DNA of 37,269 nt, from positions 1 to 37,269 of the forward strand of contig CAIJNQ010000052.1 of the NCBI GenBank assembly GCA_903822015.1, read 5' to 3'. The notes beneath the pieces are model-generated. The model was given only the letters and a program-made list of their open reading frames with translations. It had not been told where the DNA came from and made no database searches. Below, piece by piece: positions 1 to 37,269 of this stretch (positions are counted from its first letter, which is position 1; each line of letters starts with the position of its first letter). The position numbers and the translations under genes were made by a program. Source of the DNA: an uncultured Verrucomicrobia subdivision 3 bacterium. Its GTDB lineage: Bacteria; Verrucomicrobiota; Verrucomicrobiia; Limisphaerales; UBA11358.

Positions 1-866
1 AACAGCAGGTAAAACATCACATTCTTCTCCACGAGCAGCGCGTTGAGAATCCCGGAGTTTTCCTCCGTCCAAATGCTGATATTGTAGCCGGGCCCGAGGG
101 CGGCGAGCAATTCCCGCCGCACCAGCGGCGCCTGATAAGGATCGCGCAACATCACCATGAGGCCGTGGACATTGTCGTTCAGATGGTAAAGGTCCTGCGC
201 ATTTTCGAGCGAGGTCACGAGGATGTTCGCATTATATTCAAAGTAGCCGACATCAAAAATTCCGTTCACCGTATAATCGTCCGGCAACACGGCTTCCGCA
301 TCCGGCTTGCCCTGCCGTTTCTCCATTTTTTCCAAATCCGCCGGCGAATAAATCGAAATGCGATCGCCCACGGACAGATTCAAATTCTCGGCGAACTGGC
401 TGCCGACCACAATTCCGCGCCCGCTCAAATCAAACTTTCCACCGCCCGGAATGATTTTTTCCGGTATGACGCTCACAGAACTTTCGCGCGCCGGGTCCAC
501 GCCGCGCACCCACGGCGCGCCGGTGAGCCGGGACTGACCCTTGGGCGGCTGCGTGACCACCAGCACCTGGCCCAGCACGAATGGCGCGACGCCCCGGACA
601 TTTTTGTTCGACGCGACAAGGCTCATTACCGGCGCATAATTATCCATCGGCCTGGCGTTGGCGAAGACCTTCAAGTGCGCATTGAAGCCGAGGATTTTTT
701 CACGCAGATCGTGGTCGAACCCGCTCATGACGCTGATGACGATCATCAGCACGGCCACGCCGAGCGCGACACCGAGGATGGAGATGAGCGTGATGATTGA
801 GACAAACGTCCGTTTGGGCCGCAGATAACGCAGCGCGAGCAGCAGTTCAAACGGAAGTTTCGACAT
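1..866 (-). CDS. lolC: LolC/LolE-type lipoprotein-releasing ABC permease (partial, 3' end outside window)
   Basis: This is an inner-membrane permease of the FtsX/MacB superfamily. In the Lol system such subunits, with the ATPase LolD, extract lipoproteins from the inner membrane for delivery to the outer membrane. The ATG at 866 opens a frame beginning MSKLPFELLLALRYLRPKR, the typical LolC/E start. A first membrane helix follows (about residues 22-46) with the segment GVALGVAVLMIVISVMSGF, then a long periplasmic domain containing GVAPFVLGQ and GIVVGSQFAENL. About 288 codons are present; the three C-terminal helices lie beyond the left edge. No lolD is visible here; it would be expected further left. 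LolC and LolE cannot be separated on this fragment, so the symbol is a family-level call. Confidence 0.88.
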   Translation of the reverse strand, partial: MSKLPFELLLALRYLRPKRTFVSIITLISILGVALGVAVLMIVISVMSGFDHDLREKILGFNAHLKVFANARPMDNYAPVMSLVASNKNVRGVAPFVLGQVLVVTQPPKGQSRLTGAPWVRGVDPARESSVSVIPEKIIPGGGKFDLSGRGIVVGSQFAENLNLSVGDRISIYSPADLEKMEKRQGKPDAEAVLPDDYTVNGIFDVGYFEYNANILVTSLENAQDLYHLNDNVHGLMVMLRDPYQAPLVRRELLAALGPGYNISIWTEENSGILNALLVEKNVMFYLL

Positions 867-904
867 GAGCGGGAAGGCTAAAGACGATGCCGGTTTCTGG
901 CAAT

Positions 905-1714
905 TCAATTGCGGGGTGCGAACGGATTTCCATCCGGGAGCGTGGCGGGAATGGCCGGCACGAACAGCAGGCTGACGAACAGATATATCCAGCCGAGAAT
1001 AATATGCGCGCCAAAAATGAAGCCGAACTGCACCAGGTCCAAGGCGCCGAAATCGTAAAGGACAATGCCGGAAGCAATCAGCAAAGCCCCCGGCAGCAGC
1101 GCCGCGCCTGACAGCTGCCAGCTCCGGCGTAAATTCAAATCACGATTGACAAAATATCCGAGGAGCCAGACCGGCAGAAAATAGAGCGTCGCCAACGTCC
1201 ACCAGCTCGCCAGCAGGCCGCCGGCGGTCAGGACGGCGGCGGCAAACAATATTTCAGCCTTCCAAGCGCCCCAGAGCGGTTTCAATTCCGTCCGGTTAAA
1301 CGGAAGGGTGTAACCGGCGGGATAGGGAAATTCCGTGTAGCCGAGCAACGCGGAGGCCCAGACGGTGTCCTGCCCGAATTCAACTTGAATGTCGGCGGTT
1401 GAGTTCATTTTATCATCGTGATCCAGGTCCACATCGAGCGCGAGAAACCGTCCTTCGGCGAGCAGCTTGGGCTCATCGCCCCGCCAATCAAGCTTAGCGG
1501 AACGGATTTGGCCGGCAGCAGGCAGGTTATCAATCGCCCCGTGAATGACGGGAAAAACGCTGTCATCAACAAACCAGACCACGGACGCGGCGCCGAGCAG
1601 CGCGACGAGGATTTGCACGAGCAGCAGGTTTCCCATTCGCGCCCGGGCAAACGCCGCAACGCCACGCGGCGTCAGCGGTTCCCAGGCGAAGATGGATTTC
1701 ACATCGGCACTCAT
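905..1714 (-). CDS. Polytopic membrane protein of unknown function
   Basis: I do not recognise a named family. The product (269 residues from the ATG at 1714) has a cytoplasmic start and a hydrophobic helix near residues 28-48. A soluble stretch with alternating charged residues (about 50-130) follows, then a C-terminal half with four or so membrane helices. The layout resembles small multi-helix inner-membrane proteins annotated as DUF1189- or Yip1-like, but I cannot assign either. A longer GTG start at 1744 is possible but would fall inside the terminator hairpin at 1738-1765, so the ATG is preferred. It lies 38 nt upstream of the LolC/E permease and could be cotranscribed with it, which would place its role at the inner membrane. 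Confidence 0.6.
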   Translation of the reverse strand: MSADVKSIFAWEPLTPRGVAAFARARMGNLLLVQILVALLGAASVVWFVDDSVFPVIHGAIDNLPAAGQIRSAKLDWRGDEPKLLAEGRFLALDVDLDHDDKMNSTADIQVEFGQDTVWASALLGYTEFPYPAGYTLPFNRTELKPLWGAWKAEILFAAAVLTAGGLLASWWTLATLYFLPVWLLGYFVNRDLNLRRSWQLSGAALLPGALLIASGIVLYDFGALDLVQFGFIFGAHIILGWIYLFVSLLFVPAIPATLPDGNPFAPRN

Positions 1715-1730
1715 CGGGGCGGAGCTTAAA

Positions 1731-1765
1731 CAAAAAGGCCGCACAGATAAACGAATCCATGCGGC
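1731..1765 (-). terminator. Intrinsic terminator after the rluB-folD run
   Basis: Read on the minus strand, GCCGCA and TGCGGC (1760-1765 and 1738-1743) form a six-base-pair stem with a 16-nt loop, followed by CTTTTTGTTT. It lies 18 nt past the stop of the gene ending at 1784 and would end that transcript before the next membrane-protein gene. The stem is short and the loop large, so strength is uncertain. Confidence 0.5.
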
Positions 1766-1783
1766 AGATGGGTTTCAAAAATA

Positions 1784-2221
1784 TCAGGGCGCAGATTCTG
1801 CCGGCGGCGGGGTCTGACCGGCGGGCGGCGGCACCACGACGACCGGCACGGGATAACGGATTTTCATCACGTCATCGACGAGAACTTCGATAAAATAGGT
1901 TCCGGCGGTCTTGAATTCGAGCTGGTTGAAAACCATGACGTTGGTGGAGTGCATGGCGGGGTCACGGAGTTCAAACTTCAAGTCAGCCTTGCGCAGCACT
2001 GTCGTCTGGTCGGGCGCGATGACCCGGACGTTTTCCGTGAACTGGCCGATGCCGGCGGTCCAGCGGTTAAAAACGCAAAGCCGGCCAGCGACGATAGGCA
2101 GTTGCTGCACGCGGATAAGGTTGATAACGCCGACGATGAAAAAGTTGCCGTTGGCTTCCTGGCGGACCTCCTCGCACAGCAGCGAGGATTGCAGGTCGGG
2201 GAGAATTCGAGTGGCTTGCAT
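1784..2221 (-). CDS. Conserved protein of unknown function (DUF6941-like)
   Basis: This 145-residue soluble protein has no signal peptide. It starts MQATRILPDLQSSLLCEEVR, then NFFIVGVINLI, then predicted beta strands with the repeated pattern of an immunoglobulin-like fold (LKFELRDPAMHSTNV, GTYFIEVLVDDV). The end is proline-rich (VVVVPPPAGQTPPP). The opening DLQ...CE pattern and overall size recall the DUF6941 group, but this is from memory and uncertain. It begins 22 nt after folD, so it is probably the last gene of the rluB-SH3-folD run. A terminator-like hairpin follows it. Confidence 0.6.
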   Translation of the reverse strand: MQATRILPDLQSSLLCEEVRQEANGNFFIVGVINLIRVQQLPIVAGRLCVFNRWTAGIGQFTENVRVIAPDQTTVLRKADLKFELRDPAMHSTNVMVFNQLEFKTAGTYFIEVLVDDVMKIRYPVPVVVVPPPAGQTPPPAESAP

Positions 2222-2243
2222 GAATCAGTTGGGTTAATGGTTG

Positions 2244-3155
2244 TTAGTTGAGAGTTTTTCCGGCGGCACTGACAGTGTTCTGCATCAGCATCGCAATCGT
2301 CATCGGGCCGACGCCGCCGGGATTCGGCGTGATTCTTCCGGCGATCGGCTGCACCGCAGCATAATCGACATCACCAACGAGCTTCGTTCCCGTCCTGGAG
2401 CCGGGATCCGGAACGCGGTTCACTCCGACATCAATCACCGTCGCCCCCGGTTTGACCATGTCGGATTTCACAAATTTCGGCACGCCCATGGCCGCGATCA
2501 ATATATCCGCGCGCCGGCAGTGCGCCGCAATGTCGCGGGTGGCCGAATGACAAATGGTCACCGTTGCGTTCGCGTTTTTACCTTTCTGGCATAACATCGC
2601 GGCCATCGGCTTGCCGACAATGTTGCCGCGACCGAGAACAACAACCTCGGCGCCGTCGGTCGGCACTGCCGACCGCACCAGGAGCTCCATAATGCCCGCG
2701 GGCGTGCAGGGCCGGAAACCGCTCGCGTCACCGAGCATGAGCTTGCCGACATTGACCGGGTGAAAACCATCCACGTCTTTCGACGGGAGGACGGTGGAGA
2801 AAACCACGGATTCGCGGATATGCTTCGGCAGGGGTGCCTGAACAAGAATGCCGTGCAGACGCGTATCGGCGTTCAATTTTGCGAGCAAGGCCAGTAAGTC
2901 CGACTCGCTCGTGGACTCCGGCACGATGTGCGTTTCAGAGGCAACACCAAGCTCGGCACAGGCTTTTTCCTTGCGCCCGACATAGACTTTGGATGCCGGA
3001 TCTTCGCCAACGCGTACAAACGCGAGACCAGGAGTCACGCCACGTCGCCTCAATTCCGCCACGCGCTGCGCCAATTCACGCTGAATTTGCACAGCGATGG
3101 CGCGGCCATCAACCACGTTGTCTGGGTGTGGGTAAATAGACTTTGGGGATGGCAT
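2244..3155 (-). CDS. folD: Bifunctional methylenetetrahydrofolate dehydrogenase / methenyltetrahydrofolate cyclohydrolase FolD
   Basis: FolD interconverts 5,10-methylene-THF, 5,10-methenyl-THF and 10-formyl-THF in the cytosol, supplying one-carbon units for purines and formyl-Met. Family signatures appear in order: EDPASKVYVGRK with the catalytic Tyr58 and Lys62, GILVQAPLPKHI, KDVDGFHPVNVGKL, PCTPAGIMELL, the dinucleotide-binding VVLGRGNIVGKP, and the C-terminal PNPGGVGPMTIAML. From the ATG at 3155 the protein has 303 residues, a normal length with a short N-terminal extension. A TTG at 3173 is also in frame but less likely. The ATG start lies 47 nt inside the end of the upstream SH3 gene, an unusually long overlap, so a later GTG start near VVDGRAIA remains possible. 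Confidence 0.95.
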   Translation of the reverse strand: MPSPKSIYPHPDNVVDGRAIAVQIQRELAQRVAELRRRGVTPGLAFVRVGEDPASKVYVGRKEKACAELGVASETHIVPESTSESDLLALLAKLNADTRLHGILVQAPLPKHIRESVVFSTVLPSKDVDGFHPVNVGKLMLGDASGFRPCTPAGIMELLVRSAVPTDGAEVVVLGRGNIVGKPMAAMLCQKGKNANATVTICHSATRDIAAHCRRADILIAAMGVPKFVKSDMVKPGATVIDVGVNRVPDPGSRTGTKLVGDVDYAAVQPIAGRITPNPGGVGPMTIAMLMQNTVSAAGKTLN

Positions 3156-4245
3156 TGGTATCAAGGACCTCAATCCGCTGAATAGTCAGGAGGGGCGTAT
3201 CGGGCCACCGCTCCGCAAGGCTTTCCTGTCCCGTCACATAAATACGCATCCCGCTGTAACGGCTGATGTCGAGGTTCGTGGACGTGGTGTAGAGAAAATT
3301 GATGTTCTGTCTCGTGGACGGGTCATACAGGACATACGCCGTCGGGGCGATGATGCTGCCGACCGGTCCGACCACACCTTCATGAGTCACGATGCGTGGC
3401 GGCGGCGGATTCGTATCCACCACGGAGGACGGGTTCGATTCCGAAGGGGCCGGGCTGACCGGCGGTGCGGATGAGGGATTCGATGTGGCTGGCCCGGTAG
3501 CCGGGATGGCAGCCGGTGGAGTGGTCACAACAGGTGCGGCCTCAGTCACCGGCGTTGGCGTCGGAACGGGCACCGGAACCGGGGTCGTTTCCGACGAAGC
3601 CGGCGGGTTGGCCGCCAGATTTCCTGATGCTTCCTGTTTCAAATACATCGCGGCAACAAACGCGTAGGCGGTCGCCGGCGGGTCGATCTCGGACCAGGCC
3701 CCCTTGGTATTGATGACATTAACTGCGGAGCCGTTTTCTATGACACCGAGAATGCTGTAGTTTTCCCCCGGACCGGCACGCAAGTTCAATTTCTTTGCCG
3801 TTACTGTCTTATTGGCCGGGTCAATGTATTTGGTGTTTACCCAGATATGGGTGCTGCCCGGCAGCGTGATTTTTGCCCATTGCGCCGGCTCACCCGTTGC
3901 GTGCTTGTCCAGATTGAGCTGGCTGATCACCGTCACCACATCGCCTTTGTTCAGGTGCGCAATGACTTCGCCCTTAAGGCCGGCCTGACCACGCACATTT
4001 AAATTTTTTACGGCGACCTGGGCGGCGCCGGAAACCAAGGTGACCGAAGGCTCGTCGAGCGCGGCCCGCTTCGGAGCCGCCACATGTTTTTTATGTTTGA
4101 CCGGCGCGTTGGTAGCCACCGGCGCGACCTCCGCCGTGGGCGAAACCGCCGGAGCCGGAATCGGCGACAAAGTGTTGGTGTTGTTTTGCGCGAGCAAACT
4201 CGTCGCCATCATCATTCCTAAAATCAACCAGCCATTCGTTTTCAT
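3109..4245 (-). CDS. Secreted protein with two bacterial SH3 domains and a proline-rich linker
   Basis: A signal peptide (residues 1-19, ending SLLAQ) is followed by a short basic stretch and two SH3b-type domains. The first is at about residues 75-140 (VKNLNVRGQAGLKGEVIAHL...GDVVTVISQ). The second is at about 145-205 (TAKKLNLRAGPGENYSILG...GSAVNVI). Then comes a linker of roughly 80 residues rich in Pro, Thr, Val and Ser. A C-terminal domain (about 285-378) contains SGMRIYVTGQESL and LLTIQRIEVLD, which resembles a third small beta domain. Such SH3b proteins bind the cell wall or other envelope components. Its ATG overlaps the rluB stop as ATGA (4242-4245), indicating translational coupling. 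The specific role is unknown. Confidence 0.8.
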   Translation of the reverse strand: MKTNGWLILGMMMATSLLAQNNTNTLSPIPAPAVSPTAEVAPVATNAPVKHKKHVAAPKRAALDEPSVTLVSGAAQVAVKNLNVRGQAGLKGEVIAHLNKGDVVTVISQLNLDKHATGEPAQWAKITLPGSTHIWVNTKYIDPANKTVTAKKLNLRAGPGENYSILGVIENGSAVNVINTKGAWSEIDPPATAYAFVAAMYLKQEASGNLAANPPASSETTPVPVPVPTPTPVTEAAPVVTTPPAAIPATGPATSNPSSAPPVSPAPSESNPSSVVDTNPPPPRIVTHEGVVGPVGSIIAPTAYVLYDPSTRQNINFLYTTSTNLDISRYSGMRIYVTGQESLAERWPDTPLLTIQRIEVLDTNAIPKVYLPTPRQRG

Positions 4246-4961
4246 AGTAATGCAAGTAAAGTTTTAATTTCAGCCGCTGTCAACGCCCGCCATTTGCCGG
4301 GCTTCAACTCACCCAATTTAATCTTCCCGATCTGGATCCGCTGCAACCGTTTCACCGTTAATGCCTGTGATTCAAACAACCGCCGAACCTCGCGGTTTTT
4401 GCCTTCGCTCAATTCCAGCTCTACCACGCTGCGACTGCGCCCCCCGGAGACGATCACCGCTTTCTCCGCCTTCAATTTTTCACCCGCGTGCCAGACGCCG
4501 GCGACGAACTGGGACAGCATCGGACGGGTCACTTCGCCTTCCACCGTCGCGAGATATTTTTTGCGGACGCCGTAGCGCGGATGTGTCAGGTGCAACGCAA
4601 ATTGTCCATCATTGGTCAAAAAAATCAATCCTTCGCTGTTGTAATCCAAGCGCCCCACGGAATTTGCAATCTGCCATTCGCGCGGCAAAAGATCATAAAT
4701 CGTCGGGCGGTCATGCTCATCTTTGTGCGAACACACGCAGCCCGTAGGCTTGTTCAGCGCAATGTAAACCTTATTTTTGGCGCGAACAATTTTGCCGTCA
4801 ACCATCACTTCGTCGCGATCCGGGTCAATCTTTGTTCCCAGCGCGCGGATAATGCGGTCGTTGACGCGCACCAGCCCGTCCAAAATCAGTTTTTCGCCGG
4901 CGCGGCGCGAAGCCACGCCGGCATCCGCCAGAAATTTCTGCAAACGAACTGAAGGTGACAT
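4242..4961 (-). CDS. rluB: RsuA/RluB-family 16S/23S rRNA pseudouridine synthase
   Basis: This enzyme isomerises a specific uridine in ribosomal RNA to pseudouridine. An S4 RNA-binding domain (residues about 5-52, VRLQKFLADAGVASRRAGE) precedes the catalytic domain. The catalytic domain holds the nucleophilic Asp106 in GRLDYNSEGLIFLTNDG, then the family motifs YLATVEGEV and LSEGKNREVRRLF. At 239 residues it matches RluB/RsuA; RluB, RluE and RsuA cannot be separated without alignment. I chose the ATG at 4961 because the longer GTG frame (to 5000) adds residues unlike the family. It starts 63 nt downstream of the small basic protein gene and is coupled to the SH3 protein through an ATGA overlap. 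Confidence 0.92.
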   Translation of the reverse strand: MSPSVRLQKFLADAGVASRRAGEKLILDGLVRVNDRIIRALGTKIDPDRDEVMVDGKIVRAKNKVYIALNKPTGCVCSHKDEHDRPTIYDLLPREWQIANSVGRLDYNSEGLIFLTNDGQFALHLTHPRYGVRKKYLATVEGEVTRPMLSQFVAGVWHAGEKLKAEKAVIVSGGRSRSVVELELSEGKNREVRRLFESQALTVKRLQRIQIGKIKLGELKPGKWRALTAAEIKTLLALL

Positions 4962-5024
4962 GGAACAAGTGGCGGGGGACGCGAGCACAAGTCCCGTCAC
5001 TTGTCACTCGTCACCGGCCACAGT

Positions 5025-5180
5025 TTACGCCTCGGGCTTCGTCTTGCGGAGACCGGTGATGCGGTCGCCGGCTTTGCGCTGGCCGCGCTTTTCGAGGAGC
5101 GCCGTGCGTTCAAAACGCTTGAGGACATTGCGCTTACCGCCCAAAGTGGACGCCGCGCGGAGACTGCGATGCTGTGACAT
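5025..5180 (-). CDS. Small basic protein of the Chlamydia/Verrucomicrobia type
   Basis: This is a 51-residue lysine- and arginine-rich protein. It starts MSQHRSLRAAS, continues through the diagnostic core KRNVLKRFERTALLEKRG, and ends DRITGLRKTKPEA. It matches my memory of the small basic protein family restricted to Chlamydiae and Verrucomicrobia (TIGR04137). The core NVLKRFERI...L...G and a closing GLPKT-like motif are shared. The function of the family is not established; charge and size suggest binding to RNA or the ribosome. It is followed by an rRNA pseudouridine synthase gene, consistent with but not proof of a ribosome link. A plausible promoter lies at 5220-5247. Confidence 0.85.
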   Translation of the reverse strand: MSQHRSLRAASTLGGKRNVLKRFERTALLEKRGQRKAGDRITGLRKTKPEA

Positions 5181-5219
5181 AAATTTTTGAGTTAAATTTC
5201 CGTTAAAAAACGAGCGGTA

Positions 5220-5247
5220 AGAATACCAGATCCATTCCCCCCTGCAA
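5220..5247 (-). promoter_or_regulatory. Putative sigma-70-type promoter for the small basic protein gene
   Basis: On the minus strand TTGCAG (5242-5247) and TATTCT (5220-5225) are separated by 16 nt. TG lies one base before the -10 hexamer, an extended -10 arrangement. Transcription would start near 5213, giving a leader of about 33 nt. Confidence 0.35.
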
Positions 5248-5259
5248 TGCTGAAATTTA

Positions 5260-6174
5260 TCACCAATTCACGTCCCGCCATTCGCGCAACATCGTCTCAA
5301 CCTGTGCGAGCGTGCCCACAGGCACCAGCATCCGGTAGGAATAATCGCCGCCGCAAAGTCCCTTATCCCTCCGGACGCGAAAGACGCAGTTCCATTTCAC
5401 CACGGAAGCCTCTGGAAAAGTCCAACGGCCATAACCTGGCCCAGTGGTGCCCGGCTGATTTTGCGGCGGTGAAAAAATGCCCATCGCGAACCGCCCGTCA
5501 GGCGTGGCCAGCACGATGGGATTATTTATTTCGCCCGGATCAGCGCTCAACGCCTGAAGCATTCCAATCCGCGGATTAAACTCCCAAAACCGGCTGAACT
5601 CTGGCGGCATATAAGCCGTCAACGCCTCAAATTGCGCGGAGGCATGATGTGCGCTTTGGGGCAACTTAAAGGTGACGCGATAATCCAACGCCTGCGGCCA
5701 GCGGTCAAACCCGATCCGCACATCCTTCGCCAGCATATAATCCGAAAGCGCGTTGGTATTGCGCGCCAGTTCGCCACCCGAGGATTCGCCCGGCTTGAGC
5801 CAGAACGCCATCTGCGTCCGTGTGTGGAGACGGTTTCCCTTGGCCCGGATCTGCCGTAGCCGACTCGTCGTGTTGGTACCGGCGCCATCATCGCGCGAAC
5901 CAGCCTCGGTGGGATTAAACGTCTCCGCGTTGGCCGCCGGCGAATCATCAAAGGAACACGCTGATTGCAGCTGACGCCCGTGGTCGGTGCTGTTGACGAA
6001 TTCCTGGCCATTCCAAGTGAGCGAGTCAATCGCCCCAGCCAACCGCCGCGTCGTGGTGACGACCATGTCCGAGTTGCCGGCGCGCGCGCGAATCTGAGCG
6101 TGGCCATCCGGCGGAGCGGCGAAAACCGTTAACGACACCAGCAAAAAAATGATGAGCGCAAACCGCCTCACCAC
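5260..6174 (-). CDS. Secreted conserved protein, probable beta-sandwich (mutarotase-like), function unknown
   Basis: The product has 304 residues with a signal peptide (about 1-26, [18 protein letters not shown]...GHA). The mature part opens with a pattern seen in a conserved family of secreted bacterial proteins: [42 protein letters not shown]. Later blocks are [38 protein letters not shown] and VVKWNCVFR. The 'wnG.eF..s.DHGRqLQ' motif and beta-rich pattern suggest a galactose-mutarotase-like fold as in carbohydrate-active proteins, but I cannot name the family or a reaction. The GTG start at 6174 overlaps the dapL stop by 7 nt, so the two genes are probably cotranscribed, although no functional link to lysine synthesis is apparent. 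Confidence 0.7.
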
Positions 6175-7406
6175 TTCAATTCCTGCAATCGACGGGCAAC
6201 TTCCTCGGCATTGGCGCGACTGTTAAACGCACTAATGCGGAAATAACCTTCGCCTTTTGAGCCAAACCCGGAACCCGGTGTGATAACGACATTGGCATCG
6301 TTCAAAATCTTGTCGAAGGCCTGCCAACTCGTGACGCCTTTCGGCGTGCGCACCCAGATATACGGCGCATTCACGCCGCCAAATACTTTCAGCCCCGCTT
6401 TCTTCGCACCCCGGCGCAACACTTGCGCGTTGCCAAGATAATGCTGGATAAGCGCGTGCACCTGCATCTTACCCTCCGGCGAATACAGCGCCTCCGCCGC
6501 GCGCTGCACAATGTAGCTCACGCCATTGAATTTCGTTGTCGAGCGTCGATTCCACAGGGGGTGCAGCGGCTTTGCCTCGCCAGACTGGGTAAAACCGTTT
6601 AGCGATTTCGGCACCACGGTGAACGCGCAGCGGGTGCCGGTAAAACCGCCATTCTTGGAGAAGCTCCGGAACTCAATGGCACATTCCCGCGCGCCGGGGA
6701 TTTCGTAGATGGAATGCGGAATGCCCGGCTCAGTGATGTATGCCTCATAGGCCGCGTCAAATAAAATAACCGACTTGTGCCCGAGCGCGTATTTCACCCA
6801 GGCCTCGAGCTGCTCGCGAGTGGCCGCCGCACCGGTGGGATTGTTCGGGGAGCACAAATAGATCACGTCCGCATGCTTTTTCGGCGGCGCGGGGATGAAA
6901 CCATTCGCCGGCTTGCAGGGCAGGTAAATCAGTTTGGCATAGGCGCCCACCTCGTTCGCCTCACCAGTGTGGCCGACCATCACGTTCGTATCCACGTAAA
7001 CCGGATAAACCGGATCGCTTATGGCAATCTTGTTTTTACGGCCAAGGATATCGAGAATGGCGCCACAATCGCACTTGGAGCCGTCGCTAACAAAAATCTC
7101 ATCATCCGCCACGTCAAGCCCCCGGTCGCGAAAATCATTTTGCGCGATGGCGTGGCGCAGCCAGTCGTAGCCCTGCTCCGGGCCATAGCCCTTGAACGTC
7201 GAGCGGGCCGCCATTTCATCCACGGCCTTGTGCATCGCCGCAATCACGGCGGGCGGCAGCGGTTCGGTCACGTCGCCAATGCCGCAACGGATGAGGCGTT
7301 TGGCCGCTTCGGGATTCGCGTCACAAAACGCCTTAACGCGCCGGCCGATTTCGGGAAACAAGTATCCGGCTTTCAGTTTGAGAAAATTGTCGTTGAGCAA
7401 TGCCAT
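6168..7406 (-). CDS. dapL: LL-diaminopimelate aminotransferase
   Basis: DapL converts tetrahydrodipicolinate directly to LL-2,6-diaminopimelate using glutamate, bypassing the acylated DapD/DapC/DapE steps of lysine and peptidoglycan synthesis. This 412-residue product has the expected length and the fold type I aminotransferase landmarks. These are [76 protein letters not shown], and the PLP lysine Lys251 in [13 protein letters not shown]. The DapL-specific KxDxG-like stretch SKCDCG and the PVYPVYVD block distinguish it from AspC-type enzymes. The ATG at 7406 matches the family N-terminus ([20 protein letters not shown]); a longer frame to 7439 does not. DapL is known from Chlamydiae, Verrucomicrobia and plants. 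Confidence 0.96.
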
Positions 7407-7472
7407 AATATATGGATTTAGAATCCAGAATTCAGGCACCGGAATAAAGCAAAATAGCCGCGAGAATTTTTT

Positions 7473-8741
7473 TTAAAGCAAAAACCCGGCGAGGGCCGCA
7501 GTCATGTAGGCAGCCAACAAACCGCCCAGCATCGCGCGAAAACCAAGGCGGGCCATTTCGCTGCGGCGTTCCGGGGCGAGTGAACCGATCCCGCCGACCT
7601 GAATGGCAATGCTGGAAAAATTTGCAAAACCGCAAAGCGCATAGGTGGCGATGGTAAAACTGCGCGAGTCCAGCGCGAGGTGTCTGGCGTTGGCGGTGAG
7701 ATCGAGATACCCGACAAATTCGTTCAGCACGATACGTTCGCCTAAAATCTGCCCGACGGCCACGCAATCCTGCGCCGGCACGCCCATGAGCCACGCAAAC
7801 GGCGCGTTGACCCAGCCGAAAATATTTTGCAGTGTCACAGGATTTTTCAGGCCAAGCTGCGTCTGTGGCCAGCCGAACACAAAATTCACCAGCGCGATAA
7901 TGGCGATGAACGCAATGAGCATGGCGATGATGTTCAGCGCCAGGTGAAAGCCGTCCCCCGCCCCGCGGCAGATGGCGTCAATAGAATTGGCTGTGGTGCG
8001 CGGGGTCATCGCGGGGGAACCGGCGGCGGTCTCACTTTTCTCCGTTTCCGGCAGCATGATTTTGGCGATAAGCAGGGCGGCGGGACAATTCAAGACCGAC
8101 GCGGTCAGTAGATGGCCGGCGGTGTCGGGATAACCGGCACGCATGCCCATCGCCGCATAAACCGCCGCGACGCCTCCCGCAATATGAGCCATCCCGCAGA
8201 CCATGATGGTCATCAGTTCACTGCGCGTCATGCGCGGGACGTAGGGGCGGATGACCAATGGCGCCTCGGTCTGGCCCATGAAGATATTCGCGGCGGCGGA
8301 AAGGGTTTCACTGCCGCTGGTGCCGAGAGCCTTGCGCATCACCCACGCGACCGCGCGCACCACCCGCTGCAAAATGCCCCAATGATAAAACAGAGATGAC
8401 AGCGCGGCCACGATGACCACCGTGCCTATGACCAGAATGGCGAAAATGACGGAATTGCCGGGGCCAAATTTTTCCGCGAGCAAATTGCCGTCCGCCAGCG
8501 GCCCGAAAACAAACCCGGTCCCTTCGGTGGAAAACTGGATCAGCTTCTGGATGACTTTGCCGGCGAATTCAAACAACTTGCCGCCCCACGGCGTGTCCAG
8601 AATCAGAATGGCCAGCGTGAGTTGTAATCCCAGCCCCCACAGGACCGTGCGCCAGGGGAATTTTCTGCGGTTGTAAGAAACCGCCCATGCGAGCAGAAGC
8701 ATCGCCGGCCAGCCGAGCAGACTGATTAATTTGAGTTCCAT
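7473..8741 (-). CDS. nupC: Concentrative nucleoside transporter (CNT/NupC family)
   Basis: This is an inner-membrane symporter importing nucleosides with H+ or Na+. The 422-residue product carries the family's N-terminal pore region (LLGLGLQ-type helices) and a gate/nucleoside-recognition domain. Its core motifs are GQTEAPLVIRPYVPRMTRSE with GMAHIAGGVAAVYAAMG, LNEFVGYLDL, and FANFSSIAIQVGGIGSLAPERR. The terminal AMLGGLLAAYMTAALAGFLL is typical. The ATG at 8741 abuts the TAG stop of the phosphoribosyltransferase gene at 8742 with no gap, so the genes are almost certainly cotranscribed. That places nucleoside uptake beside purine base salvage. Whether Na+ or H+ is coupled cannot be decided here. 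Confidence 0.95.
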   Translation of the reverse strand: MELKLISLLGWPAMLLLAWAVSYNRRKFPWRTVLWGLGLQLTLAILILDTPWGGKLFEFAGKVIQKLIQFSTEGTGFVFGPLADGNLLAEKFGPGNSVIFAILVIGTVVIVAALSSLFYHWGILQRVVRAVAWVMRKALGTSGSETLSAAANIFMGQTEAPLVIRPYVPRMTRSELMTIMVCGMAHIAGGVAAVYAAMGMRAGYPDTAGHLLTASVLNCPAALLIAKIMLPETEKSETAAGSPAMTPRTTANSIDAICRGAGDGFHLALNIIAMLIAFIAIIALVNFVFGWPQTQLGLKNPVTLQNIFGWVNAPFAWLMGVPAQDCVAVGQILGERIVLNEFVGYLDLTANARHLALDSRSFTIATYALCGFANFSSIAIQVGGIGSLAPERRSEMARLGFRAMLGGLLAAYMTAALAGFLL

Positions 8742-9356
8742 CTATTTATTCAAATCATTACAGATCTGTTTGGAAACTTCCTGGTAAATGTGCGGATGCA
8801 GCACGCCGACGAACGGCAGGTTGCGGTACCGCTCGGCAAAATCAAGTCCATACCCGACGACAAACAAATCCGGGATGGAAAAGCCGACGTGATGGGCGCG
8901 GATATTTTCAACCCGCCGGCTGGGTTTGTCGAGCAGGACGCAGGTTTTGATTGTGCGCGGCTTCAAAGCGCGCAGCTTGGGCAAAACCCGGCTCATGGTT
9001 TTGCCGGTATCCAGAATGTCATCCACCAGCAAAACATCGCGGTTGCGCACGTCGAGACGCAATTCCTTGGTGAACACCAGTTCGCCGGATTCCGTGCCCA
9101 GGCCGTAGCTGGAAACACCAATGAAATCCAAACGCAGCGGCAGATTCAAATGGCGGATCAAATCCGCGAGGAACATTACCGTGCCGCTCAAAAGCGACAC
9201 AACCACCATTTCCCGCCCGCGAAAATCCCGCTCAATTTCGCGCGCCAGCCCCTTGATGCGGCGGGCAAGCTGATCATCGGTAATGAGGATGGACTCAACC
9301 TCCTTACGCCACCGCAGCGGGACGGAGGTTTTGGAGCTTTTTAATATGACACTCAC
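8742..9356 (-). CDS. hpt: Hypoxanthine(-guanine) phosphoribosyltransferase
   Basis: Hpt converts hypoxanthine or guanine plus PRPP to IMP or GMP in the cytosol. The PRPP-binding loop appears at residues 108-120 (VLLVDDILDTGKT). The flexible-loop region is FIGVSSYGLGTESG and the purine-contacting strand is KTCVLLDKPSRR. The C-terminal block DLFVVGYGLDFAERYRNLPF is diagnostic of HPRT. The length, 204 residues, is slightly above the usual 175-185 because of an N-terminal extension from the GTG start at 9356. No in-frame ATG gives a better start before the conserved region. It sits 3 nt after the dUTPase stop and directly against the nucleoside transporter start. Confidence 0.93.
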   Translation of the reverse strand: MSVILKSSKTSVPLRWRKEVESILITDDQLARRIKGLAREIERDFRGREMVVVSLLSGTVMFLADLIRHLNLPLRLDFIGVSSYGLGTESGELVFTKELRLDVRNRDVLLVDDILDTGKTMSRVLPKLRALKPRTIKTCVLLDKPSRRVENIRAHHVGFSIPDLFVVGYGLDFAERYRNLPFVGVLHPHIYQEVSKQICNDLNK

Positions 9357-9359
9357 TCG

Positions 9360-9740
9360 TCAGATGTGTTTGGAATCATTCTCGTCCTTTTGCGTGTAAC
9401 CAGTGTCCTGGCGCTTGAAATTCACCTCGTTCTTTTTCACATAGGCCGCGAAGACATCATCCGCGTCCATGCCCAGCACCTGCGCCATGCTGATCAAAAA
9501 ATGAAACAAATCGACCACCTCGACACGGGCATTTTGCTCGTCGAACTTTTGATACTTGGCCCACCATTTCCACGGCACACTGTCGGTGAGTTCGGCCATT
9601 TCTTGCGACATGGCACGGCAGTAATTCAGAATCCACCGGGTTTTTTCTTCTTCGCTCATCCCGTCGGTTTTGACGCCGATGCGTTGATTGAGCGCTTTCT
9701 GCATCCGAAAAAGTTCGCGGAGTTGATCTGGATTTTCCAT
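9360..9740 (-). CDS. Dimeric dUTPase (dUTPase_2, MazG-like all-alpha NTP pyrophosphatase)
   Basis: Enzymes of this family hydrolyse dUTP (often also dUDP) to dUMP, keeping uracil out of DNA. The 126-residue all-alpha product shows the expected metal-binding acidic motifs: Glu47 and Glu50 in SQEMAEL, Glu74 and Asp77 in VEVVDLFHFLISMAQVLGM, and the closing KKNEVNFKRQDTGY. This is the fold of dUTPases in trypanosomatids, some phages and Campylobacter, unrelated to the common trimeric Dut. I chose the ATG at 9740 because it gives the family-typical start; the extended frame to 9812 adds basic non-conserved residues. It is the first gene of a dUTPase-hpt-nucleoside transporter run. Substrate preference within the MazG superfamily is inferred. 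Confidence 0.85.
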   Translation of the reverse strand: MENPDQLRELFRMQKALNQRIGVKTDGMSEEEKTRWILNYCRAMSQEMAELTDSVPWKWWAKYQKFDEQNARVEVVDLFHFLISMAQVLGMDADDVFAAYVKKNEVNFKRQDTGYTQKDENDSKHI

Positions 9741-9827
9741 GCGGGAAAAATACCTGAGCCGCGGGCCAGGGGTAAGCAGAAAGTTGTCCCCAGCCGCCTG
9801 GCGGCGCGCCACCTTTTCTTTTTGGCT

Positions 9828-9855
9828 TTGAACTTACCGCCGCGAACCGTATAAC
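9828..9855 (+). promoter_or_regulatory. Putative promoter of the exbB-exbD-tonB operon (possibly leaderless)
   Basis: TTGAAC (9828-9833) and TATAAC (9850-9855) are separated by 16 nt. The -10 hexamer ends only 6 nt before the exbB ATG at 9862 and no Shine-Dalgarno sequence is visible. Transcription would therefore start at or next to the first base of the start codon. Confidence 0.5.
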
Positions 9856-9861
9856 AAGCCC

Positions 9862-10500
9862 ATGTTGCCAACGCTTTTAGCCAACGGCGGCGCGATGATT
9901 TGGTTGATTCTCATCGCCGGAGCCGTAGCCCTGGTCGTGTTCATTGAACGCGTGCTGCACTGCCACCGCGCGCAAATCAATTCCGCCGAGTTTCTCAGCG
10001 GCGTGCGGAACGTGCTCAAGCGCGACAATGTCGTGGAGGCCATTTCGATCTGCGACGCCACACCCGGACCCGTGGCCCGGCTCGTGAAGACGGCGATCCT
10101 CAACCGCGACAAGGACCGCGACCGCGTGCGCGAGGCGGTGGAAGAAGCCGGCCTGACCGAAGTTCCATTGCTTGAAGACCGCCTAAATCTTTTGGCCACC
10201 ATTGCCCAAATCGCGCCATTGCTCGGCTTGCTCGGCACGATTCTCGGCTTCATGGAAATTTTCCACCAGATGCAGGAAGCCGGTCTCTACGCCAATATCG
10301 AACAGCTTTCGCACGGGATCTGGAAGGCGCTCATCTGCGCGGGGGCGGGCATCGCCGTCGCGATTCCGGCGCACGCGGGCTACAATTATCTCGTCAGCCG
10401 CATTAATAAAATCGTGCTCGACATGGAACGCGCCGCCGGCGAAATCGTCAACATTGTCACCGAAAACGGCAACGGCAACGGTCCCGGCCAATCCAGATGA
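9862..10500 (+). CDS. exbB: MotA/TolQ/ExbB proton-channel protein
   Basis: ExbB forms the pentameric inner-membrane channel that, with ExbD, uses the proton gradient to drive TonB-dependent work at the outer membrane. The 212-residue product has three helices: about 12-30 (MIWLILIAGAVALVVFIER), 108-128 (IAQIAPLLGLLGTILGFMEIF) and 148-170 (ALICAGAGIAVAIPAHAGYN). The signature block LLGLLGTILGFMEIF and the AxxIPA helix are diagnostic of the family. TolQ is an alternative, but the TonB-like gene downstream favours ExbB. It overlaps the next gene by ATGA (10497-10500). A promoter lies immediately upstream. Confidence 0.92.
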   Translation: MLPTLLANGGAMIWLILIAGAVALVVFIERVLHCHRAQINSAEFLSGVRNVLKRDNVVEAISICDATPGPVARLVKTAILNRDKDRDRVREAVEEAGLTEVPLLEDRLNLLATIAQIAPLLGLLGTILGFMEIFHQMQEAGLYANIEQLSHGIWKALICAGAGIAVAIPAHAGYNYLVSRINKIVLDMERAAGEIVNIVTENGNGNGPGQSR

Positions 10501-10925
10501 AATTTCCCCGCAACACCCGGTTGCTGCGCAATCCCCTCGATGTTGCGCCGTTCGCCGCCGTCTTTTTCCTGCTCGTTATTTTTCTTATGCTGGCGGCCCT
10601 GCTGCCGACACCCGGCCTGCCGCTGCAATTGCCGGTCGCCAGTGATTTACCCGGCACGGACCGGCCGGGATTAGCCGTGGCGGTTGATGCCGGCGGCCGT
10701 TTTTATTTCGCCAACCAAATCGTTAGCGCGACACAACTAAAATCAAATTTGATGGCGGCCGTAAAAAATTCCAACGTGCCGCTTACACTGGTCATTCACG
10801 CCGATAAGAGCGTGACCTACGAACAGCTTGTCCGCCTGACATTGATCGCGCGTGACGCCGGCATCCAGACCGCGCTGCTCGCCACTTTGCCCCGAATTGT
10901 CACCACGCCCGATCTGCTCCCATGA
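10497..10925 (+). CDS. exbD: ExbD/TolR family biopolymer transport protein
   Basis: ExbD is the partner of ExbB: one N-terminal helix inside the ExbB ring and a periplasmic domain. The 142-residue product has a helix at about residues 17-39 (DVAPFAAVFFLLVIFLMLAALL). In this helix the family normally has an Asp that carries protons; here the Asp sits at the start (LDVAPF), as expected. The periplasmic part contains LVIHADKSVTYEQLVRLTLIARDAGI, matching the ExbD/TolR fold. It overlaps the genes on both sides through ATGA sequences (10497-10500 and 10922-10925), so the three subunits are translationally coupled. Confidence 0.9.
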   Translation: MKFPRNTRLLRNPLDVAPFAAVFFLLVIFLMLAALLPTPGLPLQLPVASDLPGTDRPGLAVAVDAGGRFYFANQIVSATQLKSNLMAAVKNSNVPLTLVIHADKSVTYEQLVRLTLIARDAGIQTALLATLPRIVTTPDLLP

Positions 10926-11689
10926 ACGACGCCCCGGTATATCTGCCAGCGCTGGAATCTGCCGGGTCAAGGCGCAGCGAGAACTGGTCAACCCCCCGCC
11001 GGATCACCGTCATCGCGCTGGTTGCTGCCGTACAAATCGCCTTGATTTTCGTGTTCGGTGAAAAGCAGGCGATACATCCACGCGCGGCACTCCATGTTCC
11101 CACGCTTAAACTCGCGGACAACACCGGGGAGCAGATCGCCTTGAACGACCCGACGCTATTTGTCCTGCCCAACCCGAAAGATTTCGCGTCCGCCGTGTGG
11201 CTGAATCGGGAGACTCAGGCGCCGCCCATTTTCCGCTGGACGGAATCGCCGCGCTGGCTGCCACTGAACACCAACAGCTTGGGTGGGGTCTTTGGGGATT
11301 TCATGAAGTACAGTTTTTCTGCGGGCCATGCTTTTGACTATAAACCCGAGGCCATATTCACTGCCCCGACGCTGCCGGTTTTATCCGCGCCGATACGGAA
11401 TTCAACAATGCTAACCACGGGGGAACTTGCGCAACGGCAATTGCCCAACTCAATCAGCCTGACGAACTGGCCGTATGCAGAGGTGCTTGCGCCATGCGTG
11501 GTTCAAATACTCGTGGATCCAGCAGGAAATGTGGTTTCCTCGGTGCTCCTGAAATCGAGCAATTACAAAAATGCCGATGACAAGGCACTCGAACTGGCCA
11601 GCACTCAACGCTTCACGCCGTCCACGCACCTCACTTTTGGCCGGATTATTATCAACTGGCAGACGATGCCACCCATTCCGAATCCGTGA
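10922..11689 (+). CDS. TonB-like energy transducer with C-terminal TonB domain
   Basis: The 255-residue protein has a short cytoplasmic tail, one helix at about residues 26-44 (ITVIALVAAVQIALIFVFG) and a periplasmic region. The C-terminal domain (about 180-255) follows the TonB pattern: a strand with CVVQILVDPAGNVVSSVLL, a helix DDKALELASTQRFTP, and a final strand GRIIINW. In the family this domain contacts the TonB box of outer-membrane receptors. The middle region lacks the long Pro/Lys-rich spacer of Escherichia coli TonB, so the reach across the periplasm may differ. Position after exbB and exbD with an ATGA overlap supports the call. No TonB-dependent receptor gene is visible in the window. 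Confidence 0.78.
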   Translation: MNDAPVYLPALESAGSRRSENWSTPRRITVIALVAAVQIALIFVFGEKQAIHPRAALHVPTLKLADNTGEQIALNDPTLFVLPNPKDFASAVWLNRETQAPPIFRWTESPRWLPLNTNSLGGVFGDFMKYSFSAGHAFDYKPEAIFTAPTLPVLSAPIRNSTMLTTGELAQRQLPNSISLTNWPYAEVLAPCVVQILVDPAGNVVSSVLLKSSNYKNADDKALELASTQRFTPSTHLTFGRIIINWQTMPPIPNP

Positions 11690-11690
11690 T

Positions 11691-11915
11691 ATGTCCGCTC
11701 CCTGGCTCATTGTGATTTATGTGGCGGGGCTGCTGGGCACGCTCAGCGGCTGGGGTATTTATGCGGAACTGCGTCGCCGCCGTTTCGGCCCGGCACACCC
11801 GGAAGACCGGGTATTCCGGTGCACCAAATGCGGTTTTGTTTATACCGACGACGCCGATGTGGATCGCTCGCGCTGTTCACAATGCGGCAAAATGAACGTG
11901 CCGATGGAGTTTTAA
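11691..11915 (+). CDS. Small membrane protein with a zinc-ribbon-like tail
   Basis: The 74-residue product starts one nt after the TonB-like gene stop. It has one helix (residues about 4-24, [21 protein letters not shown]), a basic cytoplasm-facing segment (ELRRRRFG), then two CxxC pairs. These are [11 protein letters not shown] and, twelve residues on, CSQCGKMN. Four cysteines in this arrangement form a rubredoxin- or zinc-ribbon-like metal site. I do not recognise a named family. Close spacing puts it in the exbB-exbD-tonB operon, so it may be an accessory of that complex. Its TAA stop overlaps the guaB stop from the other strand (TTAA at 11912-11915). Confidence 0.72.
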
Positions 11916-13474
11916 TTTCCCGTTTTCAATTCCACGACGTCATGCGGGGCAGCTTCGCGCATGCCTGCGGGACTGACACGAATGTAGCGGGCCTTGTCGC
12001 GGAGTTGCGTGAGGTTGGCTGCGCCCAGGTAACCCATGCCGCTCTGGATGCCGCCGATGAGTTGGGCCAGCACCCGATCCACCGAGCCGCAGGCTTCCTT
12101 AAGCGCCTCGATACCTTCGGCGGCAACTTTCTGCGTGGGATTTTTGTCGTGCCCATAGCGCGCGGCCGAGCCGGTGCGCATCGCCGCCAGGCTGCCCATG
12201 CCGCGATACTGCTTGTAAAGTTTACCGCTGATCTCCACCACATCGCCGGGGGCCTCGTTGCATCCGGCAAAAATGCCGCCGCAAATTACGGCCTGCGCAA
12301 GCGTTAACGCCTTCACGATGTCGCCGGATTTTGTGATGCCGCCGTCGGCCAGAATGGAGACTTTTTTCTTGGCCGCCGCGCGCGAACAGATATAGAGCGC
12401 GGTCATCTGGGGAATGCCCACCCCCGCGACGATGCGAGTGGTGCAGATTGAGCCCGGCCCCTGCCCCACCTTGATGGCGTTCGCACCGCAGTCGGCCAGA
12501 AATTCGACACCCGCCGCACTCGTGACATTGCCGGCGATTATGGGCAATTCCGGAAACGCGTCACGCAATACGCGCACCATGTCGCCCACGCCCTTCGTGT
12601 GACCGTGCGCCGTGGATACCGCGACCACATCCACCCCGCGTTCCACGAGCCCACCGACGTGTTCGAGGATTCTCTTTTTGTCAAGTTCGCCAAAGGCATT
12701 GCGGGTGGCGGAAACCGCCGCGCCACAAATAAGGTGATGGTGCGCGTCCCGCGCAGGCTTGAACTGCGCCTTGCGTTCCTGCGTGATGCGCTCGACGTCG
12801 CTCATAGTGATCAGTCCGTGCAGATGATCGTCGTCATCCACCACCAGTAATTTGTGGATGCCGATATGCTCGGTGAAAAATTTGTCGGCCCGGGCAATCG
12901 GGTCCCGGCCCAGCTCCTTTTTGGTGATGGTGTGGACCTGCTGTCGCGGCGTGAGCGCCTCGGAAACTTTTTTCGTCGCGTAACGGGGCTTCACCACATG
13001 GCCGGACAGAAGACCGACCAGCATTCCCTTCGCATCCACGACGGGAAACGTGCTAAACCCGAATTTTTTCTGTTCAATCAGGGCAAGCACATCGCCGATG
13101 AGCTGGTCCGGGGCAATCTTGATCGGTTCCTGGATAAGGCCGTGGACGTGATTTTTCACCCGGCTGACCTGCGACAACTGCTCGCGTTCGGGCATATTAT
13201 AATGGATCAGACCGAGGCCGCCATTCAGCGCCATCGCGATGGCCATGCGCGATTCGGTAACGGTATCCATGTCGGAGGAGATCGCCGGTATATGGAGATG
13301 CAATCCCTCTGTTAGTGAGGTGTCGAGCTGGGTGTCGCGCGGCAGGATTTCCGAATAAAGCGTCGCCAGCGTTATGTCATCAAACGTGAGACCGATCTTG
13401 GTGTTTGCAGGGAAAAATTTATCCGCCGGTTGGTAGAACGGATCGTCGAAGGTGGAATTGCGCGTCGCTGCCAT
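11912..13474 (-). CDS. guaB: Inosine-5'-monophosphate dehydrogenase
   Basis: GuaB oxidises IMP to XMP with NAD+, the committed step to guanine nucleotides. The 520-residue product has the N-terminal half-barrel ([41 protein letters not shown]), two inserted CBS domains (roughly residues 105-235), and the second half-barrel. The second half contains the catalytic loop [15 protein letters not shown] with the active-site Cys. The flap lies near [18 protein letters not shown], followed by [14 protein letters not shown]. The ATG at 13474 is chosen; a longer frame to 13513 adds unrelated residues. It converges on the zinc-ribbon gene and starts 43 nt after galE, with which it could share a transcript. 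Confidence 0.96.
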
Positions 13475-13517
13475 GTCAGAAAATGCCTGCCGGCCGGCGG
13501 TTTTGGCAAGCAATTAT

Positions 13518-14489
13518 TTAATCCGCGTAACCGGCAGGATGCTTTTGATGCCACGCCCACGCGGTGGCGACAATATCCTCCAGTTTCGGATATTTTGGCT
13601 GCCAGCCGAGATCACGGATCGCCTTATCCGCGGCGGCTACCAGCCGGGGCGGATCCCCGGGACGCCGCGGCTTTTCCACCACGGGTATTTTTTGGCCCGT
13701 GACTTTTTCGCACATTGAAATCACTTCGCGCACGGAATAGCCGTCGCCGTTGCCCAGATTGTAAAACCCCGTTTTACCTGGCACGAGGCCGAGCATGTGC
13801 GCCTGCGCCAGATCCTTGACGTGGATATAATCACGGATGCAGGTGCCATCCGGCGTCGGATAATCCGTTCCGAAGATTTCACATTGCGGCTTCCGGCCCT
13901 GCGCGACGAACAGCACATTCGGAATCAAATGCGTCTCAATGCGATGATGCTCGCCGAATTTATTGCTGGCGCCGGCGGCGTTGAAATAACGGAACGCAAT
14001 GAACTCCAGCTTGTAAATCTGGGCATACCAGATAAGCACTTTCTCGAACATCAACTTCGCCTCGCCATAGGGATTGATCGGACGCTGCGGCAGATCTTCC
14101 GTCATTGGCACGCGGTCCGGCGGCCCATAGGTCGCGCACGTCGAACTGAAGACAAATTTCTTAACACCGCATTCCACGGCGGCGTCGGCGAGCTTGAGGG
14201 CGTTGACCAGGTTGTTGTGAAAATACTTTTTGGGGTCGGTCATGGATTCGCCGACGAGCGCGCTGGCCGCGAAGTGCATGATGGCGTCGGCCTGCGCATC
14301 GCGCAGGGACTGTTTCACCAGTCCAGCATCACGGAGGCAACCCTCGACAAATTTGGCGCGTGGATCCACCGCCGAGCGATGGCCTTCGGTGAGGTTGTCG
14401 AACACCGTGACCTCATGGCCGGCGTCGAGCAATTCCTCCGTGCAGACGGAACCGATGTAGCCAGCTCCGCCGGTGACAAAAACTTTCAT
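13518..14489 (-). CDS. galE: UDP-glucose 4-epimerase
   Basis: GalE interconverts UDP-glucose and UDP-galactose, supplying galactose for surface polysaccharide and feeding the Leloir pathway. The 323-residue short-chain dehydrogenase-like product has the NAD-binding TGGAGYIGS (residues 6-14). Asp31 of the FDNLTEGH block contacts the adenosine ribose. The catalytic triad is around FSSTCATYG (113-122) and Tyr141/Lys145 (PYGEAK). The GalE-specific AFRYFNAAGA, GTDYPTPDGTCIRDYIHVKDLA and YNLGNGDGYSVREV blocks make it a classical GalE rather than a general sugar dehydratase. N-acetyl-sugar epimerase activity cannot be excluded. Confidence 0.94.
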   Translation of the reverse strand: MKVFVTGGAGYIGSVCTEELLDAGHEVTVFDNLTEGHRSAVDPRAKFVEGCLRDAGLVKQSLRDAQADAIMHFAASALVGESMTDPKKYFHNNLVNALKLADAAVECGVKKFVFSSTCATYGPPDRVPMTEDLPQRPINPYGEAKLMFEKVLIWYAQIYKLEFIAFRYFNAAGASNKFGEHHRIETHLIPNVLFVAQGRKPQCEIFGTDYPTPDGTCIRDYIHVKDLAQAHMLGLVPGKTGFYNLGNGDGYSVREVISMCEKVTGQKIPVVEKPRRPGDPPRLVAAADKAIRDLGWQPKYPKLEDIVATAWAWHQKHPAGYAD

Positions 14490-14652
14490 GCGGATAGTCT
14501 AGAGCGATTTTCCAAGGGTGAAAGTTCAAAAATAAATTTCCCGCCCACGGGCAGCGAAGATGGCCCTTCCCGGACGCAGATATCCATCCAGCGCTGATCG
14601 ATTGGCCGGTAATATCTTTGAATCCCATCGATCTTGGGTAACCGGACTTTTT

Positions 14653-15192
14653 TCAAGACCCGGTTCGCCGGCTGATGGCGATGACTTCCGCCACCACTTG
14701 CTCGGCCGCCTGCTGGATTGCCTCATTCGTCGTGCCTGCCAGATTTGAGCCACCGGAGGACTGCCCTTCCGCTTCAAATTTTTCAATCGTTTTTCTTGAA
14801 ATTAAATCCGTGACCGTGGCTTGAACCGAAATTCGCGCCCGTCCGGCCAAAGCCCCGGCCCAATCCCGCTCATCGCGGGAGATGGTTTTGATCTGAAGAA
14901 TTATGATCTCCACTTTGATTCCGCCACTTGAGCCTGCCCTTGCGGGATCCTCATCCACGTCGCCAAACACCTCCCTTTCCCGCAAACCTGAAATTACCTG
15001 ATCATTGAGCAGATGGGTTTCATTTTCCAACCCGCCCAGGGCCGTGGAAGTTTCTATCAGGGCGAAATCAATCGAGACCGGCGTGCTGGTCGTGACCGGG
15101 GTGGCATTTTTGATCAAACCATTTGACGCGCACCCGGTGAGCGTCAGCAAAACCAGCAGAATGAGCCCGTGCGAAATAAAAACGAGTTTCAC
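14653..15192 (-). CDS. Lipoprotein of unknown function (DUF4410-like)
   Basis: The 179-residue product has a lipoprotein signal peptide with lipobox LTGC (lipidated Cys21 by count from the GTG start). The mature part has a beta strand (PVSIDFALIETS), a helix-like stretch (LENETHLLNDQVISGLREREVFGDV), a strand KVEIIILQIKTISRD, then SVQATVTDLISRKTIEKFEAEGQSS and a closing helix AIQQAAEQVVAEVIA. This order resembles DUF4410 lipoproteins and related curli/TolB-like periplasmic domains, but the match is weak. A Shine-Dalgarno AAGGAG lies just 3 nt before the GTG at 15192, rather close but the best start available. It lies alone between galE and the TM2 gene. Confidence 0.65.
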   Translation of the reverse strand: MKLVFISHGLILLVLLTLTGCASNGLIKNATPVTTSTPVSIDFALIETSTALGGLENETHLLNDQVISGLREREVFGDVDEDPARAGSSGGIKVEIIILQIKTISRDERDWAGALAGRARISVQATVTDLISRKTIEKFEAEGQSSGGSNLAGTTNEAIQQAAEQVVAEVIAISRRTGS

Positions 15193-15263
15193 AAGCTCCT
15201 TTTTTTCAATTTGGCCCCGCCCCGGATTCCAAAACGCGGCGGCAGGCAGGCAAACAGCGGTTT

Positions 15264-15512
15264 TTAAAACCAGCCCTTTTTGTTAGTCATGTAGGTATTG
15301 ACGAATTCCTCGTCGCTCTTGGTGAGATAAATGATACCCTCGATAAAACCGATTATGCCGCCGACGCCACAGGTGAGAACGCTGACAACAATTTGAATGA
15401 TTCCTTCCTTGGTGTAGCCGAGGATGAATTTATGTATTCCCAGACTGCCTAGTAAAATGCCGAGAATTCCGCACAAAACTTTTTTGTCTGCTCCGGGTAT
15501 TTTTTCGCTCAT
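15264..15512 (-). CDS. TM2 domain-containing small membrane protein
   Basis: The 82-residue product contains one TM2 domain. A first helix has the signature KKVLCGILGILLGSLGIHKFILG (start of the helix near residue 10), followed by a tight turn YTKEG and a second helix (IIQIVVSVLTCGVGGIIGFIEGIIYL) ending in LTKSDEEF. TM2 domains occur in many bacteria with no settled function. The ATG at 15512 gives the standard short N-terminus; an upstream TTG (15569) would add nineteen unlike residues. It follows the MnmC-like gene by 80 nt and could be cotranscribed with it. Confidence 0.85.
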   Translation of the reverse strand: MSEKIPGADKKVLCGILGILLGSLGIHKFILGYTKEGIIQIVVSVLTCGVGGIIGFIEGIIYLTKSDEEFVNTYMTNKKGWF

Positions 15513-15592
15513 AGGTGTTGACGGTTGATCTAACGGCTTTGGTTTAATGATTTTCGCCAAATCAGTCAACGGGTCATGTGCCGTCCGGCAAT

Positions 15593-16471
15593 TCAGACCC
15601 GCCCAAACTGCGGATGAGCCTGCAATCGCTCCCAGTTTTCCTCGCTTAACGGCGCGATACGATAAACCGGTTCCACCATCGGCTCGGCGCTGTGCGAGCG
15701 GCGGGCGCGGTCCAGCCAGCGGCGGTCCAGGGGTTCGGCGATCAAGCTCAAATTATTCGCCGCAATCGTCGTCTCCTCCTTCTCGCCGGTGGCGTGGCCG
15801 ACGCCGACAAAAAATCCGGCCAACAGCAAGGTCACGCGCAGAATCGTGCTGCGTGAATAGGTCGGCATCGCGCAGGGCCTCCGCGGATCGAGCAGTTGAA
15901 ACAGGTTTGTGAATAAAGGCAGCGTCCACATGGCTGGATTTCTCGCGGGGGAATATGCATCGAACAAAATCACATGCGGCGTTGGCAACGGCTTGACGGA
16001 TTCCCGTCCCACCATTTGAGAAATAAGCAGCGATGGAAAGTCGCCGTGGTGAAATTCCCAGTTCACCGTTTGCGGGCCATCTTGAAACCCCACGCGATGC
16101 TTATGGATGAATGCTTGAAGATGTGCTTCGTAGCCGCCGAAGTACCCGAGGTCGGCGGCGTGTTTCAGCGCAAACACCAGCGGTTCCAAGGTATGGTCAA
16201 AACTGACCAGGCGAATCCGGCACGCTAAGTCCCGCGTGGCGTGCAGGATGGTCAGAGAATTAGCCGCCGCGCCAAGGCCGACATCCCAGATCACAAATTC
16301 CCCCGCATGATTTTGCAGCCGCTCGCACAGCCGGAGTTGGTGAAGGTAAAGCGCCTCCGCCTCGGCGACCGGCCCGACTACCGGATGAAACGTCTCCGCG
16401 TCCGCGAGCGAACGGACGGAACAGATGCCGTTGTTCAGGCGGACAAGTTGATAACCGGAATCGGTTTGCAT
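15593..16471 (-). CDS. MnmC-like SAM-dependent methyltransferase
   Basis: The 292-residue product is a Rossmann-type methyltransferase of the MnmC methyl-transferase group (Methyltransf_30), whose characterised members finish the mnm5 modification of wobble uridine in tRNA. Seen here are a SAM-binding strand and loop (VIWDVGLGAAANSL), the acidic strand after it (LVSFDHTLEPL), the family block VILFDAYSPARNPAMWTLP, and PTYSRSTILRVTLLLAGFFVG with GEKEETTIA. These match the MnmC pattern (DgFsPakNP.mW...T.s....r..L..aGF.v). It lacks the FAD oxidase half of bifunctional MnmC, as is common outside gamma-proteobacteria. tRNA is the likely substrate but is inferred. Confidence 0.78.
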   Translation of the reverse strand: MQTDSGYQLVRLNNGICSVRSLADAETFHPVVGPVAEAEALYLHQLRLCERLQNHAGEFVIWDVGLGAAANSLTILHATRDLACRIRLVSFDHTLEPLVFALKHAADLGYFGGYEAHLQAFIHKHRVGFQDGPQTVNWEFHHGDFPSLLISQMVGRESVKPLPTPHVILFDAYSPARNPAMWTLPLFTNLFQLLDPRRPCAMPTYSRSTILRVTLLLAGFFVGVGHATGEKEETTIAANNLSLIAEPLDRRWLDRARRSHSAEPMVEPVYRIAPLSEENWERLQAHPQFGRV

Positions 16472-16500
16472 GGTTCAGTCTTGCGTGAATTGATGCCGGC

Positions 16501-16539
16501 GAAAAGAAAAACCGGCAACCCGTCCGCACGGATTGCCGG
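16501..16539 (-). terminator. Strong intrinsic terminator after the class V aminotransferase gene
   Basis: On the minus strand CCGGCAATCCGT pairs with ACGGGTTGCCGG across a GCGG loop (16512-16539), with one mismatch in twelve pairs, and is followed at once by TTTTTCTTTT. It lies 28 nt past the aminotransferase stop. Confidence 0.85.
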
Positions 16540-16566
16540 TCCAACCCAAACCAACCGTCAACTAAA

Positions 16567-17655
16567 TCAAAGTTGCGTCATCGCCTTGTCCAGCGCGGCG
16601 TAAAGCTGGTTCATCGTGGCTTCCGTTTCGTCGCCCATGTTGGAAAGGCGGAACGTGGTGCCCTTGATCTTTCCGTAGCCGCCGTCGATCAGGAAACCCT
16701 GATCCTTGACGAGTTTCTGCAGCTTCGCCACGTCCACCGTGCGGCCGCCGGGGCGTGCGCCGTTGCTGACGCAGGTGAGCGTGACGGATTCAAAACCCTT
16801 TTCGGGAAACAAATTGAAACCGTGCTTGGCCGCCCAGTCCCGCGTGAGCTGGTTGGTTTTCTGGTGGCGGGCATAACGGTTCTCCAAACCTTCGGCAAAG
16901 AAATCATCGAGCTTGGACGACAGCGCGTAAACGTGGCCGATGCTCGGCGTGCTGGGCGTCATGCTTTGTTCGGCATTCTTCTGGAATTCAACAAAATCGA
17001 AATAATAGCCCCGGTCCCTAGCCGTCGCAGCCTTCGCCAATGCGGCCGGTGAAGCGGCGAACACCGCAAGTCCCGGCGGCAACGCAAACGCTTTCTGGGT
17101 GCCGGCGAGCAGCACATCAATCCCCAGTTCGTCAAACTTGATCGGCAGCGCGGTCAGGGAGCTGACGGCGTCCACGATGAACATCACGTCCGGATATTTT
17201 TTCTTGAGGGCGGCGATCTCCGCCAACGGCGACATCACGCCGGTCGAGGTTTCGTTGTGAATCAGTGTCAGCGCATCGAATTCGCCCGTGGCGAGTTTTT
17301 TATCCACCGCCTCGGCGCGAATCGGGGAACCCCAGTCCACTTGAAGCGCCTCGGCCGGCTTGCCGCATTTTTTGGAGACATCAAACCATTTGTCCGAAAA
17401 CGCGCCACACATGCAGTTCAGGACTTTTTTCTGAACCAGGTTCCGGATTGCGCCTTCCATCACGCCCCACGCGGACGACGTGGACAAATAAACGAGCTGC
17501 CTGGTGTAAAGCAGTTGCTGGAGCTGCGGTTGGATTTTCGCGTAAAGGTCTTTGAACCCCTGACCGCGATGACCAATCATCGGAGAGCAAAACGCCTTGA
17601 AGGTCTTTTCGCTGACTTCGACCGGTCCCGGAATGTGCAGTTTGACGTGTGCCAT
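16567..17655 (-). CDS. Class V PLP-dependent aminotransferase (alanine-glyoxylate / serine-pyruvate type)
   Basis: The 362-residue protein is a fold type I, class V aminotransferase. It starts HIPGPVEVSEKTFKAF with a Gly-Pro-x-x-Val motif usual in this group, has an MIGHRGQGF substrate-loop block, LIHNETSTGVMSPL, and VDAVSSLTALPI with the PLP-pyridine Asp162. The Schiff-base Lys188 lies in AGTQKAFALPPGL. Relatives transfer amino groups between alanine or serine and glyoxylate or pyruvate. Some act as phosphoserine aminotransferases in organisms without classical SerC, so serine synthesis is a real alternative. The C-terminal GTTFRLSNMGDETE is typical. A perfect TGTGA-N6-TCACA palindrome sits just before the start codon, and an intrinsic terminator follows, so it is probably a single-gene transcript under its own regulator. 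Confidence 0.85.
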   Translation of the reverse strand: MAHVKLHIPGPVEVSEKTFKAFCSPMIGHRGQGFKDLYAKIQPQLQQLLYTRQLVYLSTSSAWGVMEGAIRNLVQKKVLNCMCGAFSDKWFDVSKKCGKPAEALQVDWGSPIRAEAVDKKLATGEFDALTLIHNETSTGVMSPLAEIAALKKKYPDVMFIVDAVSSLTALPIKFDELGIDVLLAGTQKAFALPPGLAVFAASPAALAKAATARDRGYYFDFVEFQKNAEQSMTPSTPSIGHVYALSSKLDDFFAEGLENRYARHQKTNQLTRDWAAKHGFNLFPEKGFESVTLTCVSNGARPGGRTVDVAKLQKLVKDQGFLIDGGYGKIKGTTFRLSNMGDETEATMNQLYAALDKAMTQL

Positions 17656-17660
17656 AATTC

Positions 17661-17680
17661 TTTGTGAAATTTTTCACAAA
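17661..17680 (-). promoter_or_regulatory. CRP/FNR-type palindromic operator before the aminotransferase gene
   Basis: The 20-nt sequence has nine-base arms (TTTGTGAAA / TTTCACAAA) around a two-base centre and contains a perfect TGTGA-N6-TCACA. It ends 5 nt upstream of the ATG at 17655. A site this close to the start would more likely block than activate transcription. The same sequence could instead form a small hairpin over the ribosome entry region. Confidence 0.5.
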
Positions 17681-17736
17681 CCGGCGGAAATGGCAAGTTA
17701 AGTTTTGAAATTATCTCGTCCTCGGTAACAACGAAG

Positions 17737-19020
17737 TTAAAACCGCACACCAAATCCAACGGTCAGGTAATAATCGCTGTTCTGCGGCACCTCGCCGCCG
17801 GATTTCGCCTCGGGATTCTGGAGATAATCCCAGATGAAAGACACATCGAGATTAAGATGCCGTTTGATTTCGAACTCCAGCGTGGTCACCGCGTGGTGGG
17901 TATAGGCTCCGGATTTTTCATCCGTAAACGTGCTTTGCCAGTTTTGGATGAAGGTGAGACGTTTCGTGATGTCCTGTTTGAAATTTGAATTGAAAACGCC
18001 CGCCGGCGTGGTTGCGGTATCGGATTGGCCCGGTTCGACGGTGGCAAATCGCGTCAATTGATAGCCCGGGCCGGCTGAGACCGTCCACTCCAGACCGGTG
18101 CGGTCAAAAATATAGTAGCCCGCGCTCACGCCGTCGGTGAGGCGATACGAGATGTTGGCCAGCGAATCGTGATAATATTCAAACTGAACCGGCCGCACGA
18201 ACCAGTCATGGTTAAGGCGAACATCAAAGGAGATGTTGACGCGATCATTGTTTGCACTTTGGACATTGTTGACCTGGCTGTAATTCCCGAGGTAATCAAA
18301 GAGCAGCGTGGTGCTGGGCGTGCGGCGCGCCAGTTCCGCGCTGGTGGTGACCGTGGTCTGTTCGTTGTTGCCGGACTGGAGGTTCATGCCCAGGCTGAAG
18401 TCCCCCGACCAGTTGCGCAATCCGGTTTGTCCGCCGCCGTGTGTGATACCGATGAGGTCGTCACGGGATCGATTGACGGGCGGCTGTGCGTCAACCGTCA
18501 CGACGTCGTTGCTGATGACCACCTTGCCATAGAGCGGCAATCCGTAATCAAACCGGGTGAACATCCGGTGAGCCGTATAAAGATTGCGAACGTCCTTCAA
18601 CTTCAACGTCTGCTGCTCCAGTTCGTCGCTGTCAAATTCCACTTCCTTGTTTTGAATATACTTGATTAGGCCCCGCAGCCATTCGCCCGACTTGAGCTGG
18701 ACCCAGTCGGCACCGTCCGTCCCGACACCGGGCGGCTTCCAGGAAATGGCGTTGGTCGACATGTTGGTGGTGACAATTGAAGCAGATGCCAGGTTGGTTG
18801 CCTGAAGCCCCGGTGTGCGATTGAGGTCGCTGATTTTTTCCTGGGGAAAAACCAGCCGGCCGGCCATTTCCGACTCAAACACCACATTGGAACTGGTTTC
18901 CGCAATCACCGTGCCGATAAACCGCTCGCCATTTGTACTGACCAGCGTGTCAGCCCTTGCCAGCAGGGTCACCGCTCCCAAAATGAGGGCGCCCCAGATT
19001 TTTTTTAAATCATCGCGCAT
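17737..19020 (-). CDS. DUF481 outer-membrane beta-barrel with N-terminal small beta domain
   Basis: The 427-residue product has a signal peptide (about 1-23, ending LLARA). A small N-terminal domain (about 24-70) shows the pattern LVSTNGERFIGTVIAE...NVVFESEMAGRLVFPQE. A linker and a second similar beta segment follow (GEWLRGLIKYIQNKEVEFD, about 130-170). The C-terminal part (about 205-427) is a DUF481/YdiY-like barrel with alternating hydrophobic strands: TGLRNWSGDFSLGMNLQSGNNEQT, LTFIQNWQSTFTDEKSG, then LTVGFGVRF ending in Phe as outer-membrane barrels do. Its ATG lies one nt after the kinase stop, making it the last gene of the envelope operon. Function of DUF481 proteins is not well established. 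Confidence 0.85.
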   Translation of the reverse strand: MRDDLKKIWGALILGAVTLLARADTLVSTNGERFIGTVIAETSSNVVFESEMAGRLVFPQEKISDLNRTPGLQATNLASASIVTTNMSTNAISWKPPGVGTDGADWVQLKSGEWLRGLIKYIQNKEVEFDSDELEQQTLKLKDVRNLYTAHRMFTRFDYGLPLYGKVVISNDVVTVDAQPPVNRSRDDLIGITHGGGQTGLRNWSGDFSLGMNLQSGNNEQTTVTTSAELARRTPSTTLLFDYLGNYSQVNNVQSANNDRVNISFDVRLNHDWFVRPVQFEYYHDSLANISYRLTDGVSAGYYIFDRTGLEWTVSAGPGYQLTRFATVEPGQSDTATTPAGVFNSNFKQDITKRLTFIQNWQSTFTDEKSGAYTHHAVTTLEFEIKRHLNLDVSFIWDYLQNPEAKSGGEVPQNSDYYLTVGFGVRF

Positions 19021-19021
19021 C

Positions 19022-21142
19022 TTATTTGGCCGTCATCACGAGCGTTTTGTCAGATTGCGCCGCCGCCAGCCGGCCCCACCATTCCTCGGCCCGTTCGCGC
19101 GTCCAGTCCATCGCGCCGGTACATTTCATCAATGCGTTGGCCAGTTCCCGGGCACTGGCCGGACGCTCGCCGGGTTTTTTGGCAAGGCAACGCATCAGGA
19201 GATTTTCCAATTCGGCCGAAACGGGCTTGCCCCGGCGTTCAGACGGTTTCGCCGGCAGATGTTTCACCTGATGCATCAGCACTTCGCCCAGGGTGGCGCA
19301 GTCGAATAACGGGTGGCCGGTTACAAGAAAATAGCCGACAGCGCCCAGTGAATAGATATCGGCCGCCGCATCCACTTTATCGGGATGCTCCACCGCCTCG
19401 GGCGACATGTATAGCGGCGTACCCAGTGTGGTGTTGGCGCCGGTCAACTCCAACTGCCCGGCCGCCGCCCGGGCTTTCACCAGGCCGAAGTCGAGCACTT
19501 TCACGAAATCCGGCAGGCCGCCGCGCCGCGTCAGGAAGACGTTTGCCGGCTTGATGTCGCGGTGAACCAACCCGATGCCGTGCGCCTCGGCCAGTGAGCC
19601 GCACATCTGGCAAAGAATGGAGATCACCCGGCACTCGGGCTGAGGGCCGTAATTTTTCACCAGCCTGTCGAGCGTCAGGCCTTCGAGATATTCCATGGCG
19701 TAATAAAAAATCCCCTCCGGCGTGCGGCCGTAATCGAAAAGCGCGATGGTATTCGGGTGCGTCAACTGGCTGGTCATCTGCACCTCCTGCTCAAAGCGCG
19801 CCAGGGTGTTGGGGTCGGCGGTCTCCGACTCCAGCAGTTTCAAGGCAACCGGCCGCCGCATCAGCGCATGGTGGGCGCGATAGACCGAGCCGAACGCTCC
19901 CGCACCGATCTTGTCATCGAGGGCATATTGGCCGAGTTGTTTCGCCTGTAACGCCGCCTTGCGGGCCGAGGCTTGCAAACGATTGGCCAGGCGCATTAAA
20001 AAATAAATTGCCACCGAACCGGCAACCAGTAATCCAAAGATGAACCAGAAACCCACGCGCATGATGTGCAGCGGACGAAACGCCTCGGCCACGTCCATCT
20101 CCGTGACCAGACCAAAATCAAATTCGGGGAACCATTGCCACGCGCCGACCACCGGCACGCCACGATAATCCCGGTAGCCGTCCACATTAAACCCGGCGTG
20201 ACCGGCGCCGGCTTCCGTCACCGGCAGGGTCAATGGCTGTTCGGCAGGCCGCTTGGGTGATGATTTACCCTGGCTTAAATTCACCAGCGGGTCGCGGATT
20301 TGAAAAGCGAGAGTTGAATATGAATCTTCGGTGTCGGGAATAAAACCCAGCCGCCGCAGTTCATCGTCAAAACGGCTCTGGGAGAGCAACTGCCCGTTGC
20401 GCGAGAATGCGTAGGTCTCGCCGCTTTCGCCGGCGCGCGCCGTCGCCAGGATGCGGGCGAAATCTTTTTCCGGCGTGATGCGCAAGCCGAGCACCGCGAT
20501 GATCTTACCGTCCGCCGACCTGACCGGCGCAGCCGCGAACATGGTGGGCACTCCGGCACGCAACTTGCCTTTCGCATCCAATAGCATCGCCAAACTGGGA
20601 AAAGGCTTCGTGACGAGGGCCCGACCGGCAAGGCAATTGGAAAATTGCTCCGCGTAGCCGGGCGGCGAAACCATGCCGACCAGTTGATCGCGCCGGGAAG
20701 CCATGACCAGACAGTTGGTGTCCAGCACGACAAACCCGGCGTATCCTCGCCGGTCGAGCCAGGGATTCAAATGTGAGCGCATCGCCGCTAGTTCTGGCGC
20801 GGCCAGCAGTTGCGCCGTAACGGGCGTTCCCGGGGCGGTCTTCGGCAACAACCCAACGACCAGGGCGCGCAGCGGTTCTTCATCCGCCAGATTTTCCGCA
20901 TCGGATTTCACGGTAGCCGACCAGGCGCGCAACGCCTCCGCGTTGGCGTTGAGGATGACCTGAAGATTGGAGGCAATCTGTTGCTTCATGGCGCTCTCCA
21001 TTTTTAGGCGCAACGTCACCGCCACGAACGCCAGCAGCACCGCCGCCACCAGCGGCCAAACCCACAATTGCGTGCGAAGAAATCCCTGGGTGCGCGCCAG
21101 ATAGCTGGAGGATCGCGACTTGGATTGCTGGTTGAGACTCAT
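19022..21142 (-). CDS. Membrane Ser/Thr protein kinase with N-terminal Cache-like sensor domain
   Basis: The 706-residue product has a first helix at about residues 27-43. A periplasmic region of about 310 residues (45-360) has the marks of a dCache sensor: GESGETYAFSRNGQLLSQS near 238-256, and YRGVPVVGAWQWFPEFDFGLVTEMD near 326-350. A second helix lies at about 364-384, and a C-terminal cytoplasmic Hanks-type kinase follows. All key kinase residues are present: glycine loop IGAGAFGSV (412-420), Lys435 in VALK, catalytic HRDIKPAN with Asp529, metal-binding DFG (551-553) and GTPLYMSPE (574-582). It should therefore be active. The order sensor-then-kinase is the reverse of PknB. The gene starts 5 nt after the hydrolase gene stop. 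The ligand is unknown. Confidence 0.92.
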   Translation of the reverse strand: MSLNQQSKSRSSSYLARTQGFLRTQLWVWPLVAAVLLAFVAVTLRLKMESAMKQQIASNLQVILNANAEALRAWSATVKSDAENLADEEPLRALVVGLLPKTAPGTPVTAQLLAAPELAAMRSHLNPWLDRRGYAGFVVLDTNCLVMASRRDQLVGMVSPPGYAEQFSNCLAGRALVTKPFPSLAMLLDAKGKLRAGVPTMFAAAPVRSADGKIIAVLGLRITPEKDFARILATARAGESGETYAFSRNGQLLSQSRFDDELRRLGFIPDTEDSYSTLAFQIRDPLVNLSQGKSSPKRPAEQPLTLPVTEAGAGHAGFNVDGYRDYRGVPVVGAWQWFPEFDFGLVTEMDVAEAFRPLHIMRVGFWFIFGLLVAGSVAIYFLMRLANRLQASARKAALQAKQLGQYALDDKIGAGAFGSVYRAHHALMRRPVALKLLESETADPNTLARFEQEVQMTSQLTHPNTIALFDYGRTPEGIFYYAMEYLEGLTLDRLVKNYGPQPECRVISILCQMCGSLAEAHGIGLVHRDIKPANVFLTRRGGLPDFVKVLDFGLVKARAAAGQLELTGANTTLGTPLYMSPEAVEHPDKVDAAADIYSLGAVGYFLVTGHPLFDCATLGEVLMHQVKHLPAKPSERRGKPVSAELENLLMRCLAKKPGERPASARELANALMKCTGAMDWTRERAEEWWGRLAAAQSDKTLVMTAK

Positions 21143-21147
21143 CGAAT

Positions 21148-23019
21148 TTACGGTTGAGTGGCCGATTTCCCGGTGTTCGCATCGTTCAAATTTTCGAGCA
21201 GGATGCGGCGAACTTCTTCAATCGTCAGCGGATTACCCTGGCAGGAATGGCCGCTGCGCACGATGAATTCCGACTCCGCATAATCCACGTGGGCGCTGTT
21301 ATATTTCACGACGCCATCGGCGCCTTGGGGTGGCCGGTCATTGCCTTTGATGGCGATGATGGAATTACATTTGATGCCGGGGGCGACCGGAATCTCCGCC
21401 AGCGTGAGCATGAACGGGTTGTCCGTCGCCATGCCATTGAGGCTCGTCGGCACGCCCTGGCGCAACGACGGCGGGAGATCCAACGTGTCATTTAATTTCA
21501 TCAGGTTGGCGGAGGCTTCCATCAGGTCGCTGGGCAGCGTGATGAACCGATTCAGGAGATTCTGGACAAAAGAAGTGTTCTGGTAGCTGCCCCGGTGGGG
21601 CGTGGAGATGAAAATCACACGCGAAACGCACGGCAGCGGCTTGAAGAAAAAATTGGCCCGCAACAGTTCGCGGGTCGGCACATCAATGTTCAGTTCGTCC
21701 AGATTGGTCTTGGAAACGAGCTGCCAGAGTTTGTCACCGGTATCCGTCGCCGTCAGCTTGGCCAGCAGGCCGCCTTGGCTGTGGCCAATGACCACCATGT
21801 GCCGCAACGCCTCGTCCCTGCCGTCCGGATCGAGCGTCTTGACGTTGTTCATCAGGTCGTTGCGCAAGATCCCCGCCGACATCGTGATTGGTTTCCCGCT
21901 GGCATAATTGAACATCCAAAACTGGTAGCGCTTGCGCAGCACGGGATCGGCGTTCAGCGTGTTCCACATTTCCGCCCACCAGACCGGGCTGCTGGCGGTG
22001 CCATGCACAAACACCACCGGAATCTGGCCGGGCGTATACGGCTCCATGCGCCGGATGCCGGTCTTGTTTTGAAGCTCCGCGGAAAAGAACTGGGCCAGCC
22101 CAAGCTTCCAAACGGGGCTGTTGTTCAACCACTGGGCGAGTGGAGCGGTGGTGTCGGTCTGCAGCGGCACCTGCTTGCCATTGACTTCAACGTGGCTGGT
22201 GTCGAATGCGGAATAGAGTTCAAGCGTGGCGGTCAATTTACCTGCGCTCCAGTCACGCACGCCCCCCGACACGCGGAGGAAAACCGTGGCGGGCGCGCGC
22301 ACCGATTCCTTGAATTTGCCGAATTTGTCCGTGACCGCGATCAGCGGCGCACCCAGGCCGGAATCACGGTTGCGCGTGGAGAGGCCGCGCACGGCAAATT
22401 CATCGGCGGAATAATACGCCTTGATCAAATCCAGATTCCACGGAAATCCCGGCTGGGTGAATTGCACCTCCACCACGCCGGGTGGCGTCTGGCGAGGCCC
22501 GCTGGCCAGTTCGACCAGCGCGTTGGTATTAACCATCAATCCCTGGGCGAGACCGCGATTGTACAGGTCCCCGGCCGCGCGAAAGCGGATATCGAATGGA
22601 TTCGGGTGGCCTTCGGTGCTCTCGCCCAGCAGGTAGAGATACGCATATATGGCCGAGGCAAAATAGCTGTCTCGGGCCTGCTTGGGCACCCCCGGCTTGA
22701 CGCATCGGCTCTGACGCTCCGCATTCCAGTAGTTCAATTCACTCAGGGCGTAGACCACGTCCCGCCGTTCGTCGGTGCAGGCAATCGCTTGAAGTTTTTC
22801 CAGCGTGGCGTCAGGATTCTTTTTGAACGCCGTTTCGAGCCCATACCGGTTCAGCACCCTCCTGGCATCCGCGCTGAACTGACCGCTGGTGAGCGCGTTC
22901 TCATGCAGGTTCTGGTAGGCCTGCCGGGGCGACACCTTGTCCGCGCCGATCGGCGTCGTGCAACCGGCCATCACCAGCAACGCGGCGAGCGCGAATCCAT
23001 TCTGCAGGTGTCGTTTCAT
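21148..23019 (-). CDS. Alpha/beta-hydrolase lipoprotein (lipase/PGAP1-like)
   Basis: The 623-residue product has a lipoprotein signal peptide with lipobox MAGC (lipidated Cys20). A helical N-terminal domain (about 28-165) and a beta-rich middle region (about 180-300) precede a C-terminal alpha/beta-hydrolase domain (about 325-610). In that domain VVFVHGTASSPVWW forms the oxyanion region and Ser414 in VIGHSQGGLL is the nucleophile. VIFISTPHRGS is typical of lipase/PGAP1 relatives. Asp568 (ADGVV) and His591 (RSGHSCQGNP) are the likely remaining triad members. An ester or amide in a lipid or lipoprotein is a reasonable substrate, but this is inferred. AAGGAAG 5 nt upstream of the ATG at 23019 is a good ribosome-binding site; it overlaps the end region of the DUF4105 gene. 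Confidence 0.88.
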   Translation of the reverse strand: MKRHLQNGFALAALLVMAGCTTPIGADKVSPRQAYQNLHENALTSGQFSADARRVLNRYGLETAFKKNPDATLEKLQAIACTDERRDVVYALSELNYWNAERQSRCVKPGVPKQARDSYFASAIYAYLYLLGESTEGHPNPFDIRFRAAGDLYNRGLAQGLMVNTNALVELASGPRQTPPGVVEVQFTQPGFPWNLDLIKAYYSADEFAVRGLSTRNRDSGLGAPLIAVTDKFGKFKESVRAPATVFLRVSGGVRDWSAGKLTATLELYSAFDTSHVEVNGKQVPLQTDTTAPLAQWLNNSPVWKLGLAQFFSAELQNKTGIRRMEPYTPGQIPVVFVHGTASSPVWWAEMWNTLNADPVLRKRYQFWMFNYASGKPITMSAGILRNDLMNNVKTLDPDGRDEALRHMVVIGHSQGGLLAKLTATDTGDKLWQLVSKTNLDELNIDVPTRELLRANFFFKPLPCVSRVIFISTPHRGSYQNTSFVQNLLNRFITLPSDLMEASANLMKLNDTLDLPPSLRQGVPTSLNGMATDNPFMLTLAEIPVAPGIKCNSIIAIKGNDRPPQGADGVVKYNSAHVDYAESEFIVRSGHSCQGNPLTIEEVRRILLENLNDANTGKSATQP

Positions 23020-23029
23020 ATGCTTCCTT

Positions 23030-24046
23030 TTAATGTGCCGCCGGCGGTGCTTCCTCGAAACCGGGCAATCCTTTCCGGATCTGCTGCGAAAAATCCGCTG
23101 CCTGATTTGCCGCTTTGGCGCGCGAATTGATATTGGACAATTTTTTCAGTTCCGCAAACGGCAAGTTGGTCGCCAGCGTACCGCGTTCGTAGAGGAGTTC
23201 GTCGAGGTGGCCGTTGAGCAGCATGCGCCAGTCCCACGGCGCCCGATCGGACGCATCGCGTTGGGTACGGATGGCAATCGTACAATTATCCGTAAGCGCG
23301 TTATACCATTCCGCGTGTTCGTGCAATTCATTGGCCCGGCGCAGATAATCAAGGAACAGCTTCCTCCCCTGCGCCGGGGTCACTTGCAAACGATAGAGGC
23401 AAACCTCTTCGCCCTGGCGATAATTCGTGCGCAGCCGCACCACGTCCCGTTCATCGGCGATGATATAAGTCAGCTCATACTGTCGAAAAAAACCCCGGAG
23501 CGCGGAATAGTCCTCGCCCTTCTCCTTGCGCGTCTCGATGGAGAAACAGACGTAATCCCCGTTGGTGAAACCGAAGCTGATCATGGTGTGGGCGATGTCG
23601 GGCGAACCCCAGGTGACCAGATATAGATCAACCGTGCGTAAGGCATCCAGGTCGTAAGCCCGGTTATAATAGTGCACGTCGAAGTCCGTTTCAGTGCGAT
23701 AATCACAATTGCGGACATTGTGTATGCTGATTTGGTTGCCATTGATGTCCGCGAACGGCAGCTCTACCAGATCCGGTTGCCAGTCGCGGTGGTTGGAAGG
23801 CTGCAACGAAAACCACCAGGCAAGAATGATCAAGAAGCCGGCGGCGGTGACCACCCTTTTCCAGGGACGCCGCACGAAAACCCATAACGCCAGGATTCCC
23901 AGCCCATAAATTGCCGCCAGCGGAATTCGCAGCCAGGAAATTCTTACATCGAAGTAAAGCGCCGCCACCGCCCATAGCGTCGCCAGTCCCAGCGCCAGCC
24001 AGATTAAGATGACCAGGGATAAGCGGAGAAGTTTGATCAGTTTCAT
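23030..24046 (-). CDS. DUF4105 (Lnb N-terminal-like) membrane protein
   Basis: The 338-residue product has three N-terminal helices (about 6-30, 38-58, 66-82) and then a periplasmic DUF4105 domain. The domain contains His153 in SPDIAHTMISFGF and Cys255 in ALTDNCTIAIR, the conserved pair of this papain-like (NlpC/P60-related) group. In Gram-positive bacteria the DUF4105-related protein Lnb moves an acyl chain within lipoproteins to give lyso-lipoproteins; many other DUF4105 proteins are uncharacterised. The intact His and Cys suggest an active acyltransferase or hydrolase. It ends 10 nt before the alpha/beta-hydrolase lipoprotein gene, and 59 nt separate it from the secreted protein gene upstream. 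Its role in a Gram-negative envelope is open. Confidence 0.85.
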   Translation of the reverse strand: MKLIKLLRLSLVILIWLALGLATLWAVAALYFDVRISWLRIPLAAIYGLGILALWVFVRRPWKRVVTAAGFLIILAWWFSLQPSNHRDWQPDLVELPFADINGNQISIHNVRNCDYRTETDFDVHYYNRAYDLDALRTVDLYLVTWGSPDIAHTMISFGFTNGDYVCFSIETRKEKGEDYSALRGFFRQYELTYIIADERDVVRLRTNYRQGEEVCLYRLQVTPAQGRKLFLDYLRRANELHEHAEWYNALTDNCTIAIRTQRDASDRAPWDWRMLLNGHLDELLYERGTLATNLPFAELKKLSNINSRAKAANQAADFSQQIRKGLPGFEEAPPAAH

Positions 24047-24105
24047 CGAGCTGGTTGCGGCCGCTTTAATCGTAGTTACCGGTTCCGTTATTGGAAACTT
24101 GCGGG

Positions 24106-25101
24106 CTATCGCCGATGGGCGCCGTAGGTTCCCGCCGAGCGGTCATAAGTCCGTGGATAAACCATGCCCGGGTTGTTCGCCACGGCGGTCGCCGCGTCGG
24201 GATGTGTGTCGGCCATTTCCGCCGCCGTCCAGCCATAAGCCGGCGGGTAGGATCCGTAAGTGATCACCTGACCCGCTTGAGGAGCCGCCGTCGTTGTCGG
24301 AGCGTTGGTGTCAATAATGATGATGGTGTTGGTGGCTCCCGCAACGGGCTGGGCCGCGGCCGTTCGGGGTTGCGCGAGGGCGAGCAATTCCGCGTCCGAT
24401 GCCCGCGCGCTGGCAAGCGCGGCTGGATCATAAACCGACACCCACCAGCCGCCCATCGCCCCCCTCTCGCCCGGCAGGAGCGTTTCAACCGTCAATCCAT
24501 TTTGGGTTTGCACATCCCTCTGGCTCCAGCTCAAGGCGCGTACCATCTTTCGGGCATCAGGCCTTGCGAGCAAGGAACACATAAAGTTGACGCAGTTGGT
24601 TTTGGCCGCTGCGTTGTTTTGCAGATCCTTCATCGCACCGATTTGGACGGCTGCCGGCTGGTTCAAATCGCCGTAGATGTTGATTTCGTAGCCGCCATAG
24701 GCACACCGGAAGGAAATATAGGGAACATTTTTTAAATTCCCGGAACCGATTACCGGAGCCGGAACCTGTTTGATTTCCGGTGCAAAACCACTATCCGCCA
24801 GCAAGGTGACAATCTGCGCCCAGTCGGGAATCGTCTGCCCGTTGTTGGAAACATGCGGCATGGTGGCCGGTTCCTTTTTCACGTCCTTGATCCACGCGGC
24901 GGGATAACGGTAGGTGCCGAATTCGGTTTGCATGAGCACGCCGTTGCCATCCTGTTGCAAAACCTTGCCCGCAACCACCGCACCGCTTTGCAGGAGAAGC
25001 ACATCCGCTTTGACCAAATCGGGGGATCCCCATGCCAGGCTGAAGACCGCCAGCAGACCCAGGACTTGGGTCCAGTTCACAAATCGTTCATTGGTTTTCA
25101 T
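24106..25101 (-). CDS. Secreted protein with small N-terminal beta domain, function unknown
   Basis: The 331-residue product has a signal peptide (about 1-33, ending LVKA). A small N-terminal beta domain (about 34-78) reads VLLLQSGAVVAGKVLQQ...GVLMQTEFGTYRYPAAWI and resembles the start of the DUF481 protein at the other end of the operon. The central region (90-250) contains two conserved-looking Cys in FRCAYGGYEINIYG and TNCVNFMCSLLA, and VSVYDPAALASARASDAEL. The C-terminus (260-331) is Ala/Thr/Pro/Tyr-rich and low in complexity. I do not recognise the central domain. It is the first gene of the five-gene envelope operon, with a good promoter close upstream. Confidence 0.7.
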   Translation of the reverse strand: MKTNERFVNWTQVLGLLAVFSLAWGSPDLVKADVLLLQSGAVVAGKVLQQDGNGVLMQTEFGTYRYPAAWIKDVKKEPATMPHVSNNGQTIPDWAQIVTLLADSGFAPEIKQVPAPVIGSGNLKNVPYISFRCAYGGYEINIYGDLNQPAAVQIGAMKDLQNNAAAKTNCVNFMCSLLARPDARKMVRALSWSQRDVQTQNGLTVETLLPGERGAMGGWWVSVYDPAALASARASDAELLALAQPRTAAAQPVAGATNTIIIIDTNAPTTTAAPQAGQVITYGSYPPAYGWTAAEMADTHPDAATAVANNPGMVYPRTYDRSAGTYGAHRR

Positions 25102-25106
25102 GACGC

Positions 25107-25135
25107 TTTCTAGGCTGGTCCCGTCGGTTAGTCAA
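25107..25135 (-). promoter_or_regulatory. Putative promoter of the envelope operon (possibly leaderless)
   Basis: On the minus strand TTGACT (25130-25135) and TAGAAA (25107-25112) are separated by exactly 17 nt. The -10 hexamer ends 5 nt before the ATG at 25101, so transcription would begin within a base or two of the start codon. No Shine-Dalgarno sequence precedes the ATG. Confidence 0.5.
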
Positions 25136-25240
25136 TCTGGAATATGAAAATTTTGCCTAAGTTTTCTCAAGGTAAACCCCAAAAATTTCTAAATGTCTAT
25201 GGTGGGCAAACCAAGTTGTGTTCCGTCCGCGGGTGGCCTG

Positions 25241-25283
25241 GTTTAAAAGCAAAACGCCCGTCGTTTGCTTCACGACGGGCGTT
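25241..25283 (-). terminator. Intrinsic terminator after the DUF2959-like lipoprotein gene
   Basis: On the minus strand AACGCCCGTCG pairs perfectly with CGACGGGCGTT across a nine-nt loop (25253-25283), followed by TTGCTTTT. It lies 38 nt past the stop at 25322 and separates this gene from the five-gene envelope operon. Confidence 0.85.
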
Positions 25284-25321
25284 ACCCATTTTGAAAAATC
25301 AGCCAACCAACCGACAGATCA

Positions 25322-25984
25322 TTATTTCTGTTCAGTACTCGGCAACACCGGCGATAACGCCGTGCTGAGGCTGCTGAAGCTCCCCTGCAATTGCTTGATG
25401 GAGTCGCGCAGAGGCACGGCATCCACCTTGGTCTTGGAAACAATGTCCTTGATGGTGCTCAAACCGGCGGCGGTCAAATCCGTGCCGAGATAAGTCTGAA
25501 TATCCTTCAAGTCCGAGGTAAACGGCTTGAAGGAGATTTTAACGCCTTGATAACTGGTTTCCACGTCATTCAGCTTGGCGGTGACTTGATTCATGCGATC
25601 CGAACTGCGCTGGCGGAGTTCGGGGCTTTGAATGGCCGACAATTGATTGCTCCAGCTTTCAGCATAAACCGCCGCAGCGGAGCGCATCTGAACGACCTTG
25701 GTGTCCAGGTTTTGGGTCGCCTGATCCAGATTCTTGGTGGCGGAAACAAACGCATCATACTGGTTGCGCAAATCACCCTGCGACCTGAAAGTCAAATTGT
25801 TCAACGCGGCGAGCACGTCGTTGACCCGGGAGGAGGTCTGGGCGACCGCATCGGCCGAGTTCTGCAATGCCGAAGCCGTGGCGGAACCTTTGTCGTAGCT
25901 CTTGGAAATGCAGCCTGCCGCCGCCGCCAGCGCCGCCGCCAACGCGAGATTGATGGAAACGATTTTTATTGATGATGTTTTCAT
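25322..25984 (-). CDS. DUF2959-like coiled-coil lipoprotein
   Basis: The 220-residue product has a lipoprotein signal peptide (AAALAAAAGC, lipidated Cys24). The mature part is almost wholly helical with heptad-like spacing: SALQNSADAVAQTSSRVNDV, ATKNLDQATQNLDTKVVQM, SWSNQLSAIQSPELRQRSSD, FKPFTSDLKDIQTYLGTDL. Size, order and the 'sW..eL..i..p.LR..S' segment agree with what I remember of DUF2959 proteins, which have no assigned function. The ATG at 25984 is chosen over a TTG ten codons upstream. A strong terminator follows, so it is probably transcribed alone. Confidence 0.75.
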   Translation of the reverse strand: MKTSSIKIVSINLALAAALAAAAGCISKSYDKGSATASALQNSADAVAQTSSRVNDVLAALNNLTFRSQGDLRNQYDAFVSATKNLDQATQNLDTKVVQMRSAAAVYAESWSNQLSAIQSPELRQRSSDRMNQVTAKLNDVETSYQGVKISFKPFTSDLKDIQTYLGTDLTAAGLSTIKDIVSKTKVDAVPLRDSIKQLQGSFSSLSTALSPVLPSTEQK

Positions 25985-26063
25985 AATTAAATTGATAGTA
26001 CTTATGTTATGCAAATTGAGTCAAGGCAAACTGACCTTGCCGGGGGGATTCAAGCTCCGGGTT

Positions 26064-27065
26064 TCAAAAACGGAAGGTCACGTCGGCGCCGTAGGACCAG
26101 CCATTGAAACTGCTGCCCCACATATATGACACGCCGACGCCGATCCATTGCACTTTCCACAACTGATCCAGAAAATCCAGCACGATACGGCCATGCGCTT
26201 CGTTGATATAATCCGACTGCAATCCCTGTTGAATACCATCATAAAGCTCCTGCCGGCTGAAGAACCCCCCCGAGCGCAGTTCATGTCCCCACAATTCCAC
26301 GCCCAGCGGTATATCGACGTCAAATTTGTTTTCCCAGACCCAGGAGTCGCCATTCACGCTCACGTTCGCCGAGGAACTGCTGAAGCTTTCCGTATGAAAG
26401 TAGGTGGGTTCCGAGGATAACGTGAAGATCGTGCGATGCCAGGTGTATTGGTATTGCAGGTTCAGGGAGGGCCGGATCGTCCAGGTATTCGCGTTCCAGT
26501 CGATAAGTCCGAGTTGCTGGGCCTGAGCCTGGTTGTTTTTTGCAAAGGTACTGTTCGCGGTGTAGCTCTGTTCGGTATGTCCATACATGCCCATGAAGGT
26601 CGGGGCGATGCTGAAGTTGTTGTTGAACCAGAACCGCGCCCCACCGCCGAACTGAATCGCGAAGGTTTTGAATTCGCTCGTGTCACCATTCAAATCCCCC
26701 GATTGAAAATTATTCTTGGCCGTAAGGTAACCCATGCTGCCTTGCACCTGCGGCTGCCAGCCGATATCCAAGGTGCCAAGCTGTTGCGGCGCGCCGACGA
26801 CCCCCATGCCGCCGAACTTGCTGATGTTGATATTTACATTTTTATTATTGTCGTTGACGTTGTTGTAGGCGCCGCCGCTTACGCCGTAATCGCCGCCCAG
26901 AATGGTGGCCGCCTCGATCCGGCTGCCGACCACGTTTTTAAACTCGTTGATTTGATCCTGCGTCAGTTGCGCATGTCCCGGTGAAACCAACAGCATTCCG
27001 CCGGCAAATCCGGCGGTAACGCCCGAATAAAAATTGAAACGAACAGAACGCGATTGAATTTTCAT
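26064..27065 (-). CDS. Outer-membrane beta-barrel protein (autotransporter-barrel-like), function unknown
   Basis: The 333-residue product has a signal peptide (about 1-32, ending PGHA) and a short helical start (QLTQDQINEFKNVVGSRIEA). Strands with alternating aromatic and small residues follow: LDIGWQPQVQGSMGYLTA, FAIQFGGGARFWFNNNFSIAP, TWTIRPSLNLQYQYTWHR, WVWENKFDVDIPLGVELWG and WIGVGVSYMWG. It ends VTFRF with a C-terminal Phe, the usual signal for barrel insertion. A stretch of Asn (NVNDNNKNVNINIS) lies near residue 70. It resembles solitary autotransporter-type barrels without a passenger, but this is not certain. The Shine-Dalgarno-like AGGAGG lies about 40 nt upstream, too far to serve the ATG directly. 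Confidence 0.75.
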   Translation of the reverse strand: MKIQSRSVRFNFYSGVTAGFAGGMLLVSPGHAQLTQDQINEFKNVVGSRIEAATILGGDYGVSGGAYNNVNDNNKNVNINISKFGGMGVVGAPQQLGTLDIGWQPQVQGSMGYLTAKNNFQSGDLNGDTSEFKTFAIQFGGGARFWFNNNFSIAPTFMGMYGHTEQSYTANSTFAKNNQAQAQQLGLIDWNANTWTIRPSLNLQYQYTWHRTIFTLSSEPTYFHTESFSSSSANVSVNGDSWVWENKFDVDIPLGVELWGHELRSGGFFSRQELYDGIQQGLQSDYINEAHGRIVLDFLDQLWKVQWIGVGVSYMWGSSFNGWSYGADVTFRF

Positions 27066-27186
27066 AATGGTGTACCTGATGGCTGGTTTGGCCCGAACGA
27101 CCTCCTGATTTAAATTGTTTCCCGGGCTAACTCAATATTTTATTTTTTTTCGGCTGATATTTTCGCGTTTAAAATTCTTTCAGAAC

Positions 27187-27789
27187 TCACTGTTTGTCCA
27201 CGTGAACCGCCAGGGACTGCGTGGACCGGACAACCAGATCGTCACCTTTCCGGACATTTTGCAACGTAAACGGCAGCGGAATTTTGAAGGTCTTGATCGT
27301 TCTATCCGTGAATTCCAAAGTCAGCAGGCGATAACTGGGATCCACCCGGATTACCCGGGCGCTGAAATCCTGCGTTGTCAGCACCATGCCGCCGGGCATG
27401 GCTCCCTTGGCCGCCCGGCCGACCACCACGCCCTGACCGGCGCCGGGCGGCGGGCCGTTTTTCACCAGAAAAATGGCGATCGCATCCGCCACCGTGGCCT
27501 TGACTTTGTCGCCTGCTTTAATCTGGTCGAAGTTGATGACTTGCGGTCCGGCCTTGTACGTCACGGTGCTGCCATCATTGCGGAGCAGAACCAGTTCGCG
27601 CTGGTTGGTATCAATGGACCGGACCGTCGCCGTCGTGGTGGCGTTTTCCTCGAACGTCATGCCGCCGACCAGGCTCGGGGCCCCGTCAGGTTGGCTCAGG
27701 ATTTGCGGCGGCGTCAAGCATCCGGCCAACGTCAGGGCCGCGAGGGGAAACCACACGGTGATCAGAACGCATTTTACCTTTCGTTTCAT
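27187..27789 (-). CDS. Lipoprotein of unknown function
   Basis: The 200-residue product has a lipobox (LAGC, Cys24) after a short basic start MKRKVK. The mature part is beta-rich: ATVRSIDTNQRELVLLRNDG, VINFDQIKAGDKVKATVADA, a Gly/Pro-rich loop (KNGPPPGAGQGVVVG), then ARVIRVDPSYRLLTLEFTD and VRKGDDLVVRSTQSLAVHV. Both halves repeat the pattern of a strand pair with 'D...R.L.L...DG/TD', followed by a 'KxGDxV/L' turn, as in OB-like or DUF5666-type small barrels. I cannot assign a function. It stands alone between the barrel gene and the frameshifted membrane gene. Confidence 0.7.
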   Translation of the reverse strand: MKRKVKCVLITVWFPLAALTLAGCLTPPQILSQPDGAPSLVGGMTFEENATTTATVRSIDTNQRELVLLRNDGSTVTYKAGPQVINFDQIKAGDKVKATVADAIAIFLVKNGPPPGAGQGVVVGRAAKGAMPGGMVLTTQDFSARVIRVDPSYRLLTLEFTDRTIKTFKIPLPFTLQNVRKGDDLVVRSTQSLAVHVDKQ

Positions 27790-27884
27790 ATGGGTACACT
27801 TTCACTTTGCTTACCGGTATTTCATTTCAAAAGTTGATAGTGACTTGGACTGCCAGCTAAAACCAGACGTTTATCCCGTGTGAT

Positions 27885-28261
27885 TCAGGCGGGTCTGCAC
27901 CGAACCCACCCCAGACACCAGACTGCTATCGCCGCGTGCAGTAAAATTGCCGGCCACAAAGCTGCGCCGGCGAGTTTCAATCCGAGACCGGCCAGCAGGA
28001 AAACGGCAACAGCGGCGAGATTATAAATAACAGCGCGGCCACGATCCCACTTGCCGCGCGGCTCAGTGTGTCGCCACCAGCGAACCAGCAGGCGATGCCC
28101 AGCGCGATTAACGACCCGGCGGTCAATCGTCCGAGGGCCACCGCCGCCGGCGCGTCTAAAGGGACTCCCAGCAACAATTTCACCACCGCCGAGGGGAACG
28201 AAATCAGGGCCGCACCGGCTCCGGCTGCTATCATGGCACTGACGGCATTCAACTGTTTCAT
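27885..28261 (-). pseudogene. Four-helix small membrane protein interrupted by a frameshift
   Basis: Translation from the ATG at 28261 gives three helices in one frame: MKQLNAVSAMIAAGAGAALI..., VALGRLTAGSLIALGIACWF and SRAASGIVAALL. The downstream sequence continues the same family pattern in the -1 frame: VIYNLAAVAVFLLAGLGLKLAG and AALWPAILLHAAIAVWCLGW, ending at the TGA at 27885. The joint lies near 28028-28030, where adding one base restores a protein of about 125 residues with four helices. That layout matches small four-TM proteins I recall from other bacteria ('aLliYN.aAvalla.agl...G..LWPAv.LHa.laVWcl'). Read literally the gene is broken; a sequencing or assembly error is equally possible. 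The site is not a canonical slippery heptamer. Confidence 0.65.
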
Positions 28262-28563
28262 GGGTGAGTTCGATCACCATGGCGGTTTGCGGGCGGGAAT
28301 GAAAATGTAGAAATTGGTGCCTTTCACACCAGATCCATTCCCGGCTGACCGAGCTCACTTCCATTCAAAAACGCTTTCGCCAGGTTTTTTAAAAAAATCC
28401 GAACGAGGCGGATGCGACTATCTGGAAAAACTCAGCCCGCCGGTAGTTGCACCTCTTCTTTCTGCACCGGCAGAAAATTATTGGCGCGCTGACCACGTAC
28501 CGGAAACCGGGAATGAACCGATTGTCAAGTAGGCCGTTTGATATATGATTAGCCTCAGAAAGC
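28262..28563. other. Intergenic region between divergent genes
   Basis: About 300 nt between the frameshifted membrane gene and the SGNH hydrolase gene. Apart from the promoter at 28522-28549 I see no coding potential, RNA gene or repeat. The run TTTTTTAAAAAAA near 28384-28397 is A/T-rich and might bend. Confidence 0.5.
28522..28549 (+). promoter_or_regulatory. Putative sigma-70-type promoter of the SGNH hydrolase gene
   Basis: TTGTCA (28522-28527) and TATGAT (28544-28549) are separated by 16 nt; each hexamer matches the consensus in five of six positions. Transcription would start near 28556, giving a leader of only about 8 nt. Confidence 0.5.
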
Positions 28564-29352
28564 ATGAAAGCCAGATTGCATTTTCTCCTCCTGATGGTTT
28601 TCGCCTCGTTGTTGCCGTTCAAAACCATGGCCGATTTTTCTGCGCCGCGGATTCTATTTATTAGCAACAGTTACACCAGCGTCAACAACCTCCCGCAAAT
28701 TTTCCACGACATCGCCGCCTGCGCCGGCCACCCGCCAGCTGCGATCGAGTCCGTCACGCCCGGCGGGGCAACCTTGCATAAACACCTGAATTCCCAAGGC
28801 ACATTGAAACAGATCGACGAAGGCAACTGGGATATTGTCGTCCTACAGGCGCAAAGCCAGGAAGCCGCCTTCTCCGAACAACTCCCGAATGCGCGAGCCA
28901 ATTTCCTTCAAGGGGCCGCGGGTCTTTACGACCGCATCAAAACCGCAAACCCGCACGCCAAAATCATTCTCTACCAGACCTGGGCGCGGCACGCCGACTA
29001 CTGGAGCGACCCCAAAGCCGATCGGAGCCTTGGCACCAATCCCGCCGACATGCAGGCGCGCATCCGCAAATGGCATCAAATTGCCGCCGCCCAGAAAACC
29101 GGATTCCAGATCGCGCCGGTTGGTGATGCCTGGGAAATGAATTATAAAAATCCGGAGGCCATCCGCCTGCATGCCGGGGACAATTCGCATCCCGCCTATG
29201 CAGGTTCCTACTTAGCGGCGCTGGTGATTTATGGCACCATCTACCATCCGCCAGACCTCGACGTCGCCTGTCACGGTAACTTGACTACTAACGAGGCAAT
29301 CTATTTACAAACTCTGGCCTCGCAGACCATTCACAAAAGTTCACCGCCCTGA
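28564..29352 (+). CDS. Secreted SGNH/GDSL-type hydrolase
   Basis: The 262-residue product has a signal peptide (about 1-23, LHFLLLMVFASLLPF...MA). An SGNH domain follows. Block I is ILFISNSYTSVNNLP with the likely nucleophile Ser36. The 'N' block region lies around DIVVLQAQSQEAAFS. Block V is HAGDNSHPAYAGSYLAAL, with Asp206 and His209 completing the DxxH dyad. The variant 'isNSYT.vNnLP' places it with secreted SGNH proteins related to DUF4886 (usual form 'GNSfT..N.lp'). Such enzymes remove acyl groups from polysaccharides or lipids. Substrate is not apparent from the neighbours. It is transcribed alone from its own promoter and converges with the large secreted protein gene. Confidence 0.85.
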   Translation: MKARLHFLLLMVFASLLPFKTMADFSAPRILFISNSYTSVNNLPQIFHDIAACAGHPPAAIESVTPGGATLHKHLNSQGTLKQIDEGNWDIVVLQAQSQEAAFSEQLPNARANFLQGAAGLYDRIKTANPHAKIILYQTWARHADYWSDPKADRSLGTNPADMQARIRKWHQIAAAQKTGFQIAPVGDAWEMNYKNPEAIRLHAGDNSHPAYAGSYLAALVIYGTIYHPPDLDVACHGNLTTNEAIYLQTLASQTIHKSSPP

Positions 29353-29523
29353 AGGTTATGACAATCTTCGAAGACAAAAATGCCATGTGCAGTCCGATTC
29401 CATTAATGTGGCACAGCCAGGTAGAACTGATAAGGGTTCGTCGGTGAATTTTAATCAACAAGACCATACTCGACGATGGCATAGCCAAATTCGCCGGTGC
29501 AGTATAAAAAGTTACAGGCTTAT

Positions 29524-32154
29524 TTACGGCCCGATCAAAATTCGATAGAAGCGCTGCTGATTGGTGGCGTTCGGATCCACTACATTGAACGAACTGCTCG
29601 TCGCATTGTTCGTGACCAACAGAGAACTCCACGGACCCAAACCCAGGTTGGAGGACATCTGTACCGTGTAATTCTGATTGGATGCCCCCTGCAATGTCAT
29701 TTGGAACTGTCCGGCGAGCCGCGCAGGCAGCTTCAGCACCGGCCGGGGATTTATGATGATGCCAAAAACTTTGTTCGTGACCGTGGAGTTTGCATCCGTC
29801 GCCTGCACCTTGAAATTAAAAAAACCGTTAGTGGTCGGTGTGCCGGAAATCTGCCCGCTGGAGTTCAGCGTTAGTCCCGGCGGCGGATTGGCGGAACCCA
29901 GCGCCAGCGACCAATTGTAAGTCGGTTGGCCGCCGTTCGCGCCGAGTTGCGCACTGTAAACCGCGCCGACGTTGCCGTTCGGCAGGGAGATATTTGTGAT
30001 GACCAGCGGCGGCAACGGCGGACTGACGATCGTCAGACCGAAGGTTGCGTCATTCGTGCCCAGGGCAGAATCGGTCACTTCCACAATGAAGTAATAAGTT
30101 GCCGGGCTGACCGAAACGTTCCCCGACAACACGCCACCGCTGCTCAAGCTTAAATTCGCGGGTGGGTTGGCTGAGCCGGAGGCCACCGTCCAGTTGTAAG
30201 GCGGCGTGCCGCCGGAAACCTGGAACGTCTGCGTGTAAAACGTGCCGTTGGTGCCGTTGGGCAGCGAGGCGGTGGTGATCTGCAGCGGCGCGGCGACGAA
30301 CTGCGCCGTAAAATCCACTTCGACGCTGCTGCTGGTCAGGTTCGTGATGACATCGGCCACACAATTATAACCAAACGTGGTCAAGCCGCCACAATCCACG
30401 CTGAGGTCATAGGTGCCATAGGGAACGGTCCCGAAGCTGTAATAGCCCGTACCGTCCGTCGTGGTGCCATAACCTTGCAAGGTGGACTGGTCCTGGGCGC
30501 TGACCGAAACGCCCACTATCGGACTGCCGCCCGTGTCCGTGATATAGCCGAAAAGTTGGCCTGAACCGCCCGGCAGGATGGTGAAGTTTGCCGCGCCGGT
30601 GTTATTGTTAATGCCGACGTTCTGGTTGTTCGGCGGGAGATAATTGCCATTGCCCAGAAGGTTATCTAGGCTGTCGCTGCCGCCTTGTTGGCTCACCCCG
30701 ACACTCCAGGTGCCGTTGGCGACATTCAGCGAATAATTGCCGTTGTTGTCAGTATCCGCGTTGGCATTGTATTGCACACCGCTGAGGGTTGCGCTGGCAT
30801 ATACTCCAACCCCGGCCAAATTGCTGCCGTTAAATTTGACATTGCCGGTGATGTGATTGGTCGCCGGAATCGCCGTAAAATTCGCCAGCACCGCTGCGCC
30901 AACGGCCAGGTTCGTGCCGCCATTTTGATCAAACGCCGGTTGGGAAAAAACGTAATTGGGAAAGCTGCTCGAGTTGTCAATTGACACCCACCAGGGATCG
31001 TTGCTCAAACCGCCCACCGCCGTTGTGACATAATAGCCGCCGGCATCCGTATAACCATCCACGTAATAAAGGCTGTTATATGAGTCACTGGCACCAACGG
31101 CGACAACGCCCGGCAACGGGTTTCCCAGGTTGTCCTTGACGGTGCCATAAAATAAAGCCGTCGCCTTGGGAAGGGCCAGCGTGACGTTGGCCACGCTGCC
31201 GGTCGTGGTATCCACCACTGTGGAATTTTGATAGCCCACATAACCATGCAGCGCCAGCCCGGCACCGTCGCTGTCAATCCGCCACGCATTGCCCGTCACT
31301 CTTGCAGCAAAATTACCATTGGTGTCCGAAAACATGAGACCGATCAGCCCGGAATGGGTTTCCACTGGTATCAAGATTCCCGGCAGACCGGCACCGGAAT
31401 TGGTGTCCACCATTTTCCCGGAAATGGTTTGCGTGCCGGCGATGACATTGAGATTGGTGTTGAGGGTCGCACCGCTGCCCAGCACCAGATTGGCCGCCAC
31501 GGTCGTGTCCGCCACATAATTGCTTTTGAACGCCGCCAGCAGATAAGTACCAGTCGGCGCGGGAAGTGTGTAACCGCCGGCATTGTTGACCACGGCACCG
31601 CCTACCGGATTCAATCCATCCTTCAAAGGTTGGAACAGTATGACCACGGCATCGGACACCGCCGTGCCGCCGCTGGCCACCGTGCCGGTGAACTTTTGCG
31701 CGTAGGGAAAATTGGTGATCGTGAACGAATTCGTCAGCGCCGCGAAATGCGTCCCCGGGCTGGATACCCGGAACAGATATTTGCCGGCGATGATGGGGGA
31801 GTAGGCAAATTGAAAAACCAGCTTCGCCGTGATGCTTCCGTTGACCGCTCCATCCGTGTCGCCGGGCACCGCTGAGTTGGTTACGCCACCGATGACCATT
31901 CCGGCCTGGCCTTCCGTCAATGTGAACTGCTGCCACAAGGTGTCCCCGCCATCAATGACCCCGTTGGTATTGCTGTCGAGATATTTCTGAACCTGCACCG
32001 TTTCGGTGTTGGTCAGCCCGGTGATCGTCAGGGTGATGACGCCTGAGTAGGTGTTGCTAACGGCAGCCGGCGTGACGGTGACAGCTACGGCGGCTTGGGT
32101 GGTTTGTGGTAAGCAAGCAAGCAAGATAATTAATGACTGAATCCTTGTTTTCAT
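29524..32154 (-). CDS. Large secreted protein with Cna-B/carboxypeptidase-regulatory-like and putative Ig domains
   Basis: The 876-residue product has a signal peptide (about 1-21, SLIILLACLPQTTQA). A first beta domain (22-160) contains a calcium-site-like QKYLDSNTNGVIDGGD. Several carboxypeptidase-regulatory/Cna-B-like repeats follow (about 155-600), each with a 'G.v.....pl.gv.v.......y.....td..G.Y......G.y.l.v' pattern, for example GTVKDNLGNPLPGVVAVGAS and GYITDTGGSPIVGVSVSAQD. Two He_PIG-type Ig domains come next (about 610-790), with paired blocks TPPYNWTVASGSANPP and QPTYNWSLALGSANPP. The last 70 residues (QNYTVQMSSNLGLGPWSSL...QQRFYRILIGP) are the FYR-ending segment frequent in Verrucomicrobia secreted proteins. 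It is probably an adhesin or surface structural protein. The ATG at 32154 starts the signal peptide. Confidence 0.85.
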   Translation of the reverse strand: MKTRIQSLIILLACLPQTTQAAVAVTVTPAAVSNTYSGVITLTITGLTNTETVQVQKYLDSNTNGVIDGGDTLWQQFTLTEGQAGMVIGGVTNSAVPGDTDGAVNGSITAKLVFQFAYSPIIAGKYLFRVSSPGTHFAALTNSFTITNFPYAQKFTGTVASGGTAVSDAVVILFQPLKDGLNPVGGAVVNNAGGYTLPAPTGTYLLAAFKSNYVADTTVAANLVLGSGATLNTNLNVIAGTQTISGKMVDTNSGAGLPGILIPVETHSGLIGLMFSDTNGNFAARVTGNAWRIDSDGAGLALHGYVGYQNSTVVDTTTGSVANVTLALPKATALFYGTVKDNLGNPLPGVVAVGASDSYNSLYYVDGYTDAGGYYVTTAVGGLSNDPWWVSIDNSSSFPNYVFSQPAFDQNGGTNLAVGAAVLANFTAIPATNHITGNVKFNGSNLAGVGVYASATLSGVQYNANADTDNNGNYSLNVANGTWSVGVSQQGGSDSLDNLLGNGNYLPPNNQNVGINNNTGAANFTILPGGSGQLFGYITDTGGSPIVGVSVSAQDQSTLQGYGTTTDGTGYYSFGTVPYGTYDLSVDCGGLTTFGYNCVADVITNLTSSSVEVDFTAQFVAAPLQITTASLPNGTNGTFYTQTFQVSGGTPPYNWTVASGSANPPANLSLSSGGVLSGNVSVSPATYYFIVEVTDSALGTNDATFGLTIVSPPLPPLVITNISLPNGNVGAVYSAQLGANGGQPTYNWSLALGSANPPPGLTLNSSGQISGTPTTNGFFNFKVQATDANSTVTNKVFGIIINPRPVLKLPARLAGQFQMTLQGASNQNYTVQMSSNLGLGPWSSLLVTNNATSSSFNVVDPNATNQQRFYRILIGP

Positions 32155-32492
32155 ATCGTCTTTTGATGAACTGCCTCGTGCAGACGGCGTTGCTGCTAAT
32201 GGGCATTTTTTACGCCCCATTTTAACTTAATACAACAAAAATGTTTGTTAATTCCGTGTGAACACCACGGCAATCGGCCAAGAAACATAAATGCAAGTGA
32301 ATTCATAAACTTCACCAGTCAAACCAACGCTGACGGCGTCCATTACGAGTTCCAGCTTGTTTGGCGTGCATTCCGCCACGACATTCGCCGTGACCTCTTG
32401 TTTAGATATTTATTAAATTTGACCGAAGATTTAATAAACGAGTTTTTGGCACATCCCCTTGCCGGTTCTGAGTCGCGTCCATAAACTGAGAT
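32155..32492. other. Divergent intergenic region with a possibly structured 5' leader
   Basis: This 338-nt stretch separates the large secreted protein gene (minus) from the GNAT gene (plus). Close to the minus-strand gene (32171-32222) there are several complementary segments; see the findings. The rest (about 32245-32490) is A/T-richer, with no open frame I would support. No clear promoter stands out for the GNAT gene. Confidence 0.4.
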
Positions 32493-32966
32493 ATGGACAT
32501 TACGATTGCGCCCGTCACCCCGCCAGAGATTCCACAGCTGATGGAACTGATCCGCGAACTGGCCCGGTTTGAAAAACTGGAAGATGAGGTGGAGGCCACG
32601 CCGGAATTATTGCAGCGCGCCTTGCATGACCCGCAACCGTCAGCCGGGGCGCTGTTCGTCCGTTGCGATGGCGAGGTGGCCGGCTATGCCATTTATTATT
32701 TCACATTCTCCAGTTTTACCGGGCGGCGGGGCATCTGGCTGGAGGACATTTATGTGCGACCGCCCTTTCGCCAACGTGGCCTTGCCCGCCGGTTGATCGC
32801 GGCGGTGGCCCGGATCGGCAAGGAACACGACTGCGGGCGAATGGAATGGACGGCCTTGAAATGGAATGAACCGGCGCTGGCGCTGTATGCCCGCCTCGGC
32901 GCGCGGGTGATGGATGAATGGGTTCTACTGCGGTCTCATCCGGCGGAATTGCGGTTGCCTGATTGA
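32493..32966 (+). CDS. GNAT-family N-acetyltransferase, diamine/SAT1-like
   Basis: The 157-residue cytosolic product is a GNAT enzyme that moves acetyl from acetyl-CoA to an amine. The acetyl-CoA-binding motif is YVRPPFRQRGLARRLIAAVA (RQRGLA loop near residues 92-97). The arrangement YYFTFSSFTGRRGIWLEDIYV before it, and CGRMEWTALKWNEPALALYARLGA with DEWVLLR after it, match the spermidine/spermine or diamine acetyltransferase (SAT1) branch. There 'f..fStw.G...iyLEDlyV' and 'W..l.WN.pai.fY...Ga...deW...R' are conserved. Polyamine or thialysine is therefore the most likely substrate, by inference. Full length for the family. No neighbour suggests a pathway. Confidence 0.9.
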   Translation: MDITIAPVTPPEIPQLMELIRELARFEKLEDEVEATPELLQRALHDPQPSAGALFVRCDGEVAGYAIYYFTFSSFTGRRGIWLEDIYVRPPFRQRGLARRLIAAVARIGKEHDCGRMEWTALKWNEPALALYARLGARVMDEWVLLRSHPAELRLPD

Positions 32967-32999
32967 CCGTCCCCAGAAGTTGCCTGCGTCCGCAAAAAC

Positions 33000-34118
33000 T
33001 TAAAAGTCAAACATCAGCATGAGGTAGGCGCCGAAGAGCAGCAGGTGAACGCAGCCGAGCAGCACGTTGGTGCGCGGCAGGGAAAAAGTCAGGATGCTCG
33101 TCAGCAGCGTGAGCACCAGCATCACCGCGCCCACCGCATCCACGCCCAGCACGAGCGTCCGGCCGGAGGCCAGCGAAACCGCGATCACCAGCGGAATGGT
33201 CAGTCCGATGGACGCCAGCACCGAGCCGAGCAGGATGTTCACCGAACGCTGCAGCCGGTCGGCCAGCGCCGCGCGGATGGCCGCGATGGATTCCGGCGTC
33301 AGCACCAGCAGCGCCATAATGAACCCGCCGAGCGCGGGCGGTGCGCCCAGTTTGATCACGATGGCGTCCAGCGGCGCGGCCATCTGCTTGGCCAGCAGCA
33401 CCAGCGGCAAACCGTAAAACCCCAGCATCACCGCGTGATAAACGGTCGGTCGCGCCGAGTGTTGCGCCGGATCCGGTACCGCCTCCTCGGCCGCTTCCGC
33501 GGGGGCCATGAAGAAACCCCGATGCCGGTAGTTTTGGACAAACAGGAAAACCCCATAGATGCCTAGGGACATGATGGAGAGAAACACCATTTGAAATTTC
33601 GAAAGCGTCGGACCTTCCGTGGCGTGCGTGAAATTCGGGAGGATCAGCCCAAGCACCGTGAGCGGCAGAATCATCACCAGAAAAGCATTTGCACTCTGCA
33701 GATTGAAGCGCTGTTCGTGATGACGCAGGCCGCCGAGCAGCAGGGCCAGCCCCAGAAATCCATTCAGCACCAGCATCACCACGGCGAACATCGTGTCGCG
33801 CGCGAGTGCCGGTTTTTCCGTGCCGGTGGACATCACAAACGCCACCATCGTCACCTCGAGACCGGTGATGGCCAGCGTCAGCAGCAGTGTGCCCGCCGGT
33901 TCGCCCAGCCGGTGCGCAAGCACCTCCGCATGGCGCACGATGGCGATAGCCGACGCCAGGATGACGCTGCAAATGATGGTGAGCAGAAGGATCAGCAACG
34001 CCGGCTGGTCCAGCGCGGTGGCAATCCTACCTTTGCCCAGCAGCAACAGGGTCAGCGTTAAGACGGCCACGACGAGCGGCCATTCGCGCCACCACGATTC
34101 TCGGATTGCAAATTTCAC
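33000..34118 (-). CDS. ChaA-type calcium (or sodium/potassium)/proton antiporter
   Basis: The 372-residue inner-membrane protein belongs to the cation/Ca2+ exchanger superfamily, ChaA branch. About eleven helices are predicted in two homologous halves. The first conserved alpha repeat is AHRLGEPAGTLLLTLAITGLEVTMVAFVM, with the key Glu residues in GEP and LEVT. The second is APPALGGFIMALLVLTPESIAAIRAALADRLQRSVNILLGSVLASIGLTIPLV, with Glu in TPES. These match ChaA and y4hA-like antiporters that expel Ca2+, Na+ or K+ in exchange for protons. The start is a GTG at 34118 and no Shine-Dalgarno sequence is evident. It converges on the GNAT gene with 33 nt between stops. Confidence 0.9.
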   Translation of the reverse strand: MKFAIRESWWREWPLVVAVLTLTLLLLGKGRIATALDQPALLILLLTIICSVILASAIAIVRHAEVLAHRLGEPAGTLLLTLAITGLEVTMVAFVMSTGTEKPALARDTMFAVVMLVLNGFLGLALLLGGLRHHEQRFNLQSANAFLVMILPLTVLGLILPNFTHATEGPTLSKFQMVFLSIMSLGIYGVFLFVQNYRHRGFFMAPAEAAEEAVPDPAQHSARPTVYHAVMLGFYGLPLVLLAKQMAAPLDAIVIKLGAPPALGGFIMALLVLTPESIAAIRAALADRLQRSVNILLGSVLASIGLTIPLVIAVSLASGRTLVLGVDAVGAVMLVLTLLTSILTFSLPRTNVLLGCVHLLLFGAYLMLMFDF

Positions 34119-34232
34119 GCGGAAGTCTTGCCGTGATCCGTCATCAGCGCAAGTCCTGCGTCCGGATTCGGGAAATCCCCTGCGCGGTCAACAGCCGGGC
34201 TCGCTGGCCTGATCCGTGCACCCTACGCCGCC

Positions 34233-35006
34233 TTACGGTGCCTGCTCTAACAATTTGACAAGTTCCTGCGGGTGGGAACGATGAACATTATGGTCGCCTT
34301 CCATGATGAGCGTGCTCCATCCGCGTGCCTTGGCGCGCTGGTAATAGGGATAGAATTCGTCCTGCTCCGGCGTTTTGCCGGGATCCACAGTCAGAATGTA
34401 GGTGGTGGAAATTTTTCGGGCGACAATCTGATTGGTCAACTTGATGGGCTGACTGAAGGTTTCGGCCGGCATCAACACATCATGCGGCAGCGGGGTATTA
34501 TTCGTGACCCAAAATGGAACCAGATAGCCATCCTTGATGACCCTGACGGTTTCTTTAGCCATGAGGGAATCCGAATGCTCGCCGTTTTCGGGCAGCTTGG
34601 CATCCACATAAACCAGATGCCGGATCCGGCCGGGAATCCGGTCGGCCACCCCGGTGATGACCATGCCGCCGTAGCTGTGTCCGACCAGAACGACATTGTA
34701 CAGGTCTTCCCACAGAACGACATTGACGATGTCCTGAATGTGCGTGTCGAGATCAATGTTGGTGGTGCCAAGATTGGAATGTTCACCCAGCCCGGTGAGG
34801 GTGGGTCGATAGACAGTATTGCCGCCCGCAGTGAGCAAATGATCCACGTGCTTCCAATCCCACCCGCCGCCCCACGCGCCATGCACGATGAGGAAGGTTA
34901 AAGTTCGGCTATTTTCCGCCGGGGATGACGCGGGTGAATTGGTTTCGCTTCCGGCAAACGCATTGAAACAGGCCAGTGTCAGTCCGAAGAGAAGAAACTT
35001 TTTCAT
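34233..35006 (-). CDS. Secreted alpha/beta hydrolase (esterase-like)
   Basis: The 257-residue product has a signal peptide (about 1-19, FLLFGLTLACFNAFA). An alpha/beta-hydrolase domain follows. The oxyanion block is FLIVHGAWGGGWDWKHV. Then RPTLTGLGEHSNLG precedes the nucleophile elbow VLVGHSYGGMV with Ser111, then HLVYVDAKLPENGEHS. A C-terminal His (239 or 242) lies in MEGDHNVHRSHPQEL. The 'HGAW.ggW.W' and 'tGlGerSHl' features are those of the salicylate-esterase/hydroxynitrile-lyase-like group common in bacteria; those relatives hydrolyse small esters. The ATG at 35006 starts the signal peptide; a frame to 35039 adds residues that do not fit. It appears to be transcribed alone. Confidence 0.88.
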   Translation of the reverse strand: MKKFLLFGLTLACFNAFAGSETNSPASSPAENSRTLTFLIVHGAWGGGWDWKHVDHLLTAGGNTVYRPTLTGLGEHSNLGTTNIDLDTHIQDIVNVVLWEDLYNVVLVGHSYGGMVITGVADRIPGRIRHLVYVDAKLPENGEHSDSLMAKETVRVIKDGYLVPFWVTNNTPLPHDVLMPAETFSQPIKLTNQIVARKISTTYILTVDPGKTPEQDEFYPYYQRAKARGWSTLIMEGDHNVHRSHPQELVKLLEQAP

Positions 35007-35283
35007 GTCTGCCAGCGGGTGTGAAGCGTATGCTGGCAAAGCGTCATTCCCTGTGCAAGGCTAGAGTGTCTTTCCCGGCAGGAATTCACTGGGCCCGGCC
35101 GATAACGATATGGGCCTGTCTCAAACCAACCGCTGTCGCTGCCAGAAGCAGCGCGCTGCTCATCACCGGCAACACCGTATCGCCGCTCAACCACCACCGG
35201 AGATTACATAAAGTGTCTTCATTATGTGCACTTCAACACACACTAACCAGCATTGTTAAGGCCGGCAGTTTGTGGAAACAGTC

Positions 35284-35937
35284 CTAATCCATCGGCCGAG
35301 CGCCGCCGCTGGCCGTCGGTGGCGAGCCTGTTTCCGGCTTGCTCGCCGGCGGCAAATCCGCCGCGACTAGATTCTTGAGCTGCTCGCCGGTGAGCAGTTG
35401 GAGGGGGTGCTGCTTGACGAAATTCCGCGTCCCTTCATCGGGCTTGCCGGCGACGACGAGAAACGCAATATCCGCGCGGACTTTTTGGCGGTTGCCCTCG
35501 GTGGTTTGGGCATGGGGCAGATCTATGACCGGGTCTTTCCAGTTGGCGGTTTCAAACACCACCGTGCGGCCGGATTTAACTGCACGCACGCCAAATCCCA
35601 GTTCAATTTCAAGCGCATTGGTGGCTTCAATCTGATATTCCTGTTTTTGAATCGCCCGGGAAAGGGTCAGGTTAAGCTGTTCGGTTGGAATGCCCTGAAC
35701 CCAATGAAGCGGGTCAATCGATAGCGAACCACCCTTCCGGAAACGGCTGACTTCCAGCCCCGCCAACGTCATGGTCGTGGCGAAACAACCGCCTTGGGCA
35801 TTTCCAATGATCGTGCTGCTGGCACCCCAGGTGAGGATGGCAACGCTGTAAAGGGTGACCCAACCGCTGATACCCAGCCCGACCAGTTGCCAGGATTTGA
35901 TTCGGCTGAGCAAAGGGGCAGAAACAGATGAGGACAT
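35284..35937 (-). CDS. Membrane-anchored protein with degenerate Mrr-like (restriction-endonuclease-fold) domain
   Basis: The 217-residue product has one N-terminal helix (about 13-38, WQLVGLGISGWVTLYSVAILTWG). It then has a region IIGNAQGGCFATTMTLAGLEVSRFRKGG and a C-terminal domain (about 85-190). That domain follows the order of Mrr-type PD-(D/E)XK folds: a helix (LNLTLSRAIQKQEYQIEAT), strands LEIELGFGVRAVKSGRTVVFETANW, then RADIAFLVVAGKPDEGTRNFVKQHPLQLLTGEQLKNLV. The last block matches the 'vvvs.g.ft..ar.fa....i.Ll.g.eL..Lv' tail of Mrr proteins. The expected catalytic D-(D/E)-x-K is replaced (VVFETANW lacks the Lys), so nuclease activity is unlikely. The C-terminus is Pro/Gly/Ser-rich. 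The ATG at 35937 is chosen; the frame open to 36126 upstream does not look coding. Confidence 0.6.
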   Translation of the reverse strand: MSSSVSAPLLSRIKSWQLVGLGISGWVTLYSVAILTWGASSTIIGNAQGGCFATTMTLAGLEVSRFRKGGSLSIDPLHWVQGIPTEQLNLTLSRAIQKQEYQIEATNALEIELGFGVRAVKSGRTVVFETANWKDPVIDLPHAQTTEGNRQKVRADIAFLVVAGKPDEGTRNFVKQHPLQLLTGEQLKNLVAADLPPASKPETGSPPTASGGARPMD

Positions 35938-36272
35938 ATAAAAAAACGAATTTTTACTGCAGACGACTATTTTAAAGCATATGCCGGGCCAGTTCGATGA
36001 TTTTTTGGATTGGGTATGAGCCAAACCGAAGGAAAGATGTATCCAACCGTGTATTAGATGGAAAAGGCCGAAGCGAGGAGGCAAAAGCACCCGTCCGACA
36101 GTTTGATTGATCCCGTTGTCGCCCAAACCGGATCGCCATCGCTCGAAGTATTAATCGCACTTTGAATAACTGAGAATGCCGTGCTCCAGCCGATGTAAAA
36201 CATCATGGGATAGGTACCGTTCTTGTCCGAACACAACACCGCATCCCTTTACGATCAGGCTTGATGCCTGCC
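35938..36272. other. Intergenic region with no supported gene
   Basis: About 335 nt separate uvrB from the Mrr-like membrane protein gene. A minus-strand open frame of 61 codons (36054-36239, start MLCSDKNGTYPMMFYIGW) has an unconvincing composition and no ribosome-binding site; it may be a gene remnant. The hairpin at 36256-36270 belongs to the uvrB 3' end. Confidence 0.4.
36256..36270. repeat. Short perfect hairpin directly after uvrB, possible dispersed-repeat fragment
   Basis: CAGGC and GCCTG (five-base arms, five-nt loop) begin 3 nt past the uvrB stop. There is no T-tract, so it is not a classic intrinsic terminator. The surrounding GGGCAGGCATCAAGCCTG resembles short dispersed repeats I have seen in Verrucomicrobia intergenic DNA, but I cannot confirm this here. 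Confidence 0.3.
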
Positions 36273-37269
36273 CTACATTCTGGCCCGTTTCGATTTCCGA
36301 TAGCTCACCGGCTTGGCCTTATCTTCAGGCCGGCCGCCGTCCACAATGCGCTTTAGCTCCTTGATCTGGTCGCGGAGCAATGCGGCTTTTTCAAACTGCA
36401 AGTCCTCCGCGGCTTTGAGCATTTCGCTCTCCAGCTCCCGGATGGTCTCGGTTACGTCCCCGTCCATTTTGGCATCGTGCAAAACCGCGTCGGCCTCCTC
36501 GCGCGTGGCCCGGTAAACCGCCAGGCTGTCCTCAACGGCGCGGACAACGCTGCGCGGCGTGATCTTGTGCTCAAGGTTATAGGCAATCTGCCGGCTGCGG
36601 CGGTATTCGGTCACGGCAAGGAATTTCCGGATGCTGTCGGTCATGACATCGGCATACAAAATCACCTCGCCGTTCAGATGGCGCGCCGCCCGGCCGGCGG
36701 TTTGGATCAAACTCGTTTCGCTGCGGAGAAAGCCCTCCTTGTCGGCGTCTAATATCGCCACGAGCGAAACTTCCGGCAAATCGAGTCCTTCGCGCAGCAA
36801 ATTAATGCCGACCAGCACGTCGAATTCACCTTTGCGCAGTGAACGCAAAATTTCCACGCGTTCGATGGCGTCGATTTCGCTGTGCAGATATTGCACCCGG
36901 ATGCCCATGTCGCGCAGATAATCCGTGAGTTCCTCCGCCGTGCGCTTGGTCAGGGTCGTGACCAGCGTGCGTTCTTTTTTGTCGCCGCGCTGGCGGACCT
37001 CTTCCATCAGATCGTCAATCTGGCCTTTGAGCGGCTTGAGCGTCACCTTCGGATCAATGAGTCCCGTGGGCCGGACAACCAGTTCCACCACGCCGGGAAT
37101 GGATCGATTGGGCAAAGCTTCAGATGAGCCATCGATTTCAGCCCGCGGGGACGCTCGCCCCACCAAAGCGCTTTGCCGCGACCATTCGATTTCGCGCGGC
37201 GATGGCGTCGCGCTGACGTAAATCGTCTGGTTTTGCATGGACTGGAATTCCAGGAAATTCATCGGCCGA
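36273..37269 (-). CDS. uvrB: Excinuclease ABC subunit B, C-terminal part (partial, 5' end outside window)
   Basis: UvrB verifies DNA damage and recruits UvrC in nucleotide excision repair. This fragment covers the second half. It contains helicase motif [26 protein letters not shown] and [14 protein letters not shown]. Then come [16 protein letters not shown], the motif V region [21 protein letters not shown], the motif VI region [15 protein letters not shown], and KITPRSV. The UvrC-binding UVR domain ([20 protein letters not shown]) is followed by a basic tail ending [10 protein letters not shown]. The frame remains open to the window edge at 37269. An unusual insertion of about 25 residues sits between REIEWSRQ and [12 protein letters not shown]; it coincides with a palindromic DNA element (37111-37177). 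The reading frame is kept, so the protein is probably functional. Confidence 0.95.
37108..37180. repeat. Palindromic element inserted in frame within uvrB
   Basis: GGCAAAGC (37111-37118) and its exact complement GCTTTGCC (37170-37177) bracket about 51 nt that include the inner palindromes CCCGCGGG (37142-37149) and AAAGCGCTTT (37165-37174). The segment coincides with residues absent from ordinary UvrB, encoding [18 protein letters not shown] on the minus strand. Confidence 0.65.

Follow-up and report, generated by a model that had tools for sequence, protein, structure and literature searches.

Two adjacent genes of the locus described here, B and C, encode a DUF4105 protein of the inner membrane and a lipase-like lipoprotein, and they recur as a pair in bacteria of several phyla. 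The pairing is well supported, and the chemistry is what we infer. Starting from the presence, the fold types, the invariant catalytic residues, the lipobox, and the finding that B and C are linked and co-occur, we give about an even chance to the two proteins constituting a two-enzyme periplasmic lipid module, which remodels acyl chains of the envelope and is joined within one genus by the products of genes D and E. The gene pair is apparently undescribed so far: no published description of a DUF4105-lipase pair was found, and the DUF4105 passages of PMC12994826 and PMC12345273 contain no lipase partner. The pair offers a route into unexplored envelope lipid remodelling of diderms, and since cultivated Desulfobacterota such as Desulfopila aestuarii carry it, the lipid chemistry is directly testable.

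The window analysed here is a stretch of 37,269 nt from an uncultured bacterium, whose genome (G000) is a 2.85 Mb draft with a completeness of 73%. The closest named relatives of this genome are assemblies from metagenomes that bear the labels Verrucomicrobia subdivision 3 and Limisphaerales. All five minus-strand open reading frames reported in the initial annotation were found in the window (Table 1), and the gaps of A/B, B/C, C/D, and D/E are 59, 10, 5, and 1 nt, respectively, as stated there. The terminator-like hairpin upstream of A probably represents the 5' border of the transcription unit, setting it apart from the gene upstream of A. A second hairpin lies beyond the aminotransferase gene downstream of E, and this gene may therefore be co-transcribed as a sixth gene.

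Table 1. Features of the window around genes A to E
Feature	Position	Strand	Description
Gene A	24106-25101	-	331 aa; secreted protein, family unassigned by Pfam; leads the apparent transcript
Gene B	23030-24046	-	338 aa; DUF4105/Lnb_N; three N-terminal TM helices; periplasmic domain, probably of the permuted NlpC/P60 type
Gene C	21148-23019	-	623 aa; lipase-like alpha/beta-hydrolase lipoprotein
Gene D	19022-21142	-	706 aa; transmembrane Ser/Thr kinase, probable periplasmic dCache sensor
Gene E	17737-19020	-	427 aa; DUF481 outer-membrane barrel with a small N-terminal domain
Terminator-like hairpin	25253-25283	-	12 pairs; upstream of A; consensus match only
Second terminator-like hairpin	16542-16509	-	beyond the aminotransferase gene; consensus match only
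Aminotransferase class V gene	16567-17655	-	81 nt downstream of E
DUF2959 and Omp_AT-like barrel genes	25322-27065		upstream of A

Domains and invariant residues of the B and C proteins

The B protein matched the Lnb_N/DUF4105 family of Pfam (PF13387) with an E-value of 3.9e-43 and 147 bits, and its hydropathy profile displayed three hydrophobic helices at the N-terminus. In the alignment with homologues from several phyla, His153 and Cys255 were invariant in all 29 sequences, as were Glu171, Asp198, and Asn254. The earlier description of B as an inner-membrane DUF4105 protein with intact His153 and Cys255 is thus borne out. The structural model of B (pLDDT 91) contains the three helices within residues 2-80 and a mixed domain from residue 98 onward. 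A Foldseek search of the PDB with this model gave no significant match, and no significant solved relative of B or C was found by sequence. The best PDB relative of the model was TseH (153 residues, rmsd 4.2), with a Z score of 7.4 that lies below the level safe for standing by itself. This match agrees with the HHpred result given in the DUF4105 passages of PMC12994826, which places the family with the permuted NlpC/P60 lipid enzymes. According to the same passages, relatives of DUF4105 act on acyl chains of phospholipids or lipoproteins; Tox-Act1 cleaves PG and PE, and LRAT transfers acyl groups. B probably resembles TseH, Tox-Act1, LRAT, and YiiX in the permuted NlpC/P60 fold and the Cys-His site, and acyl chemistry on phospholipids has been shown for Tox-Act1 and LRAT (PMC12994826, same passages). 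B differs from this group in residing in the membrane rather than being secreted as a toxin, and in having a conserved partner.

The alpha/beta-hydrolase match of C in Pfam was weak and below the cut-off. In the alignment, Cys20, Ser414, Asp568, and His591 were invariant in all 45 sequences, the latter three forming a putative catalytic triad in the order Ser-Asp-His. Cys20 is the lipobox cysteine, and the residue at position +2 was Ala, Ser, or Thr in 38 of the 45 sequences and Asp in none. The model of C (pLDDT 87) has a lipase domain at the C-terminus, preceded by a helical part at the N-terminus and a beta-rich part, and its best relatives were bacterial lipases (Z up to 18.5), with the Legionella phospholipase PlaB at Z 17.1. 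The assignment of C as an alpha/beta-hydrolase lipoprotein with Ser414, made in the initial annotation, agrees with all of these features. C is predicted from its fold and invariant residues to be a lipid-anchored lipase, and the residue after the lipobox cysteine, read by the E. coli rule, suggests that it probably sits in the outer membrane. The catalytic domain of C is like that of the family I lipases, which function with a membrane foldase (LipA/Lif; LipA:LipB, 9g8u), and in both cases the lipase gene stands beside that of a membrane-anchored partner. Unlike those lipases, however, C is a lipoprotein and has additional domains at its N-terminus, and B possesses invariant catalytic residues and is no foldase.

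In three loci of one family (L096, L098, and L099), C is extended at its C-terminus by about 430 residues that have no Pfam match, and short B was not detected there. These long proteins were considered as B-C fusions and set aside, the tail being unrelated; an apparently fused B in L149 turned out to be an artefact of overlapping frames.

A course of events can be proposed for the two-enzyme module, in which the substrates, the order of the steps, the membrane of C, and the roles of D and E are conjectural. B, held in the inner membrane by its three helices, would expose the Cys-His site of its permuted NlpC/P60 domain (LRAT/Lnb/TseH-like) to the periplasm. There, it would most likely take an acyl chain off a phospholipid, bind it as an acyl-cysteine intermediate, and hand it on to water or an acceptor. 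C, as a lipid-anchored Ser-Asp-His lipase most likely located in the outer membrane, would act on the acyl pool of B (a lysophospholipid or an acylated product), and B and then C would remodel the acyl chains of the envelope in sequence. Within the genus, the Cache-sensor Ser/Thr kinase D would plausibly sense the state, and the E barrel would be the outer-membrane end. A bolder generalisation, which we regard as speculative and somewhat doubtful, is that short DUF4105 proteins and lipoprotein lipases form a widespread, hitherto undescribed two-step acyl shuttle between the inner and the outer membrane of Gram-negatives, separate from Lnt/Lnb maturation and controlled by a kinase in some Verrucomicrobiota.

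Pairing of B and C across phyla

An alignment search with C found at least 64 loci, with identities of 41-84%, in Verrucomicrobiota, Desulfobacterota, Geobacter relatives, Methylococcales, and others. B-C or C-B pairs were present in Verrucomicrobiota, Desulfobacterota, Geobacter relatives, Lentisphaerae, and Kiritimatiellae; B adjoins C in most loci of Desulfobacterota and in many of Verrucomicrobiota and Lentisphaerae/Kiritimatiellae. The order was B-C in 33 loci and C-B in 18, counts that include the window and a few duplicates. When paired, the two genes were always co-directional and mostly less than 30 nt apart or overlapping. No adjacent B was observed in any of the Methylococcales C loci seen, and no D or E was seen next to the B-C pairs of the other phyla.

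Co-occurrence was examined in a sample of 289 genomes of the phylum, with short B defined as an open frame of up to 450 aa in the three-TM form. C was found in 95 genomes, short B in 75, and both in 67, of which 37 had the two genes adjacent and 30 did not. One genome (G150) first counted as having a long DUF4105 proved to have a short B in an overlapping frame; with this correction, C was present in 67 of the 76 short-B genomes and in none of the 17 with long DUF4105 (67/75 and 0/18 before correction). The co-occurrence of short B and C gave a Fisher p of 1e-33 with the 67/75 count. When genera were tallied, by labels assigned by hand, 27 had both, 9 C only, 5 B only, and 112 neither (odds ratio 67, p 2e-17); the corresponding numbers for families, likewise tallied by hand, were 9, 4, 3, and 46 (odds ratio 34.5, p 6e-6). 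Taken together, these statistics are corrected for common descent only in part. C stood without short B in 28 of its 95 genomes. The short B proteins aligned to the B model, nearly all over the full length. Most of the genomes are draft assemblies from metagenomes, and the cases of unlinked B and C include one genus of 22 sampled genomes, 2.2-3.5 Mb in size.

The further neighbours of B-C in other phyla were varied and included DUF3313, MetA-type and other barrels, Ysc84, and MscS. Outer-membrane barrels (MetA-type and OMP_b-brl) and DUF3313 lipoproteins were often among them (L033, L038, L047, L032, L042, L076, and others). A phosphatidylserine synthase gene follows C-B in L095 and L102, while in L101 B was not detected and the gene follows C; the three loci belong to one family. 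We did not retain this lipid-gene context as support, since PssA near C-B in three loci only is too few.

Lnt, Lnb, and the forms of DUF4105

The initial annotation had described Lnb as an enzyme of Gram-positive bacteria. This was wrong: it is in Bacteroides that Lnb serves as the lipoprotein N-acyltransferase (Armbruster et al. 2024, cited in PMC12345273 and PMC12994826), although the DUF4105 passages of PMC12994826 do note a Firmicutes branch of DUF4105. B and Lnb are alike in the Lnb_N domain, the conserved His and Cys, and the periplasmic domain on an inner-membrane anchor. What sets B apart is its size of about 340 residues, its three TM helices at the N-terminus, its presence alongside Lnt, and its lipase partner. 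Matches to Lnt were found in all 59 relatives (55 over the curated cut-off). Among 30 other C carriers, 29 had Lnt over the cut-off, as did 282 of the 289 phylum genomes. Because Lnt is present throughout, B is no stand-in for Lnt, and this candidate role was ruled out. The window genome has two Lnt matches, both over the curated cut-off (G000:C130 3838-5112 and G000:C262 502-1767).

The main rival to the two-enzyme module is that B modifies its partner lipoprotein. B would then be an Lnb-like acyltransferase dedicated to C, which re-acylates or trims the anchor of C and thereby sets the place of C or the timing of its activity. The Lnb_N domain of B and the invariant lipobox cysteine of its constant partner are consistent with such a role, as is the action of Lnb on lipoproteins described in the DUF4105 passages of PMC12994826. 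We nevertheless consider it unlikely that B is dedicated to C, because the complete Lnt of these genomes covers ordinary N-acylation and because C occurs in 28 genomes without a short B.

The function of DUF4105 has been newly assigned in Bacteroides, and automatic annotation would label every member of the family Lnb. Our results split DUF4105 into a short three-helix form, which occurs with Lnt and is tied to the lipase, and long forms that are not tied. The long DUF7843-Lnb_N-DUF7840 proteins of Verrucomicrobiota, an architecture taken from one long protein examined, have the Lnb_N domain in common with B but differ in their length of about 640 aa, in the flanking domains, and in never occurring with C.

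Gene order within the genus and the products of A, D, and E

Among 40 genomes of the genus, C was matched in six including the window, five times at full length and once (G028) over the C-terminal half. Orthologs of D and of E (>60% identity) were each found in five of the 40 genomes: G000, G001, G012, G030, and G031 for D, and G000, G001, G012, G018, and G034 for E. The search for B covered 36 of the genomes and found it in the window, G001, G012, and G034. Co-occurrence within the genus gave p values of 5e-5 for B/E, 2e-4 for B/C, and 4e-3 for B/D, which are uncorrected for descent and count all 40 genomes as searched for B. The genomes carrying B were scattered over an IMPDH tree, and a single origin by descent within the genus was accordingly left without support from this tree.

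The order A-B-C-D-E was found in the window. G012 has D-B-C, with E on another contig; G034 has a truncated E, B, an arylsulfatase gene, and C; and G001 has B-C on one contig, adjacent D-E on another, and A elsewhere. A fixed five-gene operon, as had been claimed, does not survive these reshuffled orders, nor the fact that A is unlinked in the sole relative having it. Proximity is kept while the order shifts, which argues that B, C, D, and E are functionally linked, with the adjacency of D and E based on four genomes; A is without such support. In G034, B is apparently split by a frameshift (L009, 9547-10547) and the neighbouring E is cut to its barrel half, through either decay or an assembly error.

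No Pfam family was found for A, and A and E both weakly matched the N-terminal domain of LA_0442/LA_0875. The only homologue of A among the genus genomes is that of G001, on a different contig, and A is probably outside the conserved module. D matched Pkinase (6.5e-46), retains the VALK, HRD527, and DFG551 motifs intact, and has TM helices near residues 26 and 365. D appears to be a transmembrane Ser/Thr kinase, and its proposed Cache-like sensor is probable, with a match below threshold (dCache_1, E-value 1.8e-7, but 31.4 bits against a curated cut-off of 45). The assignment of E as a DUF481 barrel was confirmed by Pfam (1.7e-31).

The seven genomes examined from a second family of the class belong to one genus, and in five of them a membrane kinase-fold gene comes after C, at a distance of 12 to about 500 nt, with one overlapping (L222, 1758-3500; L225, 4292-6070; L226, 4300-5973; L227, 1275-3116; L235, 1170-2807). 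These proteins have no HRD motif, carry an F5/8-type domain at the end, and are not orthologs of D. This arrangement hints at more than one origin of kinase-fold coupling, without proving it.

The kinase could also be at the centre of the locus, with D detecting an envelope or lipid signal and phosphorylating cytoplasmic targets, and B, C, and E as the output. The co-occurrence and adjacency of B, C, D, and E in shuffled orders, the intact motifs and probable Cache sensor of D, and the kinase-fold genes closely following C in the second family fit this possibility. We nonetheless judge such a sensing system to be improbable, in view of the absence of D and E from the B-C pairs in every other phylum and of the HRD-less proteins of the second family. 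It is similarly unlikely that the locus is a loose envelope neighbourhood, in which B and C are linked and the remaining genes are neighbours without a common function; the unlinked A of G001 and the varied neighbours of B-C in other phyla would suit it, but D and E recur by B-C or by each other in G001, G012, and G034 though both are rare in the genus.

The initial annotation had read all five genes as one functional system with lipid or lipoprotein chemistry, had called for a search for the co-occurrence of the five families, and had named a lack of conservation in relatives as grounds against the system. Conservation was observed: B-C is kept across phyla, and B, C, D, and E adjoin within the genus. 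To this extent the reading of a functional link with lipid or lipoprotein chemistry is supported, for B and C across phyla and for D and E within the genus; it is not supported for A, nor for D and E beyond the genus.

Upstream of A, the window contains genes for a DUF2959 protein and an Omp_AT-like barrel, relatives of which adjoin E in G018 and G012 (L179 and L182). A wider envelope gene set, including these two, may reassort together.
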